From Kofleriaceae bacterium (GTDB taxonomy: Bacteria; Myxococcota_A; Polyangia; Haliangiales; Haliangiaceae), in NCBI GenBank assembly GCA_022842285.1, contig JALHPV010000012.1:1-56798 (forward strand): 56,798 nucleotides of DNA, written 5' to 3'. The notes beneath the pieces were generated by a model that was given only the letters and a program-made list of their open reading frames with translations, was not told the origin of the DNA and did not search any database. Positions 1 through 56,798 of this stretch are shown piece after piece. The first letter of the stretch is position 1. Each line of letters opens with the position of its first letter. A program made the position numbers and the translations under genes.

Positions 1-2
1 GT

Positions 3-80
3 CGCGGCGGTCGTGGTGGTCGCGGCGGCCGTGGCGGCCGTGGCGGTCGCGACGGCGGCGGCGGCGACGACCGCTGGTAG
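3..80 (+). CDS. C-terminal RGG tail of an RNA-binding protein (partial)
   Basis: The window opens inside a gene that reads in frame from base 3 to TAG at 78-80. All 25 visible residues form an Arg-Gly-Gly repeat tail that ends in Gly-Gly-Asp-Asp-Arg-Trp. Such tails are known at the C-terminus of RRM-type RNA-binding proteins and DEAD-box RNA helicases, where they bind RNA non-specifically. The domain that would decide between these lies outside the window. The other two frames give Val/Ala-rich or Arg/Trp-rich sequence without a sensible end, which supports this frame. Confidence 0.6.
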   Translation, partial: RGGRGGRGGRGGRGGRDGGGGDDRW

Positions 81-103
81 CCTGTAGCTAACCAACCTAC
101 ATG

Positions 104-126
104 CGGCGTCCCTCGGGGCGCCGTTT
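104..126 (+). terminator. Rho-independent terminator-like hairpin
   Basis: A 9-bp stem (104-112 with 115-123, one G-T wobble) and a very short loop is followed by TTT. It lies 24 bases after the stop of the RGG-tailed gene, so it probably ends that transcript. Confidence 0.5.
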
Positions 127-213
127 GTCATTCCGGACTGTGACGTTCTGTTGCGACGTGAATGCCGGTCGGCCGCGGGCTGTCTTGTTCAGTGCCGTCG
201 AGAGGTGCCCGCC

Positions 214-1158
214 GTGCGAATTCCCCTCCTAGCCTCAGTCCTGGTCTTCGCCGCTTCAACCGCGCACGCTGCCGCGACCCCGGTCACGGTCGTCATGGAC
301 CGCGGCGGGATGACCCTCGAAGACGGCACCCAGATCCCCGCCTACGGCGGCTCCACCAAGCGCTGGAACCAGGTCGTCGCCTGCGTCCAGGCCCACTTCA
401 AGCCGTTCAACGTCGACATCGTCGAAACCGCGCCGGCCGACCGCCCGGTGATCCGCGCACTCGTCGGCGGCACCCCCGACCTCATCGGTCTCGAGGACGA
501 GACCACCACTGGTCTCTCGCCCTACAACGGCGAGGTCATCCCGAGCTCTCTCGTCTACGTCTTCTCGCAGACCATCGGTGAGTCCAACGTCGACTGGATC
601 TGCGCCACCGCCGCCCACGAGATCGGCCACTCCCTCGGCCTCGATCACTCGAACATCTGCGGCGACATCATGAGCTACCACGGTGAAGAGTGCGGCAGGC
701 CCACCTTCAAGACGACCTCGGGTCCGTGCGGCGAATACGAAGACCGCACCTGCGCCAACGGCAGCGACACCCAGAGCTCGTTCCACGGCATCGCCGCGAA
801 CGTCGGCCTCCGCGGCGAGTCGCCGATCGAGCCGATCGAGGCCGACGACGAGATCTTCGATCCCGCGGATCCAGATGTCCCCTGGACGACTGGCAACGAC
901 GACCTCGAGGAGGAGCAGTGGACGCCCTACGATGACGACGAGTCACTCGACAGCGACGACTTCGCGGACGAGGACATCGAGACCCCCTACGACCTCGATG
1001 TGGACGAGCCGGACGCGACGAATGCGCCCACCGAGCAGGAGGTTGGTCGCGCGAGCTGCGGCGGGCGCGAGCACGAGCAGGTGCGGTCGCACGGCCGGGG
1101 ATGGTCACGCGGCGAAGGCCGGACGCGTGATGGCCGCGCCCGTCATCCGCGCCACTAG
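214..1158 (+). CDS. Secreted metzincin-like zinc metalloprotease
   Basis: Predicted exported zinc protease of 314 residues. GTG at 214 is chosen because it starts a clean signal peptide (cleavage after AHA, about residue 18) and has a GAGAGG ribosome site ten bases upstream; an upstream TTG at 151 would add an Arg/Cys-rich stretch. The zinc motif HEIGHSLGLDH (residues 135-145) is the HExxHxxGxxH signature of metzincins, and DIMSYH just after it supplies the Met-turn methionine. Several Cys follow, suggesting disulfides. After about residue 210 comes a very acidic Asp/Glu-rich linker, and then an Arg/His/Gly-rich tail that looks out of character and contains no membrane anchor or MYXO-CTERM helix. 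The stop codon is the first bases of the repeat array, so the tail may have been altered when the array arrived. Substrate unknown. Confidence 0.75.
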   Translation: MRIPLLASVLVFAASTAHAAATPVTVVMDRGGMTLEDGTQIPAYGGSTKRWNQVVACVQAHFKPFNVDIVETAPADRPVIRALVGGTPDLIGLEDETTTGLSPYNGEVIPSSLVYVFSQTIGESNVDWICATAAHEIGHSLGLDHSNICGDIMSYHGEECGRPTFKTTSGPCGEYEDRTCANGSDTQSSFHGIAANVGLRGESPIEPIEADDEIFDPADPDVPWTTGNDDLEEEQWTPYDDDESLDSDDFADEDIETPYDLDVDEPDATNAPTEQEVGRASCGGREHEQVRSHGRGWSRGEGRTRDGRARHPRH

Positions 1159-1302
1159 GGCCTGGCCCATTTCGCTCCTAGGGCCTGGCCCATTTCGCTC
1201 CTAGGGCCTGGCCCATTTCGCTCCAGGGGCCTGGCCCATTTCGGCCTGGCCCATTTCGGCCTGGCCCATTTCGGCCTGGCCCATTTCGGCCTGGCCCATT
1301 TC
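1155..1302. repeat. Tandem array: three 23-bp and five 15-bp units with a common core
   Basis: Three identical 23-bp units (1155-1177, 1178-1200, 1201-1223) begin CTAGGGCC; then five identical 15-bp units GGCCTGGCCCATTTC (1228-1242, 1243-1257, 1258-1272, 1273-1287, 1288-1302) follow. The 23-bp unit contains the same 15-bp core plus GCTCCTAG. There are no variable spacers, so it is not a CRISPR. The first unit overlaps the stop codon of the protease gene. A ninth core copy lies at 1397-1411. On the minus strand the 15-bp part reads as a KWARP pentapeptide repeat, which is most likely chance. Confidence 0.95.
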
Positions 1303-1390
1303 GCCCCTGACGAATAGGCAATAGGGAAGCGGAACCGGGGGCCGAAGAGGAGTGTCCGAGTGCCGGACACGACCGGCGGGGACTCGGCGC

Positions 1391-1411
1391 GAAATGGGCC
1401 TGGCCCATTTC
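1391..1411. promoter_or_regulatory. 21-bp perfect palindrome (operator candidate) before the HTTM gene
   Basis: GAAATGGGCC-T-GGCCCATTTC is a perfect 10-1-10 palindrome. Its right half plus centre is the array core. It sits 9 bases before a TACAGA hexamer (1421-1426), i.e. over the -35 region of the putative HTTM promoter, which is where a repressor or activator site would lie. A binding protein is not identifiable here. Confidence 0.5.
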
Positions 1412-1432
1412 CGAACGTGCTACAGACCGGCC

Positions 1433-2779
1433 GTGACCGAGGCCCTGCGCGCCCGCGCGAGTATTGCGGCAGGCAGGCCGGTCGACATCGCGTCGCTGGC
1501 GGTGTTCCGGATGCTGTTCGGGTTGGTGATGGCCGGGTCGGCGCTGCGGGTGCTGACGGCGGGGTGGATCGGGCCAATGTACGAGGAGCCGCGGTGGTTC
1601 TTCTCGTATCCGGGGTTTGCGTGGGTGAAGCCGTGGCCGGCGCCGGGGATGTACGTGCACTACGGGGTGCTGCTGGTGCTGGCGCTGGCAGTCGCGGCGG
1701 GCTGGCACTACCGGGTCGCGCTGGGGCTGTTTCTCGTGGGGTTCCTGTACTCGCAGCTCGTCGACGTGACGAACTACCTGAACCACCACTACCTGGTGGT
1801 GTTGCTGGCCGGGCTGTTGATCGTGCTGCCGGCGCACGCGGCGTGGTCGCTGGATGCACGAGCGGGGCGGGTCGACCGGCGGGAGACGGTGCCGGCGTGG
1901 ATGGTGTGGTTGCTGCGGTTTCAGATCGGGGTGGTGTACGTGTTCGCGGGGCTCGCGAAGCTGAAGGCGGACTGGTTGCTGCACGGGCAGCCGCTGAATC
2001 TGTGGCTGGCCGCGCGGACGGAGACGCCGATCGTGGGTGGGCTATTTGGCGATCCGCGGACGGCGCTGGCGATGTCGTGGGCCGGGTTTCTGTTCGATAC
2101 GACCATCGCGTTGTGGCTGTCGTGGGGACGGACGCGGCTCGTCGCGTTCGGGGCCCTGGTCGGGTTTCACGGGGCGACGGGGTACCTGTTCAACATCGGG
2201 TTGTTTCCCGTGATCATGACGACGGGGGCGCTGATCTTCTTTCCGCCTGACTGGCCGCGTCGGTTGCTGCGGCGGGCGGCGGTGAGGGTCGAGGGGGCGG
2301 CAGAGCCGCCCGGGCGCGCGGCGCGGATCGCGATCGGGATCTATGTCGTGCTGCAGATCGGGCTGCCGCTACGGCACGTGGTGTATCCGGGCGCGCTGCT
2401 GTGGAACGAGGACGGGATGCGCTTCGCGTGGCACGTGCTGATTCGCGAGAAACACGGCAGCGTCACGTACGTCGCGAAGTTCGCGAACGGCAAGCAGCTG
2501 GAGATTCCGCCCGGACGGTGGCTGACGTGGCGGCAGGAGCGAGAGATGAGCGGGCAGCCGGATCTGATCCTCCAGCTCGCGCGGGCCATCGACCGCGACC
2601 TGGCGGCCCGGGGATTTCGCGACTACACGCTGCACGCGATCACCCAGGTCTCGTTGAACGGGCGGCGGCCGGCGCCGCTGATCGACCCGACGGTCGATCT
2701 GAGGACGCTCGGGGACGTCGGCGCACGGGACTGGGTGCTGCCCGCGCCGACCGAGGACCCGCCGGTCGTCGAATACTGA
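1433..2779 (+). CDS. HTTM / vitamin K-dependent gamma-carboxylase-like membrane protein
   Basis: Polytopic membrane protein of 448 residues related to the HTTM domain, the membrane part of gamma-glutamyl carboxylase. Seen: several hydrophobic helices in the first 270 residues; NYLNHHY in the region where the family has an N-x-x-H-Y motif; and FAGLAKLKADWL (about residues 171-182), which lines up with human GGCX around its catalytic base Lys218, so K176 appears conserved. The C-terminal third is soluble and holds a segment (NEDGMRFAWHVL) common to bacterial homologues. GTG 1433 is preferred over ATG 1394 because the 21-bp palindrome lies between them and a TACAGA hexamer ends 6 bases before the GTG. 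No carboxylation target or quinone reductase is nearby, so the bacterial reaction is unknown. It stands alone. Confidence 0.75.
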   Translation: MTEALRARASIAAGRPVDIASLAVFRMLFGLVMAGSALRVLTAGWIGPMYEEPRWFFSYPGFAWVKPWPAPGMYVHYGVLLVLALAVAAGWHYRVALGLFLVGFLYSQLVDVTNYLNHHYLVVLLAGLLIVLPAHAAWSLDARAGRVDRRETVPAWMVWLLRFQIGVVYVFAGLAKLKADWLLHGQPLNLWLAARTETPIVGGLFGDPRTALAMSWAGFLFDTTIALWLSWGRTRLVAFGALVGFHGATGYLFNIGLFPVIMTTGALIFFPPDWPRRLLRRAAVRVEGAAEPPGRAARIAIGIYVVLQIGLPLRHVVYPGALLWNEDGMRFAWHVLIREKHGSVTYVAKFANGKQLEIPPGRWLTWRQEREMSGQPDLILQLARAIDRDLAARGFRDYTLHAITQVSLNGRRPAPLIDPTVDLRTLGDVGARDWVLPAPTEDPPVVEY

Positions 2780-2809
2780 GACGTGGGCCACACAATTCTG
2801 AAATCGAAG

Positions 2810-2839
2810 TTGAAACTCGTTTTCAAATGCTGGTAGGAC
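2810..2839 (+). promoter_or_regulatory. Promoter with Fur-like box for the imelysin-TonB receptor operon
   Basis: TTGAAA (2810-2815) and TAGGAC (2834-2839) are spaced 18 bases and the latter ends 6 bases before the ATG. TTGAAACTCGTTTTCAA (2810-2826) is an imperfect 7-1-7 dyad resembling AT-rich Fur boxes and covers the -35. Iron repression is inferred from this and from the genes downstream. Confidence 0.45.
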
Positions 2840-2845
2840 TGGGGC

Positions 2846-4030
2846 ATGCTTCGTCGCTACCTCGTTGCCTCGGTTGTCGCCTTCGCGGCCTGCGGGGAGG
2901 GTGGCGCATCGGATGGCAACGATGGCGCCCGCATCGATGCGCCTGATGACGGCGTGAACCGCACGCAGCTGCTCACCCACCTCGGGTCCGACATCTTCTT
3001 GCCGATGTACACGGACTTCGAGGCGTCGGCGGCGACGCTCTCGACCAAGGTCGCGGCGTATTGCACCGCGCTCGAGGGCGGTGCCGTCGGCGCCACGCAC
3101 GACGAGGCGAAGGCGGCGTGGCGCGCCGCGATCGACGACTGGCAGGCGATCGACGCCGTGCTCCTCGGTCCCGCTGCCATGGACGGCAAGATCCTGCGGG
3201 ACCGCGCGTATGCGTGGCCGCTCGTGTCGCCGTGCGGGCTCAACCGCGATACCGCGTCGCGGTGGGCGGATCCGTCGACGTACGACGTGACGACGCAGCC
3301 CGTGAACGAGCGCTCGCTCGCGGGGCTCGAGTTCCTTCTCTTCACGACGGAGACGGCGCACGGCTGTCCGATCGTTCCGCCGGGCTGGGATGCGCTCGGC
3401 TCGAACTTGCCGGCGGCGCGCTGCCAGCATGCGGCCGCCCTCGCCGCCGATGTCGCGACGACCGCGCAGACGCTCGCCACGGCATGGCGCCCGACGGGCG
3501 GCGACTTCGCGGGCCAGCTCGGGCGCGCGGGGCAGAGCGGCTCGATGTTCCCGACGGAGCAGGCCGCCCTCAACGCGATCTCCGACGGGTTCTTCTTCGC
3601 CGACCGGATGATCAAGGACATGAAGCTCGCGCAGCCCGCGGGCATCGTGGACAACGCGTGCGCCACGGTGCAGGAGCCGTGTCTACGCGAGGTCGAGCAC
3701 CTCGAAGCGGATCACGGCACGTTCGCGATCCGGATCAACCTCGCGGCCCTGAAGACCGTGTTCATGGGCGGTGAAGAGCTCGGGTTCGATGACCTCCTCC
3801 GCGCGGCCGGGTCGAACGATCTCGCCGATCGCATGATCGCCAACCTCGACGCGGCCATCGCCGCCGCCGCTGCTATCGACGACAGTTTCGTGTCCGCGCT
3901 CTCGAGTGACTACACCGACGTCGTCGCCGCGCATGGCGCGTTGCGGGCCATTACCGACGACCTGAAGACCCAGTTCCTCACGGTGCTAGCTCTCGAGATT
4001 CCGGACGATGTGGCGACGGATAACGACTAG
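2846..4030 (+). CDS. Imelysin family lipoprotein (peptidase M75-like)
   Basis: A 394-residue exported lipoprotein: the signal peptide ends in VAFAAC (Cys16), followed by a short Asp/Gly-rich linker and an all-alpha domain. LAGLEFLLF around residue 156 is the characteristic imelysin segment near the N-terminal GxHxxE-type motif, and a second helical half (residues ~240-390) repeats the fold. Imelysins are periplasmic or surface lipoproteins linked to iron uptake (IrpA, EfeO/M relatives); proteolysis is doubtful for most members. It is the first gene of an operon: its 3' end overlaps the start of the TonB-dependent receptor by 23 bases, indicating coupled translation, and a Fur-like box lies over its promoter. 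Its role is therefore most likely ferric-substrate capture or handling at the outer membrane. Confidence 0.85.
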   Translation: MLRRYLVASVVAFAACGEGGASDGNDGARIDAPDDGVNRTQLLTHLGSDIFLPMYTDFEASAATLSTKVAAYCTALEGGAVGATHDEAKAAWRAAIDDWQAIDAVLLGPAAMDGKILRDRAYAWPLVSPCGLNRDTASRWADPSTYDVTTQPVNERSLAGLEFLLFTTETAHGCPIVPPGWDALGSNLPAARCQHAAALAADVATTAQTLATAWRPTGGDFAGQLGRAGQSGSMFPTEQAALNAISDGFFFADRMIKDMKLAQPAGIVDNACATVQEPCLREVEHLEADHGTFAIRINLAALKTVFMGGEELGFDDLLRAAGSNDLADRMIANLDAAIAAAAAIDDSFVSALSSDYTDVVAAHGALRAITDDLKTQFLTVLALEIPDDVATDND

Positions 4031-6188
4031 CGTCGCGCTACTCGTCGCCGCACCGGCCTACGCCGAGGACGATGTCCCCGAGGGCGAGAGCGAGGGCGAG
4101 GGAGAGGGCGAGACGATCGAGATCGTCGAAGCGACGCCGCCCGGTGCGTACGCCGAGCTGGATAAAGAGCAGCTCGAGCGCGACGAGCGGAATGACCTGC
4201 ACGGCGTGTTGCGCAGCATCGCGGGCGTGTACGTGCGCGACGAGGATGGCTACGGCCTGCGCCCGAACATCGGGATGCGCGGCGCCGCCGCTGATCGCAG
4301 CGCGAAGGTCACGCTCATGGAGGACGGCGTCCTCATCGCTCCCGCGCCCTACACGGCGCCGGCCGCGTATTACACGCCGATCGTCACGCGGCTCTCGCGG
4401 GTCGACGTCACGAAGGGCCCGGCGGCGATCCGCTTCGGTCCGGCCACCGTCGGCGGTGCGGTCGACATGCAGAGCGAGCCGTTCCCCGGCGAGCGCGCGG
4501 GCTATGCCGACCTCGCGGGCGGCACCGATCGCTACGCCAAGGTTCACCTGCGAGCCGCCGAGCGCGCCGAGCAGTGGGCGGTGATGGGTGAATTCGTGAA
4601 GCTGCGGACCGACGGCTTCAAGGTCCTCGACAACGGCGGCCCGACGGGCTTCGACAAGAACGACGTCCAGGTCACGGGCCGCATCATGTCGAAGCCGACG
4701 GCGACCAACTATCACCAGCTCGACCTACGCCTCGGCTACGGGGACGAGACGTCTCACGAGACGTACATCGGCCTCACCGACGCCGACTTCGCCGCCGCCC
4801 CGCAGCGCCGCTACGTGGGCTCGCAGCTCGACGAGATGGACTGGACGCACTGGCGCGCGCGCGTCACGCACCGCCTCGACATCGGCCAGAACACGCACAT
4901 CGAGACCGTCGCGTACCGCCATCGCTTCCAGCGGGCCTGGGGCAAGGTCGACGGCTTCGTCGGCGAGCGCGACTTCTACACGCTGCTCGCGAATCCCGGG
5001 CAGGGCGCGAACCAGGTCTACTACCAGGTGCTCACGGGGCAGGCCGACAGCGCGAGCCCCGAGGAAGCGCTCGTGTTCGGCACCAACGATCGCGCCTTCA
5101 CGTCGCAAGGGATCCAGACCGCGCTCACCGCCAAGCGCACGACCGGCCCGATCATGCATGGCATCGAGGCCGGCGCGCGCGTGCACTTCGATCGCGCCGA
5201 TCGCAAGCGGTTCGAGGACACCTACGACATGCTCGGCGGCGCCCTCGTCCGCACGCAGCGGCCGCGCGACCTGGTCCTCGACTCGCGCGCCCAGACGATG
5301 GCGGTGGCGCTCTATGCGCAGGACAAGCTCACGTGGCAGCGCGTCGAGCTCTCCCTCGGCACGCGCCTGGAGCTGATCGACTTCCGCTTCTTCGATCACC
5401 TCACGAGCATGCTCCAGGACGGCAAGTACGCCGTGCTCATCCCTGGCGCGGGCGTCGAGGTCCACCTCACCGAGGCAGCGAGCGTGATCGCGGGCGTCCA
5501 CCGGGGCTTCGTGCCCGTCGCACCGTCGGCGGCGGCGACGGCGAGCCCCGAGTCGAGCATCAACTACGAGGCCGGCGCGCGCTGGCGCGATCAGTACGTG
5601 GCCGCCGATCTCATCGGCTTCCTCAGCGACTACTCGAATCTCAAGGGTAGCTGCACCCTCGCCGCCGGCTGCATGGAGGAGCAGGAGGGCGAGGAGTTCG
5701 ACGGCGGCGCCGTCTGGGTTTACGGCCTCGAAGCCCAGGTCACCGCCGAGATTCCCCTGACCACCGAGCTCGCGCTGCCCATCACTGCCGCGTACACCGC
5801 GACCCGCTCGCGCTTCCGGCGATCGTTCTCGAGCGACTTCGTCGGCTGGTCCGACGTCCTCGAGGGCGACGAGCTGCCGTACATCCCGCAGCACCAGCTC
5901 TCGGTCACCGCCGGCGTGACGCATGCGCGCTTCGATGTCAGCGCCACCGCGCGCTACCAGGCGGAGACGCGAGATACGGCGGGGCAGGGGCCGATTCCCG
6001 AGGCCACGCGCATCGACTCGATGTTCACGGTCGACCTCGCCGCGCACGCGAAGCTGCACGCGCTCGCGGAGCTCTACGTCACGTGCAGCAACCTCTTCGA
6101 CGAACAAGTGATCGTCGCGCGTCGTCCGTACGGCGTGCGTCCCAATCCGCCGCGCCTCGTGGCCCTTGGTTACAAGGCGCGATTCTGA
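4008..6188 (+). CDS. TonB-dependent outer-membrane receptor (FecA-like)
   Basis: A 726-residue outer-membrane importer. A signal peptide ends AYA (about residue 19) and is followed by an acidic Glu/Gly linker. The plug (about 35-165) contains LHGVLRSIAGVYVRDEDG and the diagnostic PNIGMRG and RFGPATVGGAVD blocks. The remaining ~560 residues alternate in the style of a 22-strand barrel, ending LVALGYKARF with the terminal aromatic needed for BAM assembly. The plug most resembles ferric citrate/siderophore receptors, but the ligand cannot be read from sequence. No extended N-terminal signalling domain is present, so no FecR-type regulation is expected. It starts inside the imelysin gene and is followed 16 bases later by a lipoprotein with its own ribosome site; the three probably share one iron-regulated transcript. 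Confidence 0.88.
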   Translation: MWRRITTSVALLVAAPAYAEDDVPEGESEGEGEGETIEIVEATPPGAYAELDKEQLERDERNDLHGVLRSIAGVYVRDEDGYGLRPNIGMRGAAADRSAKVTLMEDGVLIAPAPYTAPAAYYTPIVTRLSRVDVTKGPAAIRFGPATVGGAVDMQSEPFPGERAGYADLAGGTDRYAKVHLRAAERAEQWAVMGEFVKLRTDGFKVLDNGGPTGFDKNDVQVTGRIMSKPTATNYHQLDLRLGYGDETSHETYIGLTDADFAAAPQRRYVGSQLDEMDWTHWRARVTHRLDIGQNTHIETVAYRHRFQRAWGKVDGFVGERDFYTLLANPGQGANQVYYQVLTGQADSASPEEALVFGTNDRAFTSQGIQTALTAKRTTGPIMHGIEAGARVHFDRADRKRFEDTYDMLGGALVRTQRPRDLVLDSRAQTMAVALYAQDKLTWQRVELSLGTRLELIDFRFFDHLTSMLQDGKYAVLIPGAGVEVHLTEAASVIAGVHRGFVPVAPSAAATASPESSINYEAGARWRDQYVAADLIGFLSDYSNLKGSCTLAAGCMEEQEGEEFDGGAVWVYGLEAQVTAEIPLTTELALPITAAYTATRSRFRRSFSSDFVGWSDVLEGDELPYIPQHQLSVTAGVTHARFDVSATARYQAETRDTAGQGPIPEATRIDSMFTVDLAAHAKLHALAELYVTCSNLFDEQVIVARRPYGVRPNPPRLVALGYKARF

Positions 6189-6204
6189 CTCTCAGGAGCA
6201 CCGA

Positions 6205-7683
6205 ATGATGAAGCAACTCTTCTGGATCGCCGCTCTCGCCGCGACCGCAGCGTGCGGCGACAACGTCGATAACAACGATGACTCGACCGACGCCGACATG
6301 ACGATGATCGATGCATCCACCGACGACGATGGCGACATCGACGCGCCCGTGACGCCCGACGCGCCGCCGACGCCCTTCGAGGTGCCCGCGCCGTTCGGCA
6401 TTCCCGCGTCGACCATGGGCCCAGACCAGATGCAGAGCGTCGCCGTGGACCCCGACAACAACTTCGTCATTGCCGGCTTTGCCGCGCAGACCCCGACGGG
6501 ACCGCGCGCGCTGGTCGTGGTCAAGACCACGCCGACCGGCCCCGTGCAGAGCTTCGGTACGATGGGCATCGCCGTGATCCCGCAAGTGCTATTCGCCGGC
6601 GGCAACGACGAGATCGACGTCGCCGTGCAGTCGACCGGTCACATCATCGTGACGGCCACGATCGCCGACGAGACGGTCACGACGGATCGCGACATCGCCA
6701 TCGTCCGCCTCACCCCCGCCGGCGCCCTCGATCCGGCCTTCGGTACGGGCGGAGTGCTCCGCCTCGATGTCGCGCAGGGCCTGACGAATGCTGGCGTCAC
6801 GACCACGCCCGACACCACGCGTAGCGTCGCCATCGGTCCGGACGACGCCATCTACGTGCACGGCGCGACGCGCAACACCACTGGTGATGGCCTGCGCACC
6901 GACACGGACTTCTTCGTCGCGAAGTTCTCCGCGACAGGGACGCCGGCCACCTATGGCACGAACGGCATCTTCACGTTCGACTTCGACTATCTGGATGCGC
7001 CCGGGACGCCGGCGCCGGTCACCGCGCGCGGCATGCAGGTGCTCGCCGACGGCAGCGTCATCGGCAGCGGCTACACCGCCACGGCGCCCGGCATGGGCAT
7101 GCCCATCGCGCCGCTCCTCTACAAGGTCACGCCGGCGGGCGCGCTCGACACGAACTTCGCAGGTGGCCTCTTCTACGAGACCGTTCTCGCGCGTATGACC
7201 GAGATCTACGCCTTCGCCGTCCAGGGCGCGAACCTCGTGACGGCCGGCTACGGGCGCGAGGCGGGCGACAACAACAAGTACATCTCGCTCCGCTTCAACA
7301 CGACCACGGGCGTGCGGGACCTGACGTGGGGGGGCGAGCCGAACGGCGCGGTCGTGTTCGACCCGAGCGACGGCGACGTCACGAACAACGCGCGCAACGC
7401 GCTCGCCCTGCCGAACGGCAAGACCTTGATCGTCGGCTCGAGCGGCACCGGTAACCCGGACCAGAGCGCCGCCTTCGCGGTCCTCGATGCGAACGGCGAG
7501 CTCGACCCGGCCTACGGCGACGGCACCCACATCTTGCCGCTCGGCGCGAACGCGGTCGACCACTTCTGGGGCGCGGCCGTGTCCGACACCCACGTCATGA
7601 TCGTGGGCTACTCGGGCTACGGCGCCACGCAGACCGAGGAGCTGAACGACAACTCGTTTGGCCTCGTCTTCCCGATCCGCTGA
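6205..7683 (+). CDS. Delta-60 repeat beta-propeller lipoprotein
   Basis: A 492-residue lipoprotein. ATG 6205 is chosen over upstream in-frame starts because CAGGAG lies six bases before it and the signal peptide then reads directly to the lipobox ATAAC. An Asp/Thr-rich linker of ~45 residues spaces the protein from the membrane. The body consists of repeats of the delta-60 (DUF5122) type, e.g. LDPAFGTGGVLRLDV and LDPAYGDGTHILPL, which build a beta-propeller. The function of these domains is unknown; they are frequent on myxobacterial surfaces. Being third behind the imelysin and the TonB receptor, it could be a surface co-receptor, but that rests on position only. A strong hairpin follows the stop. 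Confidence 0.8.
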   Translation: MMKQLFWIAALAATAACGDNVDNNDDSTDADMTMIDASTDDDGDIDAPVTPDAPPTPFEVPAPFGIPASTMGPDQMQSVAVDPDNNFVIAGFAAQTPTGPRALVVVKTTPTGPVQSFGTMGIAVIPQVLFAGGNDEIDVAVQSTGHIIVTATIADETVTTDRDIAIVRLTPAGALDPAFGTGGVLRLDVAQGLTNAGVTTTPDTTRSVAIGPDDAIYVHGATRNTTGDGLRTDTDFFVAKFSATGTPATYGTNGIFTFDFDYLDAPGTPAPVTARGMQVLADGSVIGSGYTATAPGMGMPIAPLLYKVTPAGALDTNFAGGLFYETVLARMTEIYAFAVQGANLVTAGYGREAGDNNKYISLRFNTTTGVRDLTWGGEPNGAVVFDPSDGDVTNNARNALALPNGKTLIVGSSGTGNPDQSAAFAVLDANGELDPAYGDGTHILPLGANAVDHFWGAAVSDTHVMIVGYSGYGATQTEELNDNSFGLVFPIR

Positions 7684-7694
7684 GGCCGAAAAGG

Positions 7695-7742
7695 GTACAC
7701 GCGGCGTTCCCCCGCCTCGCTTCAGGGGAACGTCGCGTATAC
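7695..7742. terminator. Long hairpin ending the iron-uptake operon
   Basis: 18-bp stem (7695-7712 with 7725-7742; one mismatch, one G-T pair) with a 12-base loop, starting 11 bases after the stop. There is no T-tract, so it may act by stabilising the 3' end rather than as an intrinsic terminator. Confidence 0.5.
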
Positions 7743-7875
7743 GAGAGACCACGGAACCGAAGGTCTCTTGTGAATTGAAGTGATTGCAGTGCACGTGCCA
7801 GCGGCCCCAGCGTGCCCAAATGGCAATGCGACGCGTTTCTTGCCCCCGTCGGCGATTCGCGCCAAGACTTTGGCC

Positions 7876-8805
7876 ATGCGTCAGGTCGTGGCAGGAATCA
7901 TCGGAGTGACGATCGCGCTCGGCAGCGCGCGCGCCGACTCGGATGCGCTCGACGACTTCCTCGGGCCGCGCGAGATCGCGATGGGCGAGGCACTGCGCGG
8001 CGGGGCCACGGGCGCCACGGGCATCGGACTCAACCCGGCCGGGCTCCCGCTGAATCGCGAGCTCGTCTTCGAGGGCGGCTACGGGTACCGCTTCGACGAC
8101 TCGGCGTCCCTGATGAACGTCTCGGCCTGCGATTCGACGAACCTGATGCCGGGCTGCTTCTTCTATCAGTACGCGGGCAGCTCCCCGGACCTGCCCGCCG
8201 ACATCGAGATGGACGCGTCGCGCACCACACACGTGGGCGGCCTCACGCTGTCCCGTATGCTCGTGCCGCGCATCCTCATCGGCGCCACGACGAAGTACTT
8301 CAACACCACGTCGAGCGTGATGGGCGAGACGGCCTCGAAGGGCTTTGCCTGGGACGTCGGCACGACGGTGCGCGTCACCGAGATGATCAACCTCGGCGTG
8401 TCCGCCCAGAATCTGTTCAAGACTGCGGAATCGATCCAGTTTCCGCGCGCCGTCGGTGGTGGCCTGCAGGCACGACCGCTGCCGTCGCTCGCGTTCAGCT
8501 TCGACATGCGCAAGCGTCTCGATGGCGGCGCGGAGGCCTTCCGCTTTGGTGGCGGCGCGGAGCTGTTCCTGCGCTCGAATGGGGGCCAGACCGGGTTCCC
8601 CATCCGCCTCGGTGCGCTGCGTGACAACAATGGCGACGGCACCACGTTCCTGTCGGCGGGCCTCGGCGTCACGAGTCTCAAGTGGGGCATCGATGTGACC
8701 GGCCGGCGCATGGTGGCGGGTGGCGACGAGACGCTGGTGATCGCGAGCATGCGCTTCTGGGGGCCGCGGATGCCCGCGCCCGATCTGGCCGGCGTCGCCG
8801 AGTGA
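7876..8805 (+). CDS. Outer-membrane beta-barrel protein (PorV/PorQ-like)
   Basis: A 309-residue exported protein. ATG 7876 gives a proper signal peptide (MRQVVAGIIGVTIALGSARA, cleavage after ARA); the frame is open further upstream but without signal character. The mature start FLGPREIAMGEALRGGATGATGIGLNPAGL is typical of PorV/UPF0164-type barrels, in which a conserved Gly/Asn-Pro segment precedes the strands. Amphipathic beta strands continue to the end (SLKWGIDVTGRRM, ASMRFWGPRM). Members act as outer-membrane porins or as secretion-associated barrels; the ligand is unknown. It is a single gene between two intergenic hairpins, not obviously co-transcribed with neighbours. Confidence 0.65.
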   Translation: MRQVVAGIIGVTIALGSARADSDALDDFLGPREIAMGEALRGGATGATGIGLNPAGLPLNRELVFEGGYGYRFDDSASLMNVSACDSTNLMPGCFFYQYAGSSPDLPADIEMDASRTTHVGGLTLSRMLVPRILIGATTKYFNTTSSVMGETASKGFAWDVGTTVRVTEMINLGVSAQNLFKTAESIQFPRAVGGGLQARPLPSLAFSFDMRKRLDGGAEAFRFGGGAELFLRSNGGQTGFPIRLGALRDNNGDGTTFLSAGLGVTSLKWGIDVTGRRMVAGGDETLVIASMRFWGPRMPAPDLAGVAE

Positions 8806-8810
8806 AGTTC

Positions 8811-8862
8811 TGAGGGCAGTGCCGGGGTAGCAGTGGTGGGAGACTTGCAGCTCCCGCCCTCA
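8811..8862. other. Stacked inverted repeats between barrel and kinase genes
   Basis: TGAGGGC (8811-8817) pairs with GCCCTCA (8856-8862), and inside it GGGAG (8838-8842) pairs with CTCCC (8851-8855) directly adjoining the outer arm. The folded 52-base element sits 3 bases after the barrel gene stop. It may terminate that transcript; there is no T-tract. Confidence 0.4.
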
Positions 8863-8917
8863 TGCGGCACAGACACGGCTCTGACCTCGGGCAAGTTCTC
8901 GCCGGGCAGGGGGATGC

Positions 8918-10447
8918 GTGAGGGAGCCGATCGCTGGCGACCTGTGCGCCTCCGCCCTCCGGGTCGCGAATGCGCTGAATGGAGCCGTCAGCTACCGCGA
9001 TCTGGGTGACTGCATCACGGGTGTGGTCGGGCGTGAGGTCGGCGCCTCCTCGGTCGTGCTCGCCGTGCGAGGGGACCTGATCGTCCTCGATGGCGCGCCC
9101 GCGCCCGATGATGTCGAAGCGCACGCACGCTCCCTCGATGCCCTGACCCTGCGCTGGGAGCACGCGCGCACGGGCTGGCTCGCGGCGCCCACCGTCGCGA
9201 TCCTGCCGCTCGTCACGGGCGGCGAGCGAATGGGCACGCTGGTGCTCGGCTTCGACGAGCTGGTGCAGCCCGATCGCGAGCTGGTGGAGACGCTCGCCGC
9301 GCAGGTCGCGATCACGTGCGTGCGGATCAACGCCTACGAGGGCGCGGTCGCCGATCGGGCCCGGGCCGAGAGCGCGGCGGCCGAGCACGATCGGGTGCTG
9401 AACCACCTCGCTCACGAGCTCCGCAATCCCCTGTCGCCCATCCTCACCGCCACCCAGCTCATGGGGCTGCGTGCGCCCGAGACCGCGGTGAAGGAGCGCT
9501 CGACCATCGAGCGCAACGTGACGAGGCTCATCCATCTCGTCGACGATCTACTGGAGATCACCCGCCTCGCGCACGGACAGTTGCAGCTCGAGCGCGAGCC
9601 GATGGCGCTGTCGGAGGCGGTGGCGCGGGCCGTCGAGATCGCGAAGCCGTACCTGGCCGAGCGCGGCCACACCGTGAACGCCAACGTCTCTCCGTTGCTC
9701 GTCGTGGATATCGATCGCGAGCACCTCGCTCACGCCATCGCGCAGCTCGTCGTCAACGCCGCGAAGTACACCGAGGCGGACTGCGCCATCGGCGTGTCCG
9801 CGGAACGCAGGGGCGACGCGATCACCCTCCAGGTGGCGGACTGTGGCGCCGGCATACCACTCGAGATGCTCGACACGATCTTCGAGCCATACGTGCAAGG
9901 CACCTACGGTCAGCGGCGCGGCCTGGGCATCGGGCTCTCGATCGCGCGCGGCATCGCCGAGCTGCACGGCGGCACGCTGGTCGCCGCGAGCGACGGGCCC
10001 GGTCGCGGCAGCACGTTCTCCCTCTCCCTGCCGCGCTGGCAGCCGAAGCGCGTCGTCGATGACCTGGAGTCGGTGGTGGGCCCGAGCGACCGCCGCATCC
10101 TCGTCGTCGACGACAACCAGGACGCTGCGTGGCTCCTCGCCGAGGCGCTGGGCTTGCTCGGTCACGATGTCCGTATCAGCCACGACGGCGCCGCCGCGCT
10201 CGAGCTGGCCCGTCAGTGGGAGCCGCACATCGCCTTCCTCGATATCGGCCTGCCCACCCTCGATGGCTTCCAGCTGTGCGAGGCGATGCGCGACCTACCC
10301 CATCCCCCGCACTGCGTGGCCGTCACGGGCTACGGCGGACCGCGCGACCGCGAGCGGTCACGGACGGCGGGCTTCGTTCGTCACTTCACGAAGCCCGTGG
10401 ACCTACGGGACGTGAAGGACGTCATCGCGGACTTCGTCCAGGCCTAG
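8918..10447 (+). CDS. Hybrid sensor histidine kinase (GAF-HisKA-HATPase-REC)
   Basis: A 509-residue cytoplasmic hybrid kinase with no signal peptide or membrane helix. Order: GAF-like sensor (about 10-140), HisKA with phospho-accepting H166 in LNHLAHELRNPLSP, HATPase_c (N-box VVNAAKY near 279, G1 VADCGAGIP near 307, G2 RRGLGIGLSIA near 333), then a REC domain (392-509) with DD 398-399, phospho-acceptor D442 in FLDIGLP and K492 in FTKPVD. All key residues are intact, so intramolecular H-to-D phosphotransfer is expected. There is no DNA-binding output domain and no dedicated response regulator beside it, so the next step is probably a separate phosphotransfer protein. GTG start with GGGGG upstream. 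The signal sensed by the GAF domain is unknown. Confidence 0.92.
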   Translation: MREPIAGDLCASALRVANALNGAVSYRDLGDCITGVVGREVGASSVVLAVRGDLIVLDGAPAPDDVEAHARSLDALTLRWEHARTGWLAAPTVAILPLVTGGERMGTLVLGFDELVQPDRELVETLAAQVAITCVRINAYEGAVADRARAESAAAEHDRVLNHLAHELRNPLSPILTATQLMGLRAPETAVKERSTIERNVTRLIHLVDDLLEITRLAHGQLQLEREPMALSEAVARAVEIAKPYLAERGHTVNANVSPLLVVDIDREHLAHAIAQLVVNAAKYTEADCAIGVSAERRGDAITLQVADCGAGIPLEMLDTIFEPYVQGTYGQRRGLGIGLSIARGIAELHGGTLVAASDGPGRGSTFSLSLPRWQPKRVVDDLESVVGPSDRRILVVDDNQDAAWLLAEALGLLGHDVRISHDGAAALELARQWEPHIAFLDIGLPTLDGFQLCEAMRDLPHPPHCVAVTGYGGPRDRERSRTAGFVRHFTKPVDLRDVKDVIADFVQA

Positions 10448-10474
10448 TCACCGTACGGGGCCGCGACCCCGCGG

Positions 10475-10502
10475 CTCGACGGGCTGCTTTCACGGCTACA
10501 GT
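10475..10502 (+). promoter_or_regulatory. Promoter placing the start codon at +1 (leaderless type)
   Basis: CTCGAC (10475-10480), 16-base spacer and TACAGT (10497-10502); the ATG at 10509 lies where transcription should begin, and no Shine-Dalgarno sequence precedes it. Confidence 0.45.
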
Positions 10503-10508
10503 CTCCAG

Positions 10509-11081
10509 ATGTCTCCTCGCTCCGACTCGCCACTCGCCGAGGCTGCCGCCGCGTTCGCCGCCGAGCTCGCCACCTACGCGCGCCTCGGCCGGCTGTTCCT
10601 CGACACGCCCCTCGCGAGCGTGAAGCACCTGGAGCGCGCGAACCAGACCCTCGCCGAGATCGCCGCCTCCGAGGAGAAGCTCCAGGCAGCAGGCACGATG
10701 CTGGCGCAGGCCCTGGGGATCGTTCGCGCCCAGCAGGAACAACTCGCGAAGGAGGTCGTCGCCCACGTTCCCAGCGTGCAGGCGCGCAACCATCGGCTCC
10801 AGGAGCTGATGGGGCACCTCGGCGCCGTCGCCACGGAGGTGCAGGGGCTCAACACGATCATCGAAGCGAAGCGCGGTCCCGACGGCGACGTGGCGACCAC
10901 CGCCGATGCCCTCGACATCTCGCAGCTGGTACTCGCCCTCTCCGCGCGTGCCGAGGAGATCGCGACCTTGGCGAACGACGCGCAGTTCGAGGAGGTGGCC
11001 ACGCAGGCCCACGCTCTCCACCAGCGGCTGCAGACGATCGGCAAGCAGCTCCAGAAGGCCGGCGGCGGCGGCTCCGCCTAG
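10509..11081 (+). CDS. Alpha-helical coiled-coil protein, unknown function
   Basis: A 190-residue Ala/Gln/Leu-rich protein with no signal peptide, membrane segment or recognised domain. Nearly the whole chain is predicted helical with heptad-like Leu/Ala spacing (for example residues 30-85 and 115-180), ending in a Gly-rich tail. It begins 61 bases after the hybrid kinase but appears to have its own promoter. Its stop shares the bases CTAG with the stop of the arrestin-like gene arriving from the other strand. It could be a structural or scaffold protein; nothing in the sequence gives a biochemical role. Confidence 0.6.
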   Translation: MSPRSDSPLAEAAAAFAAELATYARLGRLFLDTPLASVKHLERANQTLAEIAASEEKLQAAGTMLAQALGIVRAQQEQLAKEVVAHVPSVQARNHRLQELMGHLGAVATEVQGLNTIIEAKRGPDGDVATTADALDISQLVLALSARAEEIATLANDAQFEEVATQAHALHQRLQTIGKQLQKAGGGGSA

Positions 11082-12811
11082 CGATACAAGGTTGCGGGCG
11101 CGACGAGGCGGCACAGGCGATCGACGAGCTCGCCGGTGCGCCCGACATCGACGCGCCCCTCGATGACCAGGCGGGCCCGCGCGACCCCGAGCTGGACGTC
11201 GACGTCCTGCACCCAGCTCGGTAGCTGACTCACGTGCTCCGCGACGAGCTGGACGCCGAGCTCGTCCTGAACGCTCGGATCGCCGGCGACCACGTTGACG
11301 TGGGTGGGGCCACGGCCGGCGTCCCACGTGAAGCTGACCCCCACCGGTGTCCCATCCCGATGCCCACGGATCGTCAGATCGCCGACGACCGGCTCTGCCT
11401 CGAGGGAGCGCGCGAGCTCGCGCCACGCCCCGAGATCGACGTCGACGTTCGGCGGGGCGACGAGCGCTCGGGCCGCGTCGAGGGTGCGCCGGATCCGCGC
11501 GAGCGCCTCGGCCGCGGCCGCGAGCTGCGCGGGGAGGCTGCGCACGGGCAGCTCGAAGATCATCCGCGTGTCGGTCCAGCTGACGAGTACGCCGACGAAG
11601 CCGAGCTGCGAGAGCTCGTGCAGGGTAGGCACGACGGCGCGGACGGGCGGGAGAGCTTGTCTCAGCGACCGCACGGTCACGAAGTTCGCGTGGTCTCGCC
11701 AGATGTTGCCGACGAGCGTACGGCGGCCGCGGGGGGCCCGGAATCGGGTCCGGCTCCGCACGTTCAGGTCGAGGCCAAGGGACGGCCCCTCGAGGACGAT
11801 CAGCAGCAGGAGGTCGCCGTCATACCGGTACACGCAGGTCAGGTGCTCGGTGTACGGGCCGTGCTTGCGGACGATCGACCCCCGGGCCGTCGAGTACATG
11901 AACCGACCATCGTCATCGAGCAGATCGACGTTGGAGTCATCGGGCTCCCAGCCCTCCCCGCGGCTCGCGAAGGCCGCCAGGTCCTCACGGGCCGCGAGCT
12001 GATTCATCGGCGTCTCGGCCTCCGGAATCGGGCCCAGGGTCGCGAGGCTCTTCTCGTCGACGATCTCGACGGGAGCGGTCGCTTCGAGAGGCGACAGCCC
12101 GTTGGGCACGCGCACCTTGATCGCCCACGAGATCTCGAGCCCGCGCACCCGGTAACTCGGCGCGACCCATGCGGGGATCGAGAACCGAAACGGCTGCGGC
12201 GTTCCGATCGCGGACTCCGATAGCCCCATGCGCTGCACCGTCGCGAAGCCCGCGGTGACCACCGGAGGGGTGATGAACTGCGGTACGAGCAAGATCTCGA
12301 GCTCGCGCGGCGCCGAGGTGAGCCCATGCACCGTGAGCGAGCCCTCGATGCGCTCGCCGAGCGCATAGCGCCGGCCCGGCACCACGATCGCGAGCCGCGC
12401 CGCGCCGTTGCTCGTCTCCACCCGCGACGCCTCTCCTCGCTCCACGCGCAGGGGCGGCCGGCGGCGCACCCGCAACGTCACCGCAAGCTCGGCGTCGCCA
12501 CGCCACCAGCCCGGCCGCGACACGCGCACGTGCGCGACACACTCGACCTGATAGGGCTGCAGGGAATGCGTCGGCGGCGTCTCCGCCGGCAGCGTGATGG
12601 TCCAGGCGAATCGGCTCGTCCCCGCGGGCAGCTCCCCGGCCGGCATCAGCAGCTCGCGGCGGCGGAGTAGCTCCGCGCCACCCGTGGTCATGCGCAAGGT
12701 GCCCTCGATCGACCGCACGCGCCGCGCCCGGTCGGTCCGCACGGTCACGTGCAGCGTGCTGGGCTCACCGGCGGTGACGCGCCAGGCGTCGATGCTAAGA
12801 GCTAGCCACAT
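11078..12811 (-). CDS. Arrestin-fold (Spo0M-like) N-terminal protein with unknown C-terminal half
   Basis: A 577-residue cytoplasmic protein. The first ~270 residues form two beta-sandwich halves of arrestin type: long strands with SIDAWRVTAGEPSTL at the start, a PAGTSRFAWTITLPAE segment and a second half beginning GERIEGSLTVHG. This resembles Spo0M/arrestin-like scaffold proteins. The C-terminal half mixes strands and helices and is not recognised. ATG 12811 is chosen because the arrestin strand begins immediately; a TTG at 12877 would add 22 residues that overlap the low-GC segment. Arrestin folds act as adaptors rather than enzymes. The gene stands alone, convergent with the coiled-coil gene, with which it shares the CTAG stop. 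Confidence 0.6.
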   Translation of the reverse strand: MWLALSIDAWRVTAGEPSTLHVTVRTDRARRVRSIEGTLRMTTGGAELLRRRELLMPAGELPAGTSRFAWTITLPAETPPTHSLQPYQVECVAHVRVSRPGWWRGDAELAVTLRVRRRPPLRVERGEASRVETSNGAARLAIVVPGRRYALGERIEGSLTVHGLTSAPRELEILLVPQFITPPVVTAGFATVQRMGLSESAIGTPQPFRFSIPAWVAPSYRVRGLEISWAIKVRVPNGLSPLEATAPVEIVDEKSLATLGPIPEAETPMNQLAAREDLAAFASRGEGWEPDDSNVDLLDDDGRFMYSTARGSIVRKHGPYTEHLTCVYRYDGDLLLLIVLEGPSLGLDLNVRSRTRFRAPRGRRTLVGNIWRDHANFVTVRSLRQALPPVRAVVPTLHELSQLGFVGVLVSWTDTRMIFELPVRSLPAQLAAAAEALARIRRTLDAARALVAPPNVDVDLGAWRELARSLEAEPVVGDLTIRGHRDGTPVGVSFTWDAGRGPTHVNVVAGDPSVQDELGVQLVAEHVSQLPSWVQDVDVQLGVARARLVIEGRVDVGRTGELVDRLCRLVAPATLYR

Positions 12812-13011
12812 GTAGCGATTGGGTGCCGGTTCCGCGGGCGCAACCGCTGGAGCTAGGCAAGTGTAATGGTCGCCCAACGCCTCAACGGCTACTTCGGCGA
12901 CTAGGACGACTCGGTGCCAACACCCTGAAGTCCCGAACGTCCAACCACAAAGCAGGGTCGAACCTTGCAGGCATCGAACTTGTGGACCCTACAAACCCTG
13001 TCCCTACTCCG

Positions 13012-13026
13012 ATTGTCAATGACAAT
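13012..13026. promoter_or_regulatory. 15-bp perfect palindrome (operator candidate)
   Basis: ATTGTCA-A-TGACAAT, a perfect 7-1-7 palindrome, lies 70 bases before the first cassette gene. Its centre is 38 bases from that of a second palindrome. The stretch 12812-13095 otherwise holds no recognisable gene and is clearly less GC-rich than the DNA to its left. Confidence 0.5.
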
Positions 13027-13048
13027 GCCGGCGAACCACGAGTATCAT

Positions 13049-13065
13049 ATCGATCAGTGATCGAT
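13049..13065. promoter_or_regulatory. 17-bp perfect palindrome (operator candidate)
   Basis: ATCGATCA-G-TGATCGAT, a perfect 8-1-8 palindrome 30 bases before the ATG at 13096. With the 13012-13026 palindrome it makes a likely paired binding site controlling the cassette. The two half-sites differ, so two proteins or one palindromic site of each kind are possible. Confidence 0.5.
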
Positions 13066-13095
13066 TGCACAAAGGAAGGTAACGGTCAGCGCTCA

Positions 13096-13836
13096 ATGGT
13101 CGCCGACCTGTTCGACCCGTTCGCCAACGCTTTCGATGGTGCCGGTCTGGTAGGCGGCATCGATGCAACAACCTTCGGGCCTCTCACACAGGCAGCGGAG
13201 GAAGCGGCGGAGGTGACTCGAAGTAGCCACGTTCCGTTCTTTGGACCTGCGACGGATGCAATTTCGGTCGCAAACGGTGGCGTTGATGCGTACTGCGGGT
13301 TTCAGAACGGCGATTCGGACGCTGCATGGGAAGGCATTGGCAAGTCCATCAACGGTGCGTTAGGGCTCATGTCCGAGGTGGATCCGGCCTTCAATGCCGC
13401 GGTAACCGGATTCCAAGTAGGTGCCGACCTCATCGGAGCGGAATCTGGTCGTGTACAACAGGACACTGCGTTCTCGGCTGACACCATCGTCGGCGAGATC
13501 CTTCGTGGCCAACTTGGTGACAAAGCAATGGGCTCTGATTTCCAGACCCCGATTCAAAACGGAGATACTCGAGGCATCATGCATGCCTTCCGCATGTCAC
13601 AGAGCGAGCCAGTCCAAGCTCTGAATTTGCTCGACACGGTGGCGGGCGGCTTGGTCAACTGGTCCGGCAATATGTACGATCGGGACGACCCAAGCGGTAA
13701 GCATGAGAACAAGGACGACTATTGGGGGGCAGCGAAGGCCTACGCTCGTCAGGCGGCCAAGGGGAAGGGCGACTCAAGCGATGGCGTGGCAAACGTCATT
13801 CGTGCAGCGACCGGAGCGTTCGGAGGCCTGTTCTAG
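13096..13836 (+). CDS. Unknown Gly/Ala-rich protein of low-GC cassette (possible secreted effector or substrate)
   Basis: A 246-residue protein, not recognised. ATG 13096 is chosen because AAGGAAGG (13072-13079) and two palindromes lie upstream; the frame stays open to 12823 but the added part would cover the palindromes. Residues ~45-125 contain Gly/Ala/Val-rich helices (e.g. GPATDAISVANGGVDAY, FNAAVTGFQVGADLIG) of moderate hydrophobicity, like the hydrophobic hairpins found in front of toxin or PAAR domains; the end is charged (DRDDPSGKHENKDD) and then helical. There is no signal peptide. Codon use has many A/T third positions, unlike the flanking genes. The next gene looks like an adaptor-fold protein, so a substrate/chaperone pair is possible; this is inference. 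Confidence 0.55.
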   Translation: MVADLFDPFANAFDGAGLVGGIDATTFGPLTQAAEEAAEVTRSSHVPFFGPATDAISVANGGVDAYCGFQNGDSDAAWEGIGKSINGALGLMSEVDPAFNAAVTGFQVGADLIGAESGRVQQDTAFSADTIVGEILRGQLGDKAMGSDFQTPIQNGDTRGIMHAFRMSQSEPVQALNLLDTVAGGLVNWSGNMYDRDDPSGKHENKDDYWGAAKAYARQAAKGKGDSSDGVANVIRAATGAFGGLF

Positions 13837-13851
13837 CGGGTTGGCGTCGAC

Positions 13852-14691
13852 GTGGTCTGGTCTAAGCGGCTGCTCGCGGACGGGTATGCTTTAGTAGCTC
13901 CCGGGGGCGTCACAAACGGCCTGGTTCGCGTACGAACCCGGCAAGCACCAATCGATCGGTTCTCTCACCTTGTGGAGATGTCGCTCGATCAACTTCCGTT
14001 TCGGGAGCGCAAATTACTTTCGTTGTCTGCGACCACTCGTCTCGTAACCCATGAAGGGGAGTATGCGTTGCATGCAACGGCGACATCAGGCGACGACGCC
14101 TTCCCATACGAACACCACGTCGTCGTCGTGCTCGGCGATGCGTATTTCTCTCTTATCGAGGGAACCTCCACTCATACTTATGCACAGCGCTTGCGTGACC
14201 TGGTGCGAGAGCACGTGCTCGGCCATCGCTTGGGCCTCGGTGAGGCTCGTCGCCGACGCTGGGTGTACGACTGTCCTCGTGGATGGACTCACGTTGCGTT
14301 TCCAGAGTTCGTTCGCTTCTATGCACCACAACACCCACTCATACATGGAGTTATAGATGTCCATGATGCGATACCGGCCGGAGTCCGCAGAACAGGAATG
14401 CTCAGGCAGTGCTACTCGTCAATGAGTCTAGGCGCGGCTGCCGCCAATCGCGAGTATCGAACGAAGCAGCACCTTCGATGCGAACTCATGCGCTACAAAT
14501 CCAACCCGCTCAGCGGTATCGCTATGTTGCTCGAAGACTCACGCTTCGCGTACCCCGTCGATGCGGTGTTTGCATCTGCGAGTGAGATGGAGGTCTTGAA
14601 GGCCATGCTCGCGCTGGCCGAGTCTGCGGAGCCGATTCCGACGCCCACAGCAGTAGTTCCCCAGCACGCCGCAGATCTTTGGTCCGAGTAG
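13852..14691 (+). CDS. Mog1/PsbP-fold (DUF1795/EagR-like) tandem-domain accessory protein
   Basis: A 279-residue cytoplasmic protein starting with GTG 15 bases after the preceding stop. It has two similar alpha/beta parts (about 20-130 and 135-270). The linker region LGEARRRRWVYDCPRGWTH resembles the start of a second Mog1/PsbP-like unit, where a family signature has Trp preceded by Pro-x-Gly. In myxobacteria and other Gram-negatives proteins of this shape (DcrB/DUF1795, EagR) are adaptors for type VI or related secreted effectors. I recognise the pattern from memory, not from a search. Base composition is lower in GC than neighbours. It is probably co-transcribed with 13096-13836 and could be that protein's chaperone. 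Confidence 0.5.
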   Translation: MVWSKRLLADGYALVAPGGVTNGLVRVRTRQAPIDRFSHLVEMSLDQLPFRERKLLSLSATTRLVTHEGEYALHATATSGDDAFPYEHHVVVVLGDAYFSLIEGTSTHTYAQRLRDLVREHVLGHRLGLGEARRRRWVYDCPRGWTHVAFPEFVRFYAPQHPLIHGVIDVHDAIPAGVRRTGMLRQCYSSMSLGAAAANREYRTKQHLRCELMRYKSNPLSGIAMLLEDSRFAYPVDAVFASASEMEVLKAMLALAESAEPIPTPTAVVPQHAADLWSE

Positions 14692-14701
14692 TTCTAGCCA
14701 T

Positions 14702-15145
14702 TTACGCCCAAATCAGCGCAAGGGGACCAATATCTGCATTGTCGCAACAGAGCTCAGCCCGCTCTATTGCGAGGAGGATATCTGCTTTGTGTTCGCTGAT
14801 GGCGGACGCGCTTAGGGAAGAAGCCCGAATTACAATCGAGTGTGGACCGAGGCGTACGAACGCGTGAAGACGGTGCCGGAGGACACCGAGGATATCAGGG
14901 GCTTCCGTGAAGAACGCTAGAACTGGCCAGCCCTGAGAGGTCCTTGCAATGTGATAGCTACACACCCTTATCTGGGTGGCGAGCACGTTTTCTCTAATCA
15001 CATCCAGGATCCAAGCCGAATCGTTAGGTGGCATCGGAAGCGCACGTGTGATCACGAGCTCGACGACGTCGCTCAACAAGACGATGGTCTGACTTGCACG
15101 TGGCGGGATCGACCACTTAGGTCGACCGGCGAATCGAAGCTGCAT
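14702..15145 (-). CDS. Single-domain Mog1/PsbP-fold-like protein of the low-GC cassette
   Basis: A 147-residue cytoplasmic protein on the opposite strand, ending 10 bases from the end of the tandem-domain gene. AAGGAG lies five bases before the ATG and overlaps the stop of the ABC ATPase gene upstream. Features resembling the accessory family are TSQGWPVLAFF in the middle and the terminal DIGPLALIWA. GC content is low like the two genes to its left. Immunity protein, adaptor or orphan paralogue are all possible; the assignment to the Mog1/PsbP fold is tentative. Position suggests it may be read through from the ABC operon. Confidence 0.45.
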   Translation of the reverse strand: MQLRFAGRPKWSIPPRASQTIVLLSDVVELVITRALPMPPNDSAWILDVIRENVLATQIRVCSYHIARTSQGWPVLAFFTEAPDILGVLRHRLHAFVRLGPHSIVIRASSLSASAISEHKADILLAIERAELCCDNADIGPLALIWA

Positions 15146-15152
15146 CGCTCCT

Positions 15153-16100
15153 TCAGTTTCGCTTGTTGCCAGTGACCTCGAGGAACTTCTCTTCGAGCGA
15201 GGCGCCTTCCTTGACGGAGCGCGGGACGAGACCGTTCTTCGCGAGCTCGGAGACGAGCGCGCTGATCATCTGCTCGGACGTCTGCGAGGCGGTCGGTCTG
15301 AGCTCGACGGTGTACTCGTCCTGCGTGTCCACGGTGATCTCGCCGACGTTCGGCTGGGCCTTCATGATCGACATCTCGGCGTCGCCGAGGCGACGACCGA
15401 AGGTGAAGCGGACGTGACCGGTCGACTGCGTGATCTCCGCGATGGTGCGGTTCTCGACGAGCTTGCCGTGGTCGAGGATGGCGACGGCCGCGCAGAGCTC
15501 CTGGATCTCGGCGAGGTGGTGCGACGAGATGATGAGCGTCGCGTTCGCCTTCCTCTTGATGTCGTTGATCAGGTTGCGGACGCCCGCGGCGTTGACCGGA
15601 TCGAGACCGGCGGTCGGCTCGTCGAGGACGATCACTTCCGGCTGGCCCATGAAGGCCTGGGCAATGCCGAGGCGCTTCGTCATGCCGTGCGAAAGGGAGC
15701 GGGCGTTCTTCTTCTGCGCGTCCAGGAGGCCGACCATCGTGAGGACGCGGGTGGTTTCCTCGGCTGCCTGTGGCTTTGTCATGCCGTTCAGCTGCGCCAT
15801 GAACTCGAGCTGCTCGCGGACCGCGACGTTGCTCTGGAAGAGCGCGTCCTGCGGCAAGATCGTCAGGCGGCCACGGAGATCGCCGATGCGGTCGACGCTC
15901 GTGCCGAGCACCGTGATCGTGCCGGTCGACGCCTTCAGGAAGTTGGCGATGATAGAGAAGAGGGTCGTCTTGCCGGCCCCGTTGGGCCCAAGGAGGCCGA
16001 ACACCGCGCCGGACGGGATGTCGAAGGAGACATCGTCGAGCGCCTTCTGCTTGCCAAAGGTCTTCGAGACGTTGCGGATCGAGATCGCAGGAGTGCTCAT
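15153..16100 (-). CDS. ABC transporter ATP-binding protein (CcmA/NatA type exporter)
   Basis: A 315-residue ATPase. Walker A GPNGAGKT (residues 38-45), signature LSHGMTKR, Walker B VIVLDEPTAGLDP and the H-loop in IISSHHL are intact. The LSHGM variant and the ~80-residue C-terminal extension are typical of ABC-2 exporters. ATG 16100 overlaps the stop of the permease gene as ATGA (16097-16100), a classic coupled start. A longer upstream reading frame is rejected because it would run through the permease. The transported substrate is unknown. Because the permease and the gene before it are broken by an inverted segment, the ATPase may be without a working partner in this genome copy. Confidence 0.92.
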   Translation of the reverse strand: MSTPAISIRNVSKTFGKQKALDDVSFDIPSGAVFGLLGPNGAGKTTLFSIIANFLKASTGTITVLGTSVDRIGDLRGRLTILPQDALFQSNVAVREQLEFMAQLNGMTKPQAAEETTRVLTMVGLLDAQKKNARSLSHGMTKRLGIAQAFMGQPEVIVLDEPTAGLDPVNAAGVRNLINDIKRKANATLIISSHHLAEIQELCAAVAILDHGKLVENRTIAEITQSTGHVRFTFGRRLGDAEMSIMKAQPNVGEITVDTQDEYTVELRPTASQTSEQMISALVSELAKNGLVPRSVKEGASLEEKFLEVTGNKRN

Positions 16101-16909
16101 AGGTCGCGCTTCGAGAAATGCATGTGCCCGAGGAACGTGAAGATACCGGTGAACACGAGCATCACGGCGACACCGGCGAAGAACCGGCCTCCGAGCGGTG
16201 AGAAGAGCCAATACTTCCAGCCCCACGGAGTGAGGAACTGGAGGTATCCGATCTTCTCCTCGGTTCCGCTTGCGATCTTGATCAGGAGCGGCCAGAGGTA
16301 CGCGATTAGCAGCGAGATGGTCAGCGATCCGAAAGCCGAGTCGATCGCGCATGACACCAGCGAGCACATCGCGATGTACGGCAGCGACAGCAACAGGATC
16401 CGCACGTAGCCCGACCCGAGCCACAGCACCATGTCGCCTGGCGAGTGCAGCTTGATCTTCACGACCATGTACAGCGCGAGGATCAAGAACAACGCTGCGT
16501 ACACGCAGGCACTGAACAGGAAGGTTCCAATGAACCTTCCGAGGAAGATGTTGGTCCTCTCGGTTCTAATGAGGAGGAACCGCAACCCCTTCGAGGCGAT
16601 GTCACCCGAGGTTTGATTGAAACCTCCAAGGCACGACAGGAGCGGGGTCACGACGACGAGCAGCAGCAAGATCGCCGAGACCGCCGCTGGGTGGTCATGA
16701 GCCAGGTAATTGAGCTGCTCCGGGGAGGGCTCGATGACCCAATCGATGGCCTTGCTCATCGCAGCGTCGACCTGGCTGGCCAGCATGTCCCGGTCCGCAT
16801 CCGAGAGCTCACCCCCATACTCCTGCGCGCGCTTCTCGATCTCCTCGAGCGGCTGCGGCATCGTCGCGCTGAAGTCCGGTGTCGGGATCGGCACGATCAT
16901 TGGGCTCAT
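16097..16909 (-). pseudogene. ABC-2 permease, main part; 5' end lies inverted
   Basis: Genuine permease sequence runs from PDFSATMPQPLEEIEKR (16879) to the stop at 16097, with at least five hydrophobic helices and a large extracytoplasmic loop after helix 1 (about 80 residues, Glu/Asp-rich), typical of ABC-2 permeases. The first ten codons read from 16909 are antisense to the inverted segment and are not natural. The true N-terminus with the first transmembrane helix lies on the plus strand at 16993-17121. Joining it at 17120 to the minus strand from 16883 gives an uninterrupted 304-residue protein reading ASVVLTPDFSATMPQ across the junction. As it stands the gene lacks its start and first helix. 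Assembly error is an alternative explanation. Confidence 0.8.
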
Positions 16910-16970
16910 CTACCCGCTCGTGACGCTCTTCCTCTTGAACACGACGTTCAAGGACGATCTCGTCAACTAG
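16881..16970 (+). pseudogene. Displaced C-terminal fragment of the small four-helix membrane protein
   Basis: Reads VGIGTIIGLIYPLVTLFLL and on to KDDLVN with TAG at 16968-16970: a transmembrane helix and short tail with no start of its own. It continues exactly, codon to codon, from the truncated minus-strand gene at 17124. Confidence 0.8.
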
Positions 16971-17123
16971 TCGCGTTACGCTTGGCTCAACCATGCTGCG
17001 CGGACCGCATCTCAAGCTGATTGCCAGTCACTCGGTTCGCCACGGCATACGTGGTGGCGCTGGGCTGATCTCTCTGCTCCTCACCCTCATCGTTGGGCTT
17101 GCGCTTGCGAGCGTGGTGCTGAC
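16881..17123. other. Inverted ~240-bp segment breaking two adjacent genes
   Basis: Between GTC (16881-16883) and GAC (17121-17123), which are each other's complement, the DNA is flipped relative to its surroundings. It holds, on the plus strand, the last 29 codons of the small membrane-protein gene and the first 43 codons of the ABC permease. Reversing it repairs both genes on the minus strand in frame. Beyond the 3-bp match (and CGGTG one base out of register) no longer inverted repeats flank it. Confidence 0.8.
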
Positions 17124-17154
17124 CACCGTGTTCGTGATCGAGACGACCGCGTAA
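16993..17154 (+). pseudogene. Displaced N-terminal fragment of the ABC permease
   Basis: ATG at 16993 begins MLRGPHLKLIASHSVRHG followed by a hydrophobic helix (GLISLLLTLIVGLALASVVL), the cytoplasmic N-tail and first helix expected of an ABC-2 permease. From 17122 on it runs antisense into the neighbouring gene and stops at 17152-17154. Genuine permease sequence ends at 17121. Confidence 0.8.
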
Positions 17155-17435
17155 ACGTTGCCGAGGGTCCGCCCGAGGAATCGCTTCTGCTTGATGTAGC
17201 CGACGCCCGACGTGATCAGCAGGATGACGGCGACGAGGCCGAGCAGTAGCGACAAGTAGATGCCGCCGATGCTGGTTCCGGTCTCGGCCGCACCCTCCGA
17301 GAGATTTGCGCCCGCTTGTTTGGCGGCACCAAGAAGAGCGAACACTCCAAGCAAGAAGATCGCCCCGAGGCCACCAAAGACGAAGTTCAGGACTGCCAAC
17401 GCGGTAAGACCGCCAGGACGCTTGCCTTCAGCCAT
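17028..17435 (-). pseudogene. Small four-helix membrane protein, 3' end lies inverted
   Basis: ATG 17435 has a strong GGAGGG site upstream. The natural part, MAEGKRPGGLTALAVLN to SITNTV (17124), holds three hydrophobic helices, the first at about residues 10-32; the remaining codons to 17028 are antisense to the displaced permease start. Restored, the protein has 133 residues with four helices and ends KDDLVN, 22 bases before the permease ATG. It belongs to no family I can name; as first gene of the operon it may be an accessory subunit of the exporter. Frames extending upstream to 17579 overlap the divergent lipoprotein and are not real. Confidence 0.75.
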
Positions 17436-17564
17436 ACGAAACCCTCCAGAGAATTTGTCTACGAGCACCGAGTAAATGCGCGCGCCGCGAAGAGTCGCGC
17501 GAAAAAGTGCACCCGCGCAAGGCTCGCCCCAGTTTTCTCGGGGGATCCGTCGGACCTCCCACGC

Positions 17565-17570
17565 TATAAG
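17565..17570 (+). promoter_or_regulatory. -10-like hexamer, start codon 7 bases downstream
   Basis: TATAAG followed by 7 bases and ATG 17578, without a ribosome site: likely leaderless mRNA for the DUF6600 lipoprotein. Confidence 0.4.
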
Positions 17571-17577
17571 CCAGCCC

Positions 17578-19407
17578 ATGAGGCTCTGCTTCGCCCTCCT
17601 CGTGCTGGTGGTTGGATGTGTGCCTCCGTCGAGCCAGCAGCCCTACGGCTACTACCAACAGCAGCCTCCCGGCGGGCCGAACGAGCAGGGGTATGGCCCT
17701 CCGGGCGCTCCAGGACAGCAGGCGGAGTGGAGCACCGGGCAACCGCCTCCACGTGGAGGCTCCCTCGATGATCCATATGCGCCAGGCGGCGGACAAAGCC
17801 CGCCACCATCGATGGTCGACGAGCGAGAGCCGCTACCGGTCTACGCGGATCTGAAGACCGACCCGGCGGGCACCGAGGTCCCGGCGATCGAGGTCTTCTA
17901 CGATCAGCTCGAGCGCCACGGCGAGTGGATCGACGACGAGACGTACGGCTGGGTCTTCGTCCCGGCCGTCGAGGACTACGTGCCGTTCTCGAATGGCCAC
18001 TGGCGCTACACCGACGTCGGCTGGGCGTGGATCTCGGGCGATCCGTTTGGCTGGGCCACGGATCACTACGGCCGCTGGCTCTGGATGAACCGCTGGATCT
18101 GGCGGCCCGACACGACCTGGGGGCCGGCGTGGGTGCAGTGGCGCACGAGCAGCGAGTGGGTCGGCTGGGCGCCGCTGGGCTACTCCGACGATACGTACGT
18201 CCCCGACGGGGCCTGGCGCTTCGTCCCCGCGAAGCAGATCCTCGCGACGGATCTGTCGCGTCACTACGTCACGCGCGACATGCCCACGTACGTGCGCGGC
18301 ACCCAGCCGGTCGAGCGCTACTACCGCCGCAAGAAGAAGATCTGGATCGCGGGCCCCGACGACGAGTGGCTCGATCGCGTCCGGGTGACCGCGAAGCGCG
18401 AGAAGGTCGCGATGGGCGAGGTCGGTCGCTACGACAAGGACCAGCGCAAGGCGGCCGAGAAGCGCGTGCGCGAGCAGCGCAAGAAGTGGGCGGACCGCCA
18501 GAAACGCGAGCGTCAGCTCCGGCGCGAGACCGAGGCGCGCCAGCGGGCCTGGGAAGAGGAGCGCGAGATCGAGGAGAAGCTGCGCCGCGACGAGGAGGAC
18601 GAGCGTCGTCGCCAGGACGAGCAGCGTCGCGAGCTCGAGGAGCGTCAGCGTCGCAACGAAGAGGATCAGCGCCGCGCGCAGGACGAGCAGCAGCGCAAGC
18701 GCTACGAGGAGGATCGCCGGAAGCTCGAGGAGGATCGCCGGCGGTGGGAAGAGCAGGCGAAGCGCGACCGCGACGACGAGAAGCGCAAGCGCGACGAAGA
18801 GGACAAGCGGCGCGACGAGCAGTTCAAGCGCCAGCAGGAAGAGCTCGCGAAGCGCCGCTCCGAGGACGAGCGCAAGATGGAAGAGGAGCGCAAGCGCCGC
18901 GACGAGGCCGACAAGAAGCGCGCCGAGGAGGACAAGAAGCAGCGCGAGCTCGACGAGAAGCGCCGGAAACAGGACGAGGAAGAGCGCAAGAAGTACGAGG
19001 AGCAGCGCAAGCGCGACGACGAGCAGCGCAAGAAGCTCGACGAGGAGCAGCGCAAGAAGTTCGACGAACAGCGCCGGAAGGACGACGAGGAGCGCAAGCG
19101 CCGCGACGAGGACGAGAAGCGCCGCCGGGCCGACGAGGATCGCAAGCGCGCCGATGAAGAGCGCAAGCGCGCCGACGAGGACAAACGCCGCAAGGAAGAC
19201 GACGAGCGGCGTAAGCGCGAGGACGAAGACCGTCGCAAGAAGGACGAGGAGCAGCGCAAGCGCGCCGACGAAGAGCGCAAGCGCGATGACGAGCGTCGCA
19301 AGCGCGAGGACGAGGATCGCCGGCGCCGGGAAGACGACGAGCGCAAGCGTCGCGACGAGGAAGAGAAGCGCCGCCGCGAGGAAGAGGACCGCCGCCGCCG
19401 GAACTAG
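17578..19407 (+). CDS. DUF6600 lipoprotein with ~320-residue charged single alpha-helix
   Basis: A 609-residue lipoprotein. Lipobox VVGC puts the lipid on Cys14; a Pro/Gly/Gln-rich linker follows to about residue 80. Residues ~105-230 are a DUF6600 domain: Trp/Gly-rich repeats such as GHWRYTDVGWAWISGDPFGWA, GRWLWMNRWIWRPDTTWGPAW (overlapping motifs with conserved W-x-W-x pairs). From about 286 to the end the chain is almost only Arg, Lys, Glu, Asp and Gln, in a pattern of opposite charges at i, i+3/4, typical of stable single alpha-helices rather than paired coiled coils; this length could reach roughly 45-50 nm. No hydrophobic heptad is visible. It is likely an envelope spacer or peptidoglycan-spanning rod. 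Divergent from the ABC operon; a hairpin follows. Confidence 0.8.
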   Translation: MRLCFALLVLVVGCVPPSSQQPYGYYQQQPPGGPNEQGYGPPGAPGQQAEWSTGQPPPRGGSLDDPYAPGGGQSPPPSMVDEREPLPVYADLKTDPAGTEVPAIEVFYDQLERHGEWIDDETYGWVFVPAVEDYVPFSNGHWRYTDVGWAWISGDPFGWATDHYGRWLWMNRWIWRPDTTWGPAWVQWRTSSEWVGWAPLGYSDDTYVPDGAWRFVPAKQILATDLSRHYVTRDMPTYVRGTQPVERYYRRKKKIWIAGPDDEWLDRVRVTAKREKVAMGEVGRYDKDQRKAAEKRVREQRKKWADRQKRERQLRRETEARQRAWEEEREIEEKLRRDEEDERRRQDEQRRELEERQRRNEEDQRRAQDEQQRKRYEEDRRKLEEDRRRWEEQAKRDRDDEKRKRDEEDKRRDEQFKRQQEELAKRRSEDERKMEEERKRRDEADKKRAEEDKKQRELDEKRRKQDEEERKKYEEQRKRDDEQRKKLDEEQRKKFDEQRRKDDEERKRRDEDEKRRRADEDRKRADEERKRADEDKRRKEDDERRKREDEDRRKKDEEQRKRADEERKRDDERRKREDEDRRRREDDERKRRDEEEKRRREEEDRRRRN

Positions 19408-19421
19408 GACGCCCCACGTCG

Positions 19422-19460
19422 CCGAAGCCTGGTCTGGACTGAGTCCGGACTAGGCTTCGG
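19422..19460. terminator. Near-perfect 19-bp hairpin
   Basis: 19422-19440 pairs with 19442-19460 (two G-T pairs), beginning 14 bases after the stop of the DUF6600 gene. No T-tract, but it is the obvious 3' boundary. Confidence 0.55.
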
Positions 19461-19490
19461 AAGGCCCTGTAAGGGCTCGGACAATCGATA

Positions 19491-19496
19491 TATGGT
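19491..19496 (+). promoter_or_regulatory. -10-like hexamer before the OPT gene
   Basis: TATGGT ends 8 bases before ATG 19505 with no Shine-Dalgarno between them. Confidence 0.35.
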
Positions 19497-19504
19497 CCGC
19501 GCCG

Positions 19505-21331
19505 ATGGACGAGTCACACGCCCCCTCCGAGTCGATACCGGGGCTGATCGAGAAGCCGCCTGGGACCCGCGAGTTCACGATCCGAGCGATCGTCGCTGGC
19601 GTCGTCGTCGCCGCGTTGATGGGAGCCTCGTATCCGTACGTGGTGCTGAAGCTCGGCTTCGGCCCGAACGTGTCCGTCGTTGCGGCGTTCTTCGGCTACC
19701 TGTTCCTCGGCATCCTGTTCAAGAACTTCAACCGCTGGGAGAACAACATCGTCCAGACGGCAGGCACGAGTGCTGCGCAGACTGCGTTCATGTGCGTGAG
19801 CCTCGCCGCGTTCGACCTCGTCTCGCAGAACAAGGCGCTGGGCTTCAACTACGCGCCCTCGGTCATGGAGTCGTTCCTCTGGCTCACGGCGGCGAGCATC
19901 CTCGGCGTATTGCTCGCGGTGCCCCTGCGGCAGCACTACATCGTCGACGAGAAGCTGACCTTTGCCGATGGCGTGGCGGCGGCCGAGACGATCGTCGTCC
20001 TCGACGCCCGCGGGGAGGAAGCGAAGCGGGCTGCGAGTGCGCTGTTCATCGCGACGCTCGTATCCGGCATCGGCTGGTTCTTCACGACGAAGTACGCGGG
20101 CGAGCTCCTCGACGTCGCGTCGGTCGTGGCAGCGGTCAAGGACAAGAAGCTGGAGTTCTTGCCGATCGTGCACGAAGTCGTCGCGCCGGCGATGTTCGGA
20201 CTGGCCCTGCTGCCGGCCGCAGGGGCCCCGTTTGCCGGGTTCGCCGTCAGTCTGCTGGGAATCGGCTCGGGCATGATCGTCGGAAACCGCATCAATATCA
20301 GCATGGCGATCGGCGCGGTCATCGCGTGGGTCATCGGGCCCCGCGTCCTCTACCCCGACATCGTCGAGTCGCTCGATCGCAACTCCGTGCTGTTGTGGAT
20401 GATGTGGCCGGGCACCGGCATGCTCATCGCGGGTGGCCTCACCGCGCTGTTCCTCAAGTGGCGCACGCTGAAGCGCACGTTCACCACGCTGAACGCGAAC
20501 GCGATCGACACCAACGAGTTCCCGATCCGCTGGGTGATCATCGGCTGCGCGCTCGCATCGATCATGCTCGTCATCGTGCAGGTCGTGTTCTTCGGCGTGC
20601 CGTTCTGGATCACGCTCATCGCGATCATCATTTCGGTGCCGCTGATGCTCGTCGGGTTGCGCGTGCTGGGTGAGACCAACTGGGGCCCGATCACGCAGCT
20701 CACCAACATGACGCAGGCCATCTTTGCCGGCATCGCGCCCGGCAATCTGATGACGAACCTCGCGATGAGCGGGACGACGGGCACCGTCGCCTCGCAGTCC
20801 GAGGCGATCATGCAGGACTACAAGGCCGGTCACTTGATCGGCTCGACGCCGAAGTTCCTCACGTACTCACAGCTCATCGCCGCGCCGATCGGTGCGCTCG
20901 CCGTCGCGCTGATCTACCCCGCGCTGAAGAACATCTACGGGGTTGGTGGCGACAACGGCCTCTCGGCTCCGGGCTCGCGCCGCATCGCCGGGTTCTCCGA
21001 GATCGTGGTGAAGGGCATCGATGCGCTCCCGCCCCACGCGCTCGAGTTCATGGTCATCGGTGCGGTTCTCGGCATCGTCATCACCCTGGCCGAGACGAAG
21101 TGGCGCAAGTGGCTGCCGTCGCCCACGGGTGTGGGGATTGGCATGATGGTGCCGGGCTTCATCATCTTCACGATGGTGTTCGGCGGCATCCTGATGTCGA
21201 TCTGGAACCGCGTGAACAAGGGCAGCGCGGACAAGTACAGCATGCCGCTCGCGTCCGGCCTCATCGCCGGCGAGGCGCTGATGGCAATCTTGATTCCGGT
21301 CCTGATCGCGATCGGGATCTTCCAGCCCTAG
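19505..21331 (+). CDS. OPT family oligopeptide/metal-chelate transporter
   Basis: A 608-residue inner-membrane protein of the OPT superfamily. It has about 14-16 hydrophobic helices, the early motif GASYPYVVLKLGFGPN, followed by NNIVQTAGTSAAQTAF, which is the family's glycine/serine/alanine-rich substrate region, and near the end the FADGVAAAE segment and a repeat of short loops. Bacterial OPT members import oligopeptides or metal-siderophore conjugates by proton coupling; which applies here is unknown. ATG 19505 gives a short cytoplasmic N-tail. The gene is monocistronic: its stop shares CTAG with that of the convergent M28-like gene. Confidence 0.85.
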   Translation: MDESHAPSESIPGLIEKPPGTREFTIRAIVAGVVVAALMGASYPYVVLKLGFGPNVSVVAAFFGYLFLGILFKNFNRWENNIVQTAGTSAAQTAFMCVSLAAFDLVSQNKALGFNYAPSVMESFLWLTAASILGVLLAVPLRQHYIVDEKLTFADGVAAAETIVVLDARGEEAKRAASALFIATLVSGIGWFFTTKYAGELLDVASVVAAVKDKKLEFLPIVHEVVAPAMFGLALLPAAGAPFAGFAVSLLGIGSGMIVGNRINISMAIGAVIAWVIGPRVLYPDIVESLDRNSVLLWMMWPGTGMLIAGGLTALFLKWRTLKRTFTTLNANAIDTNEFPIRWVIIGCALASIMLVIVQVVFFGVPFWITLIAIIISVPLMLVGLRVLGETNWGPITQLTNMTQAIFAGIAPGNLMTNLAMSGTTGTVASQSEAIMQDYKAGHLIGSTPKFLTYSQLIAAPIGALAVALIYPALKNIYGVGGDNGLSAPGSRRIAGFSEIVVKGIDALPPHALEFMVIGAVLGIVITLAETKWRKWLPSPTGVGIGMMVPGFIIFTMVFGGILMSIWNRVNKGSADKYSMPLASGLIAGEALMAILIPVLIAIGIFQP

Positions 21332-22599
21332 CGGTTGCAGTCCGAGAGCGTCGCGTTCAGGCGATCGAGGGCGGCGGTCAGGTGCCGGAGGGCGGTGGCG
21401 ATACCCGACGGATCGTTCGCGGCGACGGCGTCGGCGAGCTCGGGGAGCGGAACGATGTCGCCGGTGCGGGTGCCACCGAGGAGGACGTGCCGGAACCAGG
21501 GGCGCGTCGGGAGGCCATCGGCGAGGAGAAAGGCGCGCTCGGCCGATAGGAGCGCCTGATCGCAGCGGGGCGTGGGCACATAAGGGGCGGTGGAGAGGAG
21601 GCCACGCAGGATCTCGCGAGACGCGTCGAGGTTCGCGCGGTCGAAGCTCGTGCCGAGGGCGCGGAGGTCGGCGTCGATCGCGGTCGCGAGGCCGTCGTAG
21701 CGCAGGTCGACGTGCTCGGCGTCGGCGAGGTGCAGGGCGGCGAGCCCGATGGAGCGTGCGAGATCGGTGGCGGTGGTCTCGACCTCGCCGGTGCCATCGC
21801 TGCGCCACTGCGCGGAGGCGATGCCGGTGCGGTGCCAGAACGCCGTGGCCCCGCGGGCGAGCGGGACGATCGAAGCGCTGCCGGTCCCCGCTCCCGGCGA
21901 GTCGACCACGTCGGCGAGAGCGGCACTGCGCTCGATGGTGATCGGGCCGCCGCTGATCGCGCCGAGATCGAGATAAGCGAGGGCTCGGCCGGCGAGCATG
22001 GTGCTCTGCTCCTCGACCCAGGCGCCGAGTCCGAGCTCGCCATCGAACCACGCGAGGACGATCGTGCGCGTGGGACGCCACCCCGCCCGGGAGAGGGCGG
22101 TGAAGCCGCGCGCGACCTCGAGGAGGGCGGCCGCGCCGCCCCGGTTGGAGTCGTAACGCGTGCCGACGATGACCGCGTCTTCGGAGCGGCCCTCGACGAT
22201 GACCATGAAGTTCCGCAGGAGGCGGGTCTTCGTCTCGATGGGAACCAGCCACCCATCGGTCGCCGTGCGCCAGACCTCGTGCTGGGAGACGCCGGTCTTC
22301 AGGTTCATGCGGCCGAGCGCGGCGAGGATCTTCTTCGCGCCGGCCTCGGCCTCGCCCGCCTCGACGAGCTCGTTCAGCGTGCGCTGGATCGCCGCCCGCG
22401 TCGGCACCTGGCGGAACAGCGTGGCGCGATCGTCGCTTGAGGCGACAGGGGGGGCGTCGCGCTTCGTCTCCGCGTCGGCGGCGACGCGCGGCCTCGAGTC
22501 GCTACAGGCCACGAGCGCGAGGGTCACGGCGAGCGCGGACGGAACCACTGCCGGCAGCGCCACCGCGGGGCGGTGCGGATCGAACGACTCTCCACGCAC
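21328..22599 (-). CDS. Degenerate M28 (transferrin-receptor/GCPII-like) lipoprotein
   Basis: A 423-residue lipoprotein (lipobox LVAC about residue 32 from the GTG at 22599; a shorter start at GTG 22563 is possible). The peptidase-fold core is recognisable: VIVGTRYDSNRGGAAALLEVAR corresponds to the zinc-binding block of M28 enzymes, but the first His is Arg, the segment with the bridging Asp is missing, and WFDGELGLGAWVE keeps only the first Glu of the DAEE pair. A C-terminal helical part with NATLSDC matches the dimerisation domain of the transferrin-receptor/PSMA group. It is thus probably catalytically dead, as the human transferrin receptor is. It follows the propeller lipoprotein by 9 bases and is likely in one operon with it. 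Confidence 0.7.
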   Translation of the reverse strand: MRGESFDPHRPAVALPAVVPSALAVTLALVACSDSRPRVAADAETKRDAPPVASSDDRATLFRQVPTRAAIQRTLNELVEAGEAEAGAKKILAALGRMNLKTGVSQHEVWRTATDGWLVPIETKTRLLRNFMVIVEGRSEDAVIVGTRYDSNRGGAAALLEVARGFTALSRAGWRPTRTIVLAWFDGELGLGAWVEEQSTMLAGRALAYLDLGAISGGPITIERSAALADVVDSPGAGTGSASIVPLARGATAFWHRTGIASAQWRSDGTGEVETTATDLARSIGLAALHLADAEHVDLRYDGLATAIDADLRALGTSFDRANLDASREILRGLLSTAPYVPTPRCDQALLSAERAFLLADGLPTRPWFRHVLLGGTRTGDIVPLPELADAVAANDPSGIATALRHLTAALDRLNATLSDCNR

Positions 22600-22608
22600 G
22601 TCGCGAGC

Positions 22609-24081
22609 TTACTGCTTCGGCAGGCTGCCGCGCGCGTACCGGATGCGGGTCATGCCGCTCTCGTCCGGCTGGGCCCAGATCGCATGGAGCGCCTTGCGAG
22701 GGGCGTCGAGGAGAACCGTGGCGCGCGTGCCGACGGAGCGATCCGAGTCGCGCATGGTCGTGAGGCCCACGAACGGCGTGTCGTTGATGCGGCCCTGCGC
22801 CGCGCACGACGCCGCTCCGGGCTTGCACGTGGCGCGCGCGTACCGACCACGGCCGCGGCCGTCGTACCAGGTCACGTGCAGCCGTCCCTTCGCGTCGAGG
22901 GCGGCGTCGGGCGTCATGTGCAACGCGCATGCGGGCGTGTCACCGATCCGCGTGCGCACCCAGTTCTCCCCATTGCTCTTGCTCGCCGCGACGACGAGGT
23001 CCCACGTGCCATCGCGGCCGCCGCGCACGTAGACGACGTAGAGCCACTTCCGTTCGACGTCGATGACCAGGGCGGGGCGCGCACCGAAGTACGGCAGCTT
23101 CTCGCCCGGCATCGAGACGGCCCGGGCCCGGCTGAACTTCGCGGTGCCGCCGTCGGAGAAGGTGTACTCGACGCGCTGGTTGGCCGAGCCGTAGCCATCG
23201 CGATCTGCCCCCGAGAGCGCGACCACGTGCACCGACCCCTTCTTGCCGATCGCGACGTCGCCGAGCACGCCGGGGAGGATCGTGCGCGGCGGACCGAACG
23301 AGCTCCCGCCATCGCTCGAGACGCGCAGGCGCAGGCCCTGGGCGCCGTAGAACGCGTACACGAGGCCGCCCTTCGCGGTGGCGAGCATCGGGGCCCCCGT
23401 GATGCACTCGGCGACGTTCGTGCAGTCGCTGTCGAGGTTGAGCGTCGTCGGGGCGCTCCAGGCCGCGCCGCTGTCGCGCGAGGTGGCGAGCTCCACCGCG
23501 GTCGCGCCGGTCCGCCAGATCGCATGCACCGTCCGACCGGAGCGCGCGAGCCACGGCGAGGTCGCGAGCGGATCGGCCTCGAACGGGACGTCGGGGGAGA
23601 CGAGGCCCTTGCGATCGACGCGCGCCAGGCCCAGGCCCGCGCCGCGCTGCGCGTACATCACGAGCAGGCCGCCGCCGTCGACCAGGATCGCGCTCGGCGA
23701 GTGGTGGGCCGGACCCTGGGTGGTCAGGGCCTTCGACGGGGCGAACAGCGGGTCGCGCTGGCCATCCTCGGGGCAGCTCGGGACCGTGATCGCGGCCGTA
23801 TTCGGCAGCAGGCACGCGTGCCACTGCGGATCACAAACAGTGCCATCCGCTGTGTCGCAGTCTGCATCACGATGGCACGCGGGGAATTCTGCCTCACCTC
23901 GCGGGGTCTCGACGCGGACCAGGCGCGGCGGTGGTGGCGGCGGCGGGGGGACCGCATCGACGGCCACGGACGGTGAAGCATCCATCACGGCCGCATCGGG
24001 GCGGGCCGGGGTCGGCTCGACGCTCGACGGTGTGCCACCACCGCACGCCACCACGCTGATGAATACCAACGCTCGTCTCAC
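22609..24081 (-). CDS. Sialidase-type beta-propeller lipoprotein (BNR/Asp-box repeats)
   Basis: A 490-residue lipoprotein: GTG 24081 starts a short signal ending VVAC (Cys13), then a Pro-rich spacer with eight consecutive prolines, a small Cys-rich knot (CHRDADCDTADGTVCDP) and a six-bladed propeller. Asp-box motifs S-x-D-x-G-x-x-W/F are seen in SRDSGAAWSAPTTL, SSDGGSSFGPPRTI and SKSNGENWVRTRI. Catalytic Arg triad and Tyr/Glu of true sialidases cannot be assigned, so glycosidase activity is doubtful; a binding role at the cell surface is more likely. First gene of a two-gene operon with the M28-like protein; divergent from the thioredoxin-like gene. Confidence 0.75.
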   Translation of the reverse strand: MRRALVFISVVACGGGTPSSVEPTPARPDAAVMDASPSVAVDAVPPPPPPPPRLVRVETPRGEAEFPACHRDADCDTADGTVCDPQWHACLLPNTAAITVPSCPEDGQRDPLFAPSKALTTQGPAHHSPSAILVDGGGLLVMYAQRGAGLGLARVDRKGLVSPDVPFEADPLATSPWLARSGRTVHAIWRTGATAVELATSRDSGAAWSAPTTLNLDSDCTNVAECITGAPMLATAKGGLVYAFYGAQGLRLRVSSDGGSSFGPPRTILPGVLGDVAIGKKGSVHVVALSGADRDGYGSANQRVEYTFSDGGTAKFSRARAVSMPGEKLPYFGARPALVIDVERKWLYVVYVRGGRDGTWDLVVAASKSNGENWVRTRIGDTPACALHMTPDAALDAKGRLHVTWYDGRGRGRYARATCKPGAASCAAQGRINDTPFVGLTTMRDSDRSVGTRATVLLDAPRKALHAIWAQPDESGMTRIRYARGSLPKQ

Positions 24082-24133
24082 CGTCTGTCTCCCTTGGCAC
24101 GAGAGCTTTCACTCGCGCTAGTCTGGGAGCCAC

Positions 24134-25087
24134 ATGATGCGCCGGTTCGCCTCGCCAATTCTTCTCGCATGCGCGCTCGTTTCGCCCGCGCTTGCTCAGC
24201 CCACGACCTCGCCGAGCGGTGATCCCGCACCGACGGATCCGGCGAAAGCCAAGGTGGTCGTGCCGACCGTCGCGTCGTCGGTCGCGAATGTCGGTGACAC
24301 GCTCGCCCTGACCGGGAACCCCGGCTGGCCGGCGAAGGTCGACTGGCTCTACGACTCGCCCGCGCTCAACGATGCGACGGGCAAGGTCCTCGTGTTCTCG
24401 TTCTGTGGCGCGAAGCCCAAGGCCATGCTCACCACGTGCACCGACGAGCTGAACCGCCTGATCGCCCTCAAGGAGGCGAACCCGCGCGTCTACTTCGTGG
24501 CCTACGTCGACGGCTCGAAGAAGGATGCGCTCAAGCTCGACCCGATCCGCGAGAGCGAGGGCGTCGGGCGCGGCACGGTCGCGTTTGGCAGGAACGTCAC
24601 GAAGTGGATCAAGTCCGCGAAGATCACGAAGCCGACGTCGATCGTCGTCGATGTCGATGGCAAGGTCGCCCTGGTCACCACCGGCGGGGCGGCCGCAGAT
24701 CTCGATGCGCGCGATCAGAAGGTCGCGGCCCTCGCGACGCGCATCAAGGAGTACTCGTTCTCGTCCGACGGGCCGAAGGCGCTCAAGGTCGGCGACAAGT
24801 TCAAGCTCACCGCGTCGGTGAAGCTCGCGCCGTGGCTCAAGTACAGCGCGAAGAGCCCGACGGAGTTCAAGGTCACGGTCCCGAAGGACATCGCCTGTGA
24901 CAGCACCGTGCTGAAGGGCGACCAGCTGAAGACCAGCGGCGACACGATGACCGCCACGGTGACGTGCAGCGGCCCGCGCGGCAGCTACGAGGCGCGGGCG
25001 CAGCTCACCTTCGGGTGGGAGACGCCGAGTGGTGCGGCGGGCCTCGGCGCCGAGTCGGCGAACTGGAAGTTCGAGATCAAGCCTTAA
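24134..25087 (+). CDS. Periplasmic thioredoxin-fold-like protein
   Basis: A 317-residue exported protein (signal ends ALA, about residue 21). Residues ~80-180 look like a thioredoxin/redoxin fold: GKVLVFSFCGAKPKAMLTTC, then NPRVYFVAYVDGSK and PTSIVVDVDGKVALV, which correspond to beta1, the active-site helix, beta2 and the cis-Pro strand region. Instead of CxxC the cysteines are 11 residues apart, so it is not a normal disulfide oxidoreductase. The C-terminal ~110 residues form a beta-sandwich-like domain with two more Cys. GGGAG-type spacing (GGGAG at 24125-24129 read as GGGAG) allows either of two adjacent ATGs. Its stop overlaps that of the MFS gene in the shared bases TTAA. Confidence 0.55.
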   Translation: MMRRFASPILLACALVSPALAQPTTSPSGDPAPTDPAKAKVVVPTVASSVANVGDTLALTGNPGWPAKVDWLYDSPALNDATGKVLVFSFCGAKPKAMLTTCTDELNRLIALKEANPRVYFVAYVDGSKKDALKLDPIRESEGVGRGTVAFGRNVTKWIKSAKITKPTSIVVDVDGKVALVTTGGAAADLDARDQKVAALATRIKEYSFSSDGPKALKVGDKFKLTASVKLAPWLKYSAKSPTEFKVTVPKDIACDSTVLKGDQLKTSGDTMTATVTCSGPRGSYEARAQLTFGWETPSGAAGLGAESANWKFEIKP

Positions 25088-26331
25088 CCCGAACGCTCGC
25101 CCGTCGGGGTCGGGGGCAAGTTCGGCTTCGCCGAGAGCGTCACGACGAGCCCGATCAGGCTGGCCACGGCCGGGATCAAGGCCCACGGGATGAGCCAGCC
25201 GTTGTCGAGCATGGTGCCGCCCGACGGCGGCGCGAGCGTCATCGCCACCGACGACAGCGAGCCAGAGATGCCGAGCGCGACGCCCTGCTCGTGCTTGCCG
25301 ACGGTCTGCGTGATGCGGGCCGTGATGGCGGGCCGCAGCGTGCCGTGGCCGAACGTGTTGATGGTCGCGGCGATGACGAGCATCGCGACCGACGTCGAGA
25401 GCCCGACGAACACGTAGGCGATCGTCGCGCAGGCGAAGCCAAAGACCGTGATCTTGTACTCGCCGAACTTCTTCACCATGCGGCCCAGCAAGCCGCCCTG
25501 CATCAGGATGCCGAGGAAGCCGCTGTACGCGAACAGGTAGCCGACCTCCTTGGACGTCCAGCCGAAGTTCGGGTTGTGCTCGGAGAACAGCGCGAACCCG
25601 CTCATGAAGCAGGAGAACGCAAACGAGAACAGAAAGAACTGTACGTAGAGCGAGCGCAGCTCGGGGCGACCGAAGTATTCGGCGTAGGTCGCCCAGTCGA
25701 AGGCCCCGGGACGCCGGCCAGCCGGCAGGGGGCCACCATCCACGGGCTTCGCGTCTGGATCTTTGGGCGGATCGTTGGGGAGCAGGAACGCCGTGCACAG
25801 GATCGACACGAGCGAGCAGCCCGCGGCGACGAGGAAGGGCACGTGGTGGCCGTAGGTCCCGAGGGCTCCACCCATCGCCGGTCCGGCCATGAAGCCGACC
25901 CCGAACGCGATCCCGATGACCCCGAACGCCTTGGCGCGGTTCTCCGGCGCGGTGTGGTCGGAGATGTAGGCCTGCGCGATCGAGAGATTCCCGGCGGTGA
26001 GGCCGTCGAGGATTCGCCCGACGAACACCATCCATAGCGCGTTCGCGCTCCCCAGGACCAGGAAGCCCAGGCACGTGCCCGCCTGGCTGATCATGAGCAG
26101 CCGCTTGCGGCCATACTGGTCCGACAACCGACCGATGATGGGCGTCGAGACCAGGGAGCAGAGCGCGTACACGGACACGATCGTCGTCGCGATGAACGGA
26201 GAGGCGCCAAACTCCTCCGCGTAGAACGCGAGCAGCGGGATCACGATCGTGAACCCCAGCACGTCCACGAACGTGATGAGGAACATCGGCAACAGCGGTG
26301 ACCGCTTCACGTGCCGCGAGGATAAGCTCAT
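25084..26331 (-). CDS. MFS drug:proton antiporter (TetA-like, DHA1)
   Basis: A 415-residue transporter with 12 predicted helices in two halves separated by a ~40-residue cytoplasmic loop rich in Pro and Asp (NDPPKDPDAKPVDGG). FVDVLGFTIVIPLL in helix 1 carries the DHA1 D1 acidic residue, and GRLSDQYGRKR is motif A between helices 2 and 3. The closest well-known shape is TetA and related efflux pumps; the substrate cannot be predicted. ATG 26331 is only three bases from the start codon of the divergent HEAGH gene, so the two 5' ends cannot both carry ordinary leaders; an internal ATG at 26286 would still give a complete transporter. A much longer upstream frame is antisense to that gene and rejected. 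Confidence 0.85.
   Translation of the reverse strand: MSLSSRHVKRSPLLPMFLITFVDVLGFTIVIPLLAFYAEEFGASPFIATTIVSVYALCSLVSTPIIGRLSDQYGRKRLLMISQAGTCLGFLVLGSANALWMVFVGRILDGLTAGNLSIAQAYISDHTAPENRAKAFGVIGIAFGVGFMAGPAMGGALGTYGHHVPFLVAAGCSLVSILCTAFLLPNDPPKDPDAKPVDGGPLPAGRRPGAFDWATYAEYFGRPELRSLYVQFFLFSFAFSCFMSGFALFSEHNPNFGWTSKEVGYLFAYSGFLGILMQGGLLGRMVKKFGEYKITVFGFACATIAYVFVGLSTSVAMLVIAATINTFGHGTLRPAITARITQTVGKHEQGVALGISGSLSSVAMTLAPPSGGTMLDNGWLIPWALIPAVASLIGLVVTLSAKPNLPPTPTGERSG
26323..26328 (+). promoter_or_regulatory. -10-like hexamer before the HEAGH gene
   Basis: TAAGCT ends 6 bases before ATG 26335. It lies inside the first codons of the divergent MFS gene, which fits a leaderless transcript. Confidence 0.35.
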
Positions 26332-26334
26332 CGA

Positions 26335-26877
26335 ATGTTCCGGTGGCACTCCGAGCCATGGAAAGCCACGAAACTCGATCACGTGGCGGGCGTCGTCGCG
26401 TTCACGCTCGTCGTCCTGCTCCTGCTCCTCGGGGGCGACCCGGGCTGGACGCCGATCCTCGACTCCGCCAACCTGGCCTTCCACGAGGCCGGTCACATCG
26501 CGTTTCGGCTCTTCGGCGACACCGCCAGCCTCTACGGCGGCGCGCTCGGCCAGCTCGTCTTCCCGCTCGTCACGATGGCGGTCTTCTACCGGAAGCGGGA
26601 AGCGCCCGGCGTGGCCGTGGGCGGCGTCTGGGCCGCACAGAACCTCTTCAACATCGCCCGCTACATGGCCGATGCGCGGGCCGGCGAGCTCCCCCTCGTG
26701 GGGGGCGGCGAGCACGACTTCCTGAACATCTTCAGCCGGTGGGGCGTGCTGAGGCACGACCTGACCATCGCGAGCGTGACCCGGGGCATCGGCTGGCTGG
26801 GCATCCTGGCCGCCCTGGCCTGGCTGCTCTACCGCTTTCGCGAGAGCCGGGTAGCGACGGGGATGCGGTCCGCATAA
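26335..26877 (+). CDS. HEAGH-motif integral membrane protein
   Basis: A 180-residue protein with four or so membrane helices. Helix 1 (residues 18-35) is followed by NLAFHEAGHIAF (about 45-56), a zinc-protease-like HExxH motif placed at the edge of a helix as in site-2 (M50) proteases. A second conserved block, ENLFNIARYMADAR-like (QNLFNIARYMADAR, residues ~103-116), and EHDFLNIFSRWG follow; I recall these in a family of uncharacterised bacterial proteins. The usual M50 NPDG-type motif is absent, so proteolysis is unproven. Convergence or operon structure gives no hint; the next gene starts 27 bases downstream. Confidence 0.65.
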   Translation: MFRWHSEPWKATKLDHVAGVVAFTLVVLLLLLGGDPGWTPILDSANLAFHEAGHIAFRLFGDTASLYGGALGQLVFPLVTMAVFYRKREAPGVAVGGVWAAQNLFNIARYMADARAGELPLVGGGEHDFLNIFSRWGVLRHDLTIASVTRGIGWLGILAALAWLLYRFRESRVATGMRSA

Positions 26878-26904
26878 ACGCGCGGGGCCAGGCGTAGAAC
26901 CCTC

Positions 26905-27273
26905 GTGGACGACGTCTCCCCGCCACCGTTCGTGGTCTTTCGCGCGCCGAAGAAGCTGACGCCGTACGACCAGGCGCTCGCGCTGGTGGCCCTGGTCCAC
27001 GAGATCCTGGCCGTCGCCACGAGTCGCTTCCACCTGAAGGATCGCCTCGATCGCACCTCGACCACCCTCGTCATGGCGCTCGGCAAGGTCGAGGCGTCGA
27101 CGCCGAGTCGGGCGTGGCGCGAGTACCGGCAGGCGCAGGATGCAGCGCGCGAGGCTCGCTCTGTCCTCGATATCCTCGCGGCGCAGAAGGCGGCCGCGGC
27201 GGATCTCCTCACGCGCGCGCGGACGATCGCGGACGAGCTCGTCGTGAGTCTCGATCCGAGGACGCGCGGCTAG
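26905..27273 (+). CDS. Small four-helix-bundle protein (23S-IVP/Avd-like)
   Basis: A 122-residue all-helical protein starting at GTG. It follows the four-helix-bundle pattern of 23S rRNA intervening-sequence and Avd proteins: YDQALALVALVHEI as helix 1, LKDRLDRTSTTLVMALGKVEA as helix 2, a Trp-Arg-Glu-Tyr segment with Ala-rich helix 3, and LLTRARTIADELV as helix 4. Those proteins are basic nucleic-acid binders, sometimes part of diversity-generating retroelements, but no reverse transcriptase or template repeat is near. TAGAAC ends four bases before the GTG and there is no ribosome site. It ends three bases before the stop of the convergent TPR lipoprotein. Confidence 0.6.
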   Translation: MDDVSPPPFVVFRAPKKLTPYDQALALVALVHEILAVATSRFHLKDRLDRTSTTLVMALGKVEASTPSRAWREYRQAQDAAREARSVLDILAAQKAAAADLLTRARTIADELVVSLDPRTRG

Positions 27274-27276
27274 GGC

Positions 27277-28476
27277 CTACTTCTTCTTCTTCAGCACGAC
27301 GAGGGCCTGCTGCGCGCGCGGCACCTCGGGGTCGGTCTCGGGGGCGAGCGACAGGAACTTCTGGTACGCCTCGGTCGCCAGCTTCCACTTCTTCTGGGCG
27401 AAGAACAGATCCGCCCGGGGCAGCACGACGGTCAGCTGGTCGGGATAGCGGTCGAGCTGCACCGCCATGATCTCCTCCGCTTCGTCGAGCTCTTCGCGGT
27501 CGATCAGGATCGTGATCAGCTTCGGGAGAGCCTTGGGGTGCGGCGGATCGAGATCGACGGCTTTCTTGTAGGCGGCGATCGCCTCGTCATCGCGCTCCTG
27601 CAGGCGGTAGATCTCACCGTAGCCGTACCAGAACCGGGACTCGTACGGCGAGTACTGCACGGCCCGCGCGAGGGCATTCTCGGCCTCGGCCTGCTTCTGC
27701 TGCCGGTTGTAGAGGAGGCCCAGCTCGAACCACGCGCGGCCGTTCTTGCTGTCGATCTCGATCGCGCGGTCGAAGTACGTCTTCGCGTCGTCGTCGAACC
27801 CCTGATCGCGCCGGGCCATGCCGACGAGCGCATTCGCCATCGAGTCGTTGGGCTTGCGCTTCAGCGCCGCCAGCAGCTCGATGCCCGCCTCGTTGAAGCG
27901 CTTCTGGCCGTGCATCGCGAGGCCAAGGGCGGTGTGGTAGGTGGGGCTCGCCGGGTCGAGCTCGACGGCCTTCTGGAGGTCCACCAGCCCCTCGTCCACC
28001 CGGCCCAGGAGCACGTGGGCACGACCGCGCTTCTCGTAGCCGGCGGGGTTCTTGTCGTCGAACTTCACCATCTGGCTCGCGACCTCGAAGGCCTGCTCGC
28101 CCTTGCCGCCCGCGATCAGCGTCTCGGCATACAGCTCGTACCCCTTCGGATCCGTGGTGTTCGCGTTGAAGTACTTCTCCGCGACCTTCTCGGCGTCCGT
28201 CGTGCGCCCCACGGTGATGAGGTACATGACGTGCTCCTCGAGGATGTCGAGGTCGCTGTCGATGGCGAAGGCCTTCTTGTAGGCCCGGTCGGCATCGTCG
28301 AACTCACCCTCCTCGACCGCTTCACGAGCCTCGTCGAGGAGCGCGCGCTGCTTCGCGATCTTCGCATCGCGCTTCTTGGCGGCCTCGGCAGCCTGTTTCT
28401 CGGCGGCGCCGCACGCCCCGGCGGTCATCAGCGTGCCGGCCACCAGGAGGTGGGCCAGCGTCCGAACGCGAACCAT
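27277..28476 (-). CDS. TPR-repeat lipoprotein
   Basis: A 399-residue lipoprotein. The signal ends TAGAC (Cys22), then an Ala/Lys/Glu-rich helix, then about ten tetratricopeptide repeats covering residues ~45-395; clear ones include ADRAYKKAFAIDSDL, GLVDLQKAVELDPASP, AKTYFDRAIEIDSKN and AIAAYKKAVDLDPPHP with the W/L-G-Y/A-F-A-P consensus. TPR lipoproteins are protein-binding scaffolds for secretion, motility or envelope assembly; the partner is not evident. The TACCCT hexamer six bases upstream suggests a leaderless mRNA even though the gene follows the SDR gene, whose stop is 24 bases away. Confidence 0.85.
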   Translation of the reverse strand: MVRVRTLAHLLVAGTLMTAGACGAAEKQAAEAAKKRDAKIAKQRALLDEAREAVEEGEFDDADRAYKKAFAIDSDLDILEEHVMYLITVGRTTDAEKVAEKYFNANTTDPKGYELYAETLIAGGKGEQAFEVASQMVKFDDKNPAGYEKRGRAHVLLGRVDEGLVDLQKAVELDPASPTYHTALGLAMHGQKRFNEAGIELLAALKRKPNDSMANALVGMARRDQGFDDDAKTYFDRAIEIDSKNGRAWFELGLLYNRQQKQAEAENALARAVQYSPYESRFWYGYGEIYRLQERDDEAIAAYKKAVDLDPPHPKALPKLITILIDREELDEAEEIMAVQLDRYPDQLTVVLPRADLFFAQKKWKLATEAYQKFLSLAPETDPEVPRAQQALVVLKKKK

Positions 28477-28482
28477 TCCGAA

Positions 28483-28488
28483 AGGGTA
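28483..28488 (-). promoter_or_regulatory. -10-like hexamer before the TPR lipoprotein
   Basis: On the minus strand TACCCT ends 6 bases before ATG 28476; no Shine-Dalgarno sequence is present. Confidence 0.4.
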
Positions 28489-28500
28489 GCGGACCTAAAC

Positions 28501-29268
<768 letters not shown>

Positions 29269-29294
29269 GATGCAGCCCTCATATCACGCGAAGC

Positions 29295-31685
<2,391 letters not shown>

Positions 31686-31721
31686 TGGTCCCCCGAGAAA
31701 AGAAGCGAAACGATCTACTGA

Positions 31722-32855
31722 CTAGAAGCGGCCCGAAGCGACCGCACCCACCACGTCGGGACCCACGATCGGCGCGACCGTGACCCGTCCCGTTGCCCGC
31801 TGTTCAGCTTCGTACTGGTCAGCGCGGATCTGATAGGGCGTGCTGCGATTCAGGTAAACGAGGGTCAAGCCCGCCGCCACCGTCGCCGCCCCGACGCCGA
31901 AGGCCACGTACGACATGGTCTTCTTGGTGTCACCGCTGTCGCGGATCCCCTCGAGCTCCGGCGTGATCGAGCAGCCCGAGCCGTTCATGTTGCACGCCTC
32001 GATGCGATCGTCGAACTCGTCGTAGCTCGACTGCGAGGAGAGCTGCAGCAAGCCACCCACGCCCGCGACGACCGCGCCCGCGCCGACGACCACCCAGGGC
32101 GCCCAGGCTCGCTCCCAGCGGCGGTTGTACCGGGTGAGCTCTTCGGCGGTGTAGAGCTTGAGGTCCAGGCGGTACGGCTCGCCGGGACCGATGTACGGCG
32201 CCATGGCCTGCACGCTGTAGCCTTCCTTCTCGGCCACGAACGTGTGCTTGCCGGCCCTCACGCGCGCCTTGTACGCGCCCGGCGCGGTGAAGACTTCTTT
32301 GCCGTCGACGGAGATCTTGGCGCCGGCCTTCTGGCACGAGATCTCGATCTCGGCGATCTGCCGACCGACCGAGATGAAGAGGTCGCTCGCGCGATCGAAC
32401 TTGTCCTTCTCGAGCGGGGCCACGCCGAAGCGCATCGACTTCTCGAGCTGCTCGTACGTCTCGACGGGCTTGTCGAGCTTGTTCAGGGCGAGCGCGAGGT
32501 TGTAGGAGATGGCGGGGTGGTCCCAGAACTTCAGGGCCTCGGTGTACTTGGTCGCCGCATCCTGCAAGAAGCCGTCATTGAGCTGCTGGTTGCCCTCGCG
32601 GAACAGCTCGAGCGCCTTCTTCTGCGCGTCGGGCGCGACGCCCTGCGCCCAGGGGCGTTCTTCGGTGGCACCCTGGTTGAGATTCTCGTTCGTGCCGACC
32701 TTCTCGTCCTCGGGTGGCGGAGTCGGAACGGGGGCAGGCGGCTTGGGCTCCGTCGGCGTCGTGGGCACGGGCAGCTTGGGCGGCGTAGGAGCCTGCGCGT
32801 ACGCGGACGTCGCGCACAGGGATAGCAGCAGTGCGCTTGCGATGGCCTTCTTCAT
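31722..32855 (-). CDS. Exported TPR/PEGA-domain membrane protein
   Basis: A 377-residue protein: signal peptide ending AYA (about 20), a Pro/Thr/Lys-rich linker, then a short TPR-type region (ALELFREGNQQLNDG, KYTEALKFWDHPAISYNLALAL), a PEGA-like beta domain (AKISVDGKEVFTAPGAYKARVRAGKHTFVAEKEGY) and two hydrophobic segments near residues 253-270 and 318-336. This order (TPR, PEGA, TM hairpin) is common in myxobacterial envelope proteins found beside Ser/Thr kinases. GGAG precedes the ATG, which lies nine bases after the kinase stop: a tight operon, so it is a candidate partner or substrate of the kinase. Confidence 0.8.
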   Translation of the reverse strand: MKKAIASALLLSLCATSAYAQAPTPPKLPVPTTPTEPKPPAPVPTPPPEDEKVGTNENLNQGATEERPWAQGVAPDAQKKALELFREGNQQLNDGFLQDAATKYTEALKFWDHPAISYNLALALNKLDKPVETYEQLEKSMRFGVAPLEKDKFDRASDLFISVGRQIAEIEISCQKAGAKISVDGKEVFTAPGAYKARVRAGKHTFVAEKEGYSVQAMAPYIGPGEPYRLDLKLYTAEELTRYNRRWERAWAPWVVVGAGAVVAGVGGLLQLSSQSSYDEFDDRIEACNMNGSGCSITPELEGIRDSGDTKKTMSYVAFGVGAATVAAGLTLVYLNRSTPYQIRADQYEAEQRATGRVTVAPIVGPDVVGAVASGRF

Positions 32856-32864
32856 GGGTCTCCG

Positions 32865-36275
<3,411 letters not shown>

Positions 36276-36444
36276 GGTCGTGAATGCCTCCGGGCAGACA
36301 CCGCCTAGCCAGGACGGTGCCGGGTCACCCAATCTTCGTCATCGTACTAAAGCCAGCCCCAAAGATCAGGTCGAATCCTTGCTGATCCGACGGTTTGCGC
36401 GCCGCAATACATGTGCGATTGCGAGCGCCTACATATCCGCGCGG

Positions 36445-39400
36445 TCAGGGAGCCATCTCCGTGGCGCCCGGCGCCGCGACGTTACCCGGCCCCGACCCCA
36501 CGGGCGCCCGCAGGCCCACCGGGTCCGCCTCACACGTGCCCCACACCGGCACCGACCAGGACAGCGCGCCGCTCGCCATCAGGTCCTCGGACATCAGGTC
36601 TGCGCCCTCGTCGGCCGGGAACAGGTGCAGCGTCGACTCGCTCGCCTGCGCCGGCGACGTCGCCCGGAACGCCCGGTCGTAGACCGCGCCGCGCGACACA
36701 CGGACATCTGCGAACGCGCCCGGCGCATGCCCGGCGCCCTGGTCCAGACCGAGCCAGAGCACCGGCTTGTCGCCGAGCGCTATCCCATCGAGGCCATCGA
36801 CGCGCACCGTCCCACTCGCGACACCGTCCACGAACAGCGTCACGTGATCGCGCCCCAGCTCGAACGCGAGGTGATGCCAGGCGTTCAGGTCGAGCGCGCT
36901 GGGCAACCGCGCCCGGCCCATCGCCGTGGCCACCACGAACGCATCCTGCTCGAAGCTCACCGCGAGCTCGATGCCCTCGGTGGTTGCGTTATCCAGCGCG
37001 AACAGGTCGAGGGCGTCCGCGGCCGTCCACGATCGGAACCACATCTCCACCGTCGAGCCGCTAACCTGCGTCAGGTCGGGCACGGCGGCCAGACCGAAGT
37101 CCGACGTGCCGTCGAGGCAGGCCGCGACGGGATCCGTCACGAAGCTCGTCGTCGCCTTCGCGACGTTGCCCGCCTTATCGAACGCCACGATGTCGATCGT
37201 GTGCGTCCCGGCGGCGAGCTTCTCGATGACGAGCTCGTCGCGACACGCCTTCGTGGCCGCGCCATCGACCTGACACGTTGTAGTCGCGGCACCCTTCGTC
37301 GAGAAGGCCACGCGCGCCACATCGTCGTTCATCAGCGCGCGCGGTGCCGCGGTGACCGTGATCTCGGGCGCGACGCTGTCGAACGTAAACGACCGGCTCG
37401 CTGTTTCGCCGAGCTGCACCTTCGGCAGCAGCGCCTGCCTCGACTTCTTCCGCGGGCCCTTCGGCGCGTCGATGATGGACACCCGAACCGTGTGTGCACC
37501 CTGCGACGGCTCGGCGAGCGCGATGACGCCGTTCGGGTACGTGAACGGACAGTCGATGCGCATGCCATCGAGCTCGCACCGCACGCCGTGGTCGGCCGGG
37601 CCGTTGACGGTGAACGAGTACGAGGGCGGCACGTTCACGTCGGCCCCATCGGCCGGCCCGTCGATCGCGATCGCAACCATGCTCGGCACCGTGAACGAGT
37701 CGCTCGCGGTACCAGTGTTGCCGAAGTCATCCGTGGAACTGACGGTGAAGGTGTGGCTACCAGGAGCGAGAGGCATGCCCGAGTACACGTGCGGGCTCGT
37801 GCAGGGGACGGCCGGGTTGCTGTCGAAGCGGCACGTTGCACCGTTCGCATCGTCGCCGGCGAGCATGAACGAGCACGACGCGGCCGCGGCATCCGTGCAG
37901 GCGACGGTTCCGAAGGTTGGCGGCGACACGTCGACATTGAAGGTCGCGCTATCCGACGCATTCCCCGTCGCTGCGGTGAGATTGCACGTGAGAGTCTGGG
38001 GACCTGACGACGTGAACGTGGTCGGCGTGAAGTTGGTCAGGAAGTTGTAAGATGTGATTGTTCCGAAGGAGGCACCTGCCGTGCCGCCCGTGAACATGTT
38101 CGCGCCCGTGTACTGGCAGCCAACCGAAAAGGCCGACGCGGCGCGGACGCTCACGGTGTAGGTCACGGGCGACCCCGCCGGTCCGATGGTGCCTCCACCG
38201 GTGGGGTTGGTGACCGTCACCGTGATGCTGCTTGTGGTGTCGACCGTGAAGGTGATCGGCGCGGTCGCGGTCGACGGGCCGTTGCCGAGCGTATCCGTGG
38301 CGGTGCAGGTGAGCGTGTAGGTGCCGTCAGCAAGCATCGGCAGGCTGAAGTTCGTCACGATCCCGGTCCCGGCCGTGAAGGTCGTGACGTTCGTGAACGT
38401 GCCCATCGGCGTCGCGGCACAGTCGATCTGACCCGCCGAGGCGTCGGTGGTCGTGATCGAGAACCCGGGAGTGTTGTCGACGATCGTGGCTCCGCTCACG
38501 AAGCCCACGGGAGCGAACCCCGTGATGGTCGGCGCCGTCGCATCCACGGTGAACGACGCACTGCCGACGCTCACCGAAGTACCGAGGTTGTCGGTCGCGG
38601 TGCACGCGAGGGAGTAGGTGCCACTCGTGCCCGGGTTCGTGATCGTGAACGCCTGCGACATGGGCGAGGTTCCGAAGGTCACGACATCAGTCAAGGACGT
38701 GCCCGGCGGCGTGAGCGTGCAGTCGACGGTGCCGCTCGACACGTCGCTCACGTTCACCGAGAACGCCGGCGCTGTCGTCCCGTTGATCACGGACGCTCCC
38801 GTATAGGCCAGGGTCGTGGTGACCGTCGGCGCGTCATCCTCGACGGTGAAGGCCCTCGGGAAGGTGGTGGCCGACGCGGTGTTGCCCAGGGTATCGGTGC
38901 CGACCACGTCCACCGAATAGGCCCCGGGCGCGAGCGGGCCCTGGTTGAAGGTGTACGTGGCGGCGTCGGAGAACGGGCTCGGCGCGGTCGAGTCGGCGCC
39001 GCAGGCCTGCGTGAACGGGCCATACGTCCCGCCGCCGGCGAGGGTGCCCGTGATGCGGCACTGGACGGAGTAGGCGGACGCATCGGAGGACGCCGTGACC
39101 GTGACCTGGACGGAGTTGTTCGAGCTGTTGAGCTCGGCCCCCGCCGCGACCGACGACGCGGCGGTGATCGCCGGCGGAGCGCTCTCGACGGTGAAGCTAC
39201 GGGGGAAGCCGGCCGGCGACGCCGCCGGGTTCAGGCCATCCGTGGCGGTGATCGCGAGCGAGTAGGAGCCGGGGGCGAGGGCCGCCGGCGGCGTATACGT
39301 GAGGGTGGCGCTGTACGGCGACCCGCCGGTGCTGTCCGCCGCACACGTCTGGGTGTTCGTATACGAGCCACCTGCGGCGAGCGTGCCGGTCAGGGTGCAC

Positions 39401-42400
39401 GTCGCCGTGAACGGACGCGCGTCCGTGACCGAGCTGGTCCAGGTGGGGGTGTTGCTGGTGCTGTTCAACTCCGCCCCGTTGGCCGGGCCGCTGATCGCGC
39501 CGAACACGGGGGGCGTGGTGTCGATGCGGAAGGTGTACGTGGCAGACAGGTTGCCGGTGTTGCCGCCGGTGTTGGCGGCGTCGCGCGCTGTCAGCGTCAG
39601 CTCGTAGAAGCCGTCGGTGAAGGCGGCGTCACCCGTGATGCTCCCGGTGATGGGGCCAGCGGCGGGTAGCGAGGGGGTGACGACGCAGCCCGGCACCATC
39701 CCCGTGCCCGACCCCGGGAGGGCGGAGCGGGCGAGCGTGCAGGACACCGCGACGATGTTGCTGGCCACGGCGCCGGGAAGCGCGTTGACCGGGACGGTGT
39801 TCGTGATCGTGTAGGCGATCGACGGCATGTTGTCGTTCGCGGGCTCGGTCTCGCCCGGGCCGGGAGCGGCGGCGTTGATGGCCGGCGTGGGCGCCGTCGT
39901 GTCGAAGTTGAACGACGACACGTTGTCGACGGTGTTACCAGCCGCATCGATGCCGTTGATCCGGTAGAAGTTGGTGCCGTCCGCGCTGCCATTGGTGGCG
40001 AGAGCAGCGGTCGTGAAGGACGTCGGCGATGCGCACGCGGTCACGGGGACCGTGGCGTCCGTGTCGTGGCCGCACTGGCGCACGATGCCCGCGCGCTCGT
40101 CGGTGAGCGTGAAGGCGAGCGTCGGGGTCGTCCGCGTCGGGCTCGCCGGCGTGTAGGCCCCGACGGTGAGGACGGGAGCGGTGAGGTCGGCCGTGAAGTC
40201 CCAGAGCGAGCTCGCGCTGTTCGTCGCCTGATCCACGGCGCTCACCCGGATCTCCCAGTTCAGGATCGAGTTCGGCGACGGGTCGATCAGGTTCGTCGAT
40301 GGCTCGACGATCGCGCCATCGGCGTCGTAGAAGCTGTCGCCCGGCGTCACGATCGTACAGCCGGTTGGCGTCGCGCCGTCGTCGTTGACGAAGCTGCACA
40401 GGGTGCTGGCCAAGACGATGTCGGACGGCGTCACGCCGCCGGGCGCCGGGTTGGTGATGCGCACGACGAAGCGCGGCTTGTTGTTACGCGTGAGCTTGCC
40501 GGTGGCGCCATCGGTGAACGAGGCCGCGACCGGCGTGATGGCCACGACCGGCGGCGTGTCGTCGATGCGGTACTGGAAGGCGGGGCTCGCGACGTCGGGG
40601 ACCGTGGTGCGGTTACCGGCGAGGTCCGTCATGCGGATGCGAACGCGATACGTGCCCTCGGCCGTCGTCGGCCTGAAGGGAGACGTGCAGGGGGTCCACG
40701 CCCCGACCACGCCCGCGTTGTTCGTGAACTCGCACTCGAACGTCTGGGGGTTGCGCTCGTTCGTGGTGGAGAAGGTGAAGGCGGGCACGTTGACGCCCCT
40801 GAAGGCCGCCGGCGGCGCGTTCGGCGGGGTCACCGTGATGTCCGGCGCGATGAGGTCGACGAGGAAGTTGTCGCGCGAGGCCTGCGCCAGGTTGAACGCC
40901 GGGTCGTAGACGCGGACGCCAAACGAGTAGCGGACGTTGTCCACGAGCGGAATGCCGTCGAACACCTGTGTGCCGGCCGCGCCCGTCTGGGTGTCGCAGT
41001 TCTCGAAGGCCCCGGTCGGCGTGGCGCTCGCCGAGAGGCGGCAGCGGTAGAGCGTCGCGCCCCCGCCCACGGAGTACGTGAAGGTCGGGAGCACCCTGTT
41101 GGTCGGGTCGCACGTCACGTTGTCCGGCGGGCCGTCCGCGCAGGAGCCCGAGGGACCGGTCGAGTACGCGACGGTGGGCGCGACCGTGTCGACGGTGAAC
41201 GGGAACACGTTCGTCGTGCACTCGAACGAGGCGTTGCAGACGCGGATCGTCAGGCTGTTGTTGCCCTCGGGCAGCAGAGCCGGATTCGAGTAGGTGAAGG
41301 TCGTGTTGACGTTCGGTCCCGTCGGCGTGCAGTTGGCGAACGCCTGGGTGTTGAAGCGACACGCGACCTGCGTCCAGTTGCCGACCGGCAGGACGAACGT
41401 GAACGCCGGAACTCGGCGCACGGCCATGACGGTCTGGCCGCCGTGGTTGGTGATGGCACTGACCGCGGTCACGGGGTTGCACGGCGTCACGTCATCGGCC
41501 GGGCAGGTGGTCGTGGGGCCACTCACGAGCGAGGCGTTCGGCGGCGCGAGCGAGTTGACGTCGAAGATCCGGACGACAGTGGCCACGTTGCCAGCAGCGT
41601 CGGTCGCGCGCACGGTGAACCGATGGTCGTCGGGGAGGAAGCCCGAGCCTGCACCCGCCGGCGTGCCACCGAGGTCATCGGCGACCTGGAACATGCCGCT
41701 CGTACACGGCACGAAGCCGCCGTTCATCGCGCACTCGAGCGTCTGGAAGCTGGTCGCGGTGAAGGTGAAGAGCGGGGTGGGGTCGTTGATGCTCTCGTTC
41801 GGGTTCGGGTTCGTGACGTTGTCGGACGTGCCCAGGCGCGCGTTGATGCTCAGCGAGGGCGCCGTGGTGTCGATCGAGAAGTTGCGCGTGGCGGAGGTCG
41901 TGTTGCCGGCGTCATCGCTGCCGCGCACCTCGAAGGTGTAGCTGCCCTCGCCGAGGGCCGCGGGCGTGAACGAGCTCGCGCAGGTGCTGAAGGCACCCAT
42001 GCCGATGCGGCACTCGACCGTCGGGGCGTTCGAGACGAAGGTGAACGTGGGGGTCGTGTCGTTCGTCGGGCCCTCGGGGCCGCCGGTGATCGTGACCGTG
42101 GGGCGTTCGGTATCGACGGTGAACGTGCGGGAGTCGGTCGCCGTGTTACCGGCCACGTCGCCGACGCGCACCGTGACCGAGTGAATGCCGTCCGCGAGCG
42201 AGCTCGTGGTGAACGGAGAGACGCACGGTGCGAAGGCCAGGGCGTCGACCTGGCATTCGATGACCGTCGGGCTGTTGGTCGTGGTGAAGGTGAACGTCGG
42301 GGTGTTGTCGCCCGTGGGGCCGCTCGGTCCGCCGGTGATGGTGACGGTCGGGCCGCTGGTCACGAGGGTGAAGTCGCGCGTGTCGACGCTGGTGTTGCCC

Positions 42401-44226
42401 GCAATGTCGGTGACCCGGACCTCGAAGCGGTGGGGGCCTGCGGTCAGCGGGGTCACGGCCGTGAACGGGCTCGTGCAGCTGATGAACGTCCCCATGTCGA
42501 AGCGACACTGCGTGAGCGTGGGCATACCGCCGGTGAGGAACGAGAACGTCGGCGTGGTGTCGTTCGTCGGACCGTTCGGGCCCGCCGTGATCATGACCGT
42601 CGGCGGGAGGGTGTCGACGGTGAAGCTCCGCGTCGCGGTGGCGCTGTTGAGGGCGGTGTCGCGCACGCGGACCTCGAACGAGTGCAGGCCGTTGGAGAGC
42701 GTCTGGGTGGTGAACGGGGACGTGCACGGCTGGTACGTGCCACCGTCGATGCGACAGTCGATCTCGTTGGCGTTGGTGGACGTGAACGAGAACGTCGGGG
42801 TGCTGTCGTTGATCGACGAGCCCTCCGCCGGTCCCTCCGTGATCTCGACGCTCGGGCCCTGGGTGATCACCTCGAACATCCGCATCGCGGAGCTGGAGTT
42901 GCCGGCGCCGTCTGCGACGGTGACCGTGAACGTGTGCGGACCGTCGGGGAGGTTGTTGTACGTGATTGGTGACACGCACGCCGAGAGCACGCCGGCATCG
43001 AGACGGCAGCGAATCGTCGTCGGCGAGCCGGAGGTCTGGAACGTGAACATGGCGGTGCTCGACGCGGACGGCCCCATCGGTCCCCCGATGATCGCGACCG
43101 TCGGTGCGGACGTGTCGACGGACCACGTGTACGTGTCGAGGCCGATGTTCCCGACGTTGTCGGTCACGCGCACGCGGAAGGTGTAGGTGCCGTCGACCAG
43201 GGTCGGGGACTCGAACGGGGACGTGCAGGCGGCGAACGGCGCGACGCCGTCGACCTGGCATTCGAAGCCCTCGATGTCCGGCGACGCCGAGCTGAACGTG
43301 AAGGCCGGCGTTGCATCATTCGACGGGTTCGTCGGCTGGGAATCGATGGACACCTCGGGCGCGGATCCGTCGACCATCCACGTGCGCGATGCGGGGGTGG
43401 GGTCGAGCGTGTTGGAGATCGGGTTCTTCGCGCGCACCTCGAAGGTGTGGGGGCCCGTTGCCAGCGCGTTGTAGGCCGCCGGCGAGCTACACGACACGAA
43501 CGTGCCGCTATCGAACTTGCACTCGAACGTCGCGGCGGGGTCGGGCGAGGTAAACGTGAACTCGACGTTGCCACCCGTCGTGCTGTCCTGCTCGGGACCA
43601 CCGGTGATCGCGGTGTCGGGCGTCGATGTGTCGAGGGTCCAGCTACGCTGCGCCGGACTCGGATCCGGGTTGCCGGCGGCGTCGACGGCGCGCACGCGCA
43701 CGGTGTGCACGCCGGACATCAGCCCCGTGAACGGCGCGGGCGAGGTGCACGTGACGAAGTCGGCGTCGTCGAGCGAGCACTCGAAGCGAGCGACATCGGC
43801 CTCGGGTGTGCCGGTGAACGTGATCTCGACGTTCATCGAGTTGTCGAACGCCGGCGGGCCGCCGGTGATCTCGGTGTTCGGTGCCGTCGCGTCGACGCGC
43901 CACGCGAACGTCGCCGGCGTCTCGTCGCCGACGGTGCCGTTGAACGCGGTGATGGTGATCGTATGGTCGCCATCGCCGACCTCGATCGACAGCGGCGATA
44001 CGCAGCGCGATGCACCGCTGCCATCGAGCGCGCATTTGAAGTCGGTGACGGTGCCTGTTGCGCTGAACTCGAAGTTCGCAAGCCGAGCGGTCGAGACCGC
44101 CGCGGGCGTTACGGAGAGCACCGTATCCGGCGCTTCTCCGTTCTGTGTCCCCCCATCGTCACCGCATGCCGCGGCCACGATCCCGAAAGTGGACACAACT
44201 AGGACACGGACGAGGACCCGACTCAT
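36445..44226 (-). CDS. Giant lipoprotein of tandem Ig-like repeats with C-terminal LamG domain
   Basis: A 2593-residue surface lipoprotein, 14 percent of the window. ATG 44226 starts a signal peptide ending VAAAC (Cys21). It then carries about two dozen bacterial Ig-like units of 80-110 residues. The typical unit reads VDTxxPxxxITxGPxGP, then TPTFxFx, CRxDxGxFxxCxSPF and GxHxFxVRxxDxAGN, so each has a disulfide-forming Cys pair. Units near the middle are longer and more divergent (Pro/Ala rich). The last ~200 residues are a LamG/concanavalin-like jelly roll (VEMWFRSW, NAWHHLAFELG, VTLFVDGV). No sortase or autotransporter signal. Likely an adhesin or matrix-binding fibre. A TACAAT hexamer ends eight bases before the ATG; it follows no operon. 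Confidence 0.88.
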   Translation of the reverse strand: MSRVLVRVLVVSTFGIVAAACGDDGGTQNGEAPDTVLSVTPAAVSTARLANFEFSATGTVTDFKCALDGSGASRCVSPLSIEVGDGDHTITITAFNGTVGDETPATFAWRVDATAPNTEITGGPPAFDNSMNVEITFTGTPEADVARFECSLDDADFVTCTSPAPFTGLMSGVHTVRVRAVDAAGNPDPSPAQRSWTLDTSTPDTAITGGPEQDSTTGGNVEFTFTSPDPAATFECKFDSGTFVSCSSPAAYNALATGPHTFEVRAKNPISNTLDPTPASRTWMVDGSAPEVSIDSQPTNPSNDATPAFTFSSASPDIEGFECQVDGVAPFAACTSPFESPTLVDGTYTFRVRVTDNVGNIGLDTYTWSVDTSAPTVAIIGGPMGPSASSTAMFTFQTSGSPTTIRCRLDAGVLSACVSPITYNNLPDGPHTFTVTVADGAGNSSSAMRMFEVITQGPSVEITEGPAEGSSINDSTPTFSFTSTNANEIDCRIDGGTYQPCTSPFTTQTLSNGLHSFEVRVRDTALNSATATRSFTVDTLPPTVMITAGPNGPTNDTTPTFSFLTGGMPTLTQCRFDMGTFISCTSPFTAVTPLTAGPHRFEVRVTDIAGNTSVDTRDFTLVTSGPTVTITGGPSGPTGDNTPTFTFTTTNSPTVIECQVDALAFAPCVSPFTTSSLADGIHSVTVRVGDVAGNTATDSRTFTVDTERPTVTITGGPEGPTNDTTPTFTFVSNAPTVECRIGMGAFSTCASSFTPAALGEGSYTFEVRGSDDAGNTTSATRNFSIDTTAPSLSINARLGTSDNVTNPNPNESINDPTPLFTFTATSFQTLECAMNGGFVPCTSGMFQVADDLGGTPAGAGSGFLPDDHRFTVRATDAAGNVATVVRIFDVNSLAPPNASLVSGPTTTCPADDVTPCNPVTAVSAITNHGGQTVMAVRRVPAFTFVLPVGNWTQVACRFNTQAFANCTPTGPNVNTTFTYSNPALLPEGNNSLTIRVCNASFECTTNVFPFTVDTVAPTVAYSTGPSGSCADGPPDNVTCDPTNRVLPTFTYSVGGGATLYRCRLSASATPTGAFENCDTQTGAAGTQVFDGIPLVDNVRYSFGVRVYDPAFNLAQASRDNFLVDLIAPDITVTPPNAPPAAFRGVNVPAFTFSTTNERNPQTFECEFTNNAGVVGAWTPCTSPFRPTTAEGTYRVRIRMTDLAGNRTTVPDVASPAFQYRIDDTPPVVAITPVAASFTDGATGKLTRNNKPRFVVRITNPAPGGVTPSDIVLASTLCSFVNDDGATPTGCTIVTPGDSFYDADGAIVEPSTNLIDPSPNSILNWEIRVSAVDQATNSASSLWDFTADLTAPVLTVGAYTPASPTRTTPTLAFTLTDERAGIVRQCGHDTDATVPVTACASPTSFTTAALATNGSADGTNFYRINGIDAAGNTVDNVSSFNFDTTAPTPAINAAAPGPGETEPANDNMPSIAYTITNTVPVNALPGAVASNIVAVSCTLARSALPGSGTGMVPGCVVTPSLPAAGPITGSITGDAAFTDGFYELTLTARDAANTGGNTGNLSATYTFRIDTTPPVFGAISGPANGAELNSTSNTPTWTSSVTDARPFTATCTLTGTLAAGGSYTNTQTCAADSTGGSPYSATLTYTPPAALAPGSYSLAITATDGLNPAASPAGFPRSFTVESAPPAITAASSVAAGAELNSSNNSVQVTVTASSDASAYSVQCRITGTLAGGGTYGPFTQACGADSTAPSPFSDAATYTFNQGPLAPGAYSVDVVGTDTLGNTASATTFPRAFTVEDDAPTVTTTLAYTGASVINGTTAPAFSVNVSDVSSGTVDCTLTPPGTSLTDVVTFGTSPMSQAFTITNPGTSGTYSLACTATDNLGTSVSVGSASFTVDATAPTITGFAPVGFVSGATIVDNTPGFSITTTDASAGQIDCAATPMGTFTNVTTFTAGTGIVTNFSLPMLADGTYTLTCTATDTLGNGPSTATAPITFTVDTTSSITVTVTNPTGGGTIGPAGSPVTYTVSVRAASAFSVGCQYTGANMFTGGTAGASFGTITSYNFLTNFTPTTFTSSGPQTLTCNLTAATGNASDSATFNVDVSPPTFGTVACTDAAAASCSFMLAGDDANGATCRFDSNPAVPCTSPHVYSGMPLAPGSHTFTVSSTDDFGNTGTASDSFTVPSMVAIAIDGPADGADVNVPPSYSFTVNGPADHGVRCELDGMRIDCPFTYPNGVIALAEPSQGAHTVRVSIIDAPKGPRKKSRQALLPKVQLGETASRSFTFDSVAPEITVTAAPRALMNDDVARVAFSTKGAATTTCQVDGAATKACRDELVIEKLAAGTHTIDIVAFDKAGNVAKATTSFVTDPVAACLDGTSDFGLAAVPDLTQVSGSTVEMWFRSWTAADALDLFALDNATTEGIELAVSFEQDAFVVATAMGRARLPSALDLNAWHHLAFELGRDHVTLFVDGVASGTVRVDGLDGIALGDKPVLWLGLDQGAGHAPGAFADVRVSRGAVYDRAFRATSPAQASESTLHLFPADEGADLMSEDLMASGALSWSVPVWGTCEADPVGLRAPVGSGPGNVAAPGATEMAP

Positions 44227-44234
44227 CGCGGGCC

Positions 44235-44240
44235 ATTGTA
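44235..44240 (-). promoter_or_regulatory. -10-like hexamer before the giant Ig lipoprotein
   Basis: Minus-strand TACAAT ends 8 bases before ATG 44226, with no Shine-Dalgarno in between: leaderless candidate. Confidence 0.4.
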
Positions 44241-44316
44241 GGGGATCCAACGAGTGTTACGCCATGTGATCCCATGGCGATACCCCAGCTCTACCTGGGT
44301 GAGTTCGGACCCACTT

Positions 44317-45117
44317 CTAGAAGAGCCAGAGCGGCTTGCCGCCCGCGAACAGGACGGTCTCACCCGCAGCCGACGGTGACACGTTGACCTCAACCATCAC
44401 GCCGCGCTGCACCGTCTCGTCATGCGGGTGGATGTCGCTGACTTCCCCATCGAGGATCCCCGTGATCTTGCCCACGCTGTGGCAGCCGACGAGACCCCAG
44501 GAGCAGCCGTAGAGCTTCGTGCCGATCTTCACGTTCCGCAGGTTCTGATAGGGGACGAAGGCGAAGACCACCCGCGAGTCGATCGCCTTCAGATACGGCG
44601 ACTGGGCCAGGCGCTTCACGACCTTGTCCTGCTCCTCGATCCGGAGCTTCAAGGACTCGAGGCGCTGCTGAAGCGGAGCCTTCTTGCCCGCGGAGTTCGC
44701 CCGCTGGAGCTTCGCCTGCTCGACCTCGCGCCGGACCAGCCACTCCTCGGGAGTGTTGGGCTTGTCTGCCAGGGTGCCGACCTCGGCGATGAACTTGTCG
44801 TTGGCCGCGATGCTGCGGTCACCCTCGGCGAGCTCCTCCTCGATCTCGAGGCGCTCGGCGAGCAGGTTGTTCGCGCGGAGCTTCGCATCGGAGAGCTGGT
44901 TCGAGGCATCGACGACGCGCTGGTGGGTCGGCGAGAGGACCACCGGGCGCACCCAGCTGTGGTCGAAGAAGTAGAAGATATTGACGACGAGGAAGCTGAT
45001 GAGACCGATGAGGATCGCGGAGAGCGCGATGAGTCCCGCCACCTTGTAGAGCTTCACGATCGACGGCTGCAGGGCCGTCCAGAAGCGTGGGGGCCGGTTG
45101 GCTGCGGGGGACTCCAT
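44317..45117 (-). CDS. Membrane-fusion-like (HlyD-type) partner of the polysaccharide synthase
   Basis: A 266-residue single-pass protein: short cytoplasmic N-tail, one helix (about 25-48), then a periplasmic part with a long antiparallel coiled coil (residues ~65-165, split by a Pro-containing turn at NTPEEW) and a beta domain (VVFAFVPYQNLRNVKIGTKLYGC, DIHPHDETVQRGVMVEVNV). That is the helical hairpin plus barrel of HlyD/membrane-fusion proteins, as in alginate Alg44 and similar synthase partners. It starts 14 bases after the glycosyltransferase stop, so the two are translationally linked and probably form one synthesis-export complex spanning the inner membrane and periplasm. No outer-membrane porin is in the window. 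Confidence 0.75.
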   Translation of the reverse strand: MESPAANRPPRFWTALQPSIVKLYKVAGLIALSAILIGLISFLVVNIFYFFDHSWVRPVVLSPTHQRVVDASNQLSDAKLRANNLLAERLEIEEELAEGDRSIAANDKFIAEVGTLADKPNTPEEWLVRREVEQAKLQRANSAGKKAPLQQRLESLKLRIEEQDKVVKRLAQSPYLKAIDSRVVFAFVPYQNLRNVKIGTKLYGCSWGLVGCHSVGKITGILDGEVSDIHPHDETVQRGVMVEVNVSPSAAGETVLFAGGKPLWLF

Positions 45118-45131
45118 GGGCGTGTCCTACC

Positions 45132-46484
45132 CTAAGCGGCCGGCAATTGCGCGTGTGATCTTGCGCGCGTGCGACGAGATCCTCCCGCAACGTGCGCGAC
45201 CGCAGGCTCGACGGAACTGCCCAGAACCAGAGCACTTCTGACGGGGACCGCGGTCGCGGGCGCCGGCGCCGGAACCGCATCAGCCTCGGTCACGGCTTCC
45301 TCGTGGTTGCGCGTCTCCCAGCTGCCCGTGTCGAGCGTGAAGAACGCCAGCGGGGTGAGGAGGGCGTACGTGATCGGCATGAGGAACGTCAGCGGCACGA
45401 AGGCGAGGATGCCCACGCGCTCGTCGGGGGTCTCCTTGCGGACCCGGTAGCGATAGTAGATGCCGAACAGGACGACGACCGCCATGTGCAGCGTCATCGC
45501 GCCGAAGAACTTCCCGGCGAGGAGCACCCGCACGATCGCGATCGGATAGACGAGGATCAGCGCGAACAGCGAGAAGAAGTGGATCGCGAGGACCGGGTTC
45601 AGGCGCCAGACGTGCGAGAAGCCGCCCGCGTAGTCGACGATGTTCGAGCGGCGCCAGCGGAGCTGCTGCGAGAAGTAGCCCGAGAGCGTGTGGGGGACAA
45701 ACGTGCGGCAGCGGGCCGTCAGCGTCATCGTCGTCAGGTAGCCGGCCTTCACGATCTGCCGGGTGAGATAGCGATCCTCGCCGTACTTGATGGGCACGCC
45801 AAGAATGGTCCGCGCTTCGAGGACCGGCTCGAGCTCGATGAGGACGTGGCGGCGGTAGGCGGTGAGGCAGCCCGACAGGCACATGATGCGCCGAAAGCCC
45901 CACTCGAGGTTCTTCAGGAAGTAGTACGAATACCAGTACTTGACGACCTGCATCCGCGTCAGCCAGTTCTGCTGCTTGTTGCGGACGTCGACCCAGCCAC
46001 CGACGGCGGCGATCTTGGGATCGGTGAAGCGACGGACGAGCTGCTTGATCGCATCCGGATCGACGACGACGTCGCTATCCACGGACACGATGATCTCGCT
46101 GGTGGACTCGCGGACGGCCCGGATGATCGAGCGGCGCTTGCCGGAGTTCACGCGGTTCCGGATGATCGTGAGGCGACCGCCGGACTTCCGGGCCACTTCG
46201 CTGGCTTGCTCGTAGGAATCATCGGTGGAGCAATCGTCCACGCAGATGATCTTCAGCTTTCCGTGGGGGTACTCGGAATCCACGAGGCTCTGCAGCGTTT
46301 CCTTGATCGCCGCGCCCTCGTTGAACATCGGAATGATGGCCGTCACCGTCGGCTCGTACGATTCGTCGGCGACGTCCCATGTCTTCGACTTCGCGAAGCG
46401 AAGCAGCACACCGGCGATGTACCGGTTGACGAAGATCACCACCGCCAGGCAGTGGACGATCACCCAGAGGGTTCCAGTCGTCAT
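45132..46484 (-). CDS. Processive family-2 glycosyltransferase (hyaluronan/chitin synthase-like)
   Basis: A 450-residue inner-membrane enzyme. ATG 46484 has GGGGGAG seven bases upstream; the longer frame to 46682 is Arg/Pro-rich noise. After a first helix (4-20) comes the GT-A domain: PMFNEG 52-57, DDCSTDD 83-89, the DxD metal site VDSD 135-138, GEDRYLTRQ 235-243 with the catalytic acid, and the processivity motif QQLRW 273-277. At least four helices follow (290-410) to form the translocation channel. The combination is that of hyaluronan, chitin and NodC-type synthases, which add UDP-sugars and extrude the chain. The Ala/Pro-rich tail is cytoplasmic. Product: an extracellular beta-linked polysaccharide, composition unknown. 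Operon with the HlyD-like protein. Confidence 0.85.
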   Translation of the reverse strand: MTTGTLWVIVHCLAVVIFVNRYIAGVLLRFAKSKTWDVADESYEPTVTAIIPMFNEGAAIKETLQSLVDSEYPHGKLKIICVDDCSTDDSYEQASEVARKSGGRLTIIRNRVNSGKRRSIIRAVRESTSEIIVSVDSDVVVDPDAIKQLVRRFTDPKIAAVGGWVDVRNKQQNWLTRMQVVKYWYSYYFLKNLEWGFRRIMCLSGCLTAYRRHVLIELEPVLEARTILGVPIKYGEDRYLTRQIVKAGYLTTMTLTARCRTFVPHTLSGYFSQQLRWRRSNIVDYAGGFSHVWRLNPVLAIHFFSLFALILVYPIAIVRVLLAGKFFGAMTLHMAVVVLFGIYYRYRVRKETPDERVGILAFVPLTFLMPITYALLTPLAFFTLDTGSWETRNHEEAVTEADAVPAPAPATAVPVRSALVLGSSVEPAVAHVAGGSRRTRARSHAQLPAA

Positions 46485-46789
46485 CGGCGGACTCCCCCGA
46501 ATGCGAGCGACGCGCCAGGCCACCGACATGAGGCGTAGACCACGCGCACGGGGGCAGGTCCTGCCAGGTAAGTCTCTTCGCGGTGCGTCATAGAAGCCAA
46601 AGCTAGGCACGCGCGGGTACCGGTTTCCCGGCGCCGACGTGCTTAATGCGGGCAAACTATTACGCTTCGCGCCCGATCTCAAGTTGAAGGACGAAACTTG
46701 CCGGGTGCTGTGTGCGCTGTATCAGCCCCCCTCAGGAAGTTGAGAGTCCAGCCCTTGCTCCGGCTCCGGCCCCATGAGAAGCCCGGTTC
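46485..46789. other. 305-base intergenic region between divergent genes
   Basis: No gene seen. It must contain the promoters of the glycosyltransferase (minus) and of the DUF2279 gene (plus). TTGCCG (46698-46703) and TATCAG (46720-46725) with a 16-base spacer is a possible plus-strand promoter giving a ~55-base leader. A relatively AT-rich patch lies at 46640-46700. Confidence 0.4.
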
Positions 46790-47869
46790 GTGGCGCGGGT
46801 GGCTGTAGCTGTCTTGCTGATCGCGGCCTTATCGGCTCCCGCGCGACTCGCCATGGCCAACCCGGACGCCATCCGGGAGCACCACTATGATCGAGATGCC
46901 GCAGCGCGGGCGTCCGTGGCGGATGGCTCTCCCTGGTTGGACGACCCGACAGCCGAGCATCCGGTACTAGATATCCGTACAGGTTCTCCGGAGAAACCGG
47001 ACCGGCGGCTGGCCTCGGCCCTCGTGCTCGGCGGCCTCTATGCCGGCTTCATTGGCTGGACCTACTTCGCCTGGTACCGGGTCCCGACCCGCGAGTTTCG
47101 GTGGGGCGGTGATGGCAGTCCGTGGATCTGGAGGGACGACTCGTGGTTCGGCACGCAGCAGTACTCCGCCGGCGCCGACAAGATGGGGCATGCGTGGGCG
47201 ACGGCCGCCCTGGCCCGGGCGGGCACGGAGCTTCTCGATCAGTGGGGCGGCTTCCCGCGCCTCCACGCGGCGATCATCGGGACCGTCGCCTCCGAGCTCC
47301 TGTTCCTGGGCGTCGAGATCAAGGACGGCTTCGCCTACCGCTTCTCGTACGGCGACTTCGTGTTCAACACCCTCGGGGCGGCGCTCGCGTTCGCGCAGTC
47401 GATGTGGCCGTCGTTCGACGCCCTCGTCGACTTCAAGGTCGAGTATGTCCCGAGCGCGGCGTTCCGCGAGCGCTTCAAGGATGGCGACGTCGATGTCGCC
47501 GAGGACTACTCGGGCCAGACCTACCAGCTGAACTTCCATCTCGGCGCCATCCCGCCGCTGCGGCGCTCCCCCGTGGGGAAGTACCTCCAGTTCGTCGATG
47601 TGACGCTCGGCTTCGAGACGCGCGGCTACAAGCCGGACCCGACCTACACGATCACGCCCGAGATGCCCGACTTCGACAAGTCGCAGACGGTGTTCGCGGG
47701 CCTATCGCTGAACATGCAGGGCCTCGCCGACTACTTCCTGCGTGGACGATCGAAACCCGCGCAGAAGATCCTGCACGGAACGTTCGAGATGTTCGCCGTT
47801 CCGTACACGACCCTGCGCGGGCTCGAGCACTCGCGGTTCCCCACGGGGCAGGTACCCGACGAGCAGTAA
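46790..47869 (+). CDS. DUF2279 (YfiM-like) exported protein
   Basis: A 359-residue protein with a signal peptide (MARVAVAVLLIAALSA, cleavage near AMA) and a second helix at about 65-85 (LASALVLGGLYAGFIGWTYFAWY). The DUF2279 signature is clear: SAGADKMGHAWATAAL, then ELLFLGVEIKDGFAYRFSYGDFVFNTLGAALA, that is GADKxxH, E-x-x-DG and D-x-x-x-N-x-x-GA. In this family the DG...GD...N residues are invariant, but the biochemical role is unknown; E. coli YfiM is an outer-membrane lipoprotein. The C-terminal half contains beta strands (YLQFVDVTLGFETRGY) suggesting a partial barrel. GTG start, no close ribosome site. A strong nested hairpin follows the stop. Confidence 0.75.
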   Translation: MARVAVAVLLIAALSAPARLAMANPDAIREHHYDRDAAARASVADGSPWLDDPTAEHPVLDIRTGSPEKPDRRLASALVLGGLYAGFIGWTYFAWYRVPTREFRWGGDGSPWIWRDDSWFGTQQYSAGADKMGHAWATAALARAGTELLDQWGGFPRLHAAIIGTVASELLFLGVEIKDGFAYRFSYGDFVFNTLGAALAFAQSMWPSFDALVDFKVEYVPSAAFRERFKDGDVDVAEDYSGQTYQLNFHLGAIPPLRRSPVGKYLQFVDVTLGFETRGYKPDPTYTITPEMPDFDKSQTVFAGLSLNMQGLADYFLRGRSKPAQKILHGTFEMFAVPYTTLRGLEHSRFPTGQVPDEQ

Positions 47870-47870
47870 T

Positions 47871-47921
47871 CAAGTCCGACCTGGTTTCTGCGCAAGTAGC
47901 GCAACAAACATGTCGGACTTG
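47871..47921. terminator. Nested hairpin, bidirectional terminator
   Basis: A perfect 10-bp stem CAAGTCCGAC/GTCGGACTTG (47871-47880 with 47912-47921) encloses a second hairpin TGCGC/GCGCA (47889-47893 with 47899-47903). It fills nearly the whole 57-base gap between two convergent genes. Confidence 0.65.
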
Positions 47922-47926
47922 GGTTT

Positions 47927-48469
47927 CTAGCTGGCCTTCTTGCCGGCCTTCTCGGAGACCCTGCTGATGTCCTTCGCGCCGTGGGCGTCGAGGATCTTGC
48001 GGGCGCGGTCCGCCATGTCGCGGTCGAAGCAGTGGACGCTCAGGAGCGAGCCGCCGTTGTGCACGAACGACTCGTAGGCCTTCGCCTCGATCTCGGGGAT
48101 GCCGAGGCCAACGAGCGCGCCCGTCAGCGTACCGACGGCGCCACCCGCACCTGCGCCGGCGAGCGTGGCCATGATCGGGCCGGCCGCGATGAACGGGCCG
48201 AGACCGGGGATGGCGAGCGCGCCGATGCCGAGGAGGAGACCAAGCGTGCCGCCGATGACGCCACCGGCGGCAGCGCCGACGAGGGCGCCCTCGGGAGCCT
48301 TCGTGTGCTTCTCGTGAGCGACCTCGCGGGTCGCGCCCGCGTCGGGCAGCAGCGCGGACATGTCACTGGCCATGAAGCCCGCGGACTGCAGGCCATCGAT
48401 GGCCGTCTCGAGCTGCCCGCGGTTGTCGAACATGCCGATCACGGCAATCTTCTTGTCTTCGGTGGTCAT
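47927..48469 (-). CDS. Glycine-zipper membrane stress protein (YflT/GS17M-like)
   Basis: A 180-residue protein. Residues 1-45 form a beta-alpha-beta unit (IAVIGMFDNRGQLETAIDGLQSAGF) like the general-stress 17M (YflT) domain; 62-120 is a pair of Gly/Ala-rich hydrophobic helices with GxxxG spacing (ALVGAAAGGVIGGTLGLLLG and GAGAGGAVGTLTGALVGLG), i.e. a glycine zipper; the last 55 residues repeat an alpha/beta element (SLLSVHCFDRDMADRARKIL). Known relatives are stress- or cold-induced. AAGGA precedes the ATG. It follows the BON lipoprotein by 14 bases, so the two form an operon likely connected with envelope or osmotic stress. Confidence 0.7.
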   Translation of the reverse strand: MTTEDKKIAVIGMFDNRGQLETAIDGLQSAGFMASDMSALLPDAGATREVAHEKHTKAPEGALVGAAAGGVIGGTLGLLLGIGALAIPGLGPFIAAGPIMATLAGAGAGGAVGTLTGALVGLGIPEIEAKAYESFVHNGGSLLSVHCFDRDMADRARKILDAHGAKDISRVSEKAGKKAS

Positions 48470-48483
48470 CTTCGTCGTCCTTC

Positions 48484-48840
48484 TTAGTTGGAGATTTCGA
48501 GCTGGTTGGTGATGGTGCGGGAACCGGCCTTGCTCGACGCGATGCGCTCGAGCGTGGCTTTCTCCGCCGCGGAGGCGACCGGACCGACGAGCGTCACGTT
48601 GCCGTCGGTGACGACGATCTTGGCGTTGTGCGCGTTGGTCGACAGGGAGTCGTCGGCCATCACGGCCTGGCGGATCGCCTGCGTGAGCTCGAGATCCGAG
48701 CTCGTGTTGACGGCCTCGTCGGCCGTCTTGGTGCTGCGCTCGTTCTTGGCGGTGTTATCCGCCTCGACCTTGCGCTTATCGTCGGATTGGCAGCCGGCGA
48801 TCGCGAGAGCGAGCGTCGCGGCACTCAAGAAAACTTTCAT
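48484..48840 (-). CDS. BON-domain lipoprotein (OsmY-like)
   Basis: A 118-residue lipoprotein: signal with lipobox IAGC (Cys17), Asp/Lys-rich linker to about 45, then one BON domain (LTQAIRQAVMADDSLSTNAHNAKIVVTDGNVTLVGPVAS to TNQLEI) with the conserved Gly of DGNVTLVG. BON domains bind phospholipid or other envelope surfaces and are induced by osmotic stress in OsmY. A much longer frame upstream to 50313 is antisense to the GT-C gene and rejected. It begins the operon with the glycine-zipper protein. Confidence 0.8.
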   Translation of the reverse strand: MKVFLSAATLALAIAGCQSDDKRKVEADNTAKNERSTKTADEAVNTSSDLELTQAIRQAVMADDSLSTNAHNAKIVVTDGNVTLVGPVASAAEKATLERIASSKAGSRTITNQLEISN

Positions 48841-48954
48841 GCGACTCGCTTGAGCGAGAGACGTGCCACGCGGCACCGCCGAAACTGAGCCGCAAACCGC
48901 GTTCGAGGCGCGCGAACTCGCTCGTCCGTGGTGATGGAGCGCGATGAATGCGCT

Positions 48955-48960
48955 TAGAGT
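48955..48960 (+). promoter_or_regulatory. -10-like hexamer before the GT-C gene
   Basis: TAGAGT ends 6 bases before GTG 48967; no Shine-Dalgarno sequence. Leaderless candidate. Confidence 0.4.
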
Positions 48961-48966
48961 GCGCTG

Positions 48967-50568
48967 GTGACGACGCGCCGCGATGCCGGGTGGGCTCTCG
49001 CGATCTTCATTGCGGTCAGCGCCTTCTATCTCGTCACGTCGAGCCGCGAGCCCGCATGGGGCGATGCCCGCGGGATGTGGGAAGTGGCGATGCGCATCTC
49101 GTCCGACGGCGCGATCGACATCAAGACGCGCTGGCCCGACGACATTCCGAAGGGCCGCAACGGGAAGTACTACGGCATCGCGCCGATCGGGCCGTCCCTC
49201 GTGCATGTCCCCGGGGCGCTCATCGCCCATGCGATCCACGAGGTGGATCCGAAATGGGACGGGCCGCTGCGCCCGCTCGCGGTTCACCTCGCGCCGTCCT
49301 TGCTCGGCGGCCTCGCCTGCGCGTTGTTCTTCCTCCTGCTGCGCGACCTCGGGATCCGGATCCGCGTCGCGAGCGCCTGTGCCGCGATCATGGCCGTCGC
49401 GACGACCACGTGGGTGTACGCCCGCATGCCGTACTCCGAGATCCTGCAGCTCACGACCTTCCTGGGCTGGTTCCGGGCGGTGCTGCGCGTGAGCGCCCTC
49501 CCCGCGGATATCGAGGCGCGCGTCGTGAGGCGCGAGGGACTGTGGCTCGGGGCGTGGGCCGGATTCCTGCTCAACGCGAAGTACGTGTTCGCGTCGGCGA
49601 TCCTGGGAGGCGCCGTCGTGATCGCGTGGACGCTCTGGAAGCAGCGGCGACAGCAGCTCGTACGGCTCATCGGCTGGGCCGCGGTCACGGGCGGACCGCT
49701 CCTGATCCTCGCGCTCGCCTACAACTACCTGCGCTGGGGCAGGGTCACGGCGACGGGCTACGAGCCGTACCTCGACGCCTACTTCGGGGGCAGCCTCTTC
49801 GACGGTGCGTGGGGCATGCTCGCGTCGCCGAACAAGAGCGCGTTCCTCTACTCGCCGCCGCTCGTCCTCGCCGCGATCAGCCTGCCTCGCGCCGTGCGGG
49901 CGGTGCCGCGGCTCGGCTTCGCGCTCGTCGCGATGGTGCTGCCGGTGTTCCTCATCTACTCCACGTATCGCTCGTGGAGCGGCGACTACGCGTGGGGCCC
50001 ACGCTTCTTCGTGTGGGCGGTGCCGGTGGTCTTGATCCCGCTCGCGTGGTTCGTGGACAGCGCGGTCACGCGGCTGCGCAAGGCGATCCTCGTCGGTGTC
50101 GTCGCGCTGGGCTTCGTGGTCCAGGTCCTCGGTAGCTCGCTCTACTGGGATCACTTCATTCGCATCGCCATCGAGGTGAAGAACCAGTGGCTCGGCAATC
50201 CCAACCGCGCGGGCTCGTACATCGCGGAGCGTGGTCGCGGGCATTGTGATTCCTGCTTCGAGGACACGTACGAGCTCCTGTGGACGCCTGCCTTCCATCC
50301 GATCCGGGGCCACTGGTGGCTGCTGAAATCCCTCGCCCGGGGCGACACGGCCGCGTCAGCCCAGCGGGACGCGCCGTGGCGGCACTACACGAAGCTGCCA
50401 ATGAAGCTCGAACGCTATGCGTGGGCCCGCATCGACTGGTGGGGCCTCCTGTGGCTCGAGGATGCGAAGTACGCGCGCAAACAGGGCGTCATCGTCCTCG
50501 TGGGGCTCCTCGCCATGCTCGCATTCGGCATCTGGCGCTGGCTGTGTTTGCACCGGGCGGCGACGTGA
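48967..50568 (+). CDS. GT-C fold (family 39/ArnT-like) membrane glycosyltransferase or related
   Basis: A 533-residue inner-membrane protein with about ten hydrophobic helices. A first helix (8-25) is followed by SREPAWGDARGMWEVAMRI, where the acidic residue in the first periplasmic loop is the position of the catalytic Asp of GT-C enzymes (here E or D in EPAWGD). YGIAPIGPSLVHVPG and a later loop AWGPRFFVWAVPV recall the PMT/ArnT group, which use polyprenyl-phosphate sugars. A C-terminal periplasmic region of ~120 residues has two Cys (HCDSC) and a final helix. Donor and acceptor are unknown. It heads a run of four closely packed genes, with the methyltransferase beginning 12 bases later. Confidence 0.65.
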   Translation: MTTRRDAGWALAIFIAVSAFYLVTSSREPAWGDARGMWEVAMRISSDGAIDIKTRWPDDIPKGRNGKYYGIAPIGPSLVHVPGALIAHAIHEVDPKWDGPLRPLAVHLAPSLLGGLACALFFLLLRDLGIRIRVASACAAIMAVATTTWVYARMPYSEILQLTTFLGWFRAVLRVSALPADIEARVVRREGLWLGAWAGFLLNAKYVFASAILGGAVVIAWTLWKQRRQQLVRLIGWAAVTGGPLLILALAYNYLRWGRVTATGYEPYLDAYFGGSLFDGAWGMLASPNKSAFLYSPPLVLAAISLPRAVRAVPRLGFALVAMVLPVFLIYSTYRSWSGDYAWGPRFFVWAVPVVLIPLAWFVDSAVTRLRKAILVGVVALGFVVQVLGSSLYWDHFIRIAIEVKNQWLGNPNRAGSYIAERGRGHCDSCFEDTYELLWTPAFHPIRGHWWLLKSLARGDTAASAQRDAPWRHYTKLPMKLERYAWARIDWWGLLWLEDAKYARKQGVIVLVGLLAMLAFGIWRWLCLHRAAT

Positions 50569-50580
50569 TATTGAGTCCCG

Positions 50581-51477
50581 GTGCCGCCCCGCCTCGTCCC
50601 GGATCCGGAAGACGCTCCGACGACCGTTCCGCCCGATGACGCGCAGGCGCCGAACCCCGACGATATCGAGCGGTGGATCCTCGCGTACCTGAAGCACGCG
50701 CCACTCCCGCTCGCGCTGCGCGAGATCAACCGCCTCATCGCGATCGAGGCCGTCGGTGCCAAGCAAGGCACCACGCTCGATGTCGGGTGCGGTGATGGCT
50801 TCTGGTGGACGCTCCGCGATCACGATCGCCAGGAGGTCTACGGCATCGACATCTCCGCGAGCGAGATCGCCCAGGCGCGGGCTCGCATCAACGCGACGCT
50901 GACCGACGTCTCGCGCGAGCGTCCGTTCCCGGGAACGGAGTTCGACGAGATCATCGGCAACTGCTCCCTGGAGCACGTGCCCGATATCGACGCCGCGCTC
51001 GGGAACCTGCGCAAGTCCGCCGCCGACGGCGCGCGGTTGCTCATGTTCGTGCCGACGCCGCGCTGGGCCTATCAGGGACGTCTGCAGAACTGGTTGCTGA
51101 AGCGCTCGCCGCGCCTCTCGATGGCGTTCTCGGGCGCCCTCAACGGCTTCTTCCAGCACTGGCACCTCTACGACGCCAAGGTCTGGGAGCGCCTGCTCGC
51201 CCAGCACGGCTGGAAGGTGAAGGCGACGTACGGCCTCGGCTCGGCGCGCAGCGAGTTCCTCTTCCGCTTGTTCCTGCCGCCCGCGTTCGGCGAGTTCCTC
51301 GCGAAGAAGCTGACGGGCTTCTATCCCTCGAAGCTCGCGAAGTATCTGCCCGATACCGTGCTGGCACCGGCCGCGCGCCTCGTGCGCTGGGCCGTCTCTG
51401 ACCCGCTGGTCGCGGCCGATTCGCCGACGGCGTACGAGTACCTGATCGTCGCCGAGGCGGTCGAGATCCCGCAATGA
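50581..51477 (+). CDS. Class I SAM-dependent methyltransferase
   Basis: A 298-residue soluble enzyme. A Pro/Asp-rich N-tail precedes motif I TTLDVGCGDGFW (residues 64-75), acidic motif II in VYGIDIS and NCSLEHVPDIDAAL as motif IV, which is typical of the Methyltransf_11 group. The C-terminal ~150 residues, with HLYDAKVWERLLAQHGW and several aromatic segments, define the acceptor site; this build is common in methyltransferases of glycan or lipid biosynthesis clusters. GTG start; ATATTGA sits six bases upstream and there is no ribosome site. Its last codons overlap the next methyltransferase by the bases ATGA (51474-51477), so translation of the two is coupled. Linked with the GT-C gene it may modify an envelope glycan or polyprenyl-linked sugar. 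Confidence 0.85.
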   Translation: MPPRLVPDPEDAPTTVPPDDAQAPNPDDIERWILAYLKHAPLPLALREINRLIAIEAVGAKQGTTLDVGCGDGFWWTLRDHDRQEVYGIDISASEIAQARARINATLTDVSRERPFPGTEFDEIIGNCSLEHVPDIDAALGNLRKSAADGARLLMFVPTPRWAYQGRLQNWLLKRSPRLSMAFSGALNGFFQHWHLYDAKVWERLLAQHGWKVKATYGLGSARSEFLFRLFLPPAFGEFLAKKLTGFYPSKLAKYLPDTVLAPAARLVRWAVSDPLVAADSPTAYEYLIVAEAVEIPQ

Positions 51478-52136
51478 ACGACGAGCGGCTCCAGCAGGGC
51501 GACTACTTCGCGAATCACGCCCGGGCGCGCCAGTTTCCGTGGACCCTCTATCACGGGCCTCTCGAGAAGAACCTCGCCGACTTCCTCCGCCAGGTCTCTG
51601 CCGAGCACGAGCGCGGCGAGGTGCTGGTCGTGGGGTGCGGCTTGCTCCACGAGATCGACGCGGCGCCGAGTGGTCTACGCTTCCACGTCGTCGACATCGA
51701 TGCGCGCGCCGTCGAGGCCGTGCTCGCCCGTAACGATGTCCGCATCACGGGCGGCACCGTCGTCGAGCCCGAGACGCCGATCGACCAGAGCCTGCACGCG
51801 ACCCACCGCTTTGCCGGCATCTACGCGAAGGAGGTCGTCGAGCACGTCCTCGGCTGGCCCGCCTGGCTCGCGGGCCTCCGCCGTGCGCTCGTTCCGAGTG
51901 GCCGCCTCTGGCTCTCGACGCCGAACTACGGCGAACCGTGGTTGCCCGCGCTCGAGTCGACGATCCTCGAGGTCATCGCGCGCCGCGACGGGTTCTCCCG
52001 CAAGGACATTCACCCCACGCGCTTCTCGAAGCGCACCCTCTCGCGCGGCCTCGTGTCCGCCGGCTTCGAGTCGGTCACCTGCTCCGCCACCGCCACCCGC
52101 CTCGCGCTCACCGCGTGGGCCCGGGCTCCTCGCTGA
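51474..52136 (+). CDS. Second SAM-dependent methyltransferase (reduced)
   Basis: A 220-residue protein that begins in the ATGA overlap with the preceding gene. GEVLVVGCGLLHEID (48-62) is motif I with a shortened glycine loop, FHVVDID supplies the acidic ribose-binding residue, and KEVVEHVLGWPAWLAGLRRALVPSGRLWLSTPN is motif IV to V of the same type as SAM methyltransferases acting after glycosyl transfer. A short loop GFSRKDIHPTRFSKRTL follows, as in many such enzymes. The target is unknown; two methyltransferases in tandem suggest sequential or heteromeric action on one product. Its TGA stop overlaps the ATG of the NTF2-like gene (TGATG). Confidence 0.82.
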   Translation: MNDERLQQGDYFANHARARQFPWTLYHGPLEKNLADFLRQVSAEHERGEVLVVGCGLLHEIDAAPSGLRFHVVDIDARAVEAVLARNDVRITGGTVVEPETPIDQSLHATHRFAGIYAKEVVEHVLGWPAWLAGLRRALVPSGRLWLSTPNYGEPWLPALESTILEVIARRDGFSRKDIHPTRFSKRTLSRGLVSAGFESVTCSATATRLALTAWARAPR

Positions 52137-52551
52137 TGCTAATCGAGAACCTCGCCGATGCCCTCGTCTCCATGGTGCCGGGCCGCCCCGACGCCCTGGC
52201 TCACCTCCGCACGCTCTACGCCGACGACATCGTCTTCCAGGACCCGATCCAGACGGTGCGCGGTATCGCGGCGTTCATGGAGATGAACGAGAAGCTCATG
52301 AGCAAGCTCCGCTCGCTCGAGTGGACGATCAACGCCGTCAGTGGCGATGACACCACGGGCATCATCGAGTGGACGATGCATGCGAAGAGCAAGCTCGGCC
52401 CGTCCCTCGCGGTCGACGGCCTCACGCGCGCGCAGTTCCGCGCGGGCCTCGTCGTCGATCACCGCGACTACTGGGATCTCTCGGAGATGATCGCGAGCGC
52501 CGTTCCGGGTGGAACCTTCGTGCTCTCGGCCGTGCGTCGCCTGCTCGCGTA

Positions 52552-52552
<1 letters not shown>
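52136..52552 (+). CDS. NTF2/SnoaL-like small protein
   Basis: A 138-residue protein with a cone-shaped alpha+beta fold of the NTF2 superfamily: helical start (NLADALVSMVPGRPDALAHLRTLYADDIVFQDPIQTVRG), then beta strands ending HRDYWDLSEMI, which is the typical DY-D segment in SnoaL/DUF2358-like members. Such folds are enzymes (ketosteroid isomerase, polyketide cyclase) or ligand-binding subunits; no catalytic Asp/His pair can be assigned. It is translationally coupled to the methyltransferase by TGATG and ends the four-gene train. Longer upstream frames in the same register are not used, as they overlap the methyltransferase. Confidence 0.75.
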
Positions 52553-53894
<1,342 letters not shown>

Positions 53895-53895
<1 letters not shown>

Positions 53896-54671
53896 TGTCA
53901 GTGCGCGTCGGCATCATCAACATCATGCCGAAGCTCGAGGCGTACGAGCCGCTGCTCGACGAGCCGTTCGCGCGAGCGCGCGTGCCGGTCGAGCGCGTGT
54001 ACATCCGGCTCGAGTCGCACGGGTACACGAGCAGCGATCGCGAGCACCTCGCGCGCAAGTACCAGACGTTCGCCGCCGCCCTCGAGGGCGGGCCGCTCGA
54101 CGGCCTGGTGCTGACCGGCGCTCCCGTCGAGGACATCGACTTCGAGGACGTGCACTACTGGCCGGAGCTCTCGGGCATCCTGCGGCGGGCCCGCAGCACG
54201 GTCAGGAGCACGCTGGGGCTGTGCTGGGGCGGCATGGCCCTCGCCAAGCTTCTCGGCGTCGACAAGCTCCGCTATCCGCGGAAGCTCTTCGGCGTGTACG
54301 CGAACAAACGTCTCGATGACAGCCCCCTCACCGACGGGCAGTCGCCGGAGTTTCGCTGCGCGCACAGCCGCCACGCTGGTATCGCGGACGCGGAGCTCGA
54401 GCGTGCGGCCGCCGCCGGCACCGTGCGACTCCTCGGGCATGCACCGGCGACGGGCTACTCGCTGTTCGAGACCCCGGACCATCGCTTCGTCGCTCACCTC
54501 GGGCACCCCGAGTACGTCGCGGAGCGTCTGGTGTTCGAGTACGAGCGCGATCGGGCGCTGGGGCGAACGGACGTTCCGGCGCCCCATGACTTCGATCCGG
54601 CGCACCCCGTGACGTCGTGGCACGAGCACCGCGAGCTGCTGCTCGATCGGTGGCTCGGCCTCCTCAGCTAG
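53895..54671 (+). CDS. metA: Homoserine O-acetyltransferase of MetA (HTS) fold
   Basis: A 258-residue class-I glutamine amidotransferase-fold acyltransferase. Catalytic Cys is C110 in LGLCWGG, with H204 and E206 in GHPEY; HSRH at 157-160 is conserved too. It is shorter than E. coli MetA (309) because about 37 N-terminal residues are missing; ATG 53895 overlaps the metY stop (TGATG) and IINIMPKLEAYEP starts at the usual core. Residue E79 (TGAPVE) matches position 111 of E. coli MetA; Glu there is linked with acetyl-CoA use and Gly with succinyl-CoA use, so it should make O-acetylhomoserine, which fits metY. Its end overlaps the convergent regulatory-protein gene by eight bases. Confidence 0.9.
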
Positions 54672-55479
54672 CAGGCGGAGCGTTGCGCTCCTGGTAGATC
54701 CGCATGATGTCCGCCGCGGTCTCCTCGATCGCGCGGTTCGTGACATCGATGACCGGCCAGTTCGCGTGCTTGCGGAAGATCTCGCGGGCGTATGCGATCT
54801 CGGTCTCGATGTGCGCGCGCTGGCCGTAGCTCGAGTCGTTCGGCATGCCGAGGTGCGACAGGCGCGCCTGGCGAATCCGCATGAGCATGTCGGGCTGGAC
54901 GATCAGACCGAACACCTTGCGGTCGTCGACCTGCGCGAGCTCCTCGGGCGGATCCACGCCCAGCACCAGCGGCACGTTGGCGACCTTGAGGCCGCGCTGC
55001 GCGAGGTAGGTCGACAGCGGCGTCTTCGAGGTGCGCGAGATACCGACGAGCACGAGGTCTGCCTTGGGCAGATTGCGCGGCTCGGCGCCATCGTCGTTCT
55101 TCACCGCGAACTCGACCGCCTCGATGCGACGGAAGTAGTCGTCGTTGATCGAGTGCAGGAGACCCGGCACACCCGCCGGCCCCGTGCCGAGGAAGCTCGC
55201 GAGCTTCGCGATCAACGCGCCGATCAGATCGACCGTCTCGATGTTGTAGCGCTCGACGAGCTTGGTGATGAGCTCGCGCTCTTCGGTGTTCACCACCGTG
55301 AACACCACGAGGGCCCGGGTCTCGGCTGCCTTCTCGAGGATCTGCTCGAGCTCGCTCTCGAGGCGGACACGGGAGAACAGCCGGATCTGGACCGGCTCGC
55401 TGAACTGCAGCGTTGCGGCGCGGACCATGCGCTCGGCGGTCTCGCCCGTGGCGTCGCTGATGATCATGACCGTCTTCAC
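54664..55479 (-). CDS. PEP synthase / pyruvate,phosphate dikinase regulatory protein (DUF299)
   Basis: A 271-residue bifunctional kinase/pyrophosphorylase that inactivates PEP synthase or PPDK by ADP-dependent threonine phosphorylation and reverses it with phosphate. Seen: start MIISDATGETAE, the P-loop-like GISRTSKT (146-153), where GVSRTSKTP is the family hallmark, then PLSTYLAQRGLKVANVPLV, and the C-terminal YAREIFRKHANWPVIDVTNRAIEETAADI. GTG 55479 gives the conserved N-terminus; TATGAA ends six bases upstream of it. Length is normal (270-280). The target kinase is not in the window, and the family name covers two targets so I give no symbol. It stands alone between metA and the radical SAM gene. 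Confidence 0.92.
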   Translation of the reverse strand: MKTVMIISDATGETAERMVRAATLQFSEPVQIRLFSRVRLESELEQILEKAAETRALVVFTVVNTEERELITKLVERYNIETVDLIGALIAKLASFLGTGPAGVPGLLHSINDDYFRRIEAVEFAVKNDDGAEPRNLPKADLVLVGISRTSKTPLSTYLAQRGLKVANVPLVLGVDPPEELAQVDDRKVFGLIVQPDMLMRIRQARLSHLGMPNDSSYGQRAHIETEIAYAREIFRKHANWPVIDVTNRAIEETAADIMRIYQERNAPPAS

Positions 55480-55491
55480 GGCGCGTTCATA

Positions 55492-56763
55492 TCACGAGCC
55501 AGCGTCGACGACGCGCGGACACTCCGGATCCGGCGCCGTGAGGTCGCCGAGCGTGTGCGCTGACACCACTTTGCAACCGCCACGACACAGCGAGTGGTAG
55601 GAGCAGCTGGCGCAGGGCTCGCGGGCCTCCCGCCACCGGCGGAACGCCCCGAAGGCGTCCGGCTCGGTCCAGTAGCTCGCCAGCTGGTCTACCCGCGGCC
55701 GCGTGCGCCCGAGCTGCACCAGGGGAGGCGGCGCCGCGAAGCTGCACGCCGTGAGCTGCCCCGAGGCCTTCGCCCCGATCAAGTAGTCGCCCCCCGCGCA
55801 GCCGCTGATCGCCAGCTCGGCCAGTAGCTGCCGATCGGGTCGGTGGTGCGCGAGCATCGGCGTGTACGAGCAATCCACCTTCACGCGAATCGCGTGCTGC
55901 TTGGCCGCGGCGAGGATCGCCGGCAAGAACGCGCGGTGCTGCGCATCGGTACACCGCAGCTCGTCGTAGGCCCGCGCGCCGCGCCCGCTCGGCTTGAACC
56001 GGAGCAGCTCCACCTCGGCGAGCCGCCGCTCCGCGGCGTATGCGAAGATCGCGGGCAGCTCCTCGAAGTTCGCGCGCGTCACCACGACGTTGATGCCGAC
56101 CTCGCGCTTCACCGCGCGCAGCCTCCGGATCGCCGCATCGGCGCGGGCGAACCCGTCGAACCCACGCACCGCCGCGTACGTGGCGCCCAGGCCGTCGAGC
56201 GAGACATTGATCTGTCCGAACAGGTGCGCGTGACCGAGCAAGGCCTCGAGCCCCTCGAGCCCCGACGTCGTGAGGTTGGGAATGATCCCGCGCCGCCGCG
56301 CATGCTCGGCCAGCTCTCCGAGCCACGGCAGCGTCGCACTCTCGCCGCCGCCGAGCGCCACGTGAAAGACGCCTGCGTCGGCGAGCGCATCGATCGTGCG
56401 CGTCCACTCGACGAGCCCCCACTCGCCTGGTCCGCCCTGCGGCGACGCTCCGGTGTAGCAACCCGTGCAGCCGGCCCCGCACCGGTTCGTGAGCTGCAGG
56501 TGCGCCTCGAGCGGCGCCGAGAGCACGTGCTCGTTCAGCTCCGTCTCGGGCTCGCGCCACGCCGCCGGCGGCTCGGTGATCGTCAGCGATTCGCGGGCGA
56601 ACGCCCGATCGACGAACACCAGCGCCCGCGGGACCGCCGTCTGGATGATCGCGCCGAACCGTTCGAACCGCGCCCGCCGCGGCGGATACTTCCGCGCCGC
56701 CCGCACGCGCTCCGCGACGACGCCCACGGCATCGATCAGGACGTTCGCCCAGCGCGCGAGCAC
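55492..56763 (-). CDS. Radical SAM / SPASM-domain protein
   Basis: A 423-residue iron-sulfur protein. The radical SAM cluster motif is CGAGCTGC (C95, C99, C102) in LTNRCGAGCTGCY, followed by the glycine-rich SAM motif GGGES and a strand with INVSLDG. The C-terminal part contains a SPASM-like set of cysteines: CAGGDYLIG, LTACSF and EPCASCSYHSLCRGGC (at least seven Cys) for auxiliary Fe-S clusters. SPASM proteins mature peptides (AlbA, PqqE, anSME types) or sulfatases. No precursor peptide or sulfatase is visible nearby. The N-terminal 80 residues include a helical Arg-rich stretch and are not recognised. GTG 56763 is preceded by TACGGT five bases upstream. Orientation is away from the window end. 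Confidence 0.85.
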   Translation of the reverse strand: MLARWANVLIDAVGVVAERVRAARKYPPRRARFERFGAIIQTAVPRALVFVDRAFARESLTITEPPAAWREPETELNEHVLSAPLEAHLQLTNRCGAGCTGCYTGASPQGGPGEWGLVEWTRTIDALADAGVFHVALGGGESATLPWLGELAEHARRRGIIPNLTTSGLEGLEALLGHAHLFGQINVSLDGLGATYAAVRGFDGFARADAAIRRLRAVKREVGINVVVTRANFEELPAIFAYAAERRLAEVELLRFKPSGRGARAYDELRCTDAQHRAFLPAILAAAKQHAIRVKVDCSYTPMLAHHRPDRQLLAELAISGCAGGDYLIGAKASGQLTACSFAAPPPLVQLGRTRPRVDQLASYWTEPDAFGAFRRWREAREPCASCSYHSLCRGGCKVVSAHTLGDLTAPDPECPRVVDAGS

Positions 56764-56798
56764 GCCGCACCGTAGCAGCGATAGCTCCAGAACCAGAC

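Follow-up and report, generated by a model that had tools for sequence, protein, structure and literature searches.

A dispersed palindromic repeat family of REP/TIR type, probably tied to a RAYT transposase, forms a minisatellite-like array in a Kofleriaceae genome

The window analysed in this study is a stretch of 56,798 nucleotides from a Kofleriaceae bacterium, in which a metalloprotease-like open reading frame is followed by a repeat array, two palindromes and an HTTM-domain gene (Table 1). Exact copies of the 15-bp core GGCCTGGCCCATTTC start at positions 1159, 1182, 1205, 1228, 1243, 1258, 1273 and 1288 (core-to-core spacing of 23, 23, 23, 15, 15, 15 and 15), and a ninth exact copy stands apart from this array at 1397-1411. 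The 23-bp unit is composed of CTAG, the core and GCTC; its CTAG is copied from the sequence, stop codon included, that lies ahead of the array. Searching the window at up to three mismatches found 12 core matches against 1.4 expected by chance, and none of the shuffles of the window gave 12. The palindrome at 1391-1411 owes its other half to a reverse-strand copy of GGCCTGGCCCATTTC at 1391-1405, which carries one mismatch. This 21-mer forms a 9-bp hairpin as single-stranded DNA (-8.1 kcal/mol, z -4.1); the copies in the array are half-palindromes that keep only the inner palindrome and are not complete hairpins. The eight-copy array with two periods (23 and 15 bp), the ninth copy and the perfect 21-bp palindrome of the original prediction were all found as exact matches at the sites it had given. 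Its claim that the first copy begins in the stop codon of the protease gene holds for the 23-bp unit, which overlaps the stop, but not for the core, which starts after it.

Table 1. Positions of the features discussed in the text (positions without a prefix are those of the window; G000 is the genome that contains the window)
Feature	Position	Strand	Remarks
Upstream open reading frame, metalloprotease-like	151..1158	+	HEIGHSLGLDH motif; stop TAG 1156-1158 abuts first core
Period-23 segment	1155..1243	+	3.9 copies (Tandem Repeats Finder); unit carries CTAG
15-bp core array, eight exact copies of GGCCTGGCCCATTTC	1159..1302	+	REP-type half-palindrome repeat
Period-15 segment, core alone, exact copies	1228..1303	+	5.1 copies, 100% match (Tandem Repeats Finder)
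Palindrome GTGTCCG-AGTGC-CGGACAC	1352..1370	.	distinct from core
Perfect 21-bp palindrome GAAATGGGCC-T-GGCCCATTTC	1391..1411	.	full REP form
HTTM-domain gene	1433..2779	+	name from the original prediction; start GTG chosen from orthologues
RAYT-A, REP-associated tyrosine transposase gene	G000:C24:14257
Second RAYT of G000	G000:C87:16013-16837 (L135)		own repeat family GGGGTCSGACCCC, 100 copies
GAAATGGGCCTGGCCCATTTC			repeat sequence form of the RAYT-A pair, besides the half-palindrome array
GGGGTCGGACCCC			repeat sequence of other RAYT/repeat pair

The palindrome ends 21 bp ahead of the likely start codon of the HTTM gene (GTG 1433), and a perfect dyad in this place favours an operator, in which the palindrome binds a regulator of HTTM and the array serves to titrate this regulator or to make its binding cooperative. 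However, neither a sigma-70-like promoter nor an intrinsic terminator was called in 1050-1550, which deprives the proposed placement of the palindrome over the expected -35 of the HTTM gene of its promoter. The core was absent at the HTTM orthologues of four sister species (G003, G004, G005 and G009); conservation at orthologous promoters, which would speak for a titrating or cooperative operator, was thus not found. These sister species are too distant for an empty-site comparison, and the absence of the repeat is all that is readable from them. In G005 an RNA-binding-protein gene (rrm) lies directly before HTTM, with no protease gene and no array between. With no copy of the core at up to one mismatch anywhere in these four genomes, and none at their HTTM orthologues, the best reading of the repeat near the HTTM start is that it was inserted there, and its link to the HTTM promoter is incidental. 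The HTTM gene of G004 (G004:C2:27514-28917, L194) carries that species' own repeat: several GGGGACGGTGTCAACCTT-type repeats lie inside the frame, which stays open.

Analysis of the window's own genome (7.9 Mb, assembled in 550 contigs, contamination estimated at 4%) found the core, at up to one mismatch, at 62 places, against none for the reversed control; in each of 15 other genomes of the same genus, 0-1 copies were found. The copies in G000 are mainly extragenic and form about 18 clusters spread over many contigs; many of these clusters are arrays in which spacer and period are particular to the cluster. By rough GC-frame gene calls on 14 sequence stretches, 13 of the 18 clusters follow a predicted stop codon at a distance of no more than 30 bp, in agreement with the preference of REP elements for sites 3' of genes (PMC3733652). 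A genome-wide count of this kind had been named in the original prediction as a check on its operator claim, and on that check the claim fails, the core being dispersed over the genome and mainly just after stop codons. The palindrome alone fares no better as a widely conserved operator, since AATGGGCCNGGCCCATT gave only 28 matches in 84,980 species genomes, all single and scattered over unrelated phyla. Plasmid records gave no match. At L089:10086-10106 a palindromic core copy overlaps a gene and provides its stop codon, the TAA in GGCCCATTAA.

The position of most clusters closely behind stop codons, together with a hairpin that has a T-rich tail (ATTTC/TTTTC), would also suit an intrinsic terminator or a stabiliser of mRNA 3' ends kept by selection, in which case the likeness of the copies would reflect convergent use of one terminator type. 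We consider this very improbable: a GC-rich hairpin with a T run was not found at the array (no terminator being called in 1050-1550), the copies share an exact sequence beyond structure alone, the same-genus genomes lack the core, the core tracks a RAYT gene, and some copies sit within genes or at a distance from gene ends.

A search for Y1 transposases in G000 found three genes, among them one on contig 24, designated RAYT-A, with a match to PF01797. RAYT-A starts about 105 bp downstream of a nine-copy cluster of the core, and a further core copy lies at its 3' end; repeats of the dispersed family thus stand on both sides of the gene, as in a TIRtron. With about 18 clusters in 7.9 Mb, we estimate a chance of about 0.2% that one of them falls within about 1 kb of a given gene. 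RAYT-A carries the HxH and Tyr motifs of a Y1/HUH gene, and the catalytic His-x-His and Tyr (H60, H62 and Y118) are invariant in all 16 RAYTs aligned. Its match to NF047646 (REP-associated tyrosine transposase) has an E value of 1.2e-10 and a score of 41 bits, under the curated cut-off of 80 bits. A PDB profile search matched no structure of a RAYT; its matches were weak and concerned helix-turn-helix and designed proteins. The other two Y1_Tnp genes of G000 (C2 and C160) are of a different type, with no core in the flanks read, and were set aside. At L088:6257-8659 the RAYT-A frame has no stop of its own, reads through the last core and continues antisense to a gene of 1300 aa; RAYT-A may be decaying or failing, because its own stop codon is absent.

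The core family has the features that define a TIRtron repeat family, namely dispersed repeats on both sides of a Y1/HUH gene. Its 21-mer is a hairpin-forming palindrome within the 20-40 bp of REPs, and its copies are many and dispersed; it is not a canonical REP, because a GTAG or CGTC foot common to the sequences of all core clusters was not found. We therefore regard the core as very probably a species-specific, untagged REP/TIR (TIRtron) family of RAYT-A, with a minisatellite-like expansion in the window. Linkage to a transposase explains the family better than an operator does, and the operator reading is very improbable.

The spacers of the arrays indicate how the clusters grew. On average, spacers match the left flank of their own locus at 0.75 and those of other loci at 0.38, and only 1 of 40,320 permutations was as good as the assignment of spacers to their own flanks; spacer likeness is 0.78 within arrays and 0.40 between arrays. 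Since the spacers copy their own left flank, the arrays grew by local tandem duplication. In the window, the spacer ends in CTAG, as does the left flank that holds the stop codon, and the duplicated unit was thus 'left flank + core'. It is reported that the units of large REP clusters are tandemly reiterated with flanking DNA of variable length (PMC3733652); once a copy has inserted, such clusters grow by tandem duplication on the spot, for which the own-flank spacers are direct evidence at sequence level. Exact copies at the 15-bp period and own-flank spacers would equally be expected of a plain minisatellite, a product of local slippage in which no mobile element takes part. Slippage accounts for the growth of the array but not for dispersal, and the occurrence of the same core, in different flanks, at about 17 further places, as well as next to a RAYT gene, makes a plain minisatellite very improbable. 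Accordingly, the alternative first proposed for this array, a minisatellite grown from one operator, is right about tandem growth and wrong about the seed, which is a dispersed, RAYT-tied element of REP type and not an operator.

The history of the locus under the RAYT-A reading is very probably as follows. Copies of the RAYT-A repeat have become dispersed over about 18 places, for the most part directly behind stop codons. The full form of the repeat, a palindrome about 21-27 bp long, folds into a hairpin in single-stranded DNA; the RAYT, as an HUH/Y1 enzyme, would cut and move the repeats and so mobilise them. Behind the protease gene one core copy inserted, and the array expanded locally from it: 'left flank + core' was duplicated in tandem, at first with period 23, the later period 15 corresponding to duplication of the core alone. 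We infer that the arrays arose by slippage or single-strand repair; either the enzyme or replication slippage at the hairpin may make the duplications. The palindrome at 1391-1411, which stands alone, is a second, intact copy. Locally, the repeat is likely to affect DNA structure or the protease transcript at its 3' end rather than to control HTTM specifically.

RAYT relatives were found in 105 of the 318 genomes of the class, and flanks were extracted for 16 of them; the repeat assignments given here rest on the flanks listed. The RAYT of G005 is flanked on both sides by GGGGTCCGACCCC, which occurs 100 times in G000, 64 times in G005 and 0-3 times in nine other genomes. Three copies of GGGGTCCGACCCC lie directly upstream of a second RAYT of G000, on contig 87, which has repeat copies on its upstream side only and shares GGGGTCSGACCCC with the RAYT of G005. 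Close to this gene the repeat is longer and becomes a perfect palindrome of 27 bp, TGTCGCAGGGGTC-G-GACCCCTGCGACA. The G000/G005 pair independently replicates the rule that a RAYT goes with its own repeat, and two further pairings behave alike. The RAYT of G010 has GGGGCCTGGCCCC upstream, and GGGCCWGGCCC occurs 102 times in G010 (control 14) and 87 times in G000 (control 15); elsewhere it stays at about control level in most genomes, G011 having 155 against a control of 93, both high. The long RAYTs of G029, G028 and G004 carry TTGACACCGTCCCC, with 67, 33 and 15 copies in the respective genomes. In G029 most TTGACACCGTCCCC copies form inverted pairs, with their starts at one of two fixed distances (about 34 or about 55 bp), an arrangement that is REPIN-like.

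The RAYT tree separates short from long RAYTs with 100/100 support, and the two clades match two repeat styles. Long RAYTs carry inverted repeats of GGGGACG or GGGACG type, and several have a recognisable C-terminal helix-turn-helix; four of the five short RAYTs have palindromic GGGGYC-N-GRCCCC-like repeats, and the fifth (G003) has a different inverted repeat. The palindrome at 1352-1370 in the window contains a second motif, TGTCCG-N5-CGGACA, which shares a repeated unit with the 27-bp palindrome at the contig 87 RAYT. The motif occurs 89 times in G000 (reversed control 0), 0-65 times in 15 other genomes of the same genus and across the family, being present for example in 96 copies in G020, a genome with no RAYT match, and absent in G011. 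In each of the five short RAYTs examined it stands ahead of the start codon (in G005 with a single altered arm base), and 12 of the 49 sites listed lie within 150 bp of either repeat family (0.13 expected). It is also present in genomes with no RAYT match and often lies inside predicted genes. It is conceivable, if rather doubtful, that short RAYTs, having no C-terminal DNA-binding domain, use the fully symmetric GGGGYC-N-GRCCCC in place of a tagged hairpin foot and are controlled by, or travel with, TGTCCG-N5-CGGACA. If so, the short-RAYT clade would be a distinct branch of REP/RAYT systems with target recognition that needs no GTAG guide, and its transposase would be wired into a host regulon.

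The statement that no element with this sequence had been described stands for the exact sequence only, as the kind of element is known (PMC3733652, PMC2817692). Among known systems, TIRtrons and the TIR repeats of TIRYT transposases (PMC3733652) resemble the present family in having a RAYT-like gene flanked by repeats that lack GTAG/CGTC, and in dispersed families that occur as singles, dimers and clusters, some of them self-complementary. The core differs from TIRs in sequence, lacks the GGGGWSAS motif reported for some of them (PMC3733652), and forms large same-direction arrays with locus-specific spacers. GTAG REPs, BIMEs and REPINs are likewise short, species-specific palindromes in tens to hundreds of copies, with one family per RAYT that flanks the RAYT gene and lies mostly 3' of genes (PMC2817692, PMC3116915). 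Unlike them, the core has no GTAG foot and many of its copies are half-palindromes in head-to-tail arrays, and inverted pairs are common here only for the repeats of long RAYTs. Minisatellites show the same head-to-tail growth, with a period that changes within one array, whereas here a dispersed element provided the seed for arrays at many places. The TIRtron paper makes no mention of Myxococcota (PMC3733652), and our literature search, which covered the field in part and is weak evidence to that extent, found no report on REP/RAYT families in Polyangia (Myxococcota); this study adds repeat/transposase pairs to a lineage that has no reported ones in the literature examined. The presence of two separate pairs in one genome, and of others in sister species, makes the co-evolution of RAYTs and repeats testable within a single genus. 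The TnpA-REP subclasses share the HUH and Y1 catalytic motifs with the RAYTs described here, and subclass 2.1 resembles the long RAYTs in its C-terminal helix-turn-helix (PMC6006769). In contrast to that survey, in which no REP-like sequences were reported near subclass 2.1 (PMC6006769), both the short and the long RAYT clades have repeats here.
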